A stretch of DNA of 64,000 nt from Acidilutibacter cellobiosedens (GTDB lineage Bacteria > Bacillota > Clostridia > Tissierellales > Acidilutibacteraceae), in NCBI RefSeq assembly GCF_004103715.1, contig NZ_CP035282.1, forward strand, positions 62,001 to 126,000, given 5' to 3'. Below the pieces are notes generated by a model. That model had not been told where the DNA came from. It saw only the letters and a list, made by a program, of their open reading frames with translations, and did no database searches. Position numbers and translations under genes: made by a program. Positions 1-64,000 of the stretch are shown in pieces (position 1 is the first letter of the stretch; each line of letters opens with the position of its first letter).

Positions 1-2
1 CT

Positions 3-875
3 GTTATGAAAAGCCCCATTGTGGATGCCAGCGTAGGCGCTGCCGCCTCCATCCGTATCGTCAACCCCAATAACATGGAGAAAGAGGATTTTATAAACGG
101 TGGTACGGCAACCGCTGAAATGCTGGATTTTCTATCGGAGTGCATCCGCTACGGCATTTCGGTGTGCATTGCGGGAGCCACCAGCAGCGGTAAGACCACC
201 GTGGCAGGCTGGCTGCTTACCACCATTCCCGATAACAAGCGCATTTTTACCATTGAAAACGGCAGCCGGGAGCTTTCCCTCATCCGGGAAAAGGACGGCA
301 GGGTCACCAATTCCGTAGTGCATACCCTCACCCGCAACAGCGAGAACGAGCTGTACCGTATTGAGCAGATTGACCTTGTGGACATCTCCCTGCGCTTCAA
401 CCCCGACATTATCGTGGTAGGCGAAATGCGTGGTGCGGAGGCCAATGCTGCACAGGAAGTAGCCCGCACCGGTGTGGCGGTGGTTACCACCATCCATTCC
501 AACTCCTGCGAATCCACCTACCGCCGTATGGTTTCCCTCTGCAAGCGAGCGGTGGATATGTCGGATGAAACCCTCATGGGCTATGTGACCGAGGCCTATC
601 CCATTATCGTGTTCTGCAAGCAGCTGGAAAATAAGCAAAGGCGGCTCATGGAAATTATGGAGTGCGAAATCCTGCCGGACAACAGCCGCCATTACCGCAC
701 CCTGTTCCGGTACGAGATTACCGAAAATCGCTATGAAAACAATCAGTTTTATATTACCGGACACCATGTAACGGTTAATCCCATATCCGACAGCCTGTGT
801 AAACGGCTGATAGAGAATGGTATGCCGCAGGAACGCATCAATCTTCTTAAGAAAGGGGGGCAAATATCCATATGA
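3..875 (+). CDS. CpaF/TadA-type secretion ATPase (5' truncated by window)
   Basis: C-terminal part of a hexameric type II/IV secretion ATPase of the CpaF/TadA/VirB11 family, which would power the pilus-like part of the conjugation machine at the cytoplasmic membrane. Counting from the first in-window Met (position 6), the Walker A loop GATSSGKTT is at residues 57-65 and the Asp/Glu-containing Walker B stretch DIIVVGEMRG at 134-143. Family members are about 400-450 residues and the frame is open to the window edge, so the N-terminal domain lies upstream. The stop overlaps the next start as ATGA, which indicates translational coupling with the TadB-like gene. Confidence 0.9.
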   Translation, partial: VMKSPIVDASVGAAASIRIVNPNNMEKEDFINGGTATAEMLDFLSECIRYGISVCIAGATSSGKTTVAGWLLTTIPDNKRIFTIENGSRELSLIREKDGRVTNSVVHTLTRNSENELYRIEQIDLVDISLRFNPDIIVVGEMRGAEANAAQEVARTGVAVVTTIHSNSCESTYRRMVSLCKRAVDMSDETLMGYVTEAYPIIVFCKQLENKQRRLMEIMECEILPDNSRHYRTLFRYEITENRYENNQFYITGHHVTVNPISDSLCKRLIENGMPQERINLLKKGGQISI

Positions 876-1801
876 CAACCATTCAACTGCTGGCCTGTAT
901 CGGTATGATTACAGGCTTTTTTCTACTCATCGGCCTAAAACCGATGGAATTCACCGATGGGTTGTTTTCCTTTCTCACCAGAGAAAAGAAATCTATCAAG
1001 GATGAGATCAAAGCGGCACAGCGCCGCCAAAAGCCGGGATTTCTGAAACAGCAAATTCATATGGCGCAGGAGGTGCTGGCCATGACCGGCAGGAGCAATC
1101 GCTTTTCTCTGATTTGCGCCTGCTCTTTGCTGCTTTTTGCCATCGGTGCCGCTATTGCCATTGTGATGGGCAACTTATTTCTGGCTCCGGTGATGGCGGC
1201 AGGCTTTATGATGCTGCCTTTTTGGTATGTGCAGCTCACCGCCAGCCATTTCAAAAAGGACATTGCTGCCGAGCTGGAAACAGCCTTGTCCATTGTCACC
1301 ACAGCCTACCTGAGAAGTGAGAATATCCTTACAGCAGTAGAGGAAAATCTCCACTACCTGAACCCGCCGGTGCATCAGGTGTTCAAGGACTTTGTCCTGC
1401 GGGTCAAGTTGATTGATCCCGATGTGTTGGAGGCCATCAGGGTGCTGCGCACCAAAATCGACAACGAAGTATTCCGGGAATGGTGCGATGCCCTATGTGA
1501 TTGCCAGCATGACCGCAGCTTGAAAAGCACCCTGACTCCCATCGTTTCAAAGCTCAGTGATATGCGGATTGTGAACGGCGAGCTGGAATATCTCGTATTT
1601 GAACCCCGCAAGGAATTTATCATCATGGTCATCTTTGTCATCGGCAATGTTCCCCTCATGTATCTCCTGAACAAAAGCTGGTACGACACGCTGATGCACA
1701 CCCCATTGGGGCAGATCATTCTGGCAATCAGCGCCGCTCTTATTTTTATCTCCACGGCCTGCGTGATCCGGCTTACCAAGCCCATAGAATACAGGAGGTG
1801 A
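872..1801 (+). CDS. TadB-like membrane protein (type II secretion F domain)
   Basis: A 309-residue membrane protein with an N-terminal segment (about 5-20), two central segments (about 80-120) and two C-terminal segments (about 248-300). The cytoplasmic region between them is of GspF/TadB type. By family knowledge such proteins form the inner-membrane platform on which a CpaF ATPase acts. It directly follows that ATPase with an ATGA overlap and precedes a second F-domain protein, which reproduces the tadA-tadB-tadC order. It is part of the transfer operon. The assignment rests on topology and context more than on a sharp motif. Confidence 0.75.
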   Translation: MTTIQLLACIGMITGFFLLIGLKPMEFTDGLFSFLTREKKSIKDEIKAAQRRQKPGFLKQQIHMAQEVLAMTGRSNRFSLICACSLLLFAIGAAIAIVMGNLFLAPVMAAGFMMLPFWYVQLTASHFKKDIAAELETALSIVTTAYLRSENILTAVEENLHYLNPPVHQVFKDFVLRVKLIDPDVLEAIRVLRTKIDNEVFREWCDALCDCQHDRSLKSTLTPIVSKLSDMRIVNGELEYLVFEPRKEFIIMVIFVIGNVPLMYLLNKSWYDTLMHTPLGQIILAISAALIFISTACVIRLTKPIEYRR

Positions 1802-1806
1802 TGGTG

Positions 1807-2676
1807 ATGGGATTACTTTTTTTATTTGGAATTACGTTGGCGGCAGGGCTGTTTTTTATTTTCTTGGATGTGCTGCACCTACCGTACCTCAGCACTGCTA
1901 AGGCTATGCTGAATACTACAAGATCAGAGAAAAAAGCAGCAAGGAGCTTGGAAACCTATCTCATGACTTGGGCGGTAAAGCTCTCTAAATATATCCGCAT
2001 GGACGAGTACCGCAAGCATCGGCTGAAAAATGTGCTGAAAGCCACCGGTATGAACATGGAGCCGGAGGCCTATCAGGCCTATGCGCTGGTGAAATCCGGT
2101 GTGATTCTGCTGCTGGCAATCCCGGCAGGATTAATCTTTCCCTTGCTGGTGCCGGTGGTGGTGTTCCTTGCGGTCATGGTGTACTTTAAGGAAACTAAAA
2201 AGGCAGACGAAAGGCTGTCCGCAAAGCGAGCCTCCGTGGAAAAGGAACTGCCCCGTTTTGTTGCCAACATCGAACAGGAGCTGAAAGCCTCCCGTGATGT
2301 GCTGGCCATCGTAGAGAACTACAAAAAAAACGCCGGAGAAGCCTTTGCCGGAGAGCTGACCGTGCTGGCAGCGGATATGCGTTCCTCCAGCTACGAGGCA
2401 GCCCTTACCCGGTTTGAGGCAAGACTCAATTCGCCCATGCTCTCGGACGTGGTGCGAGGCCTTATCGGTGTACTGCGTGGGGATGACAGCACGGTGTATT
2501 TTCAGATGCTGGCGCATGATTTCAAACAGCTGGAGCTGCAGCGCCTTAAAGGTGAAGCGCAGAAAATACCGCCCAAAATCCGTGTGTTTTCCTTTCTCAT
2601 GCTGATGTGCTTTCTCTTTACCTATCTGGCCATCATCGCCTATGAGATCATCAAATCCCTCGGCGGGATGTTTTAG
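1807..2676 (+). CDS. TadC-like membrane protein (type II secretion F domain)
   Basis: A roughly 290-residue membrane protein with one N-terminal segment, a hydrophobic pair near residues 95-130, a charged cytoplasmic region containing repeated helices (a run with KELPRFVANIEQELKASRD is typical of F domains), and a C-terminal segment pair ending in GGMF. It is the likely partner of the TadB-like protein in the pilus platform. Start choice: AGGAGG at 1793-1798 overlaps the previous stop, and ATG 1807 is 8 bases away. ATG 1801 and GTG 1798 are too close to the ribosome site. Confidence 0.75.
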   Translation: MGLLFLFGITLAAGLFFIFLDVLHLPYLSTAKAMLNTTRSEKKAARSLETYLMTWAVKLSKYIRMDEYRKHRLKNVLKATGMNMEPEAYQAYALVKSGVILLLAIPAGLIFPLLVPVVVFLAVMVYFKETKKADERLSAKRASVEKELPRFVANIEQELKASRDVLAIVENYKKNAGEAFAGELTVLAADMRSSSYEAALTRFEARLNSPMLSDVVRGLIGVLRGDDSTVYFQMLAHDFKQLELQRLKGEAQKIPPKIRVFSFLMLMCFLFTYLAIIAYEIIKSLGGMF

Positions 2677-2688
2677 GGAGGGGTGAGC

Positions 2689-3084
2689 ATGAAGAAGATC
2701 TTAAAATCCAAACGTGGCGAGGGATATATTGATGTGTGTGTTCTTGTCCTCTGCGCCATGCTGGTCATTGCACTGGCCGTGCAGGTGCTGCCGGTGTTCA
2801 TCGTTAAAAATCAGCTGGATACCTACGCCACCGAGCTGTGCCGGGAAGCGGAAATCTCCGGCAGGGTGGGCAGTGAAACCAGCCGTCGTGTAGCGGTTCT
2901 CACCGAGCAGACCGGGCTGAGTCCCCGGATTTCATGGTCAAAGACCGGCAATATCCAGCTGAACGAGGAAATCACCGTGACCTTGACCTTAGAGAAGAAC
3001 ATCGGACTGTTCGGCGGGTTTGGTTCGTTCCCCATTACCCTGCGCTCGGAAGCCTCCGGGAAAAGCGAGGTGTATCACAAATGA
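2689..3084 (+). CDS. DUF4320-like small membrane-anchored protein
   Basis: A protein of about 131 residues with a positively charged N-terminus (KKILKSKRGEGYID), one hydrophobic segment at about 17-38, and an extracytoplasmic domain. It resembles the DUF4320 family found in Firmicute conjugation operons. The RGEGYID-hydrophobic layout recalls TadE/prepilin-like pseudopilins, so a minor pilin role is plausible but inferred. A gggagg site precedes ATG 2689; GTG 2683 is the alternative. It ends with an ATGA overlap with the next gene. Confidence 0.6.
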   Translation: MKKILKSKRGEGYIDVCVLVLCAMLVIALAVQVLPVFIVKNQLDTYATELCREAEISGRVGSETSRRVAVLTEQTGLSPRISWSKTGNIQLNEEITVTLTLEKNIGLFGGFGSFPITLRSEASGKSEVYHK

Positions 3085-3626
3085 ACAAGCTAAAATACAT
3101 TCTCAGGGATAAGGCCGGGAACGGCTTCCCTTTGGTGGTAGCCATTACGCTGGCTCTTGTGATTATCCTGTGTGGCGTGATAGAGTATTTTCGGCTGAAT
3201 ATTATCGCCAGCGGTGTAAAAGAAGCCTTGGAGGATGCCATCATCGTGACGGTCAACGACAACTATGCCGATGTGTATCACGGCGTGCGGGAGGGCTACA
3301 GCGGCGGCTACCAGCCGGACGGCTCCTCTTTTTCCTATAGCGTGAACACCGGCGACATTTACGGCTACATGGACGGTGTCCTCGGCATGGAAGCTGTGGG
3401 CGACAGCCATGTGAAATATGCTGGGGATGCTTTGGAATACAAGCTCTCCCGTTTGGATGTCACCATCCGCAATGCGCCGCTGGCTCCGTCTTACCCAAAA
3501 AACGCACAGCGATTTGAAGCGGATGCGGTGATCTGGCTGGAGGTTCCCGTTTACTTTGGTGGCAAGGAGCTGGCTCCCATGAAAATCAAGCTCAAGGTTC
3601 AGGCGGGATATACCGAGGTGTTTTAA
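3081..3626 (+). CDS. Prepilin-like/TadE-like secreted protein
   Basis: A 181-residue protein with a short basic leader (MNKLKYILRDKAGNG), then FPLVVAITLALVIILCG. This is the class III/IV prepilin pattern: Gly followed by a hydrophobic helix. A Tyr/Gly-rich extracellular region follows. It starts at ATG 3081 inside the stop of the DUF4320 gene; longer upstream starts in the same frame would run through that gene. Its position after TadA/B/C-like genes supports a pilin or pseudopilin of the conjugation apparatus. No specific family beyond that is claimed. Confidence 0.6.
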   Translation: MNKLKYILRDKAGNGFPLVVAITLALVIILCGVIEYFRLNIIASGVKEALEDAIIVTVNDNYADVYHGVREGYSGGYQPDGSSFSYSVNTGDIYGYMDGVLGMEAVGDSHVKYAGDALEYKLSRLDVTIRNAPLAPSYPKNAQRFEADAVIWLEVPVYFGGKELAPMKIKLKVQAGYTEVF

Positions 3627-3720
3627 CTGTTCAGGAAAGTATCTGGACTTCTGAGAAAAATTATAGTATGGTGTGTCATACACAAAGATAATATTCACAC
3701 TGCCAAAGGAGGTTTTCAAT

Positions 3721-4257
3721 ATGAATGATAAAATAAAAAGAAGGCTTACCATTGCAGGCGCTTCGCTTATCGGCCTTGCGCTTGTGATTGCCATCGGGAT
3801 GCAGTTTACCAAGGAACCCGTGAGGCCGGATGCTTCTTCACAGGAGCCGGTCAGCTCTTCGGATGTAGCTCCTGATATACAGAATAACACAGAGAAAAAA
3901 GAGGTGGTCGTTTCTCCGCAGCCCACACCGGAGCCGGAAAGCTCGGAAATGCTGCCGCCCCAAACCGATCTACCGGAGCAGAAGCTCCAATCCGATCCGG
4001 TAAAGCCGGAAGCTCCCGCAAAACCTGAGCTGCCAAAGGATGCGGATACCACCAACCCGTCCAAGCCGCCAGAATACAAGCCGGAGGATACGGAAAAGAA
4101 ACCGGCTTCATCCGAAAGCAAGCCGCAGGGTGGTGAAACAAAGGATGGTAAAATTTATGTGCCTGGATTCGGATGGATCGATGATGTTGGTGAGGGGCAA
4201 GGTTCGACTGCAGATGATATGTATGAAAACGGTAATAAGATCGGGGAAATGAATTAG
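3721..4257 (+). CDS. Membrane-anchored Pro/Glu-rich protein of transfer operon
   Basis: A 178-residue protein with one N-terminal membrane segment (about 9-28, after MNDKIKRRLTIAG) and a long low-complexity tail rich in Pro, Glu, Lys and Ser. The tail ends in a short conserved-looking block (KIYVPGFGWIDDVGEGQG). It resembles small proteins annotated as DUF6550 in Firmicute conjugative elements, but that name is from memory. Probably an extracytoplasmic spacer or wall-spanning component. AAAGGAGG about 7 bases before ATG 3721 fixes the start. A 94-base gap separates it from the pilin-like gene. Confidence 0.55.
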   Translation: MNDKIKRRLTIAGASLIGLALVIAIGMQFTKEPVRPDASSQEPVSSSDVAPDIQNNTEKKEVVVSPQPTPEPESSEMLPPQTDLPEQKLQSDPVKPEAPAKPELPKDADTTNPSKPPEYKPEDTEKKPASSESKPQGGETKDGKIYVPGFGWIDDVGEGQGSTADDMYENGNKIGEMN

Positions 4258-4279
4258 ATATAAAATAATTCAAAGGATT

Positions 4280-4304
4280 GCACAGCAGAAATGCTGTGCT
4301 TTTT
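4280..4304 (+). terminator. Hairpin plus T-run before secreted-protein gene
   Basis: GCACAGCA (4280-4287), loop GAAA, TGCTGTGC (4292-4299), then a T-run. This is a textbook intrinsic terminator, yet it lies inside the operon just before the AAAGGAGG site at 4312, so it may act as an attenuator. Confidence 0.7.
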
Positions 4305-4325
4305 CTTTTGCAAAGGAGGCGCTGT

Positions 4326-6059
4326 ATGAAACGAATATTTAGTATTTTGCTTGTACTTGCCCTACTGTGTTCCTCCCTGTATGCTGTACCGGCTTATGCG
4401 GTCGGGGATGGAAATGTGGACGGAGGTGGCGGTGGCATGGGCGATGGTACCAGCACCAATTCATGGACTCCGGGAAATGAGGGTGTGCGGGTAACGGTGG
4501 TTAGGGCAAGTGATCATGCTTCTGTTACAACACCTATAGATCTAACAAATAAAAAACCTACTAATATTAGGCTACACTTTGGTAAAGTCAGTAAACTTTC
4601 ATATTCAAGGGGTTCTTCATTAAGTCCAAGCGGCCAGAGTTACTCTTTTCTTAATCCTGCACAATCGTTGCCTCGCATCATTAGCACCAATGGCAGCAAC
4701 AACATTGCCGCCATTAAAAGCTATTTTACTGATGAACAGGTCATTCGTTCTATTTCGGGTCTTGTAGGAATGGACTTTGATACCTTAATCAGCGGCGAGT
4801 ACAAGCTACTTTTGGAACCCATCGCCTATTACAAATTTGAGGGTGTTATGATTGCCACCACGGCTACGGAAGCCGCCATGTATGACGAACAGGTAAACGG
4901 CCTTCTGAGAAAGAGAATGGTATCTCTTTCCCATAAAAATCTGCCCCTTGCCATGTTTTTGGAGGTGGCGGATCTTAGCTACCCGGCATGGTCAGGAAGC
5001 CGGAGCAAAGCTGCATCCAATGCGGATATTAAGGCGGCTCTCGGCCTTGGTATCGTGCGATTTAAGGATATGCCCGGCGAGTCGCCGGAGGTTTCCGTGT
5101 ATGATTACGAATATCGGGTCAATACCGAGGTTATCACGGCAATCACAGTTAGCGGCGGTCAAAGCGATCCGGATCACCCGGTATCCGCTATCTTTTATGT
5201 GAATGGTAGAAGCTACCGGGTTAGCAATATCTATTATCCCGATGGTGACAGCCAGCTGGCGTGGATACGATGGACAACGCCAAGCACCCCGCAGCAGACG
5301 ACGATCACAGTTTCTGTGTCTGGAGGCGGCAGCTCCAGCAAGGCGACAATTAATATAAATATCGTTGACCTTGATAAGAATCTGCCACCTAATCCCGTGG
5401 CAGATGATCGCAATGATAGCTTTAGAAAGTCCGCTGTTCCAAACAATCCGCAGCAGACTTCTGCCAGCTGGACGGTCTGGCGCCCTTGGTGGCAGGAGCA
5501 TTGGGTATGGCACAGTGACTGGAACTGGTATAGCGATGGTGATGGCAGCGGTCATTGGGAGGATGACGGTGAATGGGTCGATGAGGGCTGGTGGGAGTTT
5601 GACCTTGACCGGTATCAGGCCAGCCTTTCGGCAAGCATGGCAATCCAGCCGGATGACAAAAGCCCCACCGCAAGCGGCAAAACCATGAAATCCGGCTACG
5701 GCATCAATCAGACGGTTTCTACCAGAGTCAGCACTAACCAGTCCTCGGCGGTAACCGGGGCGCAGAATGCGGTGACCTACTTCCCGGAATTCGGGTATCA
5801 AACCTACTGGAGGCTGCTGGAACGCATGAGTTCCGGCTACAATTCCCGGTTTGAGTTTCAGAAGAATCCCTACAGCACCTACAACCGCAGAACTCATTTT
5901 TCACCGATTTGGTTTCCGGATGGAAAATATGAGCCGTACACATGGCTGATTGATTGCTGGTCACCCGCTGGGATGCTTTCAATAAACCTCACGGACAGCG
6001 TAACCATCCGAGATAATTTGTGGAGCGACTGGCACATTGCGCCTCAGAAACCCAATTAA
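4326..6059 (+). CDS. Secreted protein with tryptophan-rich segment
   Basis: A 577-residue protein not recognised as a named family. A clear signal peptide is present (MKRIFSILLVLALLCSSLYA, cleavage near AYA), followed by a Gly-rich stretch and a long beta-type extracellular region. Around residues 380-425 a short segment carries 12 tryptophans among Asp, Gly and His. The C-terminus (WSDWHIAPQKPN) is also aromatic. It is likely exported to the cell surface as part of the mating machinery or an adhesin; this is inferred from signal peptide and operon position. Start: AAAGGAGG upstream of ATG 4326. Confidence 0.65.
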   Translation: MKRIFSILLVLALLCSSLYAVPAYAVGDGNVDGGGGGMGDGTSTNSWTPGNEGVRVTVVRASDHASVTTPIDLTNKKPTNIRLHFGKVSKLSYSRGSSLSPSGQSYSFLNPAQSLPRIISTNGSNNIAAIKSYFTDEQVIRSISGLVGMDFDTLISGEYKLLLEPIAYYKFEGVMIATTATEAAMYDEQVNGLLRKRMVSLSHKNLPLAMFLEVADLSYPAWSGSRSKAASNADIKAALGLGIVRFKDMPGESPEVSVYDYEYRVNTEVITAITVSGGQSDPDHPVSAIFYVNGRSYRVSNIYYPDGDSQLAWIRWTTPSTPQQTTITVSVSGGGSSSKATININIVDLDKNLPPNPVADDRNDSFRKSAVPNNPQQTSASWTVWRPWWQEHWVWHSDWNWYSDGDGSGHWEDDGEWVDEGWWEFDLDRYQASLSASMAIQPDDKSPTASGKTMKSGYGINQTVSTRVSTNQSSAVTGAQNAVTYFPEFGYQTYWRLLERMSSGYNSRFEFQKNPYSTYNRRTHFSPIWFPDGKYEPYTWLIDCWSPAGMLSINLTDSVTIRDNLWSDWHIAPQKPN

Positions 6060-6073
6060 AAACAGAGAAAAAA

Positions 6074-6106
6074 CAAGGCCGCAGCGAACCGAAAGCTGCG
6101 GCCTTG
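6074..6106. repeat. Perfect 12-bp inverted repeat (intra-operon hairpin)
   Basis: CAAGGCCGCAGC (6074-6085) and GCTGCGGCCTTG (6095-6106) around a 9-base loop. There is no T-run after it, so it may be an mRNA-stabilising or processing stem, or a weak terminator. It lies 15 bases after the stop of the secreted-protein gene and just before the ribosome site of the DUF3852 gene. Confidence 0.75.
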
Positions 6107-6141
6107 CCATTCTCAACCCTATGAAGAAAGGTGGAAAGTCA

Positions 6142-6480
6142 ATGAAATCGAATCGAATTGCAATGCTTCTGTGCGTGGTTCTGCTTCTGTGTCTGATGTT
6201 TGGCACAACAGCATATGCAGCGGGAACCGGTGATGTAGCCGGGGCGATTGAGGGAACGTGGAATACCGCTTCCCAGCAGATTAAAACCGTGGTTAATAAG
6301 GTAGTATTCCCCGCCATCGACCTGATTCTGGCGGTGTTTTTCTTTGCCAAATTGGGCACCGCTTATTTTGATTATCGCAAGCACGGTCAATTTGAATGGG
6401 CGGCTCCGGCAATCCTGTTCGCCTGCCTGGTGTTTACACTGACGGCTCCATTATATATCTGGCAAGTGCTGGGGATGTAA
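6142..6480 (+). CDS. DUF3852-like, VirB2/TrbC-size pilin candidate
   Basis: A 112-residue protein with a signal peptide (hydrophobic 7-24, AYAAGTG), a short loop and two further hydrophobic segments (about 48-66 and 85-108). The size and topology are those of VirB2/TrbC conjugative pilins, and the sequence resembles the DUF3852 family of Firmicute transfer operons. It lies two coding genes before VirB6/TrbL, where VirB2/VirB3 genes are often found. Start ATG 6142 has a GAAAGGTGG site about 7 bases upstream; the in-frame ATG further upstream lacks one. Confidence 0.65.
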   Translation: MKSNRIAMLLCVVLLLCLMFGTTAYAAGTGDVAGAIEGTWNTASQQIKTVVNKVVFPAIDLILAVFFFAKLGTAYFDYRKHGQFEWAAPAILFACLVFTLTAPLYIWQVLGM

Positions 6481-6496
6481 CTGTAAAAGTAAATAT

Positions 6497-6667
6497 TTAT
6501 TCCTCCGGTTTATCTGTCAGGCGCAGTGGTGTCTCGTCTGCATCCATATATATTCTCTCACACTCCTGCTGGGCAGTGCGCATTATACAAGCGGCCTGAG
6601 AGATAAGCTTCTCGGCATCGGTTACTGCATTAAACATTTTATAATAGAGTTTTTTGTAATCAGCCAC
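6497..6667 (-). CDS. Small antisense-encoded protein, 56 aa
   Basis: A 56-residue acidic, probably helical protein (VADYKKLYYKMFNAVTDAEK at its start) encoded against the transfer operon between the pilin candidate and VirB6. An AAAGGAGG site stands about 7 bases before GTG 6667, which argues for real translation. A longer same-frame extension reaches upstream but has no ribosome site. I do not recognise its function; small proteins of this type occur widely in Firmicute mobile DNA. The opposite strand suggests separate regulation. Confidence 0.55.
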   Translation of the reverse strand: MADYKKLYYKMFNAVTDAEKLISQAACIMRTAQQECERIYMDADETPLRLTDKPEE

Positions 6668-6814
6668 ACAAGTACCTCCTTTAACATTATTTCGGCGGCC
6701 TCCGTTGTGTGGTATTAAAGCTCTGAAAAAGCGGATTGTCAAGTCATAAATCAGAGAACAAAAACCAGCCAGTGCTTGGGAGGTAGCGGAGGTTATGAAA
6801 GAGGTGAAATTCAA

Positions 6815-7717
6815 ATGTTCATATGGGATTTTGTCGCCGACACTGTCCTCGGTCAGATTGTGGATTGGATCTACGGTCAGATTGTGGGCTTCCTCGGCGA
6901 CTTTTTTATGCAGATGGGAAACATGGGAGCCGACCTGTTCGAAATGAGCTGGGTACAGTCTATCGTATTGTTCTTTTCCTATCTGGCGTGGGCGTTATAC
7001 GGTGTCGGTCTTGTGGTGGCGGTCTTTGAATGTGGAATCGAATATCAATCCGGCAGAGGCAGTATCAAGGATACCGCCCTCAACGCCATCAAGGGATTTA
7101 TGGCTGTGGGGCTGTTCACTACGGTACCAGTGGAACTGTATAAGCTGTCGGTGTCTTTGCAAGGCAGCTTCACTGCCGGGATTACCGGCCTTGGAACCGA
7201 CTTCGGCACGGTAGCCCAAGGCATCATCGCTTCCCTGCAGGATGCGGGAAATTTAGAGCAGGCCATGACCAGCAACGTGTTCGGCGGCCTGAAAGCGATC
7301 ACCAGTCCCATCATGATGATCTTTATATTAATCCTCATGGGCTATGCGGTCATTAAGGTATTCTTTGCCAACCTGAAGCGAGGCGGTATCCTGCTCATTC
7401 AGATTGCCGTGGGGAGCCTGTATATGTTCGGTGTTCCCCGTGGATATATTGACGGCTTTGTGTCGTGGAGCAAGCAGGTCATCGGCCTGTGCCTTACGGC
7501 ATTTCTACAGGCAACGGTGCTGATTGCCGGACTCATGGTGGTAAAAGACAATGCTCTGCTGGGTCTTGGACTGATGCTGGCTGCCGGTGAAATTCCCCGC
7601 ATTGCCGGTCAGTTCGGATTGGATACCTCAACCAAAGCCAACCTCATGAGTACCATGTATGCGGCGCAGACCGCAGTGAATATGACTAAAACAGTAGTAC
7701 AGGCGGTGGCAAAATGA
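6815..7717 (+). CDS. VirB6/TrbL-family conjugal transfer membrane protein
   Basis: A 300-residue polytopic protein with five or more hydrophobic segments and the Gly/Ala-rich membrane sequence typical of VirB6/TrbL channel components. The N-terminus MFIWDFVADTVLGQIVDWI and the C-terminal AQTAVNMTKTVVQAVAK helix match TrbL-type proteins of Firmicute elements. By family knowledge it forms part of the inner-membrane complex for DNA transfer. A GAGGTG site precedes ATG 6815. It ends with an ATGA overlap with the next gene. Confidence 0.75.
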   Translation: MFIWDFVADTVLGQIVDWIYGQIVGFLGDFFMQMGNMGADLFEMSWVQSIVLFFSYLAWALYGVGLVVAVFECGIEYQSGRGSIKDTALNAIKGFMAVGLFTTVPVELYKLSVSLQGSFTAGITGLGTDFGTVAQGIIASLQDAGNLEQAMTSNVFGGLKAITSPIMMIFILILMGYAVIKVFFANLKRGGILLIQIAVGSLYMFGVPRGYIDGFVSWSKQVIGLCLTAFLQATVLIAGLMVVKDNALLGLGLMLAAGEIPRIAGQFGLDTSTKANLMSTMYAAQTAVNMTKTVVQAVAK

Positions 7718-8280
7718 ACGAGAATAAACTGGTCTATATCTGTTCGCCATACGCTGGTGATGTGCAAAATAATGTCGAATTTGCTAAGGCAGCCTGCCGC
7801 TATGCGATGAAGCAGAATTATACACCAGTAGCTGTGCATCTTCTGTATCCACAGTTTTTGGACGATAACGATCCTGTGCAGAGAGCTACAGGACTCTCAA
7901 TGGGGCATCGTGTGCTGGAGGCCTGTGATGAGCTGTGGCTCTGCGGCAGTCGGATTTCCACCGGTATGGCGATGGAGCTTAAGGAAGCACAAAAGCTGGG
8001 TATTTCCGTCCGGGAAATATCCGCAGAACAAATCCAAGGAGGTATTTCGATGAATAAAAAATATGGAGTATGGGCGATGCGCAGCGCCGGTTCGGTGTGC
8101 GGAGCCGCCCAAAGCTGGTGTAAGCACGGTGGCAAGCCTATCGAGTTTGATACGATGGAACAGGCCGAAAGCTACGCCAAGCAGCTGAACGAATCCTGTT
8201 ATTCCCCCAATGTGAATTATGCCGCAAAAGAAATGGAACCGGAGCTGAATCAAGGCTCCGGTTTTTCCATACGGATGTAA
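7714..8280 (+). CDS. Nucleoside 2-deoxyribosyltransferase-like (DUF4406/DUF7768) fusion
   Basis: Residues 1-108 match the small Rossmann-like DUF4406/DUF7768 group related to nucleoside 2-deoxyribosyltransferases: YICSPYAGDVQNNVE at the start, LLYPQFLDDNDP, and ACDELWLCGSRISTGMAMEL. Members could act on nucleosides or nucleotides; the role in an element is unknown. Residues 113-188 form a second small domain that starts at an internal Met (8050) preceded by an excellent AAGGAGG site, so it may also be made separately. Translationally coupled to the VirB6 gene by ATGA. Confidence 0.7.
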   Translation: MNENKLVYICSPYAGDVQNNVEFAKAACRYAMKQNYTPVAVHLLYPQFLDDNDPVQRATGLSMGHRVLEACDELWLCGSRISTGMAMELKEAQKLGISVREISAEQIQGGISMNKKYGVWAMRSAGSVCGAAQSWCKHGGKPIEFDTMEQAESYAKQLNESCYSPNVNYAAKEMEPELNQGSGFSIRM

Positions 8281-8292
8281 AGGAGGAGGCCT

Positions 8293-8562
8293 ATGTATAT
8301 CTACCCCGACCACTTAAGGGCAAAGGCGACTTTATGGCTGTGGCAGCTGCGGGATATCGGCATCATCGGTGTGGCGCTGCTTCTCTCTGTGCTTGCGCTT
8401 TCTCAGCTGGGTTTTGTGCCTCCCATCGTGCTGACCGCTGTTTATGCCTTTTTAACTATCCGCTTTGAGGACACAAGCATTCTGGATTTTATCCGGTATG
8501 CCTGTGCTTTTTTTATTACTAAGCAGCAATTCTATGAATGGAGGTATACATCCAATGCGTAG
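8293..8562 (+). CDS. Small VirB3/PrgI-size membrane protein
   Basis: An 89-residue protein with two adjoining hydrophobic segments (about 22-40 and 44-60) and hydrophilic ends. VirB3 and PrgI proteins in T4SS operons have this size and topology and usually sit just before VirB4. Here VirB4 follows after one conserved gene and a cargo insertion. AGGAGGAGG precedes ATG 8293. It overlaps the next gene by 8 bases. The family assignment is by topology and position only. Confidence 0.6.
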   Translation: MYIYPDHLRAKATLWLWQLRDIGIIGVALLLSVLALSQLGFVPPIVLTAVYAFLTIRFEDTSILDFIRYACAFFITKQQFYEWRYTSNA

Positions 8563-9145
8563 GAATGATAAAGCAGAAGCCAAAAAACGAGCCTCCACTC
8601 GGCAGCTCATTGACACCAAGGAAATCACCGATTACAGCCTCAAGACCTACGGGCATGGAGAGCTGGTGTATTTTATCATCAAGCCCAGCAACATATCGGT
8701 GCTGTCGGAGGCCAGCATCAGCACCCGCATCTATGCTCTGATGACGGTGCTGAAAGGCATTGCTGAGATTGAGATGCTGTGCCTGAACAGCCGGGAGAAC
8801 TTCGAGGACAACAAGCGGTTCCTCCGCAGCCGCATCGAGCAGGAGCAGAACCCTGTGGTGCGACAGCTCTTGGAAAAAGACCTGTCCTTCCTTGACCGGA
8901 TACAGGTACAGATGGCCACCGCAAGGGAATTTTTGATCTTGATCCGTCTGTGGAATGAAAAGGAAAAAGAGGTGTTCCCGTATCTGTCCCGCATTGAAAA
9001 ATCTCTGAAAGAGCAAGGTTTTTCCGTAAAACGAGCAGACAAAGAAGATATCAAGCGCATCCTTGCGGTTTATTTTGAGCAGAATGTCACGACCGAGAAA
9101 TTCGAGGATTTCGATGGCGAGCGGTGGATTATCTTGAATGAGTGA
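8555..9145 (+). CDS. Transfer-operon protein of unknown function, 196 aa
   Basis: A soluble, charged, helix-rich protein (start MRRNDKAEAKKRASTRQLID, middle rich in Glu/Arg/Leu). Homologues in Firmicute elements usually lie directly before VirB4, and it may correspond to the N-terminal region that is part of VirB4/TcpE-type systems elsewhere. No catalytic motif is visible. A GGAGG site at 8540-8544 supports ATG 8555. The gene ends just before a bidirectional terminator that separates it from the inserted antisense HEAT-like gene. Confidence 0.6.
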   Translation: MRRNDKAEAKKRASTRQLIDTKEITDYSLKTYGHGELVYFIIKPSNISVLSEASISTRIYALMTVLKGIAEIEMLCLNSRENFEDNKRFLRSRIEQEQNPVVRQLLEKDLSFLDRIQVQMATAREFLILIRLWNEKEKEVFPYLSRIEKSLKEQGFSVKRADKEDIKRILAVYFEQNVTTEKFEDFDGERWIILNE

Positions 9146-9160
9146 GCAAAGAATGTAAAT

Positions 9161-9206
9161 ATAGTAAAAGAAGCTAAGAATGAAAACTCTTAACTTCTTT
9201 TACTAT
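9161..9206. terminator. Bidirectional terminator between convergent genes
   Basis: A long stem: ATAGTAAAAGAAG (9161-9173) plus TAAGA pairs with TCTTA plus CTTCTTTTACTAT (to 9206), with one mismatch. A-rich and T-rich flanks serve both strands. It ends transcription from the transfer operon and from the convergent HEAT-like gene. Confidence 0.75.
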
Positions 9207-9652
9207 TTGCAATTTGTTATAGCTTTTAATGCATCTTGAATATCTTTATAAACCAAGGATTGCATACTGCTCTTATAAATTTGAGGATTTGCTTTCCGTA
9301 AAGAATCACAAATATCTCTTGTTAAATCGGGTTTATGCTTAGCTATGGCAGGTAAAGATTTGATACACTGTCTTGCTGTAATCGGTTTAACATCCATAAT
9401 GTGCTTAAGATAATTATCTATAATTTCATCTATTTTGTAGTCAGTATCCCATTTGGCATTAGCAGCAATTAAAAAGATACCTCTTGTTCGAATATAGGAA
9501 TTCGGATCATCCAGCATAGCTGCAAATAAATCAAAATAAGGGTATACAGCATTCGAGTTCATACTTTCCAGCTCAAGCTGTTTTAAGCATTGATATGCAT
9601 ATTTATCGTTTTTGTCCCTTAGCCCGGAAACAAGTTCTTGAATGTTACCCAT
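9203..9652 (-). CDS. HEAT-repeat-like protein, antisense cargo
   Basis: A roughly 149-residue helical protein with HEAT-like units (KNDKYAYQCLKQLELES, DDPNSYIRTRGIFLIAANAK, KPITARQCIKSLPAIAKHKP). Relatives are often labelled as DNA-alkylation-repair-like or SufBD-like HEAT proteins; the role here is unknown. It is AT-rich, runs opposite to the transfer genes and is bounded by terminator structures, so it looks like a later insertion before virB4. AGGTGG about 8 bases before ATG 9652 favours that start over the upstream GTG codons. Confidence 0.6.
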   Translation of the reverse strand: MGNIQELVSGLRDKNDKYAYQCLKQLELESMNSNAVYPYFDLFAAMLDDPNSYIRTRGIFLIAANAKWDTDYKIDEIIDNYLKHIMDVKPITARQCIKSLPAIAKHKPDLTRDICDSLRKANPQIYKSSMQSLVYKDIQDALKAITNCK

Positions 9653-9746
9653 CACATTCACCACCTAATTGAAAATATAATTTAGAAAAAAGTATATTGT
9701 TTAATTATTATACCTTAATCCTTTATCAAAATGAACCAATTTTCAC

Positions 9747-9770
9747 AAGCCGTCACAAATGTGGCGGCTT
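9747..9770 (+). terminator. Hairpin before virB4
   Basis: AAGCCGTCAC (9747-9756), loop AAAT, GTGGCGGCTT (9761-9770), with one G-T pair. It has a weak T/C-rich tail and lies about 40 bases before the virB4 start. Its placement matches the other hairpins before gene blocks in this operon. Confidence 0.55.
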
Positions 9771-9811
9771 TCGCTATACCTAAAATCAAAAACAGAAAGG
9801 AAGAAACGCCG

Positions 9812-11641
9812 ATGGCAAGAAAAAGAAAGCCCCTATCCCCTCCGCAGGAGGATACCAGAATCCAAGAGTTTCTGGATATGATCGCCCCCTCAGTGATCAA
9901 ATTCAACACCGATCACTTCATCTGCGGCAATACCTACCGCTGCGTTTGGGCGCTTCGGGAATACCCCACCGCTACCGAGGAACAGGCAATCCTCCGCCAC
10001 TTGGGAGAAAAGGATGGCGTTACCCTGCGCATCTATACCCGCCATGTTACCCCGGTGGAGGAAAAGAAAATCATTAGCAACGCCGCCAATAAGAACCGCC
10101 TGAGCAAATCCAACACTAACGATTTGCAGCAGACGGTCATGGCTGAAAGCAATCTGCAGGATGTGGCAACCATTGTGGCGCAGGCACATCGGAACCGGGA
10201 ACCTTTTATCCACTCGGCTGTGTATATTGAGCTGTCTGCATACGATCTGGATCAGCTGAAGCTCCTCCAAACGGAAGTGATGACCGAGCTGATACGCTCC
10301 AAGCTCAACGTGGACAGGCTGATCCTCCGCCAGCAGCAGGGCTTCCAGTGCGTGATGCCCAGCGGATTTAATGTGTTTCGTGACCAGTTCGAGCGTGTTC
10401 TCCCGGCCTCCAGTGTGGCGAACCTCTATCCCTTTAATTATAGCGGTAAGACGGATGCCAACGGCTTCTATGTAGGGCGGGATAAATTCGGCAGCAATGT
10501 GCTGGTGGATTTCAACAAGCGAGCCGATGACAAAACCAACGCCAACATCCTGATTCTCGGCAACAGCGGTCAGGGCAAGTCTTATCTTCTCAAGCTCATC
10601 CTGTGCAATCTGCGGGAATCCGGCATGAATGTGTGTGCCCTTGATCCCGAAATGGAGTACGAGGATCTGACCAATAATCTTGGGGGCTGCTTCATCGACC
10701 TCATGTCCGGTGAATTCATCATCAATGTGTTGGAACCGAAAACATGGGATGAAAACGGCAGCACGGAGGATAAGGATGCGCCACAGACCTTCCGCATCAG
10801 CAGCAAGCTCAGTCAGCATATTTCCTTTCTCAAGGACTTTTTCCGTACCTACAAGGACTTTTCCGACCGGGAGATCGACACCATCGAAATCATGCTGCAG
10901 AAGCTGTACGCCAAGTTCGGCATCAGCGACAGCACGAAATTCGACCAGCTGACTGCCAAGGACTATCCCATCCTGTCCGACCTGTATGGGCTGATTGAAG
11001 AAGAATATAAGGGCTTTGACGAGAACAGCCGCCAGCTCTACACTGCAGAGCTGCTGCAGAATATCCTGCTGGGGCTGCACTCCATCTGCAAGGGTGCAGA
11101 AAGTAAATTTTTTGATGGACATACCAATATCACCGATTCCAGTTTTGTCACCTTTGGTGTGAAAGGACTATTGCAGGCTTCAAAGAGCCTGAAAAACGCC
11201 CTGCTGTTCAACATTTTGTCCTACATGAGCAACGAGCTTCTGACCAACGGCAACACCGCCGCCAGCATTGATGAGTTCTACCTGTTCCTCACTAATCTCA
11301 CCGCCGTGGAATACGTCCGCAACTTTTCCAAGCGTGTGCGCAAAAAGGATTCGGCGGTTATCATTGCCTCGCAGAATCTGGAGGACTTCAACATCGAGGG
11401 CATCCGGGAATACACCAAGCCCTTGTTCAGCATTCCTACCCATCAGTTCCTGTTCAATGCCGGAAATATTGATGCCAAGTTTTATATTGACACCCTCCAG
11501 TTGGAGCAGAGTGAATACAACCTGATCCGTTACCCCCAGCGTGGTGTGTGTCTCTACAAATGCGGCAATGAGCGTTACAACCTGATGGTCAATGCTCCGG
11601 AGCATAAGGCGAAGTTGTTTGGAAAGGCGGGTGGCCGTTAA
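9812..11641 (+). CDS. virB4: VirB4-family conjugation ATPase
   Basis: A 609-residue VirB4/TrbE-type ATPase that energises the type IV secretion channel at the inner membrane. Walker A GNSGQGKS is at about residues 250-257, and Walker B ending in SIDEF lies at about 485-489, followed by the arginine-rich motif region (NFSKRVRKKDSAVIIASQN). The length is within the usual 600-800 range. A GGAAG site precedes ATG 9812; a longer in-frame reading upstream covers the hairpin and is unlikely to be translated. The strongest T4SS marker in the window. Confidence 0.92.
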   Translation: MARKRKPLSPPQEDTRIQEFLDMIAPSVIKFNTDHFICGNTYRCVWALREYPTATEEQAILRHLGEKDGVTLRIYTRHVTPVEEKKIISNAANKNRLSKSNTNDLQQTVMAESNLQDVATIVAQAHRNREPFIHSAVYIELSAYDLDQLKLLQTEVMTELIRSKLNVDRLILRQQQGFQCVMPSGFNVFRDQFERVLPASSVANLYPFNYSGKTDANGFYVGRDKFGSNVLVDFNKRADDKTNANILILGNSGQGKSYLLKLILCNLRESGMNVCALDPEMEYEDLTNNLGGCFIDLMSGEFIINVLEPKTWDENGSTEDKDAPQTFRISSKLSQHISFLKDFFRTYKDFSDREIDTIEIMLQKLYAKFGISDSTKFDQLTAKDYPILSDLYGLIEEEYKGFDENSRQLYTAELLQNILLGLHSICKGAESKFFDGHTNITDSSFVTFGVKGLLQASKSLKNALLFNILSYMSNELLTNGNTAASIDEFYLFLTNLTAVEYVRNFSKRVRKKDSAVIIASQNLEDFNIEGIREYTKPLFSIPTHQFLFNAGNIDAKFYIDTLQLEQSEYNLIRYPQRGVCLYKCGNERYNLMVNAPEHKAKLFGKAGGR

Positions 11642-11659
11642 TGGGAGGTGAAAGAAAAA

Positions 11660-12702
11660 ATGGACATGAAAGCCCAGCGCTTCGGTATTGAAATCGAGCT
11701 GACCGGCATTACCCGCAAGGCTGCCGCCGACATTGCCGCCGCATACTTCGGCACATCGGCTGTGTATGACGGTACCTATTACGACACCTATGCCGCCATC
11801 GACTCCCAAGGGCGCAAGTGGAAATTCATGAGCGATGCCAGTATTACGCCGGAGAGAAAATCCGGCAGGCAGACCGTATCCGCATCGGATGAATACAAAA
11901 CCGAGATGGTCAGCCCTATCTGCCGCTGGGAGGATATCGAAAAAGTGCAGGAGCTGGTACGAAAGCTCCGGGAGGCCGGTGCCATTTCCAACAGCTCCTG
12001 CGGCATCCATGTTCATGTGGATGCTTCTCCCTTTGATGCCAATACCCTGCGGAACATTACCAACATTATGGCCGCCAAGGAAGATTTGATTTATAAGGCG
12101 CTTCAGGTGTCGGTGGCCAGACAGCACCGCTGGTGCAAACCGGTGGATAATCGGTTTCTGGAGGAATTGAACCGCAGAAAACCCCGGACACTGGATCAGG
12201 TCGGTCGCATTTGGTACAACGGTGAAAGTCGCAGCAACATCCACTACGATGACAGCCGGTATCACTGCCTGAACCTGCACAGCGTGTTTCAGAAAGGTAC
12301 GGTGGAGTTTCGCTTATTCAACGGAACCACCCATGCCGGGAAAATCAAAGCCTACATTCAGCTGTGCATGGCCATTTCCGCACAGGCGCTCAATCAGCGC
12401 TGTGCCAGCCGAACCAAGACGCAGACCACCAATGAAAAATATACCTTTCGCACTTGGCTGCTGCGTTTGGGGCTGATTGGGGATGAATTCAAGACCGCCC
12501 GTGAGCATCTACTGAAGAATTTGGACGGTGCATTGCTTGGCGTGATCCGGCACAGGCAGAAAAACAAAAGGAACGGATGCGGCAGAAAAAAGAAAAAGAA
12601 CTGGAACAGGCACTGCAGGCAGTCCAAGAAGAACAGCCGACTGCTCCCGAACCAACAGAAGCCGAGGCAGAAGATGCCCCGGCTTTTACTATGCGTATGT
12701 GA
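11660..12702 (+). pseudogene. Amidoligase family protein, apparent frameshift near its C-terminus
   Basis: An amidoligase (ATP-grasp-like/glutamine-synthetase fold, Amidoligase_2 type) by its FGIEIELTG start, the DASITPERKSGRQ region, GIHVHVDASPFD and the FRLFNGTTHAGKIKAYIQ block. Amidoligases join an amine to a carboxylate, perhaps on peptides or the wall. At about 12527-12529 the frame slips: the current frame gives a basic, unnatural run, while the next frame reads CIAWRDPAQAEKQKERMRQK and a normal acidic tail to TGA 12702. One missing base after GG explains it. Without correction the gene runs on into the cyclotransferase gene. A sequencing error is possible. Confidence 0.75.
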
Positions 12703-12718
12703 ATATAAGGAGAAAAAT

Positions 12719-13222
12719 ATGACAAAGAACCGCTTATATATTGCCTATGGTAGCAACCTGAATCTGCCACAGATGGCATTCCGCTGCCCCACCGCTGAGG
12801 TGGTGGGAACAAGCGAGGTCAAAGGATATGAGCTGTTGTTCCGTGGCGGCAGGCGTGGTGCTGTAGCTACCATTGAACCACTGGAGGGCAGCTCTGTGCC
12901 TGTTCTTTTATGGAAGATTAGGCCGCAGGATGAACTTTTCCTCGACCGTTACGAGGGCTATCCGAATTTTTACCGCAAGGAAATGCTGGAGGTGGAGCTG
13001 AACGGCAAGCCGGTGAATGCGATGGTCTACATCATGAATGACGGCAGAGAGTTCGGCGCACCCTCGGATTTTTATCTCCACACCATCGCCGAGGGCTACG
13101 AAACCGCAGGCTTTGATACGGATTTTCTGGATCAGGCGGTGGAGAAATCCATCCGGCTGGCACAGGAGCAGCAGGCTGAGGAGGATGCACAGTTCAGCCT
13201 TTGGGAACAGAAATGGTGGTGA
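12719..13222 (+). CDS. Gamma-glutamylcyclotransferase-like (GGCT/AIG2) protein
   Basis: A 167-residue GGCT-fold protein: N-terminal YIAYGSNLNLPQM (the YGSN substrate-loop motif), a central FLDRYEGYPNFYRKE block and the expected domain length. The family cleaves gamma-glutamyl amides to 5-oxoproline. Pairing with an amidoligase just upstream is a recurring theme in Firmicute mobile elements and suggests making and removing an amide modification of one target. AAGGAG upstream of ATG 12719 supports a separate start, although the frameshift joins both genes in one open frame. Confidence 0.8.
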   Translation: MTKNRLYIAYGSNLNLPQMAFRCPTAEVVGTSEVKGYELLFRGGRRGAVATIEPLEGSSVPVLLWKIRPQDELFLDRYEGYPNFYRKEMLEVELNGKPVNAMVYIMNDGREFGAPSDFYLHTIAEGYETAGFDTDFLDQAVEKSIRLAQEQQAEEDAQFSLWEQKWW

Positions 13223-13228
13223 TCCCTC

Positions 13229-14326
13229 ATGGCAGACCCGGCAACCATTACCCTTGCATTGAAAGCGGCAATCGCCGCCGCAACCGACAAACGGACATGG
13301 AAAGCGGTCGGTGTGGTCATCGCCGCCATTCTTACCCCGTTTATTTTAATTATCGTCATGATTATGAGCCTGCTGTCTGCTACTGCAGAACACAACAATT
13401 CCGCTGTGGATCTCACCTTTCACGGAGGCAATATCACCTCGCAGATGCCAGCCGACTACAGAAATTACATCGAGGATATGCGGGGCAGCTTCTCCGATTT
13501 GGACAGTGCTGTGTCGGAGATTACGCCTATGGTGGTAAGCGGCAGCATCGACAGCGCCCGCATGAAAGCTATTTTTTACTCTCTGTTTTTCGGCGCTGAA
13601 AACCTGAGAATGAACGCCGCCGACTACCGAGCCTTTGCGGATTGCTTTGTTCGGTACGAGGAACGCACCCGCACTGTCACCGATGCGGATGGTAATGAAA
13701 CAGAGGAAACCTACACCGTGGCAATCTCCATTTCAGATCTGAATGAGATATATGGAAATCTTGAAAGCTCGCTTGGCAGAACCATCACAGAGGAAAACAA
13801 GGTGAATGCAGCGCAAATTTACAGCCGTGTGCTTTATGGTCACGGCCTGCCGAGAGATGGAAGCATCGGCGAGGATGAATGGTCTGGCGGTGTGTTTGAC
13901 GGTGAGATTTACACCGGGGGCGGCGACTTTGCCAGCCCCTTAGGAGCTAACTGGCGCAGCATGGTCACCTCGGAATTCGGCTGGAGGCCGAATCCTTTCG
14001 GCGGCGGCGGTGGCGAGGGTCACTCCGGACTGGATATGGGCGCACCCAAAGGCACACCCATACAGGCTGCCCGTACCGGCGTGGTCAGCTATGTGAAAAA
14101 CTCCGGCAGTAGCAGCTACGGCTATCATCTGGCCATCGACCACGGCGACGGCATGGTCACTTTATACGCTCACTGCTCCAAGGTATATGTTCGCTCCGGG
14201 CAGACGGTGCAACAGGGCGATGTGATTGCTGCCGTAGGCAGTACCGGAAGAAGCACCGGAAACCACCTTCATCTGGAGGTGCGCATCGGCGGTAAGAAAG
14301 TAAACCCAAGACAGTTTTTGCCGTAA
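13229..14326 (+). CDS. M23 peptidase, conjugative wall hydrolase (VirB1-like role)
   Basis: A 365-residue protein with an N-terminal membrane segment (about 27-50), an extracellular spacer, and a C-terminal LytM/M23 domain. Zinc-binding and catalytic signatures are visible: HSGLDMGAPKGTPI, the long hairpin HLAIDHGDGMVTLYAHC, and the final HLHLEVR. M23 enzymes cut peptidoglycan cross-bridges. In a conjugation operon this opens the wall for the transfer channel. It lies 6 bases after the cyclotransferase gene, where VirB1/TcpG-like hydrolases are expected. Confidence 0.88.
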   Translation: MADPATITLALKAAIAAATDKRTWKAVGVVIAAILTPFILIIVMIMSLLSATAEHNNSAVDLTFHGGNITSQMPADYRNYIEDMRGSFSDLDSAVSEITPMVVSGSIDSARMKAIFYSLFFGAENLRMNAADYRAFADCFVRYEERTRTVTDADGNETEETYTVAISISDLNEIYGNLESSLGRTITEENKVNAAQIYSRVLYGHGLPRDGSIGEDEWSGGVFDGEIYTGGGDFASPLGANWRSMVTSEFGWRPNPFGGGGGEGHSGLDMGAPKGTPIQAARTGVVSYVKNSGSSSYGYHLAIDHGDGMVTLYAHCSKVYVRSGQTVQQGDVIAAVGSTGRSTGNHLHLEVRIGGKKVNPRQFLP

Positions 14327-14341
14327 AGGAGGCGGCGTAAT

Positions 14342-15274
14342 ATGAAAGCAATCTTTGAACGCAAACCCTCAGATTTTGATCTGCGCAGCTTTGAAGTATC
14401 GAAAACCCTCCGGCTTCCCGCAGAAGTCTTTGAGGATGTCCTCAAAAATCCCATACGGGATTATACCTTTATTCAGGAAAATATAGAGCAGATGCACTGC
14501 GACAGCAGCGGCGTGTATCACTGCCTGCTGCTCACCGGCGAGGGCAGAAATGACGGACTGCTGGTGGAATCGGAGGGCTACGGCTACTGTCGATATGCCT
14601 CCTATGTTCCCAATATTTCCGCTCTGACCTCCTCGGCATTGCAGCGTCTCAACGAACTGATGACAATCACAGCGGATTACATCGTGACAACTGGGACTCA
14701 GAATACGACCGAGGGAAACTGGATTATAGGCTTTGATGAGCTGGCACAGCAAACCGGCTTCAAGCATGATTTTAATAATATGGACACCCTGCTGGATATG
14801 CTCCATGAGCGAGAGGAAGTAGCCAATGTTGAGTTAGGTGATAGTAGCATTGACGTGTGCTATTACCTCAATTTCTGTCCGCAGTACGGCGGTCATCCGG
14901 ATGAATCGGAGCCGGAGCAGCTGCTGGAAGAACCCTCAACGATCAGCAAACTGAAAGATATTCTCCACATCCGTTGGGAGGATATTCATCTGCTGCACAA
15001 GGATGTGGAAGTGCAGCCCGCCACCATTGTGGAGCTTGATGAGCATACTCTGACCGATGCTGGAAAAGAGGCATGGGCTGATGTTTTGGATGCCGAGGTG
15101 ATCAAGGTTTACAACGGCTACTACGGTTTGCAGATGGATCTGGACAAGGTGAAACCCCGCCGCTTGGAGGAATTCTCGTCCATGCTTGCCGGATACTGCC
15201 CGGTATCAGATTATGAAACATGGGTCACTCAAGAGGACGATGCACCCCCTCAGTCACCCGAAATGAAATTATGA
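14342..15274 (+). CDS. Conserved transfer-operon protein (DUF6329-like)
   Basis: A 310-residue soluble acidic protein. The N-terminal half (FVISL-type alpha/beta, QENIEQMHCDSSGVYHCLLL, then SEGYGYCRYASYVPN) resembles what is annotated as DUF6329 in Firmicute elements; that name is from memory. The C-terminal half has a repeated Asp/Glu-rich pattern. No catalytic residues are evident. AAAGGAGG precedes ATG 14342. It follows the hydrolase gene by 15 bases and is likely co-transcribed. Confidence 0.55.
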   Translation: MKAIFERKPSDFDLRSFEVSKTLRLPAEVFEDVLKNPIRDYTFIQENIEQMHCDSSGVYHCLLLTGEGRNDGLLVESEGYGYCRYASYVPNISALTSSALQRLNELMTITADYIVTTGTQNTTEGNWIIGFDELAQQTGFKHDFNNMDTLLDMLHEREEVANVELGDSSIDVCYYLNFCPQYGGHPDESEPEQLLEEPSTISKLKDILHIRWEDIHLLHKDVEVQPATIVELDEHTLTDAGKEAWADVLDAEVIKVYNGYYGLQMDLDKVKPRRLEEFSSMLAGYCPVSDYETWVTQEDDAPPQSPEMKL

Positions 15275-15290
15275 AATGGAGGAAAGTACA

Positions 15291-15545
15291 ATGAAAAAAG
15301 CAACCTTGACTGTCAGCTTTGACAGCGACAAACTGGATGCCCTGACCTATCACATGGGTAAAAAGGATACGGATTTGCAGACGGAGCTGGAGGATACCGT
15401 CCAGAAGCTCTATGAAAAGCACGTTCCGCAGGCCACCCGTGAATACATTGATGACAAGCTCTCCCGTGAGGCCGCTGCCAAACCCAAGCCCAAAAGACCG
15501 GTTCGCCCTGCTGTGGCAGGTGGTTCTGACAACAGGCTGGCGTAG
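15291..15545 (+). CDS. Small conserved protein of transfer operon (DUF6103-like)
   Basis: An 84-residue protein: MKKATLTVSFDSDKLDAL, a helical middle (TELEDTVQKLYEKHVPQATR) and a basic tail rich in Lys/Pro/Arg. The layout resembles small ribbon-helix-helix or DUF6103 proteins that accompany mobilisation genes, so DNA binding is possible. TGGAGG about 7 bases before ATG 15291 fixes the start. It lies just upstream of the inverted-repeat cluster proposed as oriT. Confidence 0.55.
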   Translation: MKKATLTVSFDSDKLDALTYHMGKKDTDLQTELEDTVQKLYEKHVPQATREYIDDKLSREAAAKPKPKRPVRPAVAGGSDNRLA

Positions 15546-15744
15546 GCAGGAACGCTGTCCGCGCGCGTGGGCGGCTGTGTTGCCCTGTGTGGCCTTTTGG
15601 CAGACAGGGTGGCATCCTGATACCTATCGACAGCTGTCACCCCACGTTGCGCCCGTGTGGAGAGAATGTAAGAAAGCCCCGGATGAAGCGATGAACCCTC
15701 AGAATGAGGGCGTTCCGGTAGGGTCGAAAGTTGTGCAGGTTAAA

Positions 15745-15826
15745 GGGTTTATGCTGCTTTGGCAGCATAAACCCGGAAAACACCGACCGGCAAAGCCGTT
15801 CGGGGATTGCAAAGTGACATAACTTT
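15745..15826. other. Candidate oriT A: three consecutive inverted repeats
   Basis: The 394-base gap 15546-15939 holds no credible gene. Three stems sit in a row: GGGTTTATGCTGC/GCAGCATAAACCC (15745-15774, 4-base loop), CCGA-C-CGGC/GCCG-T-TCGG (15783-15803), and AAAGT/ACTTT (15811-15826). Stacked inverted repeats directly upstream of a small relaxosome-type gene and the relaxase are what an origin of transfer looks like. No known nic sequence was recognised here. The rest of the gap is GC-rich with nothing else clear. Confidence 0.45.
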
Positions 15827-15939
15827 CCGCCCAGACCTCCGATTTGTTATGCTGTGTTCAGAAAAAAGCAAGGGAAACCGGGCATTTGCGGGGCTTACTC
15901 TGCATACCGGGGCAAAAACCACAGAGAAAAGGAGGCATT

Positions 15940-16353
15940 ATGGCAAAGGAACCGAAAAAAGTCCGCACCGGCTTTTATATTGAAAAGGAAGTGCTGGATC
16001 GATGCGATGAGCTACTGGAGCAGGCCAATGTGAAATCCCGAAATGAATTCGTCACCGAGGCGCTGAAGTTTTATTGTGGGTATCTCACCTCGAAAAAAAT
16101 TGAAAACTATCTGCTGCAAAGCCTATCCTCCGTCCTCACCGGCACAATCCGGGACACGGAAAACCGTCTGGCCAGAATGGATTTCAAAATAGCCACAGAG
16201 CTGTCCAAGCTCTCTCATGTGGTGGCATATACTCACGCCGTTGACGAGCATGCGCTCCAAAGCCTACACTTAAAATGTGTGGAAGAAGTAAAAAGGATCA
16301 ACGGTGCGGTTGATTTCGAGGATGCATATAACTACCAAAAGCGGCGAACCTAA
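15940..16353 (+). CDS. Probable relaxosome accessory protein (ribbon-helix-helix, MobC-like)
   Basis: A 137-residue protein. Residues 8-45 (VRTGFYIEKEVLDRCDELL, SRNEFVTEALKFY) fit a ribbon-helix-helix DNA-binding domain: a short strand, two helices, and the NEF/EAL pattern. The C-terminal half is a long amphipathic helix as in MobC-type nicking accessory proteins. Position between the inverted-repeat cluster and the relaxase supports a role in loading the relaxase at oriT. AAAAGGAGG precedes ATG 15940. Confidence 0.7.
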   Translation: MAKEPKKVRTGFYIEKEVLDRCDELLEQANVKSRNEFVTEALKFYCGYLTSKKIENYLLQSLSSVLTGTIRDTENRLARMDFKIATELSKLSHVVAYTHAVDEHALQSLHLKCVEEVKRINGAVDFEDAYNYQKRRT

Positions 16354-16439
16354 AATGATAGGAATTATTTGTTTCTTTTGGGTATGGACTATGGAAATAC
16401 ATTCGTTTATGGTGTGTTGCGAAAGGAGGTAAAAGTGCA

Positions 16440-16727
16440 ATGGAGAAAAATGAAATCTTTGAAACAGCTATCCGTGAACTGACGGAAGCTACAATCAGCA
16501 AACGCAAGGAAACCCTCAATGACAGCGAACAGCAGCTCTATGCTGAGGTGATGGCTCTCAGCTCTCAAGCTCGTGAGATTGTCAAAACGCTACCGGCGGA
16601 TCAGCAGAAAATTCTCACCGATTATTTTCAGAAAACCAATTTGATTGCCGACCATGAGTGCCAGCACCTCTATGTGCAGGGTGCAAAAGACTGCGTGGAG
16701 CTGTTGAAAAAGCTGGGTGTACTGTAA
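16440..16727 (+). CDS. Helical hypothetical protein, 95 aa
   Basis: A 95-residue helical protein (MEKNEIFETAIRELTEATIS at the start, DCVELLKKLGVL at the end). It resembles short proteins labelled DUF6809 in Firmicute elements, from memory. No motif suggests a function; antirestriction or regulatory roles are only possibilities. AAAGGAGG precedes ATG 16440. It ends right before an intrinsic terminator, so the mobC-like gene and this gene may form the end of one transcript. Confidence 0.55.
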   Translation: MEKNEIFETAIRELTEATISKRKETLNDSEQQLYAEVMALSSQAREIVKTLPADQQKILTDYFQKTNLIADHECQHLYVQGAKDCVELLKKLGVL

Positions 16728-16743
16728 GGAACATAGGTGGGCG

Positions 16744-16769
16744 GCCTCTGCGTAAGCAGGGGCTGTTTT
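16744..16769 (+). terminator. Intrinsic terminator after small helical gene
   Basis: GCCTCTGC (16744-16751), loop GTAA, GCAGGGGC (16756-16763, one G-T pair), then TGTTTTA. It separates the transfer genes from the inserted lnu gene. Confidence 0.65.
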
Positions 16770-16879
16770 ACATAGACAAAACTGTTTAATGATTTCTTTA
16801 GGATTAAATGATATAATATCTTATAAAAAAACATAAATTCAACAAAAAAGATAAACAGGAATTTGAACGGAGGGATTAC

Positions 16880-17374
16880 ATGGTAAGTAAAACTGATGCC
16901 ATTGAGATAATAACATACGCTGAAGAAAATGGAATTAACATATGGATTGATGGCGGTTGGGGAGTAGATGCATTATTAGAAAAAGAAACAAGAGCACACA
17001 ACGACATTGATATATTTGTGGAAGAAAGTAATAGTAAAAAGTTTGTTGAGATATTAAAAGAAAAAGCTTTTGTTGAAGTTACAGAAGCATATACCACCAC
17101 ATCTCACACGGTTTGGAAGGATACTAAAGATAGGATAATTGACCTTCATATATTTAAGTTCAACGAACAAGGATACATTGTTTTTGAAGGAGAAGCATAT
17201 CCTCCAAAAGTATTTAGTGGTATTGGGAAAATAGGCGATAAAATGGTCAGATGTATTGATGCTGAAAATCAAGTGTTATTTCATCTGGGCTATGAGCATG
17301 ATGAAAATGATATACATGATGTAAAACTATTGTGCGAGAGATTTAATATTCCTGTTCCGAGTGAATACAAGTAA
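16880..17374 (+). CDS. lnu: Lincosamide nucleotidyltransferase, Lnu(A)/(C)/(P) group
   Basis: A 164-residue small nucleotidyltransferase, the exact length of Lnu(C)-type enzymes. It has the IWIDGGWGVDALL motif, HNDIDIFVEE (metal-binding Asp pair), TTSHTVWKDTKDRIIDLH and the C-terminal FHLGYEHDENDIHDVKLLCE. The family transfers a nucleotide to lincomycin or clindamycin and so inactivates it. The gene is clearly AT-richer than the transfer genes around it, has its own likely TATAAT at 16812-16817, and is bounded by terminators. No insertion sequence flanks it. The allele cannot be named without comparison. Confidence 0.85.
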   Translation: MVSKTDAIEIITYAEENGINIWIDGGWGVDALLEKETRAHNDIDIFVEESNSKKFVEILKEKAFVEVTEAYTTTSHTVWKDTKDRIIDLHIFKFNEQGYIVFEGEAYPPKVFSGIGKIGDKMVRCIDAENQVLFHLGYEHDENDIHDVKLLCERFNIPVPSEYK

Positions 17375-17423
17375 CTGACAAATCCCAATTTGTCGAATAT
17401 CTAACATAATTGTTTTCAATCCT

Positions 17424-17460
17424 AAGAGCGATCATTTACCACGTGGTCGCTCTTTTCTTT
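17424..17460 (+). terminator. Intrinsic terminator before relaxase gene
   Basis: An 11-bp stem AAGAGCGATCA (17424-17434) with TGGTCGCTCTT (17444-17454, one G-T pair), then TTCTTTT. It follows lnu and stands 30 bases before the relaxase start. Confidence 0.7.
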
Positions 17461-17489
17461 TACCCAAAACGCAGAAAGGAGGCGTTGCT

Positions 17490-20072
17490 ATGCCGAAAAT
17501 CATCTTCACCTCGCAATATATGCGGAATGCCCCGCCAGCCCAGCTTGAAAATTATGTGAAGTACATCGGAACCCGTGAGGGTGTTGAAAAGATTGATGAA
17601 AGCAAGCGGCTGCTTCCTGCTACCGTAAAGCAACAGCAGCTTATCAACCAGCTACTCCATGACATTCCTTCTGCCAAAGATATGCTGGAGTACGCTGATT
17701 ACTGTGAGAACCCCACCATCGGCAATGCTACCGAATTCATCTCCCTTGCCTTGGAACAGAATCTCAACCTCATCGGTAAGCGGGAAAATTATGTGGAGTA
17801 CATTGCTGGCCGTCCCCGTGTGGAGCGAATCGGTGAACATGGCCTGTTTACCGATGCAGGCGTTCCGGTGGTGCTGGCTCAGGTGCATGAGGATGTATGC
17901 AATCACAAAGGCGCTGTCTGGACTCATGTCATCAGCCTGCGCCGGGAGGATGCCGCAAGGCTCGGATATGACAGCGGTAAGCAATGGCGGGATTTACTCC
18001 GCAGCAAAAAAGCGATGCTCTGCAAACATATGAAAATCGACAGTGAGAATCTGCGATGGTATGCTGCCTTTCACAATGAAAGCCACCATCCCCATGTGCA
18101 TCTCATGGTTTACTCCGCCAAGGACAATGACGGTTTCCTTACCGAGCCTGCTATCGAAGCCATGCGCTCAGAGCTGGCGCATGATATTTTCCGTCAGGAC
18201 TTCGCTCATATTTATGAGCATAAAAACGAAGCCAGAACCCAGCTCAAGAAAGGTGCCGCTGTAGTGATGGCCGAGCTACTTTCGCAGGTGCAGGATCGTG
18301 TCTGTGAAAACAAAGTCATCGAAGCGGATCTACTGCTGTTGGCTCGGCGGCTTCAAAATACAGGGGGCAAAAAGGTGTATGGCTACCTCAAGGCAGATGT
18401 GAAAGCTATTATTGATCGCATTGTAGATGAGCTTGCCAAGGAGGAACGGATCGATAAGCTATATCGAGCATGGAACGATTGGCAGAATGAAATCCTCAAG
18501 ACTTACATGAATAAGCTGCCGCCCCTTCCTCCGCTTTCTCAGCAGAAACAATTTAAGAGCATTAAAAATATGGTGATTGCTGAAGCGTTAAAGCTGGGTA
18601 ATCACCATTTCTCATTTGAGGATGAATCCGTACCGGAACCGGAGATGTCTGAGCCTGCGGATGTTTATCCGGATGATACTTTTATGGAGCCTTCCGATGT
18701 GGTCTTTCATGCCAAATGGAACGAGCAATATAAGCTGGCAAGAAAATATCTCTACGGCAGCGAGGATGTGCCGCAGGATTTTAATGAGGCGTATCGGCTG
18801 TTCATTCTTGAAGCAGAATTTAGAAATGCTCTGGCCATGCATGACCTCGGCAGGATGTTCGCCGATGGCTTAGGCCGTGAGATTGATTTACAGTCCGCAC
18901 ACGCATGGTATGAAAAAGCGCTGGCCGCCTTTTTATCCGAAGAGAAAGAAAAGCCCACCTATCTGGAATACCTCATCGGCAAAATGTACGCCACCGGTCT
19001 TGGAACTGAGCAGGACTATGGGCAGGCGGCCTCATGGTTTCAGGAGGCTGTAGAGAAAAATCATAAATACGCCCAATATTCTCTTGGCTGTTTGCATTAC
19101 CGTGGTCAGGGTGTTGTGCAGGATTATACAGAAGCACTCCGCCTCTATACCCTCTCTGCCAATCAGGGAAATCCCTATGCGGATTACGAGCTTGCCAAGA
19201 TGTATCGTGATGGTGTCGGTACGCCGGTGGATACCGCTATATCCGATCAGCGTTTCAAAGCTGCTTTTTCCGGATTTTATCGTTTGGAAAAAGATAGCCA
19301 CGATGATAAACTGCAATACCGCCTCGGTCAGATGCTTTACACCGGAACCGGTACGGATAAGAATATGCGGGTGGCGGTTTCCTATCTGGAAAAATCGGCG
19401 CAGCTTGGAAATGTGAATGCCCAATATCTGCTGGGCAAGGTGTGTCTGGAAAACGGTATTGGCAATCCGGCACAGGCGGTGACATGGATGACCAAGGCAG
19501 CAGAGGCTGGGAATTCCGGAGCGCAATATGCGCTTGGTAAGCTGTACCGGGATGGTACTCATGTGGAGAAAGATATTCCAAAAGCGGTGGCGATGTTTAC
19601 TGCTGCCGCAGAACAGAAAAATGAGTACGCCGCCTATCAGCTTGGCAAGCTCTATCTTCTTGGTGAAGATGTTCCCAAGGATATGGGAGCCGCCATCCGC
19701 TGGCTTATCGCTTCCGCTGAACAGGGAAACCAGTTTGCACAGTATGCCCTTGGCAAGCTGTATTTTTATGATGGGGATGTTCTCCGTGATAAGGAAAAGA
19801 GTCTTTACTGGCTGAGGCTGTCTGCGGCGCAGGGCAATGTTTATGCGCAGTATCTGATTGACAACATCAACAGCTATCGCAATCCATCGGTGCTACTGGC
19901 CGCCACCCGGCTGATGCATCGGCTGGAAAATCTGTTCTGGGAGGATTACCGTAGAACCGTAGGAATCACAGCCGGTCATATCGACCGCAAGCGCAGACGG
20001 AAGCTGCAGGAGAAAAAGCAGGCGCAGGGTCACAAGCGTGACGATCATGAGCCGCAGCAAATTCATTTATGA
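17490..20072 (+). CDS. MobP3-type relaxase with C-terminal Sel1 repeats
   Basis: An 860-residue relaxase that would nick oriT, stay bound to the 5' end and pilot the strand. The catalytic half (1-300) starts PKIIFTSQYMRNAPPAQLEN and carries the three-histidine HUH motif in HHPHVHLMVY (residues 199-207), preceded by VWTHVISLRREDA. From about 430 to 800 there are roughly ten Sel1/TPR-type repeats (patterns such as AQYALGKLYRDG and YELAKMYRDGVG), unusual for a relaxase but seen in this MobP3 group. The tail is basic. AAAGGAGG precedes ATG 17490. It ends just before the primase-like gene. Confidence 0.88.
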   Translation: MPKIIFTSQYMRNAPPAQLENYVKYIGTREGVEKIDESKRLLPATVKQQQLINQLLHDIPSAKDMLEYADYCENPTIGNATEFISLALEQNLNLIGKRENYVEYIAGRPRVERIGEHGLFTDAGVPVVLAQVHEDVCNHKGAVWTHVISLRREDAARLGYDSGKQWRDLLRSKKAMLCKHMKIDSENLRWYAAFHNESHHPHVHLMVYSAKDNDGFLTEPAIEAMRSELAHDIFRQDFAHIYEHKNEARTQLKKGAAVVMAELLSQVQDRVCENKVIEADLLLLARRLQNTGGKKVYGYLKADVKAIIDRIVDELAKEERIDKLYRAWNDWQNEILKTYMNKLPPLPPLSQQKQFKSIKNMVIAEALKLGNHHFSFEDESVPEPEMSEPADVYPDDTFMEPSDVVFHAKWNEQYKLARKYLYGSEDVPQDFNEAYRLFILEAEFRNALAMHDLGRMFADGLGREIDLQSAHAWYEKALAAFLSEEKEKPTYLEYLIGKMYATGLGTEQDYGQAASWFQEAVEKNHKYAQYSLGCLHYRGQGVVQDYTEALRLYTLSANQGNPYADYELAKMYRDGVGTPVDTAISDQRFKAAFSGFYRLEKDSHDDKLQYRLGQMLYTGTGTDKNMRVAVSYLEKSAQLGNVNAQYLLGKVCLENGIGNPAQAVTWMTKAAEAGNSGAQYALGKLYRDGTHVEKDIPKAVAMFTAAAEQKNEYAAYQLGKLYLLGEDVPKDMGAAIRWLIASAEQGNQFAQYALGKLYFYDGDVLRDKEKSLYWLRLSAAQGNVYAQYLIDNINSYRNPSVLLAATRLMHRLENLFWEDYRRTVGITAGHIDRKRRRKLQEKKQAQGHKRDDHEPQQIHL

Positions 20073-20086
20073 TGGGAGGTTTTTTT

Positions 20087-21490
20087 GTGTCAGGCTATAT
20101 CTATTTTACAGGTGAGCAAAAGGAACGAGCCAACTCCGTGGATCTGGTGGACTTTCTCCAGAGGCAGGGTGAAAAACTCCTGCCCTCCGGCAGAGATAAA
20201 CGGCTGGCCAGAGATCGTAGTATTACTGTCCGTGGAAACCGCTGGTACGATCACTCCGCTCAGGAGGGTAGCTATGCTATCGATCTTGTCAAACGGCTAT
20301 ACAACCTATCTTTTCCGGAGGCGGTCAGCCTGCTGCTGGGTGGTGAGCAAGGTGTGGAATACCGGCAGCACAGCAAAAGCAGTGAGTCAGAACAGCGAAA
20401 GCCGTTCGTTTTGCCGCTAGCGCATACCGATATGCGCCGGGTATTTGCTTATCTCATCAAGCAGCGCTGCATCAGCCGGGAGGTGCTGTCTGAGTTTGCC
20501 AGAGAAAGGCTGCTGTTTGAGGATGCCGAATACCACAATGCCGTGTTTGTGGGCTTCGATGAAAAAGGCATTGCCCGTCATGCCCATAAGAAAAGTACGG
20601 CGACCGGCAGCAGCTTTCGCATCAATGTAGAGGGCAGCAATCCGGTCTACAGTTTTCATTATATTTCTAAAAATCCCTATCCCCATACGCTGTTTGTTTT
20701 TGAAGCGCCAATTGATTTGCTGTCATACATCAGCCTACATCCGCAGAACTGGAAGAATGCCAGCTATGTGGCGTTAAACGGTGTGTCGGAACAGCCTATC
20801 CTGAATCTGCTGAAGTTGTATCCGCAACTTGACCATGTGATTCTATGTCTCGATCATGATGCGGCAGGTATTGAGGCTACTGAGCGCATCTATGATATTT
20901 TAATGGAACATGGGCAGTTTGCAGTAGGTCAGGCGCAATCCAAATATAAAGACTGGAATGAGGATTTGAAAGCACAGCACGGTTTCACACCCATTCCTGC
21001 TGAGGAACATCCGCAACTGTTACTTCGTGATGAGCTATGTGAAGAAATTAGTAAATTCACATGGGAATATCAAGGTACCGACTGCTCCGTTGATGTGTTT
21101 CGGAAAACACTGCAAAACTGCCGAGGCAATCCACAGCAGAGGAAAAATGCACTGGTGGAACTGGCTGGTCTCTCTGTGCTGGCTGCTGCCAAGGAATACA
21201 AGCGCATCAGTTACTGCCGGGATTTGTCTACAGTGGAAAGCAGATTAAAATACAGCTTCAAAGCCTATCAAAACCGTGGCAGGCTGGAAAACAAACTAAG
21301 CGACATTGGAAACTTTCTGATGCCGCTTTTTTCATGCTCCCAAATAGAAACACAGAGCGAAAAGAAAAGCCGTGGGGAGAGTTTCGAGCAGCTGGCGTCC
21401 GAATGCTTAAAGGGCGCTGTCCTTGCGGAGCTTTCCATTCAGAAGGCGGCAGAAAAGAAACAAAAGCAAGGCGGCTTGTGCTTATCATAG
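20087..21490 (+). CDS. DUF3991/Toprim domain protein (primase-like)
   Basis: A 467-residue DNA-processing protein. The N-terminal DUF3991-like region (SVDLVDFLQRQGEKLLPSG, RGNRWYDHSAQEGSYAIDLV) is that of transfer primases. A Toprim domain follows near residues 200-290, with the acidic motifs VFEAPIDLLS and ILCLDHDAAGIEATERI. Such proteins are thought to prime complementary-strand synthesis of transferred DNA. GGGAGG about 7 bases before GTG 20087 favours that start over the upstream ATG pair that overlaps the relaxase stop. It is in an operon with relaxase and VirD4. Confidence 0.8.
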   Translation: MSGYIYFTGEQKERANSVDLVDFLQRQGEKLLPSGRDKRLARDRSITVRGNRWYDHSAQEGSYAIDLVKRLYNLSFPEAVSLLLGGEQGVEYRQHSKSSESEQRKPFVLPLAHTDMRRVFAYLIKQRCISREVLSEFARERLLFEDAEYHNAVFVGFDEKGIARHAHKKSTATGSSFRINVEGSNPVYSFHYISKNPYPHTLFVFEAPIDLLSYISLHPQNWKNASYVALNGVSEQPILNLLKLYPQLDHVILCLDHDAAGIEATERIYDILMEHGQFAVGQAQSKYKDWNEDLKAQHGFTPIPAEEHPQLLLRDELCEEISKFTWEYQGTDCSVDVFRKTLQNCRGNPQQRKNALVELAGLSVLAAAKEYKRISYCRDLSTVESRLKYSFKAYQNRGRLENKLSDIGNFLMPLFSCSQIETQSEKKSRGESFEQLASECLKGAVLAELSIQKAAEKKQKQGGLCLS

Positions 21491-21514
21491 CCGCCTATCG
21501 GAAAGGAATTCTCT

Positions 21515-23320
21515 ATGCAGACAACACAAATTGTAACCTTAATTGTAATTGGGCTGGGGATGTTTGCTGTCATCGGCTTCATTTCCCTGCTGGCACATTA
21601 CTATACCTTAAACGGTATCAAATCCAAGACCGTAGGTGACGGTCAGCATGGTACCGCCCGTTTTGCCACAGAAAGTGAAATCAAACGGACATACGCCCAT
21701 GTACCCTATAAGCCGGAGAAATGGCGGCGTGGGCAAAATCTGCCCGCCCTGCAGGGGCTTGTGGTGGGCTGCAAGCAGAAAGCAGGCGCTACCACTGCCT
21801 TGATTGATGACGGCGACATTCATTGCCTGATGATCGGTGCTGCCGGTGTAGGTAAAACCGCTAATTTTCTCTACCCCAACATCGAATACGCCTGTGCATC
21901 CGGCATGAGCTTCCTCTGCACCGATACCAAGGGGGATCTGTTCCGCAATTACGCAGGCATTGCAAAGGATTACTACGGCTACAAAATATCGGTGCTGGAT
22001 CTGCGTAACCCCACCCGCTCGGATGGCGATAACATCCTGCAGCTGGTCAACCGCTATATGGATGCCTATATGGAAAATCCGGAGAACCTCGCTTTAAAAG
22101 CCAAGGCTGAGAAGTATGCCAAGATTACCGCCAAGACCATTATCTCCAGCAGCGGCGAGGACTCGGCAAGCTATGGACAAAATGCGTTTTTCTATGATGC
22201 CGCCGAGGGTTTATTGACATCAGTAATCTTACTGATTGCGGAATACTGCCCTCCGGAGAAACGGCACATCATATCGGTGTTTAAGATGATACAGGACTTG
22301 CTGGCTCCCTCGCCAGTGAAGAATAAAAGCCAGTTCCAGCTTCTGATGGATAAGCTTCCGTCTGACCATAAGGCGAAATGGTTTGCGGGAGCCGCATTGA
22401 ATACCGCTGACCAAGCGATGGCTTCTGTACTGTCCACAGCTATGTCAAGGCTCAATGCGTTTCTGGATTCGGAAATGGAGCAAATCCTGTGCTTTGACAG
22501 CTCTCTTGATACGGAAACCTTCTGTAAAGAAAAGTGTGCCATCTTTATCGTACTGCCAGAGGAAGATAATACGAAATATTTTATGGTGTCGCTCTTCCTG
22601 CTGCAGCTCTACCGGGAGATGCTGACAGTCGCTGATGAATACGGCGGCAAGCTCCCCAACCGAGTGATGATATTCGCAGACGAAATCGGAACCATCCCTA
22701 AAATCCAGTCGATGGAGATGATGTTCTCCGCCGGCCGTTCCCGCCGCATCAGCATGGTACCCATCATCCAATCCTTTGCCCAGCTTGAGAAAAACTACAG
22801 CAAGGAGGGTTCCGCTATCATCATCGACAACTGTCAGGATATTCTGTTCGGCGGTTTTGCCCCCAACTCGGAAAGCGCCGATATTCTCTCTAAAGCCCTT
22901 GGCAATAAGACCGTTATGTCCGGTTCCATCAGCAGAGGGAAAAACGATCCAAGTCAGAGCCTGCAGATGATCCAGCGACCGCTGATGACACCGGATGAGC
23001 TGAAAACCCTGCCCAAAGGCAATTTTATTCTGGCCAAGACTGGCTGCTATCCCATGCGCACCAAGCTACCGTTGTTTCTTAAATGGGGCATCCGGTTTGA
23101 AAAGCCCTTTGAGATGGATGAACGAGCCGCCCGAAAGGTTCACTACGCTGACCGCTTCGAGCTGGAGCAGGAAATCCTCCAGCGAGGCTGTGCCTATGAT
23201 GAGGATGCCTTTGCCGAGTTCCCAGAGCCACCCGGTGGCGACCGCAGCGGTGGATCTTTGCATACTCCAGTGCAGGAACATGAGCCGGAGCCTCCTGCCA
23301 TGCCTCTACGTACCGATTAG
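21515..23320 (+). CDS. virD4: VirD4/TraG-type coupling protein
   Basis: A 601-residue coupling ATPase that brings the relaxase-DNA complex to the channel. One or two N-terminal membrane segments (about 5-30), GTARFATESEI typical of Gram-positive TraG proteins, Walker A GAAGVGKT (108-115), TDTKGDLFRNYAG, Walker B VMIFADEIG (about 384-392), and the conserved QSFAQLEKNY block. The length is normal. An AAAGGAA site precedes ATG 21515. With the relaxase and VirB4 it proves that this is a self-transfer module. Confidence 0.92.
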   Translation: MQTTQIVTLIVIGLGMFAVIGFISLLAHYYTLNGIKSKTVGDGQHGTARFATESEIKRTYAHVPYKPEKWRRGQNLPALQGLVVGCKQKAGATTALIDDGDIHCLMIGAAGVGKTANFLYPNIEYACASGMSFLCTDTKGDLFRNYAGIAKDYYGYKISVLDLRNPTRSDGDNILQLVNRYMDAYMENPENLALKAKAEKYAKITAKTIISSSGEDSASYGQNAFFYDAAEGLLTSVILLIAEYCPPEKRHIISVFKMIQDLLAPSPVKNKSQFQLLMDKLPSDHKAKWFAGAALNTADQAMASVLSTAMSRLNAFLDSEMEQILCFDSSLDTETFCKEKCAIFIVLPEEDNTKYFMVSLFLLQLYREMLTVADEYGGKLPNRVMIFADEIGTIPKIQSMEMMFSAGRSRRISMVPIIQSFAQLEKNYSKEGSAIIIDNCQDILFGGFAPNSESADILSKALGNKTVMSGSISRGKNDPSQSLQMIQRPLMTPDELKTLPKGNFILAKTGCYPMRTKLPLFLKWGIRFEKPFEMDERAARKVHYADRFELEQEILQRGCAYDEDAFAEFPEPPGGDRSGGSLHTPVQEHEPEPPAMPLRTD

Positions 23321-23333
23321 GGGGTGTTCGTGA

Positions 23334-23588
23334 TTGAGCTATCTTTCCTCTCTCTACGCTGAAAATGTCCCTCACCGTGCTGTGGTGGTGTACCGCTACC
23401 TGAAAGATCGGGCAAACAAGGACGGAACCTGTTATCCTTCCATAGGTACCATCGCCAATGACCTAAAGCTCTCACGCCGCACGGTGCAAAGAGCCATCGC
23501 TGACCTTGAAAAGACCGGGTACCTGCAAAAAGAACAGCGCTGGCGGGAAAACGGCGGAAAGAGTAGTTTACTGTTTACAGTGAAATGA
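23334..23588 (+). CDS. Small winged-helix (helix-turn-helix) protein
   Basis: An 84-residue DNA-binding protein of the HTH_36/DnaD-like replication-initiator group: VVVYRYLKDRANKDGTCYP, then the helix-turn-helix SIGTIANDLKLSRRTVQRAIADLE and a wing (GYLQKEQRWRENGGKSS). The TTG 23334 start has an AGGGGG site about 9 bases upstream. It could regulate the transfer genes or assist replication of the excised form. It is the last gene of the relaxase-virD4 unit and directly precedes oriT candidate B. Confidence 0.65.
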   Translation: MSYLSSLYAENVPHRAVVVYRYLKDRANKDGTCYPSIGTIANDLKLSRRTVQRAIADLEKTGYLQKEQRWRENGGKSSLLFTVK

Positions 23589-23592
23589 AAAA

Positions 23593-23649
23593 ACACATAC
23601 CTTGCCACCAAGGGAGTAGTGCGCCCTGTTGGCGGCATATGGTATGTGT
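23593..23649. other. Candidate oriT B: inverted repeat around AGTGCGCCCT
   Basis: An outer repeat ACACATACC (23593-23601) pairs with GGTATGTGT (23641-23649). An inner imperfect stem (TGCC-A-CCAA with TTGG-C-GGCA) encloses GGGAGTAGTGCGCCCTG. The ten bases AGTGCGCCCT equal the core of the nic region known from IncQ/pIP501-like origins of transfer. The site lies in a gene-free gap (23589-23762) just after the relaxase-primase-virD4 operon. Family knowledge plus structure suggest oriT, but the MobP3 relaxase need not use this nic type. Confidence 0.45.
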
Positions 23650-23762
23650 CATCATGACCTATGCAGTGAACCTTTCACTCTAAGGATTTCTTTAAACACA
23701 GAGAAAGAACAATATTGGGATAGAGATAACAATGACCATCCTTCCGAAAAGAAGATGGTCAC

Positions 23763-24086
23763 TTACTTTGACTCCAGCATTGCTTTCGCCGTTGCGGTTA
23801 TGATTTTAAGATCACGTTCATCGCATTGGGAGAGTAGCCGCATCAGCTGTTCTTTTTCATTCTCTGTATGTGGGTTTTTCGGGTAGAAAATATTGTCTGC
23901 AGGGATGTTCAGCACAAGAATGAGTTTACATAGCACCTCAAAGCTGGGCTGTTTATGTTCATTTTCCAGTGCCATGATATACCGACCCGTCACCCCGATC
24001 CGTTCGGCAAGCTCATCCTGTGTAAGATTGGCTGCTATTCTGGCCTGTTTGATGGTTGCTCCCAAATTATTTAGAATAATATTCAC
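23763..24086 (-). CDS. XRE-family transcriptional repressor
   Basis: A 107-residue regulator with an N-terminal XRE helix-turn-helix (LGATIKQARIAANLTQDELAERI, VTGRYIMALENEHKQPS) and a short helical dimerisation tail. It is divergent from the mini-HTH gene at 24249 across a region with near-palindromic TCGTTT/ACGA sites, one inside a promoter spacer. That arrangement is typical of a CI-like switch keeping the element quiet. GGAGG precedes GTG 24086. Confidence 0.8.
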   Translation of the reverse strand: MNIILNNLGATIKQARIAANLTQDELAERIGVTGRYIMALENEHKQPSFEVLCKLILVLNIPADNIFYPKNPHTENEKEQLMRLLSQCDERDLKIITATAKAMLESK

Positions 24087-24147
24087 TTAACGTTCACCTC
24101 CTACACCATTTTACAGTTCGGGTAAAGAAAGCGGAACGTTTTGATAG

Positions 24148-24220
24148 TTCTCGTTTTATACGAACAATAATAGAATATTAACATTTTTATCTTGATTTTC
24201 TTCGTTTAAACGAATACAAT
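24148..24220 (+). promoter_or_regulatory. Divergent control region with repressor-type palindromes
   Basis: TTGATT (24192-24197), a 17-base spacer and TACAAT (24215-24220) form a promoter for the rightward gene. The spacer contains the perfect palindrome TTCGTTTAAACGAA (24201-24214). A related dyad, TCGTTTTATACGA, lies at 24151-24163. The XRE protein encoded leftward is the natural candidate to bind both. Confidence 0.65.
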
Positions 24221-24248
24221 AAGATATATCATGAAAGGATTTAAGAAT

Positions 24249-24422
24249 ATGGAATACATAACTGTTCGGGAAGCTGCCGAAAAATGGGATATTACAGAGC
24301 GCTGGGTGCAGAAACTCTGTGAAGAAAATAGAGTTAAGGGTGCAGTGCGGTTCAGCCGAGTATGGATGATACCAAAAAACGCGGAAAAGCCCTCTGATGG
24401 GCGGACGAAAGCGAATAAATAA
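24249..24422 (+). CDS. Small excisionase/MerR-type HTH protein, 57 aa
   Basis: A 57-residue protein with a helix-turn-helix of the excisionase/MerR type: ITVREAAEKWDITERWVQKLCEENRV, then GAVRFSRVWMIP. Such proteins act as recombination directionality factors or small activators. AAAGGA lies about 9 bases before ATG 24249. It is a paralogue of the gene at 34601, with the same layout EAAEKW-ITxRxVQxLC and GA-RF-W-IP. It sits immediately before the bacitracin cassette. Confidence 0.7.
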   Translation: MEYITVREAAEKWDITERWVQKLCEENRVKGAVRFSRVWMIPKNAEKPSDGRTKANK

Positions 24423-24436
24423 TAGGAGAATTATAT

Positions 24437-25051
24437 ATGGAATTTAACGAAAAACTACAACAGCTGCGGAAACAGAACGATATGACACAAGAACAGCTTG
24501 CGGAATTATTATATGTATCAAGAACAGCAATCTCGAAATGGGAAAACGGTAAAGGCTACCCAAATATAGAATCGCTAAAAAGTATATCAAAACTATTTTC
24601 GGTATCTATCGATGAATTGTTGTCCGGAGAAGAATTGATTACTCTTGCAGTTAACGAAAACCGTTCAAATATACATAAAATATTTGGTTTGATTAACGCC
24701 GCACTCGACTTGGCAGTTATTGCTTTTATTTTTTTACCGCTTTACGGCAAATCTGACGGTACATACATTCATTCTGTAAACCTTTTTTCATTTACAGACA
24801 CAACACCAATAAATCTTGCAATTTATTGGGCTGTTTTTACTATCATTATCGTATTTGGTATCGCTCAGTTCATATTTAGCTACATTGAAAAAGAAAAATG
24901 GCAAGGACTTTCTGCTAAATTTTCATTTATAATTGAAGCATTTTCTATCTGTTTCTTTGCTGCAGCAAAAGAGCCTTACGTAACTGCACTTTTGTTTATA
25001 CAATTTCTAATAAAAGTGTTGCTTTTGAAAAAAAGCGCCCAGATGAAGTAA
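24437..25051 (+). CDS. bcrR: BcrR-type membrane-bound bacitracin sensor/regulator
   Basis: A 204-residue one-component regulator: N-terminal XRE helix-turn-helix (residues 5-60, MTQEQLAELLYVSRTAISKWENG) and four hydrophobic segments in the C-terminal half (about 85-200). This length and topology are those of enterococcal BcrR, which senses bacitracin in the membrane and activates bcrABD. The ABC transporter and UppP genes follow directly. The GACA-N7-TGTC site in the downstream gap matches the BcrR recognition pattern known from Enterococcus. Confidence 0.8.
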   Translation: MEFNEKLQQLRKQNDMTQEQLAELLYVSRTAISKWENGKGYPNIESLKSISKLFSVSIDELLSGEELITLAVNENRSNIHKIFGLINAALDLAVIAFIFLPLYGKSDGTYIHSVNLFSFTDTTPINLAIYWAVFTIIIVFGIAQFIFSYIEKEKWQGLSAKFSFIIEAFSICFFAAAKEPYVTALLFIQFLIKVLLLKKSAQMK

Positions 25052-25074
25052 AAAAGTTATAAACCCTTGAAAAT

Positions 25075-25108
25075 AAGCCTTTGACACGAAAAGTGTCAGG
25101 GCTTTTTT
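25075..25108 (+). promoter_or_regulatory. GACA-N7-TGTC dyad (BcrR-like site) and terminator-like stem
   Basis: GACA (25083-25086), seven bases, TGTC (25094-25097): the BcrR operator pattern, overlapping TTGACA at 25081-25086. The same bases are the upper stem of a hairpin AGCCT-TGACAC/GTGTCA-GGGCT followed by a T-run to 25108. The dyad may serve as operator, as terminator of bcrR, or as both. Confidence 0.6.
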
Positions 25109-25209
25109 CTGTTGTGATGATAGGTTTCTTGGCTCTTTCCGCATTTGACCGGATAATAAAATTGCAGTCTGGCATAGACAGCAATAAATAAAAAGAAGGG
25201 AAGATGTGT

Positions 25210-26127
25210 ATGGAACATATTATTGAAACGAAAAATCTAACAAAACAATACGGAACATCTACCGTTGTTAATAATTTCAATCTTCACGTGCCTAAGGGTA
25301 AAATCTATGGTCTCCTCGGCAGAAATGGAGCCGGAAAAACTACCACAATGAAAATGATATTACAACTTGTGAAGCCAACGGCAGGAACAATCCGATTGTT
25401 TGGAATGGATTTCAGAGAAAACGAACATAGCATTTATCGAAAAGTAGGCTCAATTATTGAAACTCCGGGGTTTTATCATAATTTGACCGCCTATGAAAAC
25501 CTGCAGATTTTAGGACGCTTAAGAGGACAGGAAAATGAAACAGAGATATATAAAGCGTTAGAAATAGTTGGACTTCAAAAGGAGTATAAAAAACCCTTTG
25601 GCAACTATTCTTTGGGAATGAAGCAGCGCCTTGGGATTGCTGCTGCAATTATGCACCAACCGGAGCTTCTTATTCTTGATGAACCAATTAACGGTCTTGA
25701 CCCAATTGGTATATCAGAAATACGATCATTATTTTCGGCACTAAGTTGCGATAAAGGAACGACTATTTTAATCTCCAGCCACGTTTTAAGTGAAATTGAG
25801 CAAATTGCAGATTTCATAGGTGTGATGCACGAAGGGCGCTTGATTGAGGAAGTGAATATGGCTGAACTACACAAACGAAAACGCAGATATATTGAATTTG
25901 AGTTATCTGATATAACTGTTGCTTTAAATTTATTAGAAAGTAAATATCAGATTACAGATTGTTCGGTACATGGCAGTACAATCAAAATCTTTGACTGCAC
26001 TTATAACCTTGGAGAAATTAATCGTACATTTGTGGAAAACGGTTTGCTTGTAACAAAGATTGGTCAAAGCAAAGAAAACTTAGAGGATTATTTTTCGAAA
26101 CTGATTGGAGGTAGTGGTATTGCTTAA
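25210..26127 (+). CDS. bcrA: Bacitracin-export ABC transporter ATPase (BcrA)
   Basis: An ATPase of about 305 residues of the BcrA/DrrA family. Walker A GRNGAGKT is at about 37-44, the signature variant [10 protein letters not shown] near 135, Walker [14 protein letters not shown] just after, then the switch histidine in [12 protein letters not shown]. The C-terminal 80 residues are the usual accessory region. It energises BcrB to remove bacitracin from the membrane. ATG 25210 lies about 10 bases after a GAAGGG site; ATG 25204 is the alternative. Confidence 0.85.
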
Positions 26128-26869
26128 TCTGATTACTTGTGAATTATTAAAGCTGAAGCATTCAAAGATGGTGCTTTTAAGTGTTTTAGGTGTCTTGGCT
26201 ACACCATGCATGATGCTGGCCGGAGCATTGCAGATGCATTTTGAAGATCCTAATAAAATTTTCACCTTGGCTGACATCTACGATAACAGTCTGGTTTATG
26301 CGATGCTGCTCATTAACTTTATAGTTTATGTGACAGTAACTGCCTATTTATTCAGTCGTGAGTATAGTGAAAACACGTTGAAAACGCTGTTGCCAATACC
26401 TGTTTCACGAACAGCTTTTATTGTAGGAAAATTTCTTGTCCTATTTCTCTGGATTATGCTATTGACGGTTGTTACATGGGCAGGTATTCTTGCTTTGTTC
26501 TCAGTCTATCATGTTATATTTGGTATGCACAGTTTCAGTCTTAACGTTGCAGGGCTCTGGCTTTTAAAGTTTCTCCTTGGAAATATACTCATGTTTTTCA
26601 CCCTATCCCCTTTTGCTTTTATTGCCCAAAAAACAAAAGGTCTGGTGGTGCCGATGATTGCTTCGGCAGTGGTTGTTATGAGTAGCGCAGCACTTTCCAA
26701 TCAAGATATGGGAGCATTGTTTCCATGGACAGCAACCTATTTTTTAATGGACGGAAGGTTGGAAAGTATTGGATATCCAATTCCTTTATCAATTGCAATC
26801 ATCTTTGCAATAAGTGTAGTTGGACTGCTTGCAACATTTAGATATTTCAAAGGGGAGGATTTAAAATAA
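26120..26869 (+). CDS. bcrB: ABC-2 permease of bacitracin exporter (BcrB)
   Basis: A 249-residue permease with six hydrophobic segments and the typical start [20 protein letters not shown]. It would form the membrane path with BcrA. TTG 26120 is chosen because GGAGG at 26107-26111 is 8 bases away; it overlaps the bcrA stop by 8 bases, indicating coupling. Its end touches the uppP start by one base. Family identity is inferred from operon order and topology. Confidence 0.8.
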
Positions 26870-27714
26870 TGGAACTAAATTTTATAGAAATTCTCAAGGT
26901 CATTTTCCTTGGTATCGTGGAAGGAATCACAGAATGGTTACCAATCAGCAGTACCGGACATATGTTGCTTGTCGACGAATTAATTACTCTAAATATGAGT
27001 GAAGCGTTTAAGGAAATGTTCTTTGTAGTGATACAGCTTGGAGCGATTTTAGCGGTTGTAGTAAGGTTTTGGAACGAGATGTTTCCATTCCAGTTCAAAG
27101 ATAAAACTCAGCCGATTGTAAAAAAGGACACTTTTTCGCTCTGGTTTAAGGTGGTCGTCGCCTGTATTCCAGGGGCTATTGTAACCCTCCTCTTTGATGA
27201 CTATATTGAAGCACATTTCCATACCCCGGTTGTGATTGCCTCAACCTTAATTTTATATGGTATTGCATTTATTGTAATTGAAGTATGGAATAAAAAACGC
27301 GTGCCAAGCATACGCCACTTATCCGATATTACCTATAAAACTGCCTTGATAATTGGATTGTTTCAGGTGCTATCCATTATCCCCGGCACATCACGATCCG
27401 GTGCAACCATTGTCGGTGCATTACTAATTGGTGTGTCAAGAGTTGCAGCAGCAGAATTTACTTTTTTCCTTGCTGTACCTGTGATGTTTGGGCTAAGTGC
27501 ACTGAAAATATTAAAATTTGGGTTTGCTTTTACAGGTATAGAAACCCTAACGCTGGGGCTTGGCATGACGGTAGCATTTTTAGTGTCAGTACTTGTAATC
27601 AAATTTTTGATGAGTTATATCAAAAAACATGACTTTAAGGTATTTGGTTGGTATCGAATTTTGATCGGAATAATTGTATTTCTTTATTTTGGGTTTGGTA
27701 CATTTATTAGATGA
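26869..27714 (+). CDS. uppP: Undecaprenyl-diphosphatase (UppP/BacA; BcrD position)
   Basis: A 281-residue membrane phosphatase with both UppP signatures: GIVEGITEWLPISSTGH near the N-terminus and PGTSRSGATI in the middle; about eight membrane segments. It converts undecaprenyl diphosphate, the bacitracin target, to the monophosphate, so extra enzyme gives resistance. In enterococcal bcrABD the third gene, bcrD, has this function. The start codon overlaps the bcrB stop. It ends the resistance cassette. Confidence 0.92.
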   Translation: MELNFIEILKVIFLGIVEGITEWLPISSTGHMLLVDELITLNMSEAFKEMFFVVIQLGAILAVVVRFWNEMFPFQFKDKTQPIVKKDTFSLWFKVVVACIPGAIVTLLFDDYIEAHFHTPVVIASTLILYGIAFIVIEVWNKKRVPSIRHLSDITYKTALIIGLFQVLSIIPGTSRSGATIVGALLIGVSRVAAAEFTFFLAVPVMFGLSALKILKFGFAFTGIETLTLGLGMTVAFLVSVLVIKFLMSYIKKHDFKVFGWYRILIGIIVFLYFGFGTFIR

Positions 27715-27904
27715 ACATTAGGGGTTGGGCGATAGCTCCAAACATATATTTCTGTGTATCTTTGTGTATTATAGGAACTCACTATTAAATCCCTATGATT
27801 TAAAATCTATTAATTTTAAATCAGCATAAATAGCAAGTATCACCCGCCGAATAAAAAAAACGGCGCTTTGGCGGGTCTTTCTCTATGCCCGGATCTTCTA
27901 AAGC

Positions 27905-27939
27905 AACCCTCCAAACCCGTGAAGTTTGGGGGGGTTTTT
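27905..27939 (+). terminator. Strong intrinsic terminator after bacitracin cassette
   Basis: AACCCTCCAAAC (27905-27916), 7-base loop, GTTTGGGGGGGTT (27924-27936), then TTT. Confidence 0.7.
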
Positions 27940-28112
27940 CATGTGTTGGTCAATGCATACCGCACCGCTGCGCATCTGCTGCAGCGACATTAGGTTATCT
28001 ACATAACCCATATTTACATAGGTGATTCGTTAAAAAAAGCCTATATTTCTCAACGGAGAAGTATGCCTATCAATACGAACCAACAGAACAGATAAAACAT
28101 GAATTAATGTAT

Positions 28113-28157
28113 AAGAGCGTACAAACGGACTTTTTTGTCTGTGGGTATGCTCTTTTT
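28113..28157 (+). terminator. Hairpin with T-run before sigma-like gene
   Basis: Two-part stem: AAGAGCGTAC with GTATGCTCTT (one G-T pair) outside, ACGGAC with GTCTGT inside around a T6 loop, followed by TTTG. It stands about 90 bases before the next gene, like the other pre-gene hairpins in this element. Confidence 0.6.
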
Positions 28158-28244
28158 GTTTTCCACCGCATAACGCCTCGGTGCCGGTCACCGCCTCTTG
28201 TCCTTCGTTTTCAATCACATTTTGAAAATTTGGAGGACAAGCAT

Positions 28245-28658
28245 ATGTCAGAGAACAAAAAATATACAATCGTAGTAAAACGGCAGCGTGTAGAGGTTAG
28301 CGAGGCCGTCTACCGTGCCTATCATAAAGAGCGGGAAGCGGAGCGTTATCAGAGTAAGCTTAGCCGCCAGAACGAGTTGTCGCTGGAACGCTTCAGGGAG
28401 GACGGTGTCAATATTGATTACCTCATAGTCCGTGTTCAGCCGGACATCGTGGACAAGCTCATTCATCAGGAAAAGCTGGAGGCTCTGTGGAGCGCTCTTC
28501 AATCTTTGTCGGAGGATGAACGCTTGCTCATTGATGAAATATTTTTCAATGAGAAAAGCAAGTCACAAGTTGCCAGAAGTATTGGAGTAAACCAATCTAC
28601 GGTCAGCCGCAGGCTCTCAAAAATTCTGTCTAAGCTAAAAAACTTGATGGAAATTTAA
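28245..28658 (+). CDS. Sigma-70 region 4-like (sigma factor-like) protein
   Basis: A 137-residue protein. The N-terminal part (KKYTIVVKRQRVEVSEAVYR) is typical of element-encoded sigma-like proteins. The C-terminal 60 residues hold a region 4 helix-turn-helix: LSEDERLLIDEIFFNEKSKS, QVARSIGVNQSTVSRRLSKI. It lacks region 2, so it may act as a DNA-binding regulator rather than a full sigma factor. TTGGAGG about 8 bases before ATG 28245 sets the start. A terminator follows. Confidence 0.72.
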   Translation: MSENKKYTIVVKRQRVEVSEAVYRAYHKEREAERYQSKLSRQNELSLERFREDGVNIDYLIVRVQPDIVDKLIHQEKLEALWSALQSLSEDERLLIDEIFFNEKSKSQVARSIGVNQSTVSRRLSKILSKLKNLMEI

Positions 28659-28674
28659 TTTTTTAGCGCATAGC

Positions 28675-28716
28675 TCCCCTCACTTTTTCCTTTATAGAAG
28701 TGAGGGGGATTTTTTA
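28675..28716 (+). terminator. Intrinsic terminator after sigma-like gene
   Basis: TCCCCTCACTT (28675-28685) pairs with AAGTGAGGGGGA (28698-28709), followed by T6. Confidence 0.8.
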
Positions 28717-28779
28717 TCTCTCTTATGTTCCTTGAAAAACACCGAAGTCATTTGGTCATATCCAGTAGCTTAGATACAT

Positions 28780-29260
28780 TAGCTGTTCAGCTCCGATGAG
28801 GGGAAAGCGGCTTTGGAGGACACGCCAAGACCATCTGCGGATAGATCAGAACTATCCGTAAACACGATAGCATCAAAGATGCCGAGCGAAAAATGTCCGT
28901 CCATAAAGCAATCTGTGGTAGATTGCCCCGCCATGACCTGAACAGCCTACAATGATACTTCCGCATAGCCACAGACATCGCAATGGGTGCGGTCGCCGGA
29001 GAACCCGGTGGGGGTGAGAGTCCCATGACAGCCAATAACCAAGGCTGGTTTAAGCTGACTGCCCAAAGGACGAAATCGTCCTTATGCCGCAGGCAATCTG
29101 CCTGTGGTGTTCTGCTTCGGGGAGTAGTGTCGAATAGAAGCAGCAGAAAACGAAGAACAAGAGTTTTGTTATACCAGAAACTATGGGGACAGCCGACCTG
29201 TGGGTATACCCGGTCAAATTCGGCGGCTGTCCTTATCCTTGTGGTATAACAACCAATTTC
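28780..29260 (+). other. Gene-free, strongly structured segment (possible RNA element)
   Basis: About 480 bases without a convincing gene but with many stems: GGATAG/CTATCC (28838-28857), AAGGACGA/TCGTCCTT (29065-29082), GCAGGCA/TGCCTGT (29088-29105), TTCTGCTTC/GAAGCAG (about 29109-29147), and a nested pair before mazF, GTTATACCA/TGGTATAAC enclosing GGACAGCCG/CGGCTGTCC (about 29168-29250). GTGCGG at 28987 followed by GGGGTGAGAGTCCC recalls group II intron domain I, but no domain V or maturase is seen. It may be a structured RNA or a ribozyme remnant. Confidence 0.4.
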
Positions 29261-29280
29261 ACGCAAAGGAGGAATGCGAA

Positions 29281-29661
29281 ATGCGTATTTACAAAGGCGA
29301 TATATTCTACGCCGATTTAACCCCTGTGGTTGGCTGTGAGCAGGGCGGCATCCGACCGGTACTGATTATCCAAAATGATATTGGAAACCGCTACAGTCCC
29401 ACCGTTATCGTGGCCGCTATCACCAGCCGCACCGAAAAAAACCACCTGCCCACCCATATCCAACTGTGCAGCCAGCAGTATGGGCTGCGGCAGAATTCCC
29501 TTGTGCTTTTGGAGCAGGTGCGAACCATTGACCGTTCCCGCTTGCGTGAGTACATAGGCCATTTGAGCGAACCACAGATGCAGCAGGTCAATGAAGCCTT
29601 AGCCGTAAGCTTCGGTCTGGATGCCCTGCTGCCGGAACCGCAAATGAGCCTGAGCTTGTAA
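29281..29661 (+). CDS. mazF: MazF/PemK-type endoribonuclease toxin
   Basis: A 126-residue toxin-fold protein. MRIYKGDIFYADLTPVVGCEQGG holds the loop and the conserved Gly/Arg-Pro (GIRPVLIIQND), followed by TVIVAAITSRTEK and LLEQVRTIDRSRL; this is a full PemK/MazF domain. The family cuts mRNA. No MazE-like antitoxin gene is seen directly beside it, which is common for orphan copies in recombinase modules. AAAGGAGG precedes ATG 29281. It lies directly upstream of the recombinase genes. Confidence 0.85.
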   Translation: MRIYKGDIFYADLTPVVGCEQGGIRPVLIIQNDIGNRYSPTVIVAAITSRTEKNHLPTHIQLCSQQYGLRQNSLVLLEQVRTIDRSRLREYIGHLSEPQMQQVNEALAVSFGLDALLPEPQMSLSL

Positions 29662-29676
29662 AAGGAGGTATTTTTT

Positions 29677-30048
29677 ATGGACAAGAAATCCGCTTGGATT
29701 TACTGCCGCATCGATGCGCCGGAGGATGTACATGGCGCTTTGAAAGGACAATACGAAAGATTAGAAACCTATGCCGCACAGATGGGCTTTACCGTTGTCG
29801 GCTCTTCGCAGGATTTAGGCAGTGGTCTAAACTTTGACCGCTCCGGCCTGCAGGCTGTTCTGGAATCAGCAAAAGCCGGGAGCTTTCAGATTCTGTTGGT
29901 GGATTCGGTGAGCCGAATCGGGCGGGATATGAAAAAGACAATAGCATTTATTCAAACAATTAGCGGCTGCGGTATCAGCATTTACTCCCCGATGGAGGGA
30001 GAAATCAAGCTGTCTGATTTTATGAGGCCGCCGTTTCAATTGCGATAG
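29677..30048 (+). CDS. Resolvase-domain protein lacking the catalytic serine
   Basis: A 123-residue protein made only of a serine-recombinase N-terminal domain. The motif that normally reads YxRVS is YCRID here, so Asp replaces the nucleophilic Ser. Other family blocks remain (DLGSGLNFDRSGLQAVLESA; LLVDSVSRIGRDMKKT). There is no zinc-ribbon or recombinase domain. It is probably inactive as a recombinase and may modulate the three large recombinases downstream by protein contact. AAAGGAGG precedes ATG 29677. Confidence 0.75.
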   Translation: MDKKSAWIYCRIDAPEDVHGALKGQYERLETYAAQMGFTVVGSSQDLGSGLNFDRSGLQAVLESAKAGSFQILLVDSVSRIGRDMKKTIAFIQTISGCGISIYSPMEGEIKLSDFMRPPFQLR

Positions 30049-30059
30049 GAGGAAATGCT

Positions 30060-30215
30060 ATGACGAAAACAGAACCAGTAAACGAAGTCCGTTATTTAAT
30101 GGCGCACAACTTCCTCACCTATCTTCTGGAGCAGGGCAAAATTACTCAGGAAGAATTTCAGATTGCAGACCAATTCGTGGTCGAAAAGTACAAGCCGAGG
30201 CTCCGGATTATTTAG
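30060..30215 (+). CDS. Small SHOCT-like protein, 51 aa
   Basis: A 51-residue protein: MTKTEPVNEVRYLMAHNFLT, then LLEQGKITQEEFQIADQFVVEKY. The alternation of a leucine helix with GKIT-EEF is SHOCT-like, and such mini-proteins often accompany serine recombinases in Firmicute elements. AGGAGG about 7 bases before ATG 30060. Function unknown. Downstream, an overlapping 19-codon reading at 30309 runs into the recombinase start and could be a leader peptide. Confidence 0.55.
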   Translation: MTKTEPVNEVRYLMAHNFLTYLLEQGKITQEEFQIADQFVVEKYKPRLRII

Positions 30216-30339
30216 TGGATTATGTGATAGCTTTCCCTGCATCTCTGTGGTAGTGTATGTGCTAATACCCAAGGGGTATTGAACTTACACGAAAGGAGCT
30301 GTCACACATGAAAATACGAAAACCAAAGGAGGTGCCGCC

Positions 30340-31914
30340 ATGCCACAGGTACAGGTTATCGAACCGGTAAATTCCATTTACCGATATTCACCGCCCAAGC
30401 TGCGTGTCTGCGCCTACGCCAGAGTCAGCAGTGACTCCGCCGATCAGCTAAATTCCTTTTCCGTGCAGATGGAGCATTACACTTCCCTGATTGCCGAAAA
30501 TGACGAATGGGAGCTGGTGGACATCTATGCCGATGAGGGCATTACCGGAACCCGGTCGGACAAGCGGGAGGAATTCCAGCGGATGCTTTCCGACTGCAGA
30601 AAGGGCAAAATCGACCGCATCCTTGTGAAATCCGTTTCCCGGTTTGCGAGGAACATTCATGACTGCCTCTCCACCGTCCGAGAGCTGAAAGCCCTCGGTG
30701 TAGAGGTGGAATTTGAGGAAGATGGTATCAAGACAGCGGATATGCACGATGAGATGATGATTGGAGCCTTCAGCTCCATCGCCCAAGAGGAATCCACCTC
30801 CATCTCTAACAATATGCGCTGGAGCTACGCTCGTAGGATGCAAAACGGAAATTTCACTTGTTGCTGCCCACCCTACGGATACGATCTTATAAACAACATA
30901 CTGATTCCAAATCCCAAGGAAGCACCGATGGTGCGAAGAATATTCGGAAGCTACCTATCCGGCAAGAGCATGGAGCAGATAGCCAGTGAGCTGAACGCAG
31001 ATGGCATCCCCTGCAAAAATGGAGAGGTAAAATGGCTGTATACCGCTGTCAGCTATATTCTCAAAAGCGAGCGTTACATCGGTGATGCCCTGCTGCAGAA
31101 ATCCTACACCACCGACACCATGCCCTTTCAAACCAAGCGCAACAAGGGCGAGCGTGACCGCTATTACATCACCGGTTCCCATGAACCGATTATCAGCCGG
31201 TCGGAGTTTGAGCAGGCACAGCGGCTGATGAAAGCCCGTAACTCCCTTTATCCAAACAAGGGGCGTGGCAGGCAATACACTTTCTCACAGAAAATTCGAT
31301 GTGGCAAATGCGGTACGAATTTCTCCCGCAGGGTGACCAATGGAAAAACCTATTGGGTATGCCACAGGCACTTCCGCAGCAAGGAGCTTTGCGAAATCCG
31401 TCAAATCCGGGAAGATGCCATCATGCAGGCGTTCATCCGAATGTACAACAAGTTAAAACAGAACAGCCGCTATATTCTCTCCTCCGCTTTAAACGAGCTG
31501 ATGGATCTCAAATCCAAAATCACCATGAGCGATGTAAAAGTCGGAAGCATCAATAAGGAAATAGCGGAACTCACCAAGCAGAGTCTGGTACTGAATCGTC
31601 TCAGGACGAAAGGTTACATGGACTCTGCTGTTTTTATGCAGAAAAACAATGAAATCAACCAGCAGCTCGATTTGCTCAAGCGAAACCGCCGCAGACTGCT
31701 GGAAAGCGATGCGGACGATGAGATGATTTCCGACTGCAAGCTATTGATTGAGCTGATGGAACAGGGATCGCCGTACCTGACTGCTTTTGATGAAGCCCTA
31801 TTTCACAGCATTGTCAATCAGATCGTTGTCACCGAGCAGGATAAACTCAAATTCTGCCTGATCGGTGGTCTTGCCTTTACCGAGCAGCTGCCCAAGGAGG
31901 TGTTCGGACGATGA
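30340..31914 (+). CDS. Large serine recombinase 1
   Basis: A 524-residue large serine recombinase. Catalytic domain (about 20-160) with YARVS, the nucleophile within it, and ILVKSVSRFARN; recombinase domain (about 170-270, PPYGYDL... and SERYIGDALLQKSY); zinc ribbon CGKCGTNF...CHRHF near 320-350; then a coiled-coil region. Likely takes part in integration and excision of the element. AAAGGAGG precedes ATG 30340. It ends ATGA-overlapped with recombinase 2. Confidence 0.92.
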   Translation: MPQVQVIEPVNSIYRYSPPKLRVCAYARVSSDSADQLNSFSVQMEHYTSLIAENDEWELVDIYADEGITGTRSDKREEFQRMLSDCRKGKIDRILVKSVSRFARNIHDCLSTVRELKALGVEVEFEEDGIKTADMHDEMMIGAFSSIAQEESTSISNNMRWSYARRMQNGNFTCCCPPYGYDLINNILIPNPKEAPMVRRIFGSYLSGKSMEQIASELNADGIPCKNGEVKWLYTAVSYILKSERYIGDALLQKSYTTDTMPFQTKRNKGERDRYYITGSHEPIISRSEFEQAQRLMKARNSLYPNKGRGRQYTFSQKIRCGKCGTNFSRRVTNGKTYWVCHRHFRSKELCEIRQIREDAIMQAFIRMYNKLKQNSRYILSSALNELMDLKSKITMSDVKVGSINKEIAELTKQSLVLNRLRTKGYMDSAVFMQKNNEINQQLDLLKRNRRRLLESDADDEMISDCKLLIELMEQGSPYLTAFDEALFHSIVNQIVVTEQDKLKFCLIGGLAFTEQLPKEVFGR

Positions 31915-32762
31915 ATAAAAACCGATACCTTCCTTTCGGCTATCACATTCAAAACGGTACGCTGTGCATTCATGAAGCGGAAGCCACTGTGGTACGGCAA
32001 GTTTTTGAGGATTACCAAGCCGGGAAATCCTATCGCCGGATTGCCGAAAGCCTCACAGCCAAAGGCATCCCCTATATGGAGAATCGCACCGACTGGAATA
32101 AGCACAGGGTCAAGCGTATGCTGGAGAATTCACGTTACTGCGGCAGTGATGATTTCCCGCAGATTATCCCTGCCGACACGTTCGGGGCTGTAGCCGCCCT
32201 AATCGGGCAGAAAAGCCAAGGGGAGCCTTTATCCAAGGAACTGGACAGCATCCGCAGTAAGGCGATTTGTGGGGTTTGTGGAGCCAAGTACACAAGGGAT
32301 GGCAGAAGCAAGAAGTATGAAGCGTGGTGCTGCTCCGCTGAGGGGCGCATCACACCCAAGCGCATCACTGACCAAGCCCTGCTGGAGAGCGTAACCGCAA
32401 TCTTGAATATCATCATCAGTGAGCCGAGCCTGCTGGAGCTTCCTTTACCGCATAGGGAGAACTATTCCCTCGATGTTGCCCGGACAGAAAACCAAATCAA
32501 CCGGGAGCTTGAAAAAAGCGAAGTGGACAGCGATTACATCAAGCTGCTGATATTTGGCTGTGCCACCGCAAAATATGAGGTCTGCCCTGACAGGGAGCCG
32601 GAATACTTAACCCGCCGGTTGCTGGAGATATTTGAGGGGCATCCGCCGCTGGCGGCTTTCTCAATCCGATTATTTGAGGATACCGTCAAGCAGGTGGTCA
32701 TTGATGCGGACGGCAGCCTGCGGCTGCAGATGAACAATGGAAAGCTGATTGGAAAGGAGTAA
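31911..32762 (+). CDS. Serine-recombinase paralogue without catalytic domain
   Basis: A 283-residue protein that begins directly in the recombinase DNA-binding domain (FGYHIQNGTLCIHEAEATVV, NSRYCGSDDFPQI), continues with a zinc ribbon (CGVCGAKYTRDGRSK...CC) and a short coiled-coil tail. The approximately 150-residue catalytic domain is absent. It shares an ATGA overlap with recombinase 1 and precedes recombinase 3 by 6 bases, so it is kept in the operon. It may be a DNA-binding directionality or accessory subunit. Confidence 0.85.
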   Translation: MNKNRYLPFGYHIQNGTLCIHEAEATVVRQVFEDYQAGKSYRRIAESLTAKGIPYMENRTDWNKHRVKRMLENSRYCGSDDFPQIIPADTFGAVAALIGQKSQGEPLSKELDSIRSKAICGVCGAKYTRDGRSKKYEAWCCSAEGRITPKRITDQALLESVTAILNIIISEPSLLELPLPHRENYSLDVARTENQINRELEKSEVDSDYIKLLIFGCATAKYEVCPDREPEYLTRRLLEIFEGHPPLAAFSIRLFEDTVKQVVIDADGSLRLQMNNGKLIGKE

Positions 32763-32767
32763 CCGCC

Positions 32768-34417
32768 ATGCAAACACAAACCATAACGCCGGTACAAAAA
32801 AAGGTCGATGTGATCCCCGCCAATATTCTTTTAACCAAGCCAAACGCCAGAAAAAGAAAGCTCCGTGTGGCGGCCTACTGCCGGGTCAGCACCGAACAGG
32901 AAGAACAGCAATCCAGCTACGCTGCGCAGATTGCTTATTATACCGATAAAATCAGTAAAAATAAGGATTGGGAGATGGCTGGTATTTTTGCCGATGAGGG
33001 CATTACCGGAACCAGCGCCAAAAAGCGTACCGAATTTCTCAAGCTCATGGCACTGTGTGAAAAAGGCAAAATTGATATGGTGCTGACCAAATCCGTCTCC
33101 CGATTTTCCAGAAACACGCTGGATGCCATCGGATATATCCGAAAGCTCAAGGCAAAGGGCATTCCCATCATCTTTGAAAAAGAGGGCATCAACACGATGG
33201 AAATGGCCAGCGAAATGGCGCTGTGCTTCCTCAGCGGCTTTGCACAGGCAGAGAGTGAATCCATCAGCCGCAACGTGACATGGGGCAAACGCCAGAGCTT
33301 TAAAAGCGGAAAGGTGCCATTTCAATATTCCCGCATTTTAGGTTACGAAAAAGGCGAGGACGGTCAGCCAAAGATTGTGCCGGAGGAAGCGGAAATCGTC
33401 AAACGGATTTTCCGAAGCTATTACTCAGGTGCAAGCATCGGAAAGATAAAGAAATCTCTGGAGGCTGATAAAATCCTCACGCCCACCAGCAAGGAGGAAT
33501 GGTCGCCGGGAGTGATCCAGTATATGCTTCGAAACGAGCGCTACATCGGGGATGCCCTACTGCAGAAAACCTATGTGGTGGACTGCCTAACCAAGGAAAC
33601 CCGTAAAAACAATGGTGAAATCCCGCAGTATTATGTAACCGGAAATCATGAGCCGATTATTTCAAGGGATTTATTCAACCTTGTGCAGGAGGAAATCGCA
33701 CGGAGAGCCGGTAAGCGAAAGGTGGCCAGAAAAGCTGTGAAAACCGAGAAAGGAAAATACAGCAGCAAATACGCCCTGACCGAGCTTCTCTGCTGCGTTG
33801 AATGCGGCACTCAGTACCGCAGGGTTACTTGGGCGAGAAATGGTAAGAAAAAGGTGGTCTGGCGTTGCATCAACCGCTTGGAATACGGCACGAAATACTG
33901 CAAGGAATCGCCTACCATAGAGGAAAGTCGCCTACACCAAGCCATTATCACCGCCCTGAACCGGCTGGATGAGGATAAAGCCGATGTTATCGAAACCCTC
34001 AAGGCAGGCCTGCAGCTGGCCATTGGTTCACAGGATGATGACAGCTTCAATGAAGCGGCTGTCCAAAACCGCATCGCCGAGCTGCAAAGCGTGATGATGG
34101 ATTTAGTGGGACTCAGCTCCAAATCCAGTGCCGGTGCGGATTATTTCGATGCCAAGTTTGAAGAAATCGCTGCGGAGATAAAAGGGTTGCAGGGGCAGCT
34201 TGGAGAACACCAAGAACAAACCATGCTCGCTCAAAATACACAGGCACGAATCCACGAGCTGCTTTACATGATGGAAACCACCGATCTCAGCCTGAAAGAA
34301 TATCGTGATGATGTAGTCAAAGGAATTATCACCAAGGTGGAGGTTTTATCCTCAGACCGCATCCGGATTATTTTTGATAACAATATGGAAATGGAACAGG
34401 AAATGCCGAGTGAATAG
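32768..34417 (+). CDS. Large serine recombinase 3
   Basis: A 549-residue complete large serine recombinase: YCRVSTEQEEQQSSYAAQI (nucleophile Ser), MVLTKSVSRFSRNTLD, recombinase domain with NERYIGDALLQKTYV, zinc ribbon (CCVECGTQYR), and coiled coil. Together with the first recombinase it forms a multi-integrase module, as in several Firmicute elements where more than one recombinase is needed. The last gene before the element's probable right end. Confidence 0.93.
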   Translation: MQTQTITPVQKKVDVIPANILLTKPNARKRKLRVAAYCRVSTEQEEQQSSYAAQIAYYTDKISKNKDWEMAGIFADEGITGTSAKKRTEFLKLMALCEKGKIDMVLTKSVSRFSRNTLDAIGYIRKLKAKGIPIIFEKEGINTMEMASEMALCFLSGFAQAESESISRNVTWGKRQSFKSGKVPFQYSRILGYEKGEDGQPKIVPEEAEIVKRIFRSYYSGASIGKIKKSLEADKILTPTSKEEWSPGVIQYMLRNERYIGDALLQKTYVVDCLTKETRKNNGEIPQYYVTGNHEPIISRDLFNLVQEEIARRAGKRKVARKAVKTEKGKYSSKYALTELLCCVECGTQYRRVTWARNGKKKVVWRCINRLEYGTKYCKESPTIEESRLHQAIITALNRLDEDKADVIETLKAGLQLAIGSQDDDSFNEAAVQNRIAELQSVMMDLVGLSSKSSAGADYFDAKFEEIAAEIKGLQGQLGEHQEQTMLAQNTQARIHELLYMMETTDLSLKEYRDDVVKGIITKVEVLSSDRIRIIFDNNMEMEQEMPSE

Positions 34418-34431
34418 AAATAGCAGGATAA

Positions 34432-34462
34432 GCCGCCACAAAGCTGGCGGCATTTCTCTTTT
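34432..34462 (+). terminator. Terminator after recombinase operon
   Basis: GCCGCCA (34432-34438), 6-base loop, TGGCGGC (34445-34451), then ATTTCTCTTTT. Confidence 0.7.
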
Positions 34463-34537
34463 GGACAGAATTTCTGCTATATTTCAATCCGTTTCACCAT
34501 AATACTGTGAATATTTCCATAATTTATACGGATTTAA

Positions 34538-34566
34538 TTGCTTTGTTCGCTGTGACGATATATAAT
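34538..34566 (+). promoter_or_regulatory. Promoter of small HTH gene
   Basis: TTGCTT (34538-34543), 17-base spacer, TATAAT (34561-34566), about 34 bases before the start codon at 34601. Confidence 0.65.
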
Positions 34567-34600
34567 ATATACAATATTTAATTGGCAAAGGATAGTTTTA

Positions 34601-34780
34601 ATGGACTATATGACAGCGAAAGAAGCAGCGGAAAAATGGGCAATCACTCCACGCCGGGTACAGGTGCTTTGCGCACAGAGAAAAATACCGGGCGCTATTC
34701 GGTTTGGGGTTACTTGGGCGATACCCAACGATGCGGTGAAGCCCAAAGATGGTCGATATAATAAAAACAAGACAGAATAG
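34601..34780 (+). CDS. Small excisionase/MerR-type HTH protein, 59 aa
   Basis: A 59-residue helix-turn-helix protein: MTAKEAAEKWAITPRRVQVL, then GAIRFGVTWAIP. It is a clear paralogue of the gene at 24249. It stands just right of the recombinases and just before the ABC-3C genes, so it may be the element's directionality factor or the regulator of the defence genes. AAAGGATAG lies about 6 bases before ATG 34601; its own promoter is visible. Confidence 0.7.
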   Translation: MDYMTAKEAAEKWAITPRRVQVLCAQRKIPGAIRFGVTWAIPNDAVKPKDGRYNKNKTE

Positions 34781-34841
34781 AACAGCTTGATGTTACTAAT
34801 AAATTGAGCGGTTAGAATATTTTTGTGGAGGGAGTGACATC

Positions 34842-36029
34842 ATGGGTAGCCATCAAGCATCAGAACAAATGATAGGTTATCTTTATCAGGCTAGGTATGC
34901 ATTGTACCTTTTATTGAATAATGATGATGAGCAATCAGAAATTAGCATTGAAAAATTTGACGATGTAAGCTTTGGAAACGATGATACTCCTGAAATCATG
35001 ATTCAACTCAAGCATCATGTAAAGGCTTATGGTGATTTAAATAACGCAAGTACAGATATATGGAGAACACTAAAAGTCTGGATAGATGCTATTAAAAAGC
35101 AACCAGATTTACTGTCTAAAACAAAATTCATGATAATAACTACTGCTTCAGCACCAGGGGACACAGCAGCATATTATTTAAAAACTGAATCTGAAAAAAG
35201 AAATTCTATTTTGGCTTATAATATATTAAAGAAAGTTGCGGAAGAATCTCAGAACAAAAGCCACCAAAGTTATTATAAAGCATTTACCAGCATTCCAGAA
35301 ACGCAAATTCAGCAATTATTAGATTGTATTTATATACTTGATAAGAGTAGCAATATAGTCGATGTTGAATCTGATATAAAAAAAGCTATTAGATATTGTA
35401 GCCTTCCTCAATATATTGATAAAATATGTGAACGTTTGGAAGGCTGGTGGTATAAGAAAACAATAGAAGCTTTATGCTCAGAAACACCGATATTCATATC
35501 TCAGAGTCAAGTGCGTTCACACATTGTATCGGTTGGATTGGAATATGCACCCGATAATTTACCTATTGATGTGGACGAATATGAAAACCTCAAATTAGAA
35601 GAGTTGTCTCCAAATGATCAAATATTTTATGAACAATTAAAGCTAATTTGTTTAGGAAGTAATAGATTGAGAATGGCAATCAGAGATTATTATCGTGCTT
35701 TCCAACAGCGAGCAAACTGGGTCAGGGAGGAATTATTATACACAAATGAGCTGGACAAATATGAAAAAAGGCTCATTGATGAATGGGAACATTCATTTTA
35801 TGCAATGCAAGATGACTTGTTAGATTATGGGAATCAAGTTACGGAAGACATTAAAGTATCAAATGCCAAAAAACTGTATAGAGAAATTGAGGAAAAAGAT
35901 ATACGTGTTAGAGATCGTTGCAGTGATGCATTTGTAATGAGAGGCAGTTATCATATCTTAGCGAATCAGCTTAGGGTAGGATGGCATATTGATTTTTATG
36001 AGCGTTTAGAGCAATTATTAAAGAACTGA
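34842..36029 (+). CDS. ABC-3C system effector-type protein (nuclease-like N-terminus)
   Basis: A 395-residue protein of the ABC-three-component type. The N-terminal 80 residues (MIGYLYQARYALYLLL, EKFDDVSF, then PEIMIQLKHHV) match the dsDNA-nuclease/restriction-like fold that starts such proteins: the QLKHH stretch resembles the third motif of PD-(D/E)xK nucleases. The rest is a helical C-terminal domain ending GWHIDFYERLEQLLKN. GGAGG precedes ATG 34842. The next two genes are the middle component and ATPase, completing the trio. Function: probable anti-phage or anti-plasmid defence. Confidence 0.75.
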   Translation: MGSHQASEQMIGYLYQARYALYLLLNNDDEQSEISIEKFDDVSFGNDDTPEIMIQLKHHVKAYGDLNNASTDIWRTLKVWIDAIKKQPDLLSKTKFMIITTASAPGDTAAYYLKTESEKRNSILAYNILKKVAEESQNKSHQSYYKAFTSIPETQIQQLLDCIYILDKSSNIVDVESDIKKAIRYCSLPQYIDKICERLEGWWYKKTIEALCSETPIFISQSQVRSHIVSVGLEYAPDNLPIDVDEYENLKLEELSPNDQIFYEQLKLICLGSNRLRMAIRDYYRAFQQRANWVREELLYTNELDKYEKRLIDEWEHSFYAMQDDLLDYGNQVTEDIKVSNAKKLYREIEEKDIRVRDRCSDAFVMRGSYHILANQLRVGWHIDFYERLEQLLKN

Positions 36030-36039
36030 GGTGATTTAT

Positions 36040-36528
36040 TTGAGGAATTGGAATCTTAGAGCAAAGGAAGTAGCTTATTTACTTAATCCGGCGTTTTGTG
36101 GTAGGCTATTGCACAGTTGCATTAAAACATATAATGAGGTGACAAAAAGAGCTTTTCCATTTCCTCTTGTTTATCTGGTTCTTCCATTGATACTTCATAA
36201 AAAAACTAGAGAGTGCATATCAAGTCGTACACAATTGATCATATGGCAACAACGATATCCTGAATTATTAATAGGTTTTGCTGAGAGAACAAAAGATATG
36301 GTACAGATAACCAATGAGGCTATGGAGCTTTTGCTTCAAAGTGGTGTTGTACTGTTAACAAACGCTGCAGAGCTTGAAATATCTCAAACGATTCGACCGC
36401 TCAGTAAGACAAAATATGTTAATGACGAAATCAAAGATTGTCTTAATAAAAGCGAACATGTAGCTAAATGGTTTGCTGCAGCAGGAAAAGTTGAAACAGT
36501 ATATGTTAGTTTGGGGGTAAGACCATGA
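36040..36528 (+). CDS. ABC-3C system middle component
   Basis: A 162-residue helical protein: VAYLLNPAFCGRLLHSCIKT at the N-terminus, FPFPLVYLVLPLILHK in the middle. This is the typical three-component ABC system middle component sequence. It links the effector to the ATPase. Start TTG 36040 is favoured because GAGGT lies 8 bases upstream at the end of the preceding gene; GTG 36031 is the alternative. It ends with an ATGA overlap with the ATPase gene. Confidence 0.75.
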   Translation: MRNWNLRAKEVAYLLNPAFCGRLLHSCIKTYNEVTKRAFPFPLVYLVLPLILHKKTRECISSRTQLIIWQQRYPELLIGFAERTKDMVQITNEAMELLLQSGVVLLTNAAELEISQTIRPLSKTKYVNDEIKDCLNKSEHVAKWFAAAGKVETVYVSLGVRP

Positions 36529-37853
36529 TGCAAATACGAGAATTAGTCCTATATGGATTAAATGGACAAGTAAGGCATTTGCCATTTCAATTAGGAAAGG
36601 TCAATATAATATCAGGAAAATCAAAATCCGGAAAATCCGCTGTGGGCGACATAATTGATTATTGCCTTGGCGGAAGTTCTTGTGATATTGCCGATGGCGT
36701 AATTAGAGAAAATGTGTCGTGGTATGGATTGCTATTGCAGTTTGATAGCGAAAGAGTATTTGTAGCTCGCCAAAATCCGCCCCCCGGTCAACAGTCTACC
36801 GGCTTCTGTTATATTGAGATTGGAGAAAAAATAGAAGTTCCCGAAAAATGTGATTTTGTTTCCAATACTAATGTTGCTGGATTGGAGGAGGCTTTAACTA
36901 AGAGATTAGACATTTCTGAGAACCTAAATATACCGCCAGACGGACAAAGCCGCGATCCCCTTGCTGCTAATATTAGACATGCATTATACTACTGCTTTCA
37001 AAATCAGGATGAGATAGCAGCAAAAACTTTTTTATTTCATAAGCAATCGGAAGATTTCATAACTCAGGCCATAAAAGACACTTTGCCATATTTTTTGGGT
37101 ATAGTGAATGAGGAATCGCTAGCTTTAGAAAATGAAAGAAGTATTCTAAAAAGAAAATTAGCAATTGAAAAACGCAGACTGGAAGAAATTAGAATGCTTC
37201 AAGGAGGAGGTTTACAAAGGGCCATTTCATTAATATCCGAAGCAAAGTATGTAGGCCTTTTATACGATAATATTGAAGCAGATTATGACAGTTACGAATC
37301 TGTGTATAAAGTTTTAAAAAGCGTGAATGAATGGACTCCTGTAAATGCTGAAACTGTTGGTATGGATCGTTTAAGCTTTTTACAATCAGAGCTTAAAAAA
37401 TCTGAGGATGAATTGGAACAACTTAATCAGGATATTAGTAATGCAAAAACATTTGCAGGAGAAACGAGCGGCTACGCGAATGAAGTTGAGCATCAGAAAA
37501 TTAGGCTGAGTTCAATTGGCTTATTTGAAAAGCTTGATTTTAGACCGGATCATTGCCCCTTATGTGCCAACAAACTAGAAATGCCTTTGCCCAATATTGA
37601 CATGATAAGAACCGCTATTAAAAACCTAGATGACAATATACAAAACGTTACTCGAGAAAAACCCAAATTAAGAAAATATATTGACTCACTTGAATCAGAG
37701 AGGGAAAAAATACGACAAGACATTATCCAAGTAAAGTCTGAAATTGATGGCATTTATACTCAAAATCAGGATGCTATCGCATTAAAAGATTTAAATTCTA
37801 GACGTGCAAAAGTAGTTGGTAGAGTAGAATTAGTCTATGGTTGGAAAGCGTAG
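36525..37853 (+). CDS. ABC-3C ATPase (DUF3732), N-terminal part before frameshift
   Basis: A 442-residue SMC/Rad50-like ATPase portion. Walker A GKSKSGKS is at residues 31-38 after LGKVNIISG; then a long coiled coil containing a CPLC zinc hook-like motif near 345 (RPDHCPLCANKLEMP) and a second coil. It lacks the Walker B half, which continues in another frame from 37841. The natural full length is about 640 residues. The break lies between 37823 and 37841 and is a single-base shift. It could be a true pseudogene, a sequencing error or a programmed shift. Confidence 0.8.
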   Translation: MMQIRELVLYGLNGQVRHLPFQLGKVNIISGKSKSGKSAVGDIIDYCLGGSSCDIADGVIRENVSWYGLLLQFDSERVFVARQNPPPGQQSTGFCYIEIGEKIEVPEKCDFVSNTNVAGLEEALTKRLDISENLNIPPDGQSRDPLAANIRHALYYCFQNQDEIAAKTFLFHKQSEDFITQAIKDTLPYFLGIVNEESLALENERSILKRKLAIEKRRLEEIRMLQGGGLQRAISLISEAKYVGLLYDNIEADYDSYESVYKVLKSVNEWTPVNAETVGMDRLSFLQSELKKSEDELEQLNQDISNAKTFAGETSGYANEVEHQKIRLSSIGLFEKLDFRPDHCPLCANKLEMPLPNIDMIRTAIKNLDDNIQNVTREKPKLRKYIDSLESEREKIRQDIIQVKSEIDGIYTQNQDAIALKDLNSRRAKVVGRVELVYGWKA

Positions 37854-38446
37854 AGCAACATGACGACTCTACAGGTAAAGAAAAAGCCATTAAAAAGATT
37901 GAGGACAGAATATGTGATATTGATGAAATATTAGATAAAGACTCACTAGAAGATCGTAAGCAATCTGTATTATCACGAATATCTGTAGATATGAGTGAAT
38001 GGGCTAAAGAACTGAACTTGGAACATTCTGAAAACCCATATCGTCTAGATATGAACAAAGTTACAGTTATTGTGGATAAAGCTGATCGCCCTGTTCCTTT
38101 AAAACAGCTCGGCAGTGGGTCAAATTGGGTCGGGATACATTTAATAACCTACTTTGCGTTACATAAATATTTTATTACTCTGAACAGGCCGGTGCCTAAT
38201 TTTATATTTTTGGATCAACCTTCACAGGTCTATTTTCCATCAGAATTGGATGAAAAAAATACAGATTGGAATATGGTTAGCACCTTGTATAACTTTATCA
38301 CCAATAGGACATCAGAACTAAAGGGAAAGCTTCAAGTTATTATAGTAGATCATGCTAATTTAAAAGATGAGAATTTTCGTAATTCTGTTATTGAAGATTG
38401 GTGGAATGAAAATAACTTAGTACCGGAAGATTGGTATAAAAAATAA
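37841..38446 (+). CDS. ABC-3C ATPase (DUF3732), C-terminal part after frameshift
   Basis: A 201-residue second half of the ATPase: coiled coil, then the ABC signature region (PLKQLGSGSNWVGIHLITYF), Walker B (PNFIFLDQPSQVYFP) and the switch histidine (VIIVDHANL). These conserved pieces are intact, so the frameshift seems recent. The nominal start TTG 37841 has no ribosome site; translation would come from frameshifting, or not occur. Read together with 36525-37853 it restores a complete DUF3732 ATPase. Confidence 0.8.
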   Translation: MESVEQHDDSTGKEKAIKKIEDRICDIDEILDKDSLEDRKQSVLSRISVDMSEWAKELNLEHSENPYRLDMNKVTVIVDKADRPVPLKQLGSGSNWVGIHLITYFALHKYFITLNRPVPNFIFLDQPSQVYFPSELDEKNTDWNMVSTLYNFITNRTSELKGKLQVIIVDHANLKDENFRNSVIEDWWNENNLVPEDWYKK

Positions 38447-38541
38447 AACACACTTGGAAATGGGATATACAATGTCAACATTATCTAACTGTTTTTTGTT
38501 TTCATGATATAATTATTTAAAAGTAGAGCCGAGGTGAAATA

Positions 38542-40431
38542 ATGAAATGGTTACATCTATCTGATTTGCATTTTAATCCTGATGATGATGGTACAGATAG
38601 TAATTATTTAAGAGATAAACTAAAGGATTTTTTATATCAAAACCAAGTTGTTGTAGACTATTTGATCCTTTCAGGTGACTTTAGGGATGCAAGTTGCCAA
38701 GATGATACTGACGAAAACGCCCAAAAAGTTGCACAGTTTATTTTGGGAATCACAAAATTAGTTGGAATAACTAATACATGTAATATTTTGTGCGTACCGG
38801 GAAATCATGATTTGAATCGAGACTATAATAATAGACAAGAACTACTTATTACTGAAAAAAGCAAATATCAAACCGAAAAAGGTAGATTCGTTAATTTGCC
38901 TGAATTAGTTGATGCTTTTTCATTTTACAAGAAAGTACTGAACTTTATCTACGGTACTGATTTTGTCAATACAATGTTTGATAATTGTTATAAGATCAGT
39001 CCTCATAAAGCTGTGGTGACAAAGGATTGTAATATTTTACTGATTAACACAGAACTTTTAGCGGGACAAAGTGTTGAAGATGCCAGTGGAAACAAATGCA
39101 TAAATGATGCCGGAACGCTAATGGCAGGCAGTAGTTATGTTCTGAATGAGCTTTTAACCGTCAAGCCTACTGAAAAAATAACAATTGCTGTTGGTCATCG
39201 AGGGCTTGACTTGCTGGAACCTACTGAAAAAAGAAAGCTTGTAAATATTTTTAATGACTATGGAGTCTGCTTATATTTATGTGGACATAGTCATACGTTA
39301 TGGGTAGATGACACCTTGGGTGTCCCGCAAGTCACTGTAGGATGTATAAAACAAGAAAATGGAGTAAGAGCAGGTTTTTCGTTGGGGGAGTTTTGTGTAG
39401 AGAGTAATAATATTAATATCTCTGCGTATTCTTGGGAAAACAATAGTTGGAACAAATATCAACATTTCTACAAAGGCAATTCAGATCTGCATATAGATTT
39501 AAATGGAGTTGCAGAAGCTTACGGTGGTGGTTTTGACAATAAAATTAAAATTGTTTTGGATGGCAGAGTAAGAGAGTTCTATTGCAGAGTTCCAACAGAG
39601 GGTATGAAATTTTGGATTGAACATTCTCCTATGATATCGGTGGGTTCAGGAAGCTTAACTTGCGTATTGAAAAACAATCAATACACACATCTTATTAACT
39701 ACAATCATACATTTATATTGTCAAATGCTGTATGGAAAGTCATAGGAATAGACTCAACTATTTCCGGTGTCACAAAACTCACCTGTAATAGAGAATTAAA
39801 AGGTCCATCCGATGATTTTAAAACAGGAATTGCAAACAAGGACTCAATTTCAAACTACCGGATAGAATTACTGTCACCAATCGAAAATATAGGAGTAGAT
39901 CAAAAAATAGAATTACTACCGCTACTAATTAAAGATTACAAACATATTAAGGATGCAAAGCTTCTCTTGTCTGTATCCAATCAAAATATAATAGCTTCAG
40001 ATAAGATGTCTATAATAGGAAAAAGCATTGGAAAGACAGATATTTTGATTTGGTGGGAAGATGACGATGAGATATTTTTGCGATTCTCTGTAAATGTATG
40101 CGATGAAAAACAAGAAAACGTAGGCTATAGACTATATAGAGAGGATTTAGCATTTAACAGTAAATCATACTTTGATTATTCTGTCAGAATAAAAAACAAA
40201 GTTCGCATTGGAGTTGAAAAATATATAAACGGTGAACAGGTTTCCGTAGACAAGCCCCTTGAATTTTGCCTTATAAGTAAAGAAGATAATTGTTCCATGC
40301 CAATACAACAACTGGAAAATTCCGTAATTGAGGTCGATACATCAGCAATGAGTTACGGAAAACTATATTCTTTGACTATTAAGGGTGAAACACAAATGCA
40401 AGCAGAGATTTGTGGAAAAGGTCTTTTTTAA
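38542..40431 (+). CDS. Metallophosphoesterase with C-terminal beta-rich (BIG2-like) region
   Basis: A 629-residue protein. Residues 1-270 are a calcineurin-like phosphoesterase with all metal motifs: LSDLHF, LSGDFRD, VPGNHDLNRD, VGHRG and CGHSHT. The remaining 350 residues are beta-rich; a stretch near 470-535 (LLLSVSNQNIIASDKMSIIG, then GKTDILIWW) resembles a bacterial Ig-like (BIG2) domain. There is no signal peptide, so it is cytoplasmic. It lies 95 bases after the ABC-3C ATPase in the same direction and is probably part of the defence module. Substrate unknown. GAGGTG precedes ATG 38542. Confidence 0.75.
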   Translation: MKWLHLSDLHFNPDDDGTDSNYLRDKLKDFLYQNQVVVDYLILSGDFRDASCQDDTDENAQKVAQFILGITKLVGITNTCNILCVPGNHDLNRDYNNRQELLITEKSKYQTEKGRFVNLPELVDAFSFYKKVLNFIYGTDFVNTMFDNCYKISPHKAVVTKDCNILLINTELLAGQSVEDASGNKCINDAGTLMAGSSYVLNELLTVKPTEKITIAVGHRGLDLLEPTEKRKLVNIFNDYGVCLYLCGHSHTLWVDDTLGVPQVTVGCIKQENGVRAGFSLGEFCVESNNINISAYSWENNSWNKYQHFYKGNSDLHIDLNGVAEAYGGGFDNKIKIVLDGRVREFYCRVPTEGMKFWIEHSPMISVGSGSLTCVLKNNQYTHLINYNHTFILSNAVWKVIGIDSTISGVTKLTCNRELKGPSDDFKTGIANKDSISNYRIELLSPIENIGVDQKIELLPLLIKDYKHIKDAKLLLSVSNQNIIASDKMSIIGKSIGKTDILIWWEDDDEIFLRFSVNVCDEKQENVGYRLYREDLAFNSKSYFDYSVRIKNKVRIGVEKYINGEQVSVDKPLEFCLISKEDNCSMPIQQLENSVIEVDTSAMSYGKLYSLTIKGETQMQAEICGKGLF

Positions 40432-40457
40432 CCCCTGAATCTTTCAAAGAAGATTCT

Positions 40458-40480
40458 GCATCTATTTTGTACTAATTACA
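40458..40480 (+). repeat. Cassette-boundary direct repeat, copy 1
   Basis: The sequence GCATCTATTTTGTACTAATT and three more bases. It shares a ~25-base core with copies 2-4 and starts the unit holding the DUF6518-like gene. Confidence 0.75.
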
Positions 40481-40566
40481 CATATTATGCTTAAAGGGCA
40501 TAGCTAAATTTTAGGTTTTATGCGACATGTAAATAAACGAGACTATATCCAAAAAGGAAAAATTCT

Positions 40567-41190
40567 ATGGACTCAAATAAAAAGGTCATTACCATTCAAA
40601 TTGTATGCGCCTTATTCGTTGGACTGCTCACAGGGATTCTGACGGTGTTTGGGCAAAAGTACCTGCCAGGTTCGTTGAATTCCTTGGCAAACTCGGGGGC
40701 GGTTTGGCTAATACCAGCGTTCTTTATAGCATCAGCTGGAAAAGGGAAATATTTATCGATTCTACTCTGTATAGAAACGCTTGTAGTTTGCGTAATTTCA
40801 TACTATTGGGTAGAATCAGTTGTAAACAGCCATTCCTTTTCATTTGGAGGCTACTACTTTTATATCTGGCTTGCCTGTGCTGTCGTGGCAGGCATCATTT
40901 TCGGAGCAAGTGCTTTTTTGCAAAAAAACTCGAAATATTATTGGGCTGCAAGTCTACTGCCCTCTGTTTTTTTTGCTGAAGGCTTAAACGAATTACTCCA
41001 CTTACCCGATTACATGCATATGATTCCTGCTGCTATCGGTAGGATTATCATTGGTCTTTCTCTATACTTCTTTATTTATAAGGGTGATTGTTTCCGACGC
41101 AAGACGCTGATTTCCTTTTGTGCGTTATCTGCTTTAGGATTGGCTGGGTATGAGATTCTTTTCCTGCTGACATCTGGCACAACATATTGA
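40567..41190 (+). CDS. DUF6518-like membrane protein
   Basis: A 207-residue membrane protein with about six or seven hydrophobic segments covering the whole length (start VITIQIVCALFVGLLTGILT). It resembles the DUF6518 family, whose function is unknown. It is the only intact gene of the repeat-bounded unit 40458-41348. AAAAAGGAA lies before ATG 40567. It may have come in as part of a mobile gene unit. Confidence 0.6.
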   Translation: MDSNKKVITIQIVCALFVGLLTGILTVFGQKYLPGSLNSLANSGAVWLIPAFFIASAGKGKYLSILLCIETLVVCVISYYWVESVVNSHSFSFGGYYFYIWLACAVVAGIIFGASAFLQKNSKYYWAASLLPSVFFAEGLNELLHLPDYMHMIPAAIGRIIIGLSLYFFIYKGDCFRRKTLISFCALSALGLAGYEILFLLTSGTTY

Positions 41191-41348
41191 TATACTTTCC
41201 TCTGTAAACAGTTTTTTGATAAAGGCACTTAGCCAGATTAAAATTTAAGGTTAATCTATGTTTCTTGAGTACAATGGATATATAAATTTTAATTTTGGTA
41301 CGCTATTTTCTACAGTGGGATAATGGAATTACTAAGAATGAAATGCCT

Positions 41349-41371
41349 GCATCTATTTTGACCTAATGACA
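41349..41371 (+). repeat. Cassette-boundary direct repeat, copy 2
   Basis: GCATCTATTTTGACCTAATG plus ACA. It differs from copy 1 at a few positions and lies 891 bases after it. A terminator stem follows within 10 bases. Confidence 0.75.
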
Positions 41372-41379
41372 TAAGTTAT

Positions 41380-41430
41380 AAGCTGCATTTTTGTTGGTAG
41401 TAAACCAATAAAGATGCAGCTTTTTTATAT
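41380..41430 (+). terminator. Terminator just after repeat copy 2
   Basis: AAGCTGCAT (41380-41388) pairs with ATGCAGCTT (41414-41422), followed by T5. The stretch 41191-41600 holds the repeat, this stem and no gene. Confidence 0.7.
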
Positions 41431-41604
41431 AATTTTAATTTTATTCTTATGTTTCGTTTATATTACGTATGAAATAAACATATTTTTAATGTTAGTTAAA
41501 GGTTTGTTTTAATTACCAAAAAGTTGAAAATAGTATATAATAAACTTAAGCAAGATTGAAAATTATAGTAAAAGGTATAAGAAGGTATAAGAAGGGTGAA
41601 ACGC

Positions 41605-41817
41605 ATGATTTCCAACACTATTTCAATTGAAAAGATAAAAGAGATAACAATACCCATATTAAGTAATTATCCGGTAAGTAAAGCGGTATTATTTGGTCTA
41701 TATGCTAAAGGTAAATCTTCTAAGAACAGCGATATAGATTTAATTGATAAATCACACATAGAACCTGATTCTGTAATAAATAAAAAGATTGAAAAAGAAG
41801 GTATGGTAATATATTGA
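41605..41817 (+). pseudogene. MntA-type nucleotidyltransferase antitoxin, truncated
   Basis: A 70-residue remnant of a minimal nucleotidyltransferase: SNYPVSKAVLFGLYAKGKSS, then NSDIDLI, where the active-site Asp pair (DID) is visible but the usual GSxA/RG motif reads GLYAKG. The normal domain is about 100 residues; after NSDIDLI the sequence departs and stops early. It is followed by a broken HepT gene, so this is a decayed HepT-MntA toxin-antitoxin pair. GAAGGGTG precedes ATG 41605. Confidence 0.65.
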
Positions 41818-42137
41818 GAAATCGAAAGATTATCCAAAAAATAATTAATTATACTGACTCTGTATTAAAGTATACAAGCAATATTACCTATAGTTAATTT
41901 CAAAATAACAGTATGATGGTAGAAGCATGCGTATTTAATTTGAGCTAAATTGGTGAGCTAACTAATAAACTTGATATAGAATATATAAATGAACATTCCG
42001 ATATTCCATGGTTTAAAATGAAGAGTTTAAGAAATCATATTATTCACGACTATGAGGGCGTAAATTTGAAATTAATATGGGAAATTATAGATGAGGATAT
42101 AAAAAATATTAAAAGAACAGTTATTGAAACTAATTGA
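41814..42137 (+). pseudogene. HepT-like toxin, broken by stops
   Basis: Fragments of a HepT (HEPN-type RNase) gene in mixed frames: RNRKIIQKIINYTDSVLKYT at 41817-41876, then after stops IGELTNKLDIEYINEHSDIP and WFKMKSLRNHIIHDYEGVNL. The R-X4-H-X-Y catalytic motif of HepT is visible in RNHIIHDY, but stop codons at 41895 and inside the next part prevent a product. It overlaps the end of the MntA remnant, as in working pairs. Confidence 0.65.
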
Positions 42138-42190
42138 ATAGTTTTGATTTATGATTGTATGAACACTATGTCTGTTACAATTTCAGATGT

Positions 42191-42213
42191 GCATCTGTTT
42201 TGTACTAATGATA
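42191..42213 (+). repeat. Cassette-boundary direct repeat, copy 3
   Basis: GCATCTGTTTTGTACTAATG plus ATA; 842 bases after copy 2. The final ATG (42208) looks like the original start codon of the GNAT gene, so the repeat reaches into the 5' end of the gene. Confidence 0.75.
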
Positions 42214-42685
42214 CAGAAGATTAGGTCGAAAGAAGGTCGATTCTAAAAGGGGCTGGCTTCTTTTTTGGGACGAAATCTATCCGTGTGAGTTTTTTAGCGG
42301 TGATATTGAAAATGGTCGTCTTTATTTATTGGTGGAGGAGCACGATAATATAGTTGCAGCGTTTGCATTATGTGAATTGAATACTGGAGAAAGCTGTATG
42401 AAATGGGAAAATACCCATGACAAAGCATTATACCTTGACTGCTTTGGAGTCAATGTTGATTATTCAAGACGAGGCATTGGCATTATGATGCTTAAGCATG
42501 CTATTGCACTCACTAAGCAGAAAGATGCTAAATATTTAAGGCTTTTCGTTGTGGATATAAATGTACCAGCTATAAACTTATATCTAAGAAATGGATTTAG
42601 GCAGGTAGATGGAATTTATGAAGAAAAAATTGATGATAACTTTACATTGCGTGAATATGGATTTGAAATAAAGGTATCAAGGTAA
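42208..42685 (+). pseudogene. GNAT-family N-acetyltransferase, frameshifted near its start
   Basis: From ATG 42208 the reading MIQKIRSKEGRF stops at TAA. The next frame gives the expected continuation WDEIYPCEFFSGDIENG and a full GNAT core (VDYSRRGIGIMMLKHA as the acetyl-CoA loop, NLYLRNGF near the end), to TAA at 42685. Thus one base shift separates about 12 N-terminal residues from the rest. A TTG at 42329 could still start a shortened 118-residue protein. Substrate unknown. Confidence 0.65.
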
Positions 42686-42831
42686 CACTAATTCCAATTT
42701 ATAAGTAAGATTGTGAGCATAATGCAAAGTTACCTGCGGCATTTATATTCATCTAACCTGCCAGTGATATTTATCTAAATAAGTCGATTACGTTAACATA
42801 ATCGACTTAAATAACACAGGGGTGAATACTA

Positions 42832-43032
42832 ATGTTTCGGTTAGGAGTTATTGAAGAGAGCTTGGAAAGCTTAGACACATTAAACATATTGAAGCCGTTT
42901 TTTTATAGCCAAAGAATCGAAAATGTCCTGGAGGATACTTCGCCTATTTGGCATACAAACGAATACCATGTTCCTGATGATAAAATTTTTGATTTATTAC
43001 CGATTCTGGAACAGCGGGTAAAACCTACGTGA
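42832..43032 (+). pseudogene. Truncated conserved hypothetical protein
   Basis: The 66-residue N-terminal part of a conserved Firmicute protein (MFRLGVIEESLESLDTLNIL, then VPDDKIFDLLPILEQRVKPT). Relatives are about 120 residues; here a stop follows at 43032 and the rest is not readable in one frame before repeat copy 4. Function unknown. A CACAGGGGTG site precedes ATG 42832. Confidence 0.55.
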
Positions 43033-43146
43033 AATTTTAATACCAAATGAGTTTTTAGAAAAATACAAATAGATTGTTCTAAATCATATAGGATTTCCGA
43101 TGAACTGGAAGAAATTTTGGATAATGATTTTTGGGAAATTTTACCT

Positions 43147-43169
43147 GAGCCTATTTTGTACTAATGATT
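43147..43169 (+). repeat. Cassette-boundary direct repeat, copy 4
   Basis: GAGCCTATTTTGTACTAATG plus ATT; 956 bases after copy 3. As in copy 3 the ATG at its end (43164) opens a reading frame. Confidence 0.7.
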
Positions 43170-43352
43170 CAAAATTATTTGTCGGAAGCAGAGAAAGAAT
43201 CATTTTATGATTTTATTGCGATACGGCATTACCAACTGCAGGCAACCATCGTAGAAATATGTGGTCTTGACTGTATTGATAAACAATTTATAGACAAGCA
43301 GCTCAGCTGGCTCATTAACTGGCGCAAGCAATATGTCAAGGAGCGCGGTTGA
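43164..43352 (+). CDS. Small hypothetical protein starting in repeat copy 4
   Basis: A 62-residue protein (MIQNYLSEAEKESFYDFIAI, ending WLINWRKQYVKERG), helical and not recognised. Its start codon is the last part of repeat copy 4, and its stop lies one base before the start of the phosphotransferase remnant, so both probably travelled together. No separate ribosome site is evident, which lowers confidence. Confidence 0.4.
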   Translation: MIQNYLSEAEKESFYDFIAIRHYQLQATIVEICGLDCIDKQFIDKQLSWLINWRKQYVKERG

Positions 43353-43353
43353 T

Positions 43354-43827
43354 ATGAAAGATATCCTGGGCTATGCGTCTTTTGCGGATATTTCAAAATA
43401 CAACTATAAAAAAACAGAATTCTTAATGATGAAACGTGTGGCAGAACTTGAAGTGCTAATGTCGAAACCAGTTGGTTTTGGTGTCTGCGATGAAGGGAAA
43501 GGCGTATATACCCTTTTGACGTGGTGCGAAGGAACAGATGTAGAAACTCTTTTGCCGATGTGTTCCAAAAGAGAATAATACGTTTTAGGAGTTGACTCCG
43601 GTAGAATTTTATGCAGGGTACATTCCATTTACCCAGAGGAAAAGCTTGATGATTGGCTGTTACGGTTTTACGAGACAAACAACAGCCGGCTGACATCATA
43701 TCAAAAATGCGACGTCGATTTTGAAGGAGACAGATTGATTTTTGATTATCTCATTAAGAACAAACACTTGCTGAAGGATCATCCTCAATGTTTTATGCGT
43801 GGGGATTACCATATCGGCATATGGTGA
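43354..43827 (+). pseudogene. Aminoglycoside-phosphotransferase-like gene, nonsense and truncation
   Basis: MKDILGYASFADISKYNYKK, then LLTWCEGTDVETLLPMCSKR, an in-frame TAA at 43576-43578 and, in the same frame, YVLGVDSGRILCRVHSIYPE, LIFDYLIKNKHLLKDHPQCF and RGDYHIG, the kinase catalytic loop (normally HGDYH). A single CAA-to-TAA change explains the stop, and the C-terminal third is missing after TGA 43827. Relatives phosphorylate aminoglycosides or other small molecules. No working product is expected. Confidence 0.75.
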
Positions 43828-43977
43828 ATATGGAAACATTGAGATAAAATAAAAAAATGAAGTCCGGCATGGTTTTTGATATTTTGTTAAAACAAATTTC
43901 TATTTAATTTAGGGGATTCTAATTTACACTTATAATTCGTCCTACAGTAAATTAACTCTATCCTGAATAAAACTTGA

Positions 43978-44037
43978 TTGACAATCAAAAATGAAAACTG
44001 TATACTGTAATCAGTGTTACATGTAATACTCATTACA
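43978..44037 (+). promoter_or_regulatory. Promoter and overlapping dyads before MFS operon
   Basis: TTGACA (43978-43983), 17-base spacer, TATACT (44001-44006): near-consensus. Right after it come TGTAA-N6-TTACA (44006-44021) and TGTAAT-N4-ATTACA (44022-44037), which share the palindrome TTACATGTAA. Position over the transcription start suggests repression; TACA/TGTA dyads are typical of BlaI/CopY-type repressors, but no such gene is seen nearby. Confidence 0.7.
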
Positions 44038-44076
44038 ATAATTTTATATTAAAAACTGAAAAGAGGTATCATAAAT

Positions 44077-45303
44077 ATGGAATCCAAAAAAAGGTTCACG
44101 CCAGCCGTGACTGTCATTCTTTTGTTCGGAATCATTAGTTTGCTGGGGGATGTGGTCTATGAAAGCGCCCGCAGCGTGAACAGTCAATACCTGAATTTGC
44201 TGGGAGTCAGTGCGGCCAAGGTCGGGCTGGTCTTTGGAATCGGGGAATTTTTGGGATACTTTCTCAGATTGATTGCTGGCGTGTGGTCGGACAAGAGTGG
44301 AAAATATTGGATGTTTATGTTTGTTGGTTATGGTATGTTGCTGGTTGTACCGTTCATGGGCTTTACTATGAACTGGAATATCCTCGTTGTCCTGATTCTT
44401 ATGGAGCGGATCGGAAAAGCTCTGCGCAATCCGGCAAAAGATACGGTGTTATCCTGCGTTGCGGAGAATCAGGTCGGGGTCGGGTTTGCTTTTGGCCTTC
44501 AGGAGGCACTGGATCAGATAGGTGCTTTTGCTGGCCCGCTGATTTTTACAGCGGTATTTTATTTTACGGGGAAAAACGGGATCGTCCAGTACCAGATAGG
44601 GTATAAATGGCTGTTTATTGCGGTTATTTTTCTCATGCTCTTTTTAACCTATGCTTACCGCCGAGTAAAAAGAGATGAGCTAATTCCTGCTGTGGCCAAA
44701 AGGGAGTTCCAAACGGAAAAACTAAAACCGATCTTCTGGATTTATACGGCGTTCACATTTTTTTGTACGTTGGGCTTTGTCAATTTCAGCGTCATTGGCT
44801 ATCATCTGAAGGACAAGGGCCTTATGTCAGACGGAAATATCACACTGCTCTACTCGGTTGCTATGATTGTGGATGCCGTGACGGCTTTGTTCATTGGGAA
44901 GGCATATGACCGCATTAAAGCAAAAACCGGTAAGAAAACCGGAGGGTTGCTTGTTCTGGCAGCGATTCCTTTTATTACGCTGCTGCTGCCGTTTTTGACT
45001 TTGAGTGGTTCAATTCCCTTGATCATCGCTGGAATGATGATTTTCGGCATCATCATGGGGACACACGAAACTGTCATGCGCTCAGCTATAGCTGACATTA
45101 CGCCGTTTCATAAACGGGGAACCAGTTACGGCGTTTTCAACACGGCTTACGGGTTGGCCCTGTTCGGCGGATCTGCACTTATGGGCTGGGTGTACGATCT
45201 GAACCAGACGGGAATAATTATAGCATTTACAGGAGTGTCAGAAGTGATCGCCGTTTTGTTCTATTTCATGATGAATCGTATGGTCAAGACGAGTCAGTTA
45301 TAA
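44077..45303 (+). CDS. MFS transporter
   Basis: A 408-residue major facilitator with twelve hydrophobic segments: LFGIISLLGDVVYESARSVN at the start, the loop 2-3 region GVWSDKSGKYW, and AFGLQEALDQIGAFAGPL in segment 5. It fits the YfkF/antibiotic-efflux-like group found next to ChrB-domain genes. Substrate unknown; chromate or a related anion is a guess from the neighbour. Strong own promoter and operators. AAGAGGTAT precedes ATG 44077. Confidence 0.8.
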   Translation: MESKKRFTPAVTVILLFGIISLLGDVVYESARSVNSQYLNLLGVSAAKVGLVFGIGEFLGYFLRLIAGVWSDKSGKYWMFMFVGYGMLLVVPFMGFTMNWNILVVLILMERIGKALRNPAKDTVLSCVAENQVGVGFAFGLQEALDQIGAFAGPLIFTAVFYFTGKNGIVQYQIGYKWLFIAVIFLMLFLTYAYRRVKRDELIPAVAKREFQTEKLKPIFWIYTAFTFFCTLGFVNFSVIGYHLKDKGLMSDGNITLLYSVAMIVDAVTALFIGKAYDRIKAKTGKKTGGLLVLAAIPFITLLLPFLTLSGSIPLIIAGMMIFGIIMGTHETVMRSAIADITPFHKRGTSYGVFNTAYGLALFGGSALMGWVYDLNQTGIIIAFTGVSEVIAVLFYFMMNRMVKTSQL

Positions 45304-45323
45304 AATGAAAGGAGGAAGGCTAT

Positions 45324-45884
45324 ATGAAGCATCAGGAGTGGCTGACGATCAATTACATGCTTCCCAAAGAACCGTCTCGTGTTCGGGTCAGCATATGGAG
45401 AAAACTCAAAAAAAGTGGCGCTGTTATTTTGAGCCAATCGGTCTGGGTTTTACCTATGAGTAAAGACAACGAGGTTTTTATGGAGGATATTTCAAATGAA
45501 ATCCTGAAAAACGGGGGCGAAGCTTATCTGATGAAGATGGCTCCACATGATGAAGGCACCTCAGAACGCATCATAGCCACATTTGACCGAGCAAGGGATG
45601 AGGAATACAGAGAATTTCTTGAGCAATGTGACGACCTGCTCCATGAATTGGAAAAGGAATCTGAGCGGAGAAAATTTACCTTTGCGGAGCTTGAGGAAAA
45701 TGAGACTGAGCTTCAAAAGCTGGTTGATTGGTATCAGAAAATTACTCAGCGTGATTTTCACGGAGCCTCCCTGCGTTCCTCCGTTGATGGAAAGCTGGAA
45801 GAGTGTAGGGCACGGCTGGATGTATTCATCGCAGAGGTATATCGGCAAAATGATGAATCTCTGAATAGTGAGGGAAAGCCATGA
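45324..45884 (+). CDS. ChrB-domain (chromate resistance-associated) protein
   Basis: A 186-residue protein like the N-terminal domain of ChrB: LTINYMLPKEPSRVRVSIWR, KKSGAVILSQSVWVLP, and LEQCDDLLHELEKE. ChrB proteins regulate or assist chromate resistance; this short form lacks the C-terminal enzyme-like domain. AAAGGAGG precedes ATG 45324. It follows the MFS gene by 20 bases and overlaps the YkvA gene, so all three form one operon. Confidence 0.75.
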   Translation: MKHQEWLTINYMLPKEPSRVRVSIWRKLKKSGAVILSQSVWVLPMSKDNEVFMEDISNEILKNGGEAYLMKMAPHDEGTSERIIATFDRARDEEYREFLEQCDDLLHELEKESERRKFTFAELEENETELQKLVDWYQKITQRDFHGASLRSSVDGKLEECRARLDVFIAEVYRQNDESLNSEGKP

Positions 45885-46249
45885 CCATGAAAGAAAGAGC
45901 CAACAAATTAAAAACGGATATTCCCGCCGTATATATCGCGTTGAAGAAGAAAGAGACTCCGACGATTGCAAAGGTGTGTGCAGCAATTACTGTCGCCTAC
46001 GCCTTATCTCCAATTGACCTTATCCCAGATTTTATTCCGGTGCTTGGATATGTGGATGATGTTGTCATCCTGCCCGCTCTGGTGACGTTAACGATCAAGC
46101 TGATTCCACGTGACATTTTTGAGCAATGTCGGAATGAATCCAAAGGACTGTGGCAGGACGGAAAATTAAAAAAATGGTATTATGCACTGCCACTTATCGC
46201 TTTTTGGTGCTTTATCCTGTATTTGATTGTGAAAGTGATATGGTTTTAA
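45881..46249 (+). CDS. YkvA family (DUF1232) membrane protein
   Basis: A 122-residue protein with the DUF1232 signature AYALSPIDLIPDFIPVLGYV and VDDVVILPALVTL, plus a C-terminal membrane segment (about 102-120). The family is widespread and of unknown function. It overlaps the ChrB-domain gene by 4 bases (ATGA) and is last in the operon. No terminator is obvious directly after it. Confidence 0.85.
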   Translation: MTMKERANKLKTDIPAVYIALKKKETPTIAKVCAAITVAYALSPIDLIPDFIPVLGYVDDVVILPALVTLTIKLIPRDIFEQCRNESKGLWQDGKLKKWYYALPLIAFWCFILYLIVKVIWF

Positions 46250-46717
46250 TTTGTTTATTAAATATGTAGCAAAATTTTTAATAAAAAGTTACTTGGGATT
46301 TTGTTTTTGACTATGTCTCAAGCATTATATTTCCATTAGTAATATATCAAACCTTAAATTGTAGGGACTGGCACTGGGAGCGGTATGGCAGTTATGTTTC
46401 TATATATTTTATTGACACTGATAATCTTATAGATATTCTACCTTACATATTGTGAATAGAATCTCCGTAAATATATGAGAATCTTTTTTATACTATTAAA
46501 TCCGGAGCTGTTTTTGATAGTAGCCTCCTACCTTTTTAAACGGCAAAGATTTTTCAATAATCTTTGCTGTTTTTGTACTAAGAATACCCCGGGTTAGACC
46601 TGAGATTCAGTAGAACTTTAGCGGTGAATCTCCAAAAATAACCTTCGAGTGATAAAATAATTTGTGGTTTGCTTTTGGAGCGGTTAAAAAATAAATCAGG
46701 TGTTTAATAAATATATA
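46250..46717 (+). other. Degenerate intergenic DNA with possible transporter remnant
   Basis: No intact gene. A short reading around 46362-46435 (GTGTGSGMAVMFLYILLTLI) resembles the last membrane segment of an MFS exporter, so a transporter gene may have decayed here. GCAAAGATT (46543-46551) pairs with AATCTTTGC (46559-46567) and is followed by TGTTTTTG, a terminator. A weak look-alike of the cassette repeat (TTTTTGTACTAAGAATAC) follows it. Confidence 0.4.
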
Positions 46718-46778
46718 GTCAAGTACTTGACAAAATAATCGTCAGGTACTATACTAATATTAAAGTCAGGTACTTGAC
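46718..46778 (+). promoter_or_regulatory. Promoter with three near-identical operators
   Basis: TTGACA (46727-46732), 17-base spacer, TATACT (46750-46755). Three copies of one 14-base dyad lie at 46718-46731 (GTCAAGTACTTGAC, perfect palindrome), 46741-46754 (GTCAGGTACTATAC) and 46765-46778 (GTCAGGTACTTGAC), 23-24 bases apart. They cover the -35, the spacer/-10 and the transcribed start. The MarR-type protein encoded downstream is the likely ligand-responsive repressor. Confidence 0.75.
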
Positions 46779-46963
46779 TTAAATATTAGTATTTATGAAT
46801 GAAAATAATGAGTAATATCAAAACACCAATTGTAGAATAATCCACAAACGACGACTTAGAACAACATCGCAAGATTATGGAAAAATCAAAGGATTCCATG
46901 GTGATTTAAGTGACAAAGAACTTGAAAAGTATATCCAGATAATGGAAGGCTAGTAATACGGTA

Positions 46964-47182
46964 ATGATTTTGCAGAGGACCACGAGTGGCCTGAAGAGTA
47001 TGATAAAAACTCGAAGAAGTCTTTTGCTAAATTCTTGGTATGTTCTGAAAGAATTTCATAGAATATTGAAGCCTGAAGGATTGTTGTCCATAATGGAGGA
47101 GAAAGTGTTCAATATGGTCTATCTTTCTCCAAAGGGATTAACGGAGATTGTGTCAGTGGGACTGTTTATAGAACAGGAATAA
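46964..47182 (+). pseudogene. SAM-dependent methyltransferase fragment
   Basis: About 70 residues containing LKEFHRILKPEGLLSIMEE, the post-motif block of class I methyltransferases (usually ...RVLKPGGxL...), and a tail like ...IVSVGLFIEQE. The N-terminal SAM-binding half is absent; the preceding sequence from about 46800 is full of stops. It lies between the triple-operator promoter and the MarR gene and is probably a remnant of the original first gene of that operon. Confidence 0.5.
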
Positions 47183-47229
47183 TTTGAGAATGATAATGAG
47201 CACACAATAAATTTTAGGAGGAAATAACA

Positions 47230-47844
47230 ATGAGCGAGATCAAAGTAGTAATCAATGAACAATTACAACAGCTTCAAATGTTGATGCATCGAGCGTCGTT
47301 TCACGATTTTATAAGAGGCGGTTGGGTACATAACCCATACCGGGGGCAAGGCCGGGTACTGGCGATTCTCAAAATGAAGCCGGAAATCAGCCAAAAAGAA
47401 CTGACCTATTTACTGAATATGAGCAAACAGTCCCTTGCGGAACTGCTCGCAAAGCTGGAAAAGAGCGGATATATTACGCGTGAACCTTCGGAAGAAGATA
47501 AGCGCATTATGACAATCAAACTGACCGAAGAAGGTATGAAAGCCGCTGAGAACGTTGATGACAAAACATTGGAAACAGAAAAAATTCTCGACTGCCTAAA
47601 TGATGAGGAACTCGCCGCTTTCAGTGATTATCTCGGCCGCATTATCAAGCGGTACGAGGAGCAATTCCCCGACGAGGATTTTGAACAGCGCCACAAGTCA
47701 ATGGAAGAGTTTATGTCGCAGCACGGATACGGTCATGGATTTGGCGGTTTCGGTGGTCACAGCGTACACGACGAATTTCACGGAAATCACGATGATGATT
47801 TCTTCGGCAGACACAAGCACCACAACGATTGGAGAGGGCGCTGA
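47230..47844 (+). CDS. MarR-family regulator with histidine-rich C-terminal tail
   Basis: A 204-residue MarR-type repressor: winged helix with GRVLAILKMKPEISQKELTY, NMSKQSLAELLAKLEKSGYI and the wing EPSEEDKRIMTIKLTEEG. After residue 160 comes a tail with about ten histidines among Gly, Asp and Phe (HGYGHGFGGFGGHSVHDEFH and on). Normal MarR proteins end near 150, so the tail is extra and may bind metal ions. AGGAGG precedes ATG 47230. It probably represses its own operon through the GTCAnGTACTTGAC sites upstream. Confidence 0.85.
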   Translation: MSEIKVVINEQLQQLQMLMHRASFHDFIRGGWVHNPYRGQGRVLAILKMKPEISQKELTYLLNMSKQSLAELLAKLEKSGYITREPSEEDKRIMTIKLTEEGMKAAENVDDKTLETEKILDCLNDEELAAFSDYLGRIIKRYEEQFPDEDFEQRHKSMEEFMSQHGYGHGFGGFGGHSVHDEFHGNHDDDFFGRHKHHNDWRGR

Positions 47845-47938
47845 ACTATGGAAGCTAAACAATATGCCGTCTTAGGTGAACAAGCATGCCCTTTGAGTCT
47901 TGAATATGAGCTATTATTACCCTTAAGGAGGTATAAAA

Positions 47939-48226
47939 ATGACAGATATTAATTTAATAGTGTCACCTGATGTAAAAAAGATATTGCCGGATGTCCTGAT
48001 TGAGTATCTTTGGAAACTTGTATTGAGTAACGAAAGGTCAACAAATGAGAGTCAGTCATTTGCCCTTGAGGTCGGAGAATTGAGTGGAAGAAATGTTCAA
48101 GATATACTTCACGCATACAATTTTGGCCGCTCGATAGGAAAACATCGGGTATTTGGGCTGGAACCTGTTTGCTGTAAGCTGCGGGTATCCAGGTCTCAAA
48201 ATGGTTATCAAATGTCATTAAATTAG
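47939..48226 (+). CDS. Conserved hypothetical protein, 95 aa (DUF960-like?)
   Basis: A 95-residue alpha/beta protein: MTDINLIVSPDVKKILPDVL, then LIEYLWKLVL, and VFGLEPVCCKLRVSRSQNGY. The layout vaguely recalls DUF960 proteins, but identity is not certain. AAGGAGG about 8 bases before ATG 47939. It lies between the MarR gene and the DtxR-type gene in the same direction. Function unknown. Confidence 0.6.
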   Translation: MTDINLIVSPDVKKILPDVLIEYLWKLVLSNERSTNESQSFALEVGELSGRNVQDILHAYNFGRSIGKHRVFGLEPVCCKLRVSRSQNGYQMSLN

Positions 48227-48279
48227 GATTAGGACGTTGCCGTTTTGAATGAGCAAAGATCAAGAGGTGATTTTATTGT

Positions 48280-48729
48280 ATGAATGAATCAGCAGAAAAC
48301 TACTTAAAAACTCTTTTAATTTTACAGAAAAAACTTGGTGAAGTTCGTTCGATTGATGTTGCAAATGAGCTTGGTATTTCGAAGCCGAGTGTCAGTGTCG
48401 CAATGAAGAAGCTCCGTAAAGAGGGTTTCGTCAATATGGATGCGAACCACAACCTCATTCTGACCGAGGATGGAGTAAATTACGCAAATTCCATTCTTGA
48501 ACGCCATGCGGTAATTGAAAGATATCTGATAGAGATACTCAATGTCGATGAAAAGATCGCACATAGAGATTCATGCCGTATGGAGCATTTAGTGAGCGAA
48601 GAAACTTTCACTAAAATCAAGGAAAGTTACGCGAGGATAACTCATAATTGTCTTGCAGGTGATTACACCTTAGTGCCTCCAACTATACTCATTTCTGATA
48701 TTGAAACTTCAGATAATGACATGAAGTAG
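48280..48729 (+). CDS. DtxR/MntR-family metal-dependent regulator
   Basis: A 149-residue regulator: N-terminal winged helix (AENYLKTLLILQKKLGEVRS, SIDVANELGISKPSVSVAMKKL) and the metal-binding/dimerisation domain with HAVIERYLIEIL, HRDSCRMEHLVSEE, where the Cys, Glu and His ligands of the family are visible. It should sense iron or manganese. It could control feoAB at 51341 or other metal genes; that link is inferred from function only. AAGAGGTGA precedes ATG 48280. Confidence 0.85.
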   Translation: MNESAENYLKTLLILQKKLGEVRSIDVANELGISKPSVSVAMKKLRKEGFVNMDANHNLILTEDGVNYANSILERHAVIERYLIEILNVDEKIAHRDSCRMEHLVSEETFTKIKESYARITHNCLAGDYTLVPPTILISDIETSDNDMK

Positions 48730-48863
48730 TAAGATTTTATTTCTAATAGGCAATATTTTGAAAATCAAAAGGGAATACAGGTGGGAAATGATGGTGTCCG
48801 CTCAAGCTGTCGTAGCACATTTAGCCAAATAAGCTATCTGGTACTATAACGGTTTCATATTTT

Positions 48864-49439
48864 TCACACAATCCACTCTTGTTTCAGTTGCCATAATCCC
48901 GCCTGCACACTTTCTACACCAGCGGTATCGCCTGCCTTTATCTTTTCATGATGGCGAAACAGCCTTTGCCAACTATCTTGCACTTGATGCTTTAATTCTG
49001 GGTAAAAATTCGTGAGGATTATGTCACTTTCTCGCCGAATTCCATAACCAACAAGCATTTGTCGAAACCGTTTCTCATCAGATTCAGTTTCTCCGATATA
49101 TTGGAGGCGTAAAATCTTATTCCAGTCGTACATATCGAAGAATATCGCTTCATCTGTCGGAATACACAACCGCAAAATTCTGCTGTCGCTTGATTGTTCG
49201 ATACTATATAAATCTCTAAAAGCCCAATAAGGATATTCAGCTCCCTTCGGCTTTGGTAGATATTTTTCCGCTGCTATGGCAAACCAACCGTATACCGCTA
49301 CAAAAATCGGAGCACTTTCTTCATATTTTTTTATAACATATTCCTGTTTAGAAAAACAAATACCATCTCGCTCAAGAGAGTTAACTACAACTTCTGATTG
49401 GGAGGAATAGAGCATTACCGTATTATCTGTGTTACCCAT
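48864..49439 (-). CDS. DUF3841 protein, copy 1 (downstream)
   Basis: A 191-residue protein of the DUF3841 family: VVVNSLERDGICFSKQEYVI, PIFVAVYGWFAIAAEKYL, YPYWAFRD and a tail DSWQRLFRHHEKI...LWQLKQEWIV. The function of the family is not known. Its 5' end overlaps the 3' end of the second DUF3841 gene by 25 bases, so the two are co-translated. GGGAGG about 10 bases before ATG 49439 supports the start. Confidence 0.75.
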   Translation of the reverse strand: MGNTDNTVMLYSSQSEVVVNSLERDGICFSKQEYVIKKYEESAPIFVAVYGWFAIAAEKYLPKPKGAEYPYWAFRDLYSIEQSSDSRILRLCIPTDEAIFFDMYDWNKILRLQYIGETESDEKRFRQMLVGYGIRRESDIILTNFYPELKHQVQDSWQRLFRHHEKIKAGDTAGVESVQAGLWQLKQEWIV

Positions 49440-49972
49440 TTTTTTCTAACCTCCCATATAATACCATATTTTTCGTTGCTGCCGAGAATGATAGAATCGT
49501 CAAACAATCGGCTCCAACTGTCAATTATTTTTCTTTTTATTTGAGGATAAAACTGTGACATATATGCTTTAGTATCGCTTACACCATATTGTTCCAGAAG
49601 TTGTCGGTGATGTTTGGCATCTTGTTCGTCTGCCGGAATATAGGAATAATTTAGGATTGTACCCCATTTGTCGATATTCACCATTGTGATTAAGGACGGG
49701 TCTAATGTAAGTTCCAGTATGATAGTTCCCTTACTTGGTAGCATGGTTGCCTCCTTTGTGAGAGATACCCATATAGGATATCCTGTATCATCTGGCTTTT
49801 GGGAAGCGCTGGGGATATTTCTTACCAGCCAATCATACGCCTCCAACACCAAATATGCATGTTCATCTAAATCTTTGAAAATATATTCCCTTTTAGCAAT
49901 ATATCTACCAGTTTCGTTAAGTTCTTTGGCGACATTTTCATTCTGTTTTGTCCAGACTATAATGTTGTCCAT
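49415..49972 (-). CDS. DUF3841 protein, copy 2 (upstream)
   Basis: A 185-residue DUF3841 paralogue of its neighbour, sharing the same order of blocks: NVAKELNETGRYIAKREYIF, YPIWVSLTKEA, FYPQIKRKIIDSWSRLF and EVRKKWV at the end. AGGAGG about 9 bases before ATG 49972 favours this start over a longer one that would include the ribosome site. It is likely co-transcribed with the first copy. Confidence 0.75.
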   Translation of the reverse strand: MDNIIVWTKQNENVAKELNETGRYIAKREYIFKDLDEHAYLVLEAYDWLVRNIPSASQKPDDTGYPIWVSLTKEATMLPSKGTIILELTLDPSLITMVNIDKWGTILNYSYIPADEQDAKHHRQLLEQYGVSDTKAYMSQFYPQIKRKIIDSWSRLFDDSIILGSNEKYGIIWEVRKKWVTQIIR

Positions 49973-50025
49973 CAGCTTTAACCTCCTCTCCTGTAGCATA
50001 ACGTTTTACAACGAATGACATTTGT

Positions 50026-50685
50026 TTAATTTATAATTATAACATCAATTTCTGTTGCTCCGCAATGAGTAATAAGTAATTTTTTATACTGTGATGCAAT
50101 TAAATCGAATTCATGGTTGCCCGAAAAGGAATAAACCACGCTTGAAACTCGATGTATACCAGGAGTAATCATTGCCCTACGGCTGTCACTGGTCGGATTT
50201 CCAAAGGCTCCTTTTTCATCATATAGTGTGGGGAGATGCTCAATATTCAGAACATCTTTGCCAATTCCTCGATAGCTCTCACCGTCTGGCGCACGTCTCC
50301 ATTCCACCGTGCCGGATAAACAATCTGTATCGTAAGAACCTACCGAATATCCTGTTGAGATAGAAATTAAATTATTTATATCCACCACATTGTTGATATG
50401 ATATAAATCGTTTCCTTTTACAATACGTCGGAGCATTGCTTCCGCCGCATTGCGGTATGATGTGGGAGATTTACCAAGATTATGATAGGCAGCACGGGTA
50501 TCTTTGATATGTGTAAGTTTAGGCAAATCCGTCATTGTATAACGGGTGTGCAGATTGTTTATTGTTTTATCCAATAAAGCAATAAGCTCCTTAGGGCTTT
50601 CTTTAACATCGGCTTCATAGCTAAATACCATCAAAGCTGCTCCCGGACATAACTCAGATAATTCTTTTGAGATTTTTATATTCAT
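50026..50685 (-). CDS. B3/B4 tRNA-binding domain protein
   Basis: A 219-residue stand-alone B3/B4 domain as found in the beta subunit of phenylalanyl-tRNA synthetase: RAAYHNLGKSPTSYRNAAEA, NNVVDINNLISISTGYSVGS and the C-terminal SGNHEFDLIAS block. Such free-standing domains are thought to hydrolyse mischarged tRNA or free aminoacyl compounds. An AAAGGAG-type site precedes ATG 50685. It is followed in the same direction by the DUF3841 genes. Confidence 0.8.
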   Translation of the reverse strand: MNIKISKELSELCPGAALMVFSYEADVKESPKELIALLDKTINNLHTRYTMTDLPKLTHIKDTRAAYHNLGKSPTSYRNAAEAMLRRIVKGNDLYHINNVVDINNLISISTGYSVGSYDTDCLSGTVEWRRAPDGESYRGIGKDVLNIEHLPTLYDEKGAFGNPTSDSRRAMITPGIHRVSSVVYSFSGNHEFDLIASQYKKLLITHCGATEIDVIIIN

Positions 50686-50767
50686 TTTTTATGCTCCTTT
50701 TCCATGATGTCTGATAGAACCCACGCTAAATGTTTCATGCTACGTAAATCTATTTTCCCTTGTTCAC

Positions 50768-50796
50768 TTGTTAAAGTTGAAGTTCAACTTTAACAA
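50768..50796. repeat. Perfect palindrome, 14-bp arms (operator candidate)
   Basis: TTGTTAAAGTTGAA (50768-50781), central G, TTCAACTTTAACAA (50783-50796). It lies in front of the leftward B3/B4 gene and may be a regulator site, with the pattern of MerR- or ArsR-type operators. No matching regulator gene is adjacent. Confidence 0.65.
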
Positions 50797-51239
50797 CAAT
50801 TCTGTCTTTCATGTTTTTGTGACTACTTTCTTTTCTGTTGTACCCTTTATCAATTTTAGTATATAATGAAAGTTATATTAAGTAAAGCGACACTTTTTGA
50901 ATTTTAAGTTGAGAATATCTCACATATTGGAGGTGTATTATTGAGGACTGACATAAGAGTAATACGATCGGTCACTCTTATATTGTGGAATACTTTGCAC
51001 GAAAACCTAATTGCTGATACAATTGTTTTTTTGTTTTATATGATAAAATGAATATATTTATGTTATACTAAAAATAGATTATTTATATATTAAGCGAGTT
51101 AATGCTTCAATAAATAATGAGCACGGAACAGTAAATAGCATAGCTTAATTTAATTTATCAAAGCTACGGCAGTAGATAAATTGGCCGCAATAGTTATATT
51201 ATATTTACCAATAAATAAATTTGTATTACAAAACTACTG

Positions 51240-51269
51240 TTAACAGTATGCAAAGATATGCTATATAAT
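51240..51269 (+). promoter_or_regulatory. Promoter of feoAB
   Basis: TTAACA (51240-51245), 18-base spacer, TATAAT (51264-51269), about 70 bases before the feoA start. No clear Fur box was seen. Confidence 0.5.
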
Positions 51270-51340
51270 GATTCAGTGTTCATTTTTCATTGTTAAATAA
51301 AGGTTTTAATTTTTATTTCATAAAGAAGGAGGAAATTGCT

Positions 51341-51580
51341 TTGACTTTAGATAAGCTACAGGTAGGGCAGAGTAGAAGAATTTCCGCAGTAGGTGGACAA
51401 GGTGCTTTGAGAAGAAGACTGCTTGATATGGGATTGACACCGGGTACTTTGGTAACTGTGTGTAAAATGGCACCTATGGGTGATCCCATTGAATTGGAAT
51501 TAAGGGGCTATTCCCTTTCGCTTCGCCTGGAAGACGCAGCTAATATTGAACTTGAGGAGGAGAGTGAAGGACATGCATGA
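51341..51580 (+). CDS. feoA: FeoA ferrous iron transport accessory protein
   Basis: A 79-residue SH3-like FeoA: LDKLQVGQSRRISAV, RRRLLDMGLTPGTLVTVCKM, GDPIELELRGYSLSLR. It assists FeoB in ferrous iron uptake. TTG 51341 has AAGGAGG about 8 bases upstream; longer in-frame starts cover the ribosome site and are unlikely. The stop overlaps the feoB start by 8 bases. Confidence 0.9.
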   Translation: MTLDKLQVGQSRRISAVGGQGALRRRLLDMGLTPGTLVTVCKMAPMGDPIELELRGYSLSLRLEDAANIELEEESEGHA

Positions 51581-53591
51581 TGAATTGGTATTTGCATTGG
51601 CAGGCAACCAAAATAGTGGTAAGACTACTTTGTTTAATCAACTGACGGGTTCTAATCAGCATGTAGGTAATTTTCCCGGAGTCACAGTTGACCGTAAAGA
51701 CGGAAAGATTAGGGATCATGAATTTGCAACGGTTGTCGATCTGCCGGGAATTTATTCTCTCTCTCCTTATACCAGTGAAGAGATTGTGACTCGTGATTTT
51801 CTGATAGAAAATAAACCTGATGGAATTATTAATATCGTTGATGCTACTAATATCGAACGTAATTTATATTTGTCTTTGCAATTAATTGAATTAGGTATTC
51901 CTATGGTGCTGGCGTTGAATATGATGGATGAGATGAGGGCAAGCGGACGGAGTGTTGATGTTGCAGCTTTGTCAAAGGGACTCGGTATTCCTGTAATTCC
52001 TATATCTGCCAGCAAGGGAGAAGGAATTCATGAACTTGTAGATACTGCTATTGCTACGGCTCAGGCAAAACTGGTACCTACTATTGAAGATTTTTGCTCC
52101 GGAACGGTTCACCGCTGTATCCACAGTATTGCTCATTTAATTGAAGATCATGCTCAAAGACTTAATGTTCCGATGCGTTTTGCGGCTACTAAGTTGATCG
52201 AAGGGGACCCTCCTATGACTAAAAAATTAGGTCTTTCACAAAATGAGCTGGATGCTATTGAGCATATGATTCAGGAGATGGAGAATGAATTAGGGACGGA
52301 TCGGGAAGCTGCTTTAGCAGATATGCGTTATAATTTTATTGAAAATGTATGCCGAGATACTGTGAATAAAGGTGGAATCAATGTTGGGAGACAACGAAGC
52401 ATTAAAATTGACTCAATTTTAACTCATAAGTTTTTTGCTTTACCCATTTTTGTTGGTATCATGCTTTTAGTATTTTTCTTAACCTTTGGAGTAATCGGAC
52501 AACCCTTAAGTGATCTGTTAAGCAGCGGCATTGATTGGTTAAACGGAGAAATAGCGCAAAGCTTAAAAGCGCTGAATGTCAATCCGGTTATGCGTTCATT
52601 GATTGTTAAAGGTATTCTCACAGGTGTAGGAAGTGTGATTTCATTTTTGCCTATAATAGTCACATTGTTTTTATTTCTTTCAATATTAGAGGATTCTGGA
52701 TATATGGCGAGGGTAGCTTTTGTTATGGATAAACCTTTGCGTAAACTGGGCCTTTCGGGACGCAGCATAGTTCCAATGCTGATCGGTTTTGGATGTACAG
52801 TGCCTGCAACGATGTCGACACGTACCCTTGCCAGTGAGAGAGACCGAAAGATGACAATAATGCTGACTCCTTATATGAGTTGTTCGGCTAAATTGCCAAT
52901 CTATGCAGCCTTCACTGCTGCTTTTTTTCCAAGACATGCACCTTTGGTAATGATTACACTTTATATAATCGGAATTTTAATTGGTCTTCTGATGGTTATA
53001 ATTGTTAAACAGATTCCATATTTTAAAGGTAAACCAGTACCTTTTGTGATGGAGTTGCCTAATTATCGTATGCCCAGCTTTAAAAGCGTAATTTTGCTCA
53101 TGTGGGAAAAAGCAAAAGATTTTCTTACTCGTGCTTTTACAATTATTTTTATTGCTACAATTGTAGTCTGGTTTTTACAGACTTTTGATATGAGATTTAA
53201 TATGGTGGACAATCAGCAGACAAGTTTGTTGGCAACTGCCGGGAAATTTATAGCTCCGATTTTTAAATTTACCGGTTTTGGGTTCTGGCAAGCTGCTGTA
53301 GCGCTTATTACCGGTTTCATGGCAAAAGAATCCGTTATTAGTACATTAGCTGTTTTATCAGGAACATCCGTTGATGCACTTCCTACTGTCCTAACCGGTA
53401 TGTTCAACCCTGTTTCTGCTTTTAGTTTTCTGGTATTTACTTTATTATATACACCATGTGTTGCTGCTATTGCAACTATTAAAAGAGAATTTAATAATGG
53501 AATTCTTGCTTTTGTGATAGTAGTGGGACAATGTGTGGTTGCTTGGCTGTGGGCAGTTGCTTTTTATCAAGTAGGTTCGTGGATTTTTTAG
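51573..53591 (+). CDS. feoB: FeoB ferrous iron transporter
   Basis: A 672-residue GTPase-linked iron(II) permease. The G domain has G1 GNQNSGKT (11-18), G3 DLPG, and G4 NMMD; then the helical domain and two Gate motifs with the conserved cysteines (GFGCTVPATMSTRTL; MSCSAKLPIY), and eight to ten membrane segments ending QVGSWIF. It moves ferrous iron inward across the membrane. ATG 51573 overlaps feoA. A short stem, AATAACA/TGTTATT, follows near 53604-53622. Confidence 0.95.
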   Translation: MHDELVFALAGNQNSGKTTLFNQLTGSNQHVGNFPGVTVDRKDGKIRDHEFATVVDLPGIYSLSPYTSEEIVTRDFLIENKPDGIINIVDATNIERNLYLSLQLIELGIPMVLALNMMDEMRASGRSVDVAALSKGLGIPVIPISASKGEGIHELVDTAIATAQAKLVPTIEDFCSGTVHRCIHSIAHLIEDHAQRLNVPMRFAATKLIEGDPPMTKKLGLSQNELDAIEHMIQEMENELGTDREAALADMRYNFIENVCRDTVNKGGINVGRQRSIKIDSILTHKFFALPIFVGIMLLVFFLTFGVIGQPLSDLLSSGIDWLNGEIAQSLKALNVNPVMRSLIVKGILTGVGSVISFLPIIVTLFLFLSILEDSGYMARVAFVMDKPLRKLGLSGRSIVPMLIGFGCTVPATMSTRTLASERDRKMTIMLTPYMSCSAKLPIYAAFTAAFFPRHAPLVMITLYIIGILIGLLMVIIVKQIPYFKGKPVPFVMELPNYRMPSFKSVILLMWEKAKDFLTRAFTIIFIATIVVWFLQTFDMRFNMVDNQQTSLLATAGKFIAPIFKFTGFGFWQAAVALITGFMAKESVISTLAVLSGTSVDALPTVLTGMFNPVSAFSFLVFTLLYTPCVAAIATIKREFNNGILAFVIVVGQCVVAWLWAVAFYQVGSWIF

Positions 53592-53732
53592 AGGGATGGT
53601 CTAATAACAGCAATTGTTATTTAACTGTAGTTACGAAACTGAATGTATATCTATATTTTACTAAATGTACTATTCGGATATAACAAAAGTATGGTATTAT
53701 TAAATAGAATAAAATTTTGGAGGGTATGGAGT

Positions 53733-54839
53733 ATGGGAAAATCAAAAGTGTATTTTACAAACATGCATGCAACTATTAAGGAAAACTTACCGCAAAAGCT
53801 TAGGCGTCTTATCAAAACAGCAGGAATTGGACAGATAGATTTTGATAGAAAATTTACAGCAATAAAAATTCATTTTGGAGAACCGGGGAATTTGGCGTAT
53901 TTACGTCCTAATTATGCAAAAACTGTAGCAGATGTTGTGAAAGAATTGGGTGGAAAGCCATTTTTAACTGACTGTAATACCTTGTATGTAGGCGGAAGGA
54001 AAAATGCTTTGGATCATTTGAGTTCTGCTTATGTTAATGGTTTTTCTTTACTTTCAACGGGCTGTCATATAATAATAGCTGATGGGTTGAAAGGTACTGA
54101 TGAAGCCTTGGTGCCTGTGAAGAACGGAGAATATGTAAAAGAGGCAAAAATAGGCCAAGCTGTCATGGATGCAGATGTATTTATTTCCCTTAGCCATTTT
54201 AAAGGGCATGAATCGACAGGCTTTGGAGGTACATTAAAAAATATTGGGATGGGTTGCGGATCTCGCGCAGGGAAAATGGAGATGCACAGTAGTGGAAAGC
54301 CTCATGTTTCCCATAGTAAATGTGTAGGTTGCGGGACATGTATTAAAAACTGTGCCCATGATGCAATTACATTAAAAGACCATAAGGCTACAATAGACCA
54401 TAATAAATGTGTAGGCTGCGGCAGATGCATAGGGGTCTGTCCTATGGATGCGGTTCAACCTGCATCAGATGAATCTAATGACATTTTAAATAAAAAAATT
54501 GCAGAATATTCAGCAGCGGTACTTTATGGACGTCCCAATTTCCATATCAGTTTAGTAATAGATGTTTCTCCTTATTGTGACTGCCATAGTGAAAATGATA
54601 TTCCAATTGTTCCCGATGTAGGAATGTTTGCTTCCTTTGATCCCGTTGCTCTGGATGTGGCCTGTGCAGATGCTGTAAATCGTCAGTCTGTTATAAAGGG
54701 GAGTATTCTTGAAAAAAACGGTCATAAACATCAGGATTACTTTACAGATGTCAGTCCAGAAACCAATTGGAGGGTGGCAATAGATCACGCTGTTAAGCTG
54801 AATCTTGGAAATAAGGAATATGAATTGATAACGATATAG
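53733..54839 (+). CDS. DUF362 protein with two 4Fe-4S clusters
   Basis: A 368-residue redox protein. A DUF362 domain (start MGKSKVYFTNMHATIKENLP, FTAIKIHFGEPGN, HFKGHESTGFGGTLKNIGMG) is interrupted by a ferredoxin-like pair of motifs, CVGCGTCIKNCAHDA and CVGCGRCIGVCPMDA, followed by the rest of DUF362 with FDPVALDVACADAVN. Its substrate is unknown; in anaerobes such proteins are predicted electron carriers or reductases. TTGGAGGG precedes ATG 53733; a longer in-frame ORF begins upstream but lacks a ribosome site. Confidence 0.85.
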   Translation: MGKSKVYFTNMHATIKENLPQKLRRLIKTAGIGQIDFDRKFTAIKIHFGEPGNLAYLRPNYAKTVADVVKELGGKPFLTDCNTLYVGGRKNALDHLSSAYVNGFSLLSTGCHIIIADGLKGTDEALVPVKNGEYVKEAKIGQAVMDADVFISLSHFKGHESTGFGGTLKNIGMGCGSRAGKMEMHSSGKPHVSHSKCVGCGTCIKNCAHDAITLKDHKATIDHNKCVGCGRCIGVCPMDAVQPASDESNDILNKKIAEYSAAVLYGRPNFHISLVIDVSPYCDCHSENDIPIVPDVGMFASFDPVALDVACADAVNRQSVIKGSILEKNGHKHQDYFTDVSPETNWRVAIDHAVKLNLGNKEYELITI

Positions 54840-54849
54840 AACAGCACGA

Positions 54850-55705
54850 GGGGACGGTTCTTTTGTGTTGTTTTCACCTCTAATTTATGTTAGAATGAAT
54901 ATAAATTGGAGGTGATTTTTATGTCAAGAAAGGCAAGAGAAAAAAGCAGTACCGGAATATATCATGTGATTCTTAGAGGAATAAATGGACAGATAATATT
55001 TAAAGATAATGAAGATTATAAAAAATTAATTCAGACAATTAACGAATATAAGGAAATATCGGGATATGAAATATATGCTTTTTGTCTTATGAACAACCAC
55101 ATACATTTACTAATGAAAGAGGGAAAAGAAGATTTAGGAATAGTTTTTCGAAGGATAGGAGCTAGTTATGTATATTGGTATAATAGGAAATATAAAAGAA
55201 GAGGACATTTATTTCAAGACAGATATAAAAGTGAGCCGGTAGAAGACGATAAATATTTTTTGACGGTATTGAGATATATACATCAAAATCCGATCAAAGC
55301 AGGTATTGAGACCAATATATCAAAATATCCATGGAGCAGCTATAATGAGTATTTGGGAAAAGAAAATATTTGTGATATAAAGTTTGCATTAGATTTTTTT
55401 GCAGACGAAAAGAAAAGAGCAGTGGATTTGTTTAAAAAATTTAATAGTGAGGAAAATGATGATAAATGTTTTGAATATGAGAAAGACGGCAGGATTGATG
55501 ATATAGAAGCTGCAAAGTTAATAGAGAAAACAGCAAAAGTAGAAAATCCAAATCAAGTTCAAAATTGTGAAAAAGAAAAAAGAGATAAAATAATTAAAGA
55601 GTTAAAGAATGGTGGATTATCAATAAGGCAAATAGAAAGATTAACAGGAATTAGTTTTGCTGTAATAAGGAGGATATAGCACAGAAGAACCGTCCCCTTG
55701 TGTTG
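54850..55705 (+). mobile_element. REP-type transposase unit bounded by 13-bp inverted repeats
   Basis: GGGGACGGTTCTT (54850-54862) at the left and AAGAACCGTCCCC (55685-55697) at the right are perfect inverted repeats. Each is followed by the direct octamer TTGTGTTG. They enclose the single RAYT gene. This GGGGACGGTTC motif is widely dispersed in clostridial-type genomes. The unit moves as single-stranded DNA by family knowledge. Confidence 0.75.
54921..55679 (+). CDS. REP-associated tyrosine (Y1) transposase, RAYT
   Basis: A 252-residue transposase of the IS200/IS605-like Y1 superfamily. The N-terminal IYHVILRGINGQIIF, the HUH motif in MNNHIHLLM, the region FQDRYKSEPVEDD and the catalytic-Tyr helix near YIHQNPIKAG are visible, then an extra helix-turn-helix-like C-terminus (NGGLSIRQIERLTGISFAVI). 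GGAGGTGA precedes ATG 54921. It lies within inverted repeats as usual for RAYT/REPIN units. Confidence 0.88.
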   Translation: MSRKAREKSSTGIYHVILRGINGQIIFKDNEDYKKLIQTINEYKEISGYEIYAFCLMNNHIHLLMKEGKEDLGIVFRRIGASYVYWYNRKYKRRGHLFQDRYKSEPVEDDKYFLTVLRYIHQNPIKAGIETNISKYPWSSYNEYLGKENICDIKFALDFFADEKKRAVDLFKKFNSEENDDKCFEYEKDGRIDDIEAAKLIEKTAKVENPNQVQNCEKEKRDKIIKELKNGGLSIRQIERLTGISFAVIRRI

Positions 55706-55761
55706 TTGACAGGAAAAAAGAATTTTGATATAATATGAATGAATAATAATATTATTCATTC
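55706..55761 (+). promoter_or_regulatory. TetR gene promoter and operator
   Basis: TTGACA (55706-55711), 17-base spacer, TATAAT (55729-55734): full consensus. The dyad GAATGAATA-N7-TATTCATTC follows at 55737-55761, where a bound repressor would block transcription. TTGACA directly abuts the right end of the RAYT unit, so that insertion may have supplied or disturbed the promoter. Confidence 0.85.
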
Positions 55762-55781
55762 TGGAAAGGCGGGAAGATAAA

Positions 55782-56345
55782 TTGTTGGATAAAAAGGCAG
55801 AGATTTTTAAAGCTGGTAGAGAACTATTTTTTTTGAAGGGCTTTAAGGATGTTAATGTTTCAGCTATAACGAAACGAGCAGGCGTTGGAGTCGGAACTTT
55901 TTATAATTATTACCCATCAAAAGAGGAGCTTTTTTTCGATATTTATTTCAAGGAAAACGAAGCGGTCAAAAAGTCTATTGTGAAATCCCTTAATTTAAAT
56001 GATGACCCAATCGCATTGGTTACAAAATTCTTATCGCTAAGTACAGACACTATAAGTAAAAATCGAATTTTACAGGAATGGTATAACAAAGATATTTTTG
56101 GTGATTTAGAGCAACGATATCATGATAAATACGGTTGTTTTTTGTTTGATTCTTACATGGATTTGTTAAAGAAATGGAAACTGGAAAATAAAATAAGAAA
56201 TGATATCGACGACGGACTCCTTTTTGCACTTATGAAATCCGTAGTCTACCTTGATACGCACAAAGAGGGAATAGGGATTCAATATTTCCCACAAGTTATT
56301 CAGGTGCTTGTAGAATTCATTATGAAGGGTTTAACGGATTGCTAA
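55782..56345 (+). CDS. TetR-family transcriptional regulator
   Basis: A 187-residue TetR regulator: N-terminal helix-turn-helix FKAGRELFFLKGFKDVNVSA, ITKRAGVGVGTFYNYYPSKE, then an alpha-helical ligand domain. It likely represses itself and the following CDP-alcohol phosphatidyltransferase gene through the GAATGAATA-N7-TATTCATTC sites. TTG 55782 is the first start after a GGCGGGAAG site. Confidence 0.9.
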   Translation: MLDKKAEIFKAGRELFFLKGFKDVNVSAITKRAGVGVGTFYNYYPSKEELFFDIYFKENEAVKKSIVKSLNLNDDPIALVTKFLSLSTDTISKNRILQEWYNKDIFGDLEQRYHDKYGCFLFDSYMDLLKKWKLENKIRNDIDDGLLFALMKSVVYLDTHKEGIGIQYFPQVIQVLVEFIMKGLTDC

Positions 56346-56361
56346 AAAGAAGAAACAATTT

Positions 56362-56414
56362 TTTTATCGCATGGTGAATGAATATTTTTTATATTCATTC
56401 ACCATGCGATAAAA
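56362..56414. promoter_or_regulatory. 24-bp perfect hairpin containing TetR-type operator
   Basis: Arms 56362-56385 and 56391-56414 are exact inverse complements around a T5 loop. Inside lies GAATGAATA (56376-56384), 7 bases, TATTCATTC (56392-56400), the same operator as before the TetR gene. Besides being an operator it could stop transcription of the TetR gene. It stands 60 bases before the next gene. Confidence 0.85.
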
Positions 56415-56473
56415 TGTACTGATATTCGATATTATTATGGTTGAAAATTATTTAGGAATGGAGGTAGTACAAA

Positions 56474-57028
56474 GTGATTAAAAATATTTTAGTAAATATA
56501 CTAACATTATTACGAATTCCGCTCTCGTTGATATTCTATAATGTGGTACAGCATGATGCCAACCCGTTTTTACCTTGCACTGTGCTATTCATATTAGTAG
56601 CGGCATCGGATTATTTTGATGGAAAACTGGCGCGTAAGTATGGTGTGCAGAGCGGCATTGGCGCAATACTGGATGTAATGGCGGATTTTTTCTTTATTAT
56701 AATGGCCAGCTTATCGCTGTCTTTCCGAGGTATGTTTCCTCACTGGATGCTGGGGGTCATTATATTCAAATTTTTAGAATTCTGGGTTACTTCCGTTATC
56801 TTTAACAGAGGAAGCAAAAATACATCTGTGTTTCTATTTGATCCTTTGGGAAGAATCGTGGCAGTATTATTTTATCTGCTGCCTATATTAATGTTACTGT
56901 TTACTCTTTGTTTATCTGCTGATATACACCAAATTGCTCTTGCAATAATTTATGGGGGAATAACAAGCCTTGCCCTTTTATCTTCAACTTTGAGAATTTC
57001 ATCGTTTATAAAGCTTATAAAAGGATAA
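56474..57028 (+). CDS. CDP-alcohol phosphatidyltransferase family protein
   Basis: A 184-residue membrane enzyme with the full family signature D-G-X2-A-R-X8-G-X3-D-X3-D in FDGKLARKYGVQSGIGAILD and MAD, plus about five membrane segments. The family makes phospholipids from CDP-diacylglycerol and an alcohol; the alcohol cannot be told. GGAGG precedes GTG 56474. Its expression is probably controlled by the TetR gene just upstream. Confidence 0.85.
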   Translation: MIKNILVNILTLLRIPLSLIFYNVVQHDANPFLPCTVLFILVAASDYFDGKLARKYGVQSGIGAILDVMADFFFIIMASLSLSFRGMFPHWMLGVIIFKFLEFWVTSVIFNRGSKNTSVFLFDPLGRIVAVLFYLLPILMLLFTLCLSADIHQIALAIIYGGITSLALLSSTLRISSFIKLIKG

Positions 57029-57128
57029 CTGCTTTCTTGTAAAGGATGGTTTTGATAAACGGTTCAGACTGTTTCATTTCATAGCGGTAGATGTTGGTTT
57101 GTAATAGATGAAACGGCAAAAGACAGGA

Positions 57129-57165
57129 TCACAATCAGCCAGCGGATATCTCTGACTGATTGTGA
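57129..57165. terminator. Bidirectional terminator between convergent genes
   Basis: TCACAATCAG (57129-57138) pairs with CTGATTGTGA (57156-57165), with inner CAG/CTG. It serves the phosphatidyltransferase gene and the leftward NifX-like gene. The other bases of the gap 57029-57198 show no gene. Confidence 0.65.
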
Positions 57166-57198
57166 CAGGTGCTTTCCTCCCTCTTTGATGTTGATGTT

Positions 57199-57555
57199 TT
57201 ATTCTTTACATTCGTCGGCATGCTTGTGTTCATGACAGGCAGAACCAGTGGATTTTAATTTACCTTGTAAATAATTATTCACGGCTGTTTCGGATTCTCC
57301 TGATGCTCCGGTGATAACCTTAATTCCTTTTTCATTGAAAATATCAATTGCACCGCCGCCCATACCGCCTGATATGATGACATTTATTCCTTTATCATAT
57401 AGGAATACCGGCAAAAATCCGGGTTTATGTCCGGGGTTTTGGATAAACTCCTTATTTTTAATTTGATTATTTTCAACTTCAAAGATTGTAAAACCTTCAC
57501 AATGACCGAAATGTTCCGTTACCATTTTACCTTCACTTGCAACTGCGATTTTCAT
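57199..57555 (-). CDS. NifX/NifB-type dinitrogenase iron-molybdenum cofactor-like protein
   Basis: A 118-residue protein: MKIAVASEGKMVTEHFGHCE, then VIISGGMGGGAIDIFNEKGI and VNNYLQGKLKSTG, all typical of the small NifX/YkdB Fe-S-binding family. A His/Cys-containing tail (CHEHKHADE) may bind metal. In clostridia such genes accompany Mrp/NBP35 ATPases, which is the case here, so Fe-S cluster handling is likely. It is likely transcribed with the Mrp gene. AAAGGAG precedes ATG 57555. Confidence 0.85.
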   Translation of the reverse strand: MKIAVASEGKMVTEHFGHCEGFTIFEVENNQIKNKEFIQNPGHKPGFLPVFLYDKGINVIISGGMGGGAIDIFNEKGIKVITGASGESETAVNNYLQGKLKSTGSACHEHKHADECKE

Positions 57556-57671
57556 AATAAATTTCTCCTTTCAAATTTTATTTGAGCTGATAATTTATTT
57601 TATTAATTAATGCTATATATTATTTTTCAGGTAATTTTGATAGAAATTGGCCCACATTGATGTTCGGATTT

Positions 57672-58511
57672 TCATACAAAACTGTGTATATCAGTATCTT
57701 TAACAAGCATGTTTTCAATTTTGTCAGCAGCTTTGTCTAAATAATCATTATTGAAACGTTCAAATTCTCCTTTATCAACAAGCTGTGCCATGAGGGGATC
57801 AACAGGTATTTCACCGAGAACGTTAAGATTTAAATTTTTTGCTGTTTCCCTTAGATTGCTTTTGCCAAATAGATATATTTTTTCTCCACAGTTTGGACAT
57901 TTGATATAGCTCATATTTTCTATAATTCCTAAAACTGGTATATTCATATGTTTTGCCATATTGTAAGCTTTTTTTACAATCATGGAGACAAGTTCCTGCG
58001 GCGAAGTCACAATGATGATACCATCCAACGGAATAGACTGAAAGACGGTCAATGGCACATCTCCTGTTCCGGGAGGCATATCGATGAACAAAAAATCCAA
58101 ATCTCCCCAAATGACATCAGTCCAAAATTGTTTAACGGTACCTGCAAGTAAAGGGCCTCTCCAAATGACAGGTGCATCTGCTTGATCAAGCAACAAATTA
58201 ATTGACATAATGCTGATGTTATTATGGGTTTTTTCCGGCAAAATTCCCATTTCATTTACTTGGGCTTTTTTATTAATGCCGAACATTTTAGGAATAGAAG
58301 GCCCGGTAATATCGGCATCCAGTATACCTGTGTTATATCCTTTTCTGTTAATCAAAATAGACAGCATGGCTGCAACAAGTGATTTTCCTACACCTCCTTT
58401 ACCGCTGACCACTCCGATTACTTTTTTGATAGAATTAAAATTATTTGTTTTTTCCAAAAAACTTTGAGGGTTTCCCTCGCATCCCTCACAAGATTCTTTT
58501 TTTTCTGACAT
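57672..58511 (-). CDS. Mrp/NBP35-family Fe-S carrier ATPase
   Basis: A 279-residue ParA-like P-loop ATPase: deviant Walker A SGKGGVGKS near residues 36-44, Walker A' DADITGPSIPKMF, Walker B FIDMPPGTGD, and the CxxC pair CPNC at the typical Mrp position. The N-terminal CEGCEG may hold a bridging cluster. It is thought to deliver Fe-S clusters. A second gene (NifX-like) follows it on the same strand after 116 bases. AGGAG-type site precedes ATG 58511. Confidence 0.9.
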   Translation of the reverse strand: MSEKKESCEGCEGNPQSFLEKTNNFNSIKKVIGVVSGKGGVGKSLVAAMLSILINRKGYNTGILDADITGPSIPKMFGINKKAQVNEMGILPEKTHNNISIMSINLLLDQADAPVIWRGPLLAGTVKQFWTDVIWGDLDFLFIDMPPGTGDVPLTVFQSIPLDGIIIVTSPQELVSMIVKKAYNMAKHMNIPVLGIIENMSYIKCPNCGEKIYLFGKSNLRETAKNLNLNVLGEIPVDPLMAQLVDKGEFERFNNDYLDKAADKIENMLVKDTDIHSFV

Positions 58512-58680
58512 TATTTCTCAACTCCTAAATAAGTTATTTTAATTTTTTATCTAAAACCTTTGAGATTATACTCAAAAGTTTTTAGCTGAGTTATGTATTT
58601 TATAAAGTGAGAAACTCTTAATTTTTAATTGATTTTATTTTAAACATTAAATTATATATTTGTTAGGTAAGTTTCTTAAT

Positions 58681-58741
58681 AAACATTATGAGCATAAGTT
58701 CATAATGTTTATTTTAATATAGTTATGAGCATATGTCAATA
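58681..58741. promoter_or_regulatory. Palindromes upstream of mrp-like gene
   Basis: AAACATTATG (58681-58690) pairs with CATAATGTTT (58701-58710). A second motif, TTATGAGCATATG, starts at 58723. Both relate to the GCATATGC-centred palindrome at 59411-59450. The gap 58512-58816 holds no gene. Confidence 0.5.
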
Positions 58742-58757
58742 TTATTAAAGAAAAAAT

Positions 58758-58802
58758 AAAAATAAGACTAAAAAATTTTAAAATTTTTAGTCTTATTTTT
58801 AT
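58758..58802. terminator. Bidirectional terminator
   Basis: AATAAGACTAAAAA (58761-58774) pairs with TTTTTAGTCTTATT (58784-58797), with A-rich and T-rich flanks. It ends the DUF134 gene on the minus strand. Confidence 0.7.
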
Positions 58803-58816
58803 TTTAATTTATTATA

Positions 58817-59293
58817 TTATTCAATATTTCTACCATGTCGACAACAATTTCTTTGACAAAACTTACCTTTACAGTTTTTTCTGCAGATAATTTTTTCCGA
58901 ACCGCAGTTGGGACATGTATAATTTCCACTTTTAATGGATTCAAGATTTTCATAACTTTCCATCCATTCCTTTCCGCAATCCATACATTTTACCGGACAA
59001 ATATTGCAGGTAAAATTTCCTCCTTCTATATGAATAATTTTTCCGTTTACCAAACTATCGGCAATTTTTTCCCTTGCGGACAAAAGGATGCGTTGAAAAG
59101 TTGGACGGGATACCTCCATTTTTTTGGCACATTCGCTTTGCTCAAATCCTTCTAAGTCCTTTAAACGGATAGCCTCAAGTTCTTCAAGTTTCAATATATT
59201 TTCCGGAAGTTCTGCGACATCTTTTTCCGATGGAATGAAATAAGGAATAGCAGGAACGTTTTCGATTTTTCTCCACTTCGTTGGTCTCGCCAT
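58817..59293 (-). CDS. DUF134 helix-turn-helix protein with C-terminal zinc motifs
   Basis: A 158-residue DUF134 regulator-like protein: MARPTKWRKIENVPAIPYFI, LEELEAIRLKDLEGFEQSEC, then the helix-turn-helix KMEVSRPTFQRILLSAREKI. After residue 100 a cysteine-rich tail follows (CNICPVKCMDCG, CPNCGSEKI, CRKNCKGKFCQRNCC), longer than in most members and probably metal-binding. The family accompanies the NifX and Mrp genes and may sense Fe-S status. The long palindrome at 59411-59450 is a candidate target. Confidence 0.85.
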   Translation of the reverse strand: MARPTKWRKIENVPAIPYFIPSEKDVAELPENILKLEELEAIRLKDLEGFEQSECAKKMEVSRPTFQRILLSAREKIADSLVNGKIIHIEGGNFTCNICPVKCMDCGKEWMESYENLESIKSGNYTCPNCGSEKIICRKNCKGKFCQRNCCRHGRNIE

Positions 59294-59410
59294 TTTATCA
59301 ACTCCATTTTTAGGTTTGACTTTTTTAAATTTTAAACAGAAGCATTTATAATTAATTATATAAACAGTATTAAGCTATGTCAAATAATTGAAACCCATAG
59401 ATTTACCATC

Positions 59411-59450
59411 TTTAAAACAATCATAAGCATATGCTTATGATTGTTTTAAA
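59411..59450. promoter_or_regulatory. Perfect 40-base palindrome (operator or hairpin)
   Basis: A perfect 40-base dyad; each arm has 20 bases: TTTAAAACAATCATAAGCAT and its inverse complement. It lies between the start of the DUF134 gene and the end of the TlpA gene, so it may be a DUF134 operator and a terminator of the redox operon. The core GCATATGC also occurs upstream of the mrp-like gene. Confidence 0.7.
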
Positions 59451-59521
59451 GCTATTTTGGCCATATCCCAATAACTTTTATTTAATCTCATGTTTTGCTT
59501 TTATATATTAATTGTCAGACA

Positions 59522-60109
59522 TTATTTTATTAAATCAATTCCATTTTTCAAAGTCTTTGCATCAATAGCGCCTTCTGCCCCCGTTATAATATAACCGTCT
59601 TTGTCAATAAATATTGTTGTGGGTAGAGATACTATACCATATGTATCTGCGGCATCCTGCTTTATATCAAAATATACAGGAAAGGAAAAATCCTGTTTTT
59701 TTATATATTGTTCGCCTTTTTCTTTTGTTTCTTGTTGTCCGTCTACAAGATCTATCATCATGAATGTTACATCGTCTCCGGTCTCTTTATATACCTTATT
59801 AAATTCTGGCATTTCACTTTTACATGCAAGACACCAACTTGCCCAAAAGTTTAGCACAATGGGTTTACCAAACATATCTGATAACTTTACAGTATTTCCA
59901 TCCGCATCTAAAACTGTAAAATCAGGCGCTTTTGTTTTTTCTTTTTCCACATCTTGGTCGGATTGAGATATCTCATCTTTGTTTTGAGTAATATCCATAT
60001 CGTTTTGAGTAGATATTTTTTTGCTGAGTATGTTATACATAAAAATGGCTATAACAATAAACAAAGCAAATGCAAAAATTGATACTATTGTTTTTATTTT
60101 CTTATTCAT
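59522..60109 (-). CDS. TlpA/ResA-like membrane-anchored thioredoxin
   Basis: A 195-residue thiol-disulfide oxidoreductase: an N-terminal membrane anchor (about 7-28), then a thioredoxin domain with VLNFWASWCLACKSEMP (CxxC near residues 98-101), the cis-Pro loop SLPTTIFIDKDG and C-terminal helix. It reduces disulfides outside the membrane with electrons supplied by CcdA. It lies 9 bases after ccdA in the same operon. Confidence 0.9.
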   Translation of the reverse strand: MNKKIKTIVSIFAFALFIVIAIFMYNILSKKISTQNDMDITQNKDEISQSDQDVEKEKTKAPDFTVLDADGNTVKLSDMFGKPIVLNFWASWCLACKSEMPEFNKVYKETGDDVTFMMIDLVDGQQETKEKGEQYIKKQDFSFPVYFDIKQDAADTYGIVSLPTTIFIDKDGYIITGAEGAIDAKTLKNGIDLIK

Positions 60110-60118
60110 ATATACCTC

Positions 60119-60784
60119 CTAAAAAGTTAAAAGTGAGAAGAAATAACCTATGTATCCGGTGGCCATCAATATACCGACGATAATGAGCAATCCGCCTGAT
60201 ATGAAATTGATGATTTTGTAATTTTTTTCAATAAAATCAAATGCACCTTTTAGTTGGTCAATTAACAATGCGCTTATGATAAAGGGTATTCCTAATCCTA
60301 ATGAAAAGGCAAACAACATAGAAATTCCTTTTAATAATGACCCTTCGAGGGATGCCATTAATAAAGCGGACCCTAAAAAAGTCCCTACACACGGTGTCCA
60401 ATTAATTGAAAACACGATTCCAAAGACCATAGATGAAAAAAATTCAAGGTTCTTGATAACCATATTTTTCTTACCTATGCGGTTTAAAAATCCTATTTTT
60501 AATATTCCCAGAAAGTTCAGGCCAATTATAATCACAATAGAACCCGTTACAATATTGAGAATTGTTTTGTAATTACGTATTAGTTTTCCAACAGTCCCCA
60601 TAAAAGCCCCCATTATAACAAAAACAATGGTAAACCCTAAAACAAAACCGATTGAGTTTGTGAGAGCTTTCTTTTTATTCGCTTCATTTGCTGCAAAATA
60701 AGATATATATATGGGCAGCATAGACAAAAGACAAGGTGATATAAATGTAATGATTCCTTCTAAAAACATCAGAATATATTGCAT
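60119..60784 (-). CDS. CcdA-type cytochrome c biogenesis/thiol reductant transporter
   Basis: A 221-residue polytopic protein with six hydrophobic segments. The paired membrane cysteines of CcdA are visible: ISPCLLSMLP near residue 18 and NWTPCVGTFLG in the middle. It transfers reducing power from cytoplasmic thioredoxin to extracytoplasmic partners such as the TlpA protein encoded next. It is downstream of the ArsR gene (111-base gap). Confidence 0.9.
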   Translation of the reverse strand: MQYILMFLEGIITFISPCLLSMLPIYISYFAANEANKKKALTNSIGFVLGFTIVFVIMGAFMGTVGKLIRNYKTILNIVTGSIVIIIGLNFLGILKIGFLNRIGKKNMVIKNLEFFSSMVFGIVFSINWTPCVGTFLGSALLMASLEGSLLKGISMLFAFSLGLGIPFIISALLIDQLKGAFDFIEKNYKIINFISGGLLIIVGILMATGYIGYFFSLLTF

Positions 60785-60895
60785 ATCATCCTCCCATGTT
60801 TATTTAAAGCTAAACATTAAAAAACTTTTTATAGCTCAAACCAATTAATTTTTGTAAATCCGTTTTCTATTAATACCCCAAACAGAGTAATGTTC

Positions 60896-61195
60896 CTACC
60901 CCTTATCTTTCTCGCTGTTACAGTAATATTTTTTAAGTACGAAAATGACTTCTTCTACCCTGTGGTCGGAAATGTAATAGGTAACACTCTGTCCTGATTT
61001 TGAAAAATCCAGGATTCCATGGGATTTTAGAAGTGCAAGATGTTGAGATAGTGCTGATTGGGTGATATTCGGTATTTTTTCTCCGAGACTACTTACGTTT
61101 TTCGGACCTTTGATAAGTTCACACAAAATTAACAAGCGGTTCTCATTGGCGAGAACTTTTAATAGTTCAGCGATTTGTTTTGCTTTGTTTTCCAT
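60896..61195 (-). CDS. ArsR-family repressor
   Basis: A 99-residue winged-helix protein: LKVLANENRLLILCELIKGP, NITQSALSQHLALLKSHGIL, then SGQSVTYYISD. The ELCVC-type metal site is not present (CELIKG), so it may sense redox or another signal rather than arsenic. It is the first gene of the ArsR-CcdA-TlpA unit and probably binds the ATATTAGTA dyad just upstream. Confidence 0.9.
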   Translation of the reverse strand: MENKAKQIAELLKVLANENRLLILCELIKGPKNVSSLGEKIPNITQSALSQHLALLKSHGILDFSKSGQSVTYYISDHRVEEVIFVLKKYYCNSEKDKG

Positions 61196-61242
61196 TTGAA
61201 GTTTCCTTTCTATATTTAGGTTGATAGGTTTTTGTGCCAGAT

Positions 61243-61270
61243 ATATTAGTAATTAATAATATACTAATAT
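61243..61270 (-). promoter_or_regulatory. ArsR operator candidate
   Basis: ATATTAGTA (61243-61251), 10 bases, TACTAATAT (61262-61270): an inverted repeat about 48 bases upstream of the ArsR start on the minus strand. The rest of the gap to 61548 shows only the terminator. Confidence 0.6.
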
Positions 61271-61423
61271 TCGTAAACTTTGTCAATTATTCATGAAATT
61301 AATACGCGACTTATGCATGAAAAAATATCGTCCACTTTTATTGCAGCTATACTTATAGGTAAAACAACAAATATTTATGAGACCAAGATTATTTCTTCAA
61401 GTGGTATTCAAGAGTCAATATAA

Positions 61424-61465
61424 AAGGAAATCTGTTAAACAATAAATGTTATATCAGATTTCCTT
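61424..61465 (-). terminator. Terminator of PTS operon
   Basis: AAGGAAATCTG (61424-61434) pairs with CAGATTTCCTT (61455-61465). On the minus strand the stem is followed by TTTATATTG. Confidence 0.65.
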
Positions 61466-61548
61466 AAGTTTATAACCCATGGGAAAATTCTATTTTCATT
61501 GATTTAAATTTTCCGCAAAGTGGGTTTCAATAAAACTCTTTTTATAAA

Positions 61549-62013
61549 TTAATTAATTTCTCTCTTTAAAGTATTATATATACAATTTGTATCTTTACAC
61601 TTTTTTAATGAAGTTAATACGTCTTCTTTTTCAAACATATTAATTAATTTTTGTAAAACTTTAACTTGATGGGAAGGATTTTTTACAGCTAACATAAATA
61701 CCATCTCTACATCTAAGACAGTGGTACCATTTCCCATTTCAATAAATTTTACCGGTTTTTCCAATGTTGAAACCAAAATAGCCGGTTTTATCACATGTTC
61801 CGTGTCCGTATGAGGCAGTGCAACTTTGGCGCCTAAAGTCGGAAGGCCTGTAGGATAGATCTTTTCCCTATCTATTATTGCTTGTTTGAAACTTTCCTTT
61901 ACATAGCCTTTTTCATACAGAATATCTGAAAGTTTAGACAGTAACTCTTCTTTATTCTTTGCTTTTGTATCCAAGTATATTAGTTCCTTTTTTATCATAT
62001 CTGTATCTTTCAA
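61549..62013 (-). CDS. PTS sugar transporter EIIA (mannitol/fructose/galactitol type)
   Basis: A 154-residue EIIA domain: KNKEELLSKLSDILYEKGYV, AIIDREKIYPTGLPTLG, VALPHTDTEHV (the phosphorylated His) and VFMLAVKNPSHQVKVLQKL. It receives phosphate from HPr and passes it to EIIB. TTG 62013 is chosen because AGGAGG stands 9 bases upstream; the longer reading from 62046 would cover that site. It is last in the PTS operon. Confidence 0.88.
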   Translation of the reverse strand: MKDTDMIKKELIYLDTKAKNKEELLSKLSDILYEKGYVKESFKQAIIDREKIYPTGLPTLGAKVALPHTDTEHVIKPAILVSTLEKPVKFIEMGNGTTVLDVEMVFMLAVKNPSHQVKVLQKLINMFEKEDVLTSLKKCKDTNCIYNTLKREIN

Positions 62014-62113
62014 GTTAACAGACCTCCTGCTATTGATAATTAACAACTAAGCTATCATGCACTAATTAAAAGATAAAAATAATTCTATCTTAACTTATAA
62101 TTATAGATAATCT

Positions 62114-63358
62114 TTAACGTAGGACCTTTGATAAGAAGCCAATAATTATATTCCCGATATTAAATCCAAAATGTCCGTCAGTGATCATCCCGGAAACTTT
62201 TACTCCCGTAACTTTCATCATTTCTGTTGCTTCAGGGGCAAAATAATTGGACAATAATACAACGAAAAACAAGTTGATTACTGAAGAAATAAAGGTTCTT
62301 AATACATTCCCGTCACTGGCCATTGCACACATAGGAATTACATAACAAACGGCTCCCAATAATCCTACAGGGAAATAAGTCATATTTGGAATAATAAATG
62401 CAAATAGTATTACAATGGGGATGCAAAGTACAGTAACAGTAATTACAGCCGGATCTCCTAAACTTAAAGCAATATCCATACCTATATTTAATTTAGTTTC
62501 ATTCCCCATTTTCCTTTTCATATATTCCTGTACGGAATTTCCTACGGAAGATAATCCTTCCATCATTACACTTACCATTCTAGGGAGTAAATTTAATACT
62601 GCAGCTATTCCTATAGCCATAGTTAAACATACGGCCCATGGTTGTTTAGTTAAAATTCCTAAAAATATACCCACAAACAGACCTACTACCGCCGGGTCTC
62701 CGAAAAATCCAAGTTTGTTAGCTATTTTATCCATACTGATATCAACCTTATTTAGTCCTGGAATAAAATCAATTATTTTATTTATTAGCAATGATGCCGG
62801 ATAAGTCAAAGTGATAAATGAAAATGTGGAACAGGTTGTCCCCTCCAGTCCAAAGTATTCTTGCCATCTGGGAGCCACTTTTTGTGCGGCATATAATGTC
62901 AAAACACCAAATACGACCGTAACCCCTAAGCCTAAAAGTATGTTACCGAATAAAGCATATGCCAGAGCTCCCGGAATTAGAAAATGTATAAAGTTCCATA
63001 TATCGATATTCATCACATTAGTTACTTTTAATCTAAGCAAAATTATGTTAATTGCAACTATAATTAAGACTGCAATAGCAGCAAATGGGACTCCCCAGGA
63101 AGCCCCGCCGATAGCGGCAAATCCTATATCTACAGTAGTGAATCCTTTGCCCATGGCTTTGTAATACTCCGTTGCAGGGGAGATACTTGACATCAAGAGA
63201 TTCACAACTAAATTTAATCCTTGAAACCCAATGCCAACGAGCAATCCCGCTTTTAAAGCCGCTCCTATTTTCATCCTGAAAAAAAGGCCTAAAAGAAATA
63301 TCATTATAGGCAGCATCACAACAGGCCCTAAATCGAGTATTTTTTGAATAATTACCAT
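62114..63358 (-). CDS. PTS galactitol-type EIIC permease
   Basis: A 414-residue membrane EIIC of the galactitol (Gat) family: ILDLGPVVMLPIMIFLLGLF at the N-terminus, MKIGAALKAGLLVGIGFQGL, and about ten hydrophobic segments ending ...GHFGFNIGNIIIGFLSKVLR. It carries the sugar alcohol through the membrane while it is phosphorylated. GGGAGGG precedes the start. Lies between the EIIB and EIIA genes. Confidence 0.92.
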   Translation of the reverse strand: MVIIQKILDLGPVVMLPIMIFLLGLFFRMKIGAALKAGLLVGIGFQGLNLVVNLLMSSISPATEYYKAMGKGFTTVDIGFAAIGGASWGVPFAAIAVLIIVAINIILLRLKVTNVMNIDIWNFIHFLIPGALAYALFGNILLGLGVTVVFGVLTLYAAQKVAPRWQEYFGLEGTTCSTFSFITLTYPASLLINKIIDFIPGLNKVDISMDKIANKLGFFGDPAVVGLFVGIFLGILTKQPWAVCLTMAIGIAAVLNLLPRMVSVMMEGLSSVGNSVQEYMKRKMGNETKLNIGMDIALSLGDPAVITVTVLCIPIVILFAFIIPNMTYFPVGLLGAVCYVIPMCAMASDGNVLRTFISSVINLFFVVLLSNYFAPEATEMMKVTGVKVSGMITDGHFGFNIGNIIIGFLSKVLR

Positions 63359-63389
63359 AATATTCTCCCTCCTATTTTACTCAAAATTT

Positions 63390-63689
63390 TTATTTACCTA
63401 AAATTTTATTGCACTCATCGACTATCTGTTTTTTTATATTTTCTTGATTGATTCCCGAAATCAAACCGAATACACTAATAACCGGTTTGTTAAGGGGTTT
63501 GTTGTACTTTGATGTTGTCAGAATTAAATCGACATCATTTTGTTTACTTGGGATTTCGCTAAGGGTTGATTTTGTAATCTTTGCAGGTACATGTGCATCT
63601 TTTAAAATCACCTTTACTTTTTCTTGAGCAACTGTAGAAGTTGCAACACCGCTTCCGCATGCTACTAAAATATTTACTTCTTTTGACAT
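63390..63689 (-). CDS. PTS galactitol-type EIIB
   Basis: A 99-residue EIIB with the phosphocysteine at Cys11 in ILVACGSGVATST, and VISVFGLISGINQENIK in the second half. It passes phosphate from EIIA to the incoming polyol. GGAGG precedes ATG 63689. It is 31 bases before the EIIC gene and 26 bases after the dehydrogenase gene, all on the minus strand. Confidence 0.92.
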   Translation of the reverse strand: MSKEVNILVACGSGVATSTVAQEKVKVILKDAHVPAKITKSTLSEIPSKQNDVDLILTTSKYNKPLNKPVISVFGLISGINQENIKKQIVDECNKILGK

Positions 63690-63715
63690 TTTATATCCTC
63701 CCTAAAAAACATATT

Positions 63716-64000
63716 CTACGGTTTTAAAACTACTTTAATTGCTTGTCCCGATTGGGCTAATTTTATGGCATCATTGATTTTTTCTAAGGGCATTATATGT
63801 GTTATTATTTTTTCTGCTGGGAATCTATCGGATATGGATAATTCAAACGCTTTCTGTACTTGGATACTGTTGCTGGCATAATGTCCGTAAATCTTAATAT
63901 TTTGATAATGTATTTGATTAGTATCTAACTCTGTTAATGCTCCTTTCTTAACTCCTCCGAAAAATACAACTATTCCTCCTTTTTTAACCATAAAAATCGA
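63716..64000 (-). CDS. Zinc-type alcohol/polyol dehydrogenase, C-terminal part (cut by window end)
   Basis: The last ~95 residues of a medium-chain dehydrogenase: KKGGIVVFFGGVKKGALTEL, then IHYQNIKIYGHYASNSIQVQ, AEKIITHIMPLEKINDAIKL and the end QSGQAIKVVLKP. The frame is open to the window edge, so the gene begins outside. Beside a galactitol PTS it is probably a polyol-phosphate (galactitol- or sorbitol-phosphate) dehydrogenase that oxidises the imported sugar alcohol. Confidence 0.88.
   Translation of the reverse strand, partial: SIFMVKKGGIVVFFGGVKKGALTELDTNQIHYQNIKIYGHYASNSIQVQKAFELSISDRFPAEKIITHIMPLEKINDAIKLAQSGQAIKVVLKP

Follow-up and report, generated by a model that had tools for sequence, protein, structure and literature searches.

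Paired operator-like palindromes around tetR genes of one clade, with exchangeable downstream genes and a T-tract at a recurrent distance from the second site

TetR-family proteins are generally understood as autoregulated repressors that have an operator at their own gene and another at a neighboring target, and they usually bind single sites as dimers. Short palindromic operators of the TGAATGA type are known for Bacillus FadR and other TetRs. Other repressors have been linked to events downstream of initiation. YtgR bound in the trpR-trpBA intergenic region of Chlamydia trachomatis is reported both to promote termination of transcription from an upstream promoter and to repress an intergenic promoter (PMC6504234), DNA-bound C.Kpn2I is reported to stall RNA polymerase transcribing its own gene (PMC6237814), and PMC4132739 cites Mfd as having a role in termination at roadblocks formed by CcpA, CodY, and LacI. 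In the open-licence literature, judged by title and among the matches listed, the operator string TGAATGAATA returned no TetR operator, TetR together with TTCATTCA returned one TetR-regulated efflux locus (PMC4070704), and a search on TetR roadblocks and operators returned a paper on TetR-dependent expression (PMC8426231). The same literature gave no title for a TGAATGA operator of FadR or TetR, no match for a TetR with a phosphatidyltransferase operator, and no title on the clade described below (TetR, ApbE, and MATE), which is no proof that this clade is undescribed.

The DNA analyzed here, referred to as the window, is a 64,000-nucleotide stretch of the Acidilutibacter cellobiosedens genome, and coordinates are given within it. 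A tetR gene on the plus strand (55782-56345, TTG start) encodes a 187-aa protein with the N-terminal TetR_N helix-turn-helix domain of the family (PF00440, 54.0 bits; cut-off 24), while the score for the NCBIfam FadR equivalog was 29.4 bits against a cut-off of 200. Its promoter, P1 (55706-55734, plus strand), reads TTGACA-17-TATAAT, a 12/12 match to the consensus. The initial annotation had placed two identical TetR-type sites on either side of this gene, and GAATGAATA-N7-TATTCATTC does occur there twice with 0 mismatches, at 55737-55761 (operator 1) and 56376-56400 (operator 2), 639 bp apart; since the 7-bp spacers differ, however, "identical" is true of the half-sites only. In a 27-bp frame (55736-55762 and 56375-56401, neither assigned to a strand), the half-sites of both are separated by 13 bp. 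The frame of operator 1 starts 1 bp past the -10 element, so that by its sequence the predicted operator is a palindrome overlapping the promoter of its own regulator. Operator 2 lies within the 128-bp interval between tetR and a co-directional gene for a 184-aa CDP-alcohol phosphatidyltransferase (PT; 56474-57028, plus strand; Pfam CDP-OH_P_transf, 70.8 bits; cut-off 22), the probable regulated gene.

A search of the window allowing up to 3 mismatches returned 2 matches where 0.10 were expected, and 2 matches were seen in none of 100 shuffles. In the whole 3.74-Mb genome, the same threshold gave 12 places (2 exact, one with 2 mismatches, and nine with 3); a reversed-pattern control gave 8, and only the exact pair thus stands out. 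These counts bear on the idea that the sites are copies of a repeat or have paired by chance, which draws on the presence in the same region of a REP-type transposase gene with its repeats. The genome, however, holds only the two exact copies beside tetR, on which ground a repeat or transposon origin was rejected, and the pair recurs at the same two positions across the TetR clade described below, plasmid members included; we give this reading practically no credence. The transposase-like gene itself (54906-55679; Y1_Tnp, 53.1 bits; NF047646, 75.3 bits against a cut-off of 80) lies near operator 1 and is bracketed by inverted 40-nt repeats (80%) in a region spanning 54840-55711. When 54840-55780 was used to query the genome, 24 matches were obtained, a count in which the query and a match of operator 1 to itself are included; many of them are repeat ends only. 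The right repeat overlaps the -35 element of the tetR promoter by 2 bp; a related locus, L061, has a like promoter and no transposase gene.

To compare this arrangement across relatives, similar TetRs were sought in 100 related genomes (which include none of the source genome's own family), in 391 genomes of the class and 398 of the phylum (some of which recur), and in a plasmid collection. The closest relative found, located via its PT, is L061 on the Clostridiales metagenome contig JAATFT010000031.1. Its TetR is 86% and its PT 70% identical to those of the window, the promoter geometry is the same, and both operators are kept, with the counterpart of operator 2 at 2943-2969. A TetR profile for the class and phylum scans was seeded with the window, L061, L090-L092, L098, and L099; the next matches in the 100-genome search, L093-L095, have no such sites and were left out. 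In both scans, profile scores formed one group at 185 bits or above, with the remainder at 120 or below. Sites were then called as the fewest mismatches to TGAATGA-Nk-TCATTCA, with k from 4 to 20, between 200 bp before and 420 bp after each gene. Thirty clade tetRs were reduced to 27 by dropping the first copies in L155 (equal to L107) and L156 (equal to L105), as well as L100, a near copy of L099. With at most 1 mismatch in 14, a site was found upstream of 25 of these 27 distinct genes, downstream of 23, and on both sides of 22. Because the six seeds besides that of the window were retained or included with their sites already known, the set of 27 is in part selected, and the 20 tetRs found by the profile alone were therefore counted separately, giving 18 upstream, 16 downstream, and 15 on both sides. 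The downstream site is missing from L103, L111, L139, and L156_2, and the upstream site from L155_2 and L156_2. Operator 1 starts 1 bp past the -10 element in 21 of 25 clade loci.

Clade members also occur on plasmids, as genes of Lactococcus piscium and Enterococcus. On the Enterococcus plasmids (L099, 3945-3984; L100, 3936-3975), the arms of operator 1 reach further outward, to 14 bp, and mirror a portion of the -10 region, another case of palindrome extension at such an operator. In L155 (G205) and L156 (G311), two clade tetRs form a tandem pair separated by about 1.6 kb; an ApbE gene, as read on L107 and L105, lies in the interval, and the second copy of tetR is without one or both operators.

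Thirty-five other TetR loci (L093-L095, L112-L130, and L142-L154) served for comparison. Under the clade rule, 2 of these have an upstream site, 1 a downstream site, and 1 a pair (L130, N4 on both sides); the corresponding numbers are 9, 2, and 1 at up to 2 mismatches and 21, 11, and 7 at up to 3. An N12-N14 pair at clade strictness was found in none of the 35, and neither was a pair with a half-site gap of 8-16 and at most 1 mismatch per half. Related shorter palindromes do occur outside the clade: L148 has an upstream N9 site, and the non-clade TetR of L130 (G179) has sites of the TGAATGA-N4-TCATTCA type on both sides, again with equal spacing. In a tree, the 27 clade TetRs split from 12 of the 35 outsiders at 100/98 support.

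Within the clade, the half-sites are 12, 13, or 14 bp apart, and this spacing is equal at both sites in 21 of 22 paired loci (L109 included; L155_2 left out, as it has no upstream site). Permutation gave a mean of 9.0 and a maximum of 19, with 21 reached in 0 of 200,000 trials; this test takes no account of relatedness, and by parsimony the spacing changed at least 4 times on the tree. The single exception, L098, has 13 bp upstream and 14 bp downstream, where its top-ranked downstream site is an equally exact N10. The plain reading of equal spacing within loci is that one protein shapes both sites.

We next considered the cargo, defined as the gene behind operator 2 or, where operator 2 is absent, behind tetR. 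The cargo is a MATE transporter in 5 loci (L090, L102, L110, L135, and L141), ApbE in 8 (L103-L109 and L111, with only the C-terminal part of the frame in L104), and first an FMN_bind protein in 3 (L138-L140). Single loci carry an FMN reductase (L136), a cytochrome b5-like protein (L134), and a radical SAM protein (L137). L098 has an annotated hypothetical protein and a ferredoxin reductase, without a Pfam match; L099 has a hypothetical protein with an NrdI-like flavodoxin; the cargo of L091 is a protein without a Pfam match; and no long frame follows closely in L092. Only the window and L061 carry a phosphatidyltransferase. The theme of the cargo is thus efflux and flavin or redox proteins. 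On the tree, the fewest cargo changes number 12, with labels set by us and ApbE and FMN_bind operons counted as different; as FMN_bind lies next to ApbE in two tested ApbE loci (L103 and L106), this figure is on the high side. The association of TetR with PT had been proposed from the window alone; the clade shows that the operator pair belongs to repressors that usually carry efflux or flavin genes, a context the initial annotation missed.

Taken together, the comparison supports the earlier proposal that the two sites are TetR operators and that the next gene is their target, with L061 keeping both sites, and we consider it highly probable from these sequence data that TetR binds both sites and controls the PT gene. 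Because the same two-site layout stands before quite different genes in related repressors, the predicted circuit looks real and portable. In the mechanism that we infer, TetR would bind both palindromes, blocking initiation at its own strong promoter from operator 1 (autorepression) and blocking expression of the PT gene from operator 2, and a small-molecule ligand would release it. Two like sites 639 bp apart with equal spacing might instead point to a DNA loop in which TetR bridges operators 1 and 2 to repress P1, operator 2 being auxiliary only. The distance between the sites varies, however (639 bp in the window and 987 bp in L061), a TetR protein typically binds a single site as a dimer, and operator 2 mostly lies just before the next gene (at most 41 nt in 15 of 18), a placement also seen in L061, L107, and L136, where it is 139-377 bp from the tetR stop. 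We therefore regard looping as unlikely.

The PT gene probably regulated in this way shows features of an accessory enzyme. CDP-alcohol phosphatidyltransferases carry the motif D-x2-DG-x2-AR-x8-G-x3-D-x3-D, and the PT translation contains, by reading, DYFDGKLARKYGVQSGIGAILDVMAD, consistent with its assignment to the family. Against the PgsA model TIGR00560, it scores 58.8 bits where the cut-off is 109.1, while another gene of the same genome scores 170.8 and is a clear PgsA. The genome has three CDP-alcohol phosphatidyltransferase genes, of which that of the window is the third and weakest; with two others present, one of them a clear PgsA, the window PT is taken to be accessory. Four distant homologues were found in 390 other genomes of the class, and none of the four has the operator beside it. 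Two of these homologues, 34-39% identical (L158, 935-2121, and L159, 1399-2618), lie directly behind a flavodoxin-like frame whose N-terminus is hydrophobic (24.4 and 23.6 bits; Pfam cut-off 27); the other two lack such a frame. These neighbors hint that this enzyme group may be linked to redox proteins. Convergent behind PT, on the minus strand (57199-58511), lie genes for a protein with a dinitrogenase iron-molybdenum cofactor domain and an Mrp-type ATPase, which match both ends of MrpORP, neither above its cut-off.

A further element of the locus, overlooked by the initial annotation, is a T7 tract (56359-56365, plus strand) that ends 9 bp before operator 2. Of 22 loci, 15, among them the window, have a T5-T9 run ending at exactly this distance (L109 is out of this count and of the promoter count below, and L155_2 is in); 7 loci have no such exact gap, 3 of them having the run at 11 or 12 bp. 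In mononucleotide shuffles of the 40 bp upstream, the maximum at any one distance in 5,000 trials was 3 of 22, and at operator 1 a tract was found at 9 bp in 0 of 24 loci, with no distance above 1 of 24. The tract holds its position in L107, L136, and L061, where 139, 221, and 377 bp separate operator 2 from the tetR stop, and is thus tied to the operator, not to the end of tetR. The possibility that it is the U-tract of a tetR terminator was found unsupported in general, as a preceding stretch that folds at z < -1.5 is present in only 4 of the 19 loci where at least five T in a row occur near operator 2; the window is not among these 4, and the 45 nt before its tract fold at -0.8 kcal/mol.

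We then asked whether operator 2 coincides with a promoter. At operator 1, mean -35 and -10 matches over 24 loci peak at -30 and -7 from the operator, at 4.58 and 4.83 of 6. Around operator 2, the best mean matches over 22 loci are 3.05 and 3.27, and position by position no consistent promoter emerges across these loci; in a second set of 22 loci (L109 in, L155_2 out), 19 have some match of at least 8/12 nearby, at no fixed place. An in-frame start codon follows operator 2 within 41 nt in 15 of 18 checked cargo frames (the 23 loci with operator 2 minus L090, L091, L092, L104, and L155_2), which, in those loci, allows hardly any space for a promoter downstream of operator 2. Given that no conserved promoter is found there and that the T-tract lies at 9 bp, we favor, with slightly less than even confidence, a reading in which operator 2 gates elongation: tetR and PT would both be read from P1, and bound TetR would stall RNA polymerase near the T-tract. 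These data suggest, without proof, that operator 2 acts on elongation.

The alternative is that PT has a weak promoter of its own, either at operator 2, with a -35 element in or beside the T-tract and a -10 element in the spacer, or just behind it, which TetR would occlude. At a spacing of 16-17 bp, a tract ending 9 bp before the operator does place a -10 element inside it, and by eye TTGTCA, TTGTCT, or TTTACC stands beside the tract in some loci and TATAAT in the operator 2 spacer of L104 and L107. The mean -10 match inside operator 2 is nevertheless no higher than that at the same offset in operator 1 (3.27 vs 3.71), and the best mean -35 match falls short of that at operator 1 (3.05 vs 4.58). 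In the window, a 9/12 match, TTTATA-16-TAAAAT (56388-56415), and the 72 nt between operator 2 and the start codon leave room for a separate promoter, as do the distances in L140 (109 nt) and L134 (232 nt), the other exceptions to the 41-nt limit, but this match is not at a conserved place. Four loci (L105, L106, L108, and L109) do have a terminator-like hairpin ahead of the tract (z -1.8 to -2.3), and this speaks in favor of a separate promoter. On balance, a promoter belonging to PT is the main rival of the elongation gate, and we rank it somewhat below the latter.

If operator 2 does gate elongation, the clade may employ a two-stage switch, in which operator 1 would stop initiation and the T-tract with operator 2 would stop the elongating polymerase; this generalization is tentative. 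Were it true, cargo would be gated more tightly than the regulator, and the T-tract with its operator would constitute a portable gate standing before unrelated efflux, flavin-transfer, flavin-binding, and lipid-enzyme genes.

Operator 2 had also been described as lying inside a perfect 24-bp hairpin and as perhaps doubling as an RNA structure. The hairpin is present as claimed: the extended palindrome spans 56362-56414 (no strand assigned), with arms at 56362-56385 and 56391-56414 that are 100% complementary and separated by a 5-nt loop. The dual role fared less well. The palindrome reaches 13 bp outward from the 27-bp operator, so that it covers the gap of 9 bp as well as four T residues of the T-tract, and these outer 13 bp are not conserved; they are absent in L061, the extension in L134 is 7 bp with other letters, and it is 0-2 bp in the other 20 of the 22 loci compared (L109 in, L155_2 out). 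In favor of an element acting chiefly as RNA (a processing site, stabilizer, or attenuator), with its operator likeness secondary, the RNA of 56355-56425 folds at -35 kcal/mol (z -11.6), and a perfect 13-bp extension can hardly be due to chance. Speaking against the repeat origin considered above, a search of exact TTTTATCG...CGATAAAA ends spaced by 16-46 bases finds only the operator 2 hairpin, and its control finds 1. Yet the conserved part is the operator core, the extension is shared by none of the 21 other loci, neither strand has a T run after the hairpin (the T-tract precedes it), and no Rfam family scores above its cut-off on the hairpin, where 8 sub-threshold hits fall (6 microRNA models, one snoRNA, and one plasmid antisense RNA). 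The hairpin was also considered as an intrinsic terminator, which would have a GC-bearing stem followed by a T run, and this was rejected, as no terminator-like site was found. We consider a primarily RNA-based function improbable; with outer arms that are not conserved, a dual role is unsupported, and the hairpin looks like the local perfection of a near-palindrome rather than a conserved RNA element.

The predictions made here comprise a target, an operator sequence, and a spacing rule for a clade of chromosomal and plasmid TetRs located ahead of efflux and flavin-protein genes; for an accessory phospholipid-type enzyme, they name a probable regulator. Should the T-tract rule reflect an elongation gate, a single repressor would have a compact, testable means of regulating its cargo differently from its own gene. 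Among described systems, that of YtgR resembles this locus in that the repressor's site separates a regulator gene from the genes downstream of it, but YtgR is iron-dependent and encoded elsewhere in a permease fusion, and the system has neither a TetR nor paired like operators (PMC6504234). C.Kpn2I shares with the proposed gate a bound regulator that roadblocks polymerase on its own gene, although its site is inside the coding region, it is a restriction-modification controller, and the text available for it mentions no T-tract (PMC6237814).

Closer in family are Bacillus FadR and the other TGAATGA-type TetRs, of which L130 is one. The half-sites TGAATGA...TCATTCA are common to both, but they lie 12-14 bp apart here and 4 bp apart in L130, whose profile score of 62.4 bits is far below the clade. 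Measured against the general TetR model, the locus is alike in its TetR_N helix-turn-helix domain, its predicted palindromic operator, which covers the start region of the tetR promoter, and its adjacent target gene. It differs in that a second operator lies between a co-directional tetR and target with no conserved promoter, in that a T-tract often stands at a fixed distance, and in that cargo is exchanged while the operator pair is kept. It is these features, namely paired operators varying in lockstep, exchangeable cargo, and a T-tract at 9 bp, that are worth a specialist's time.
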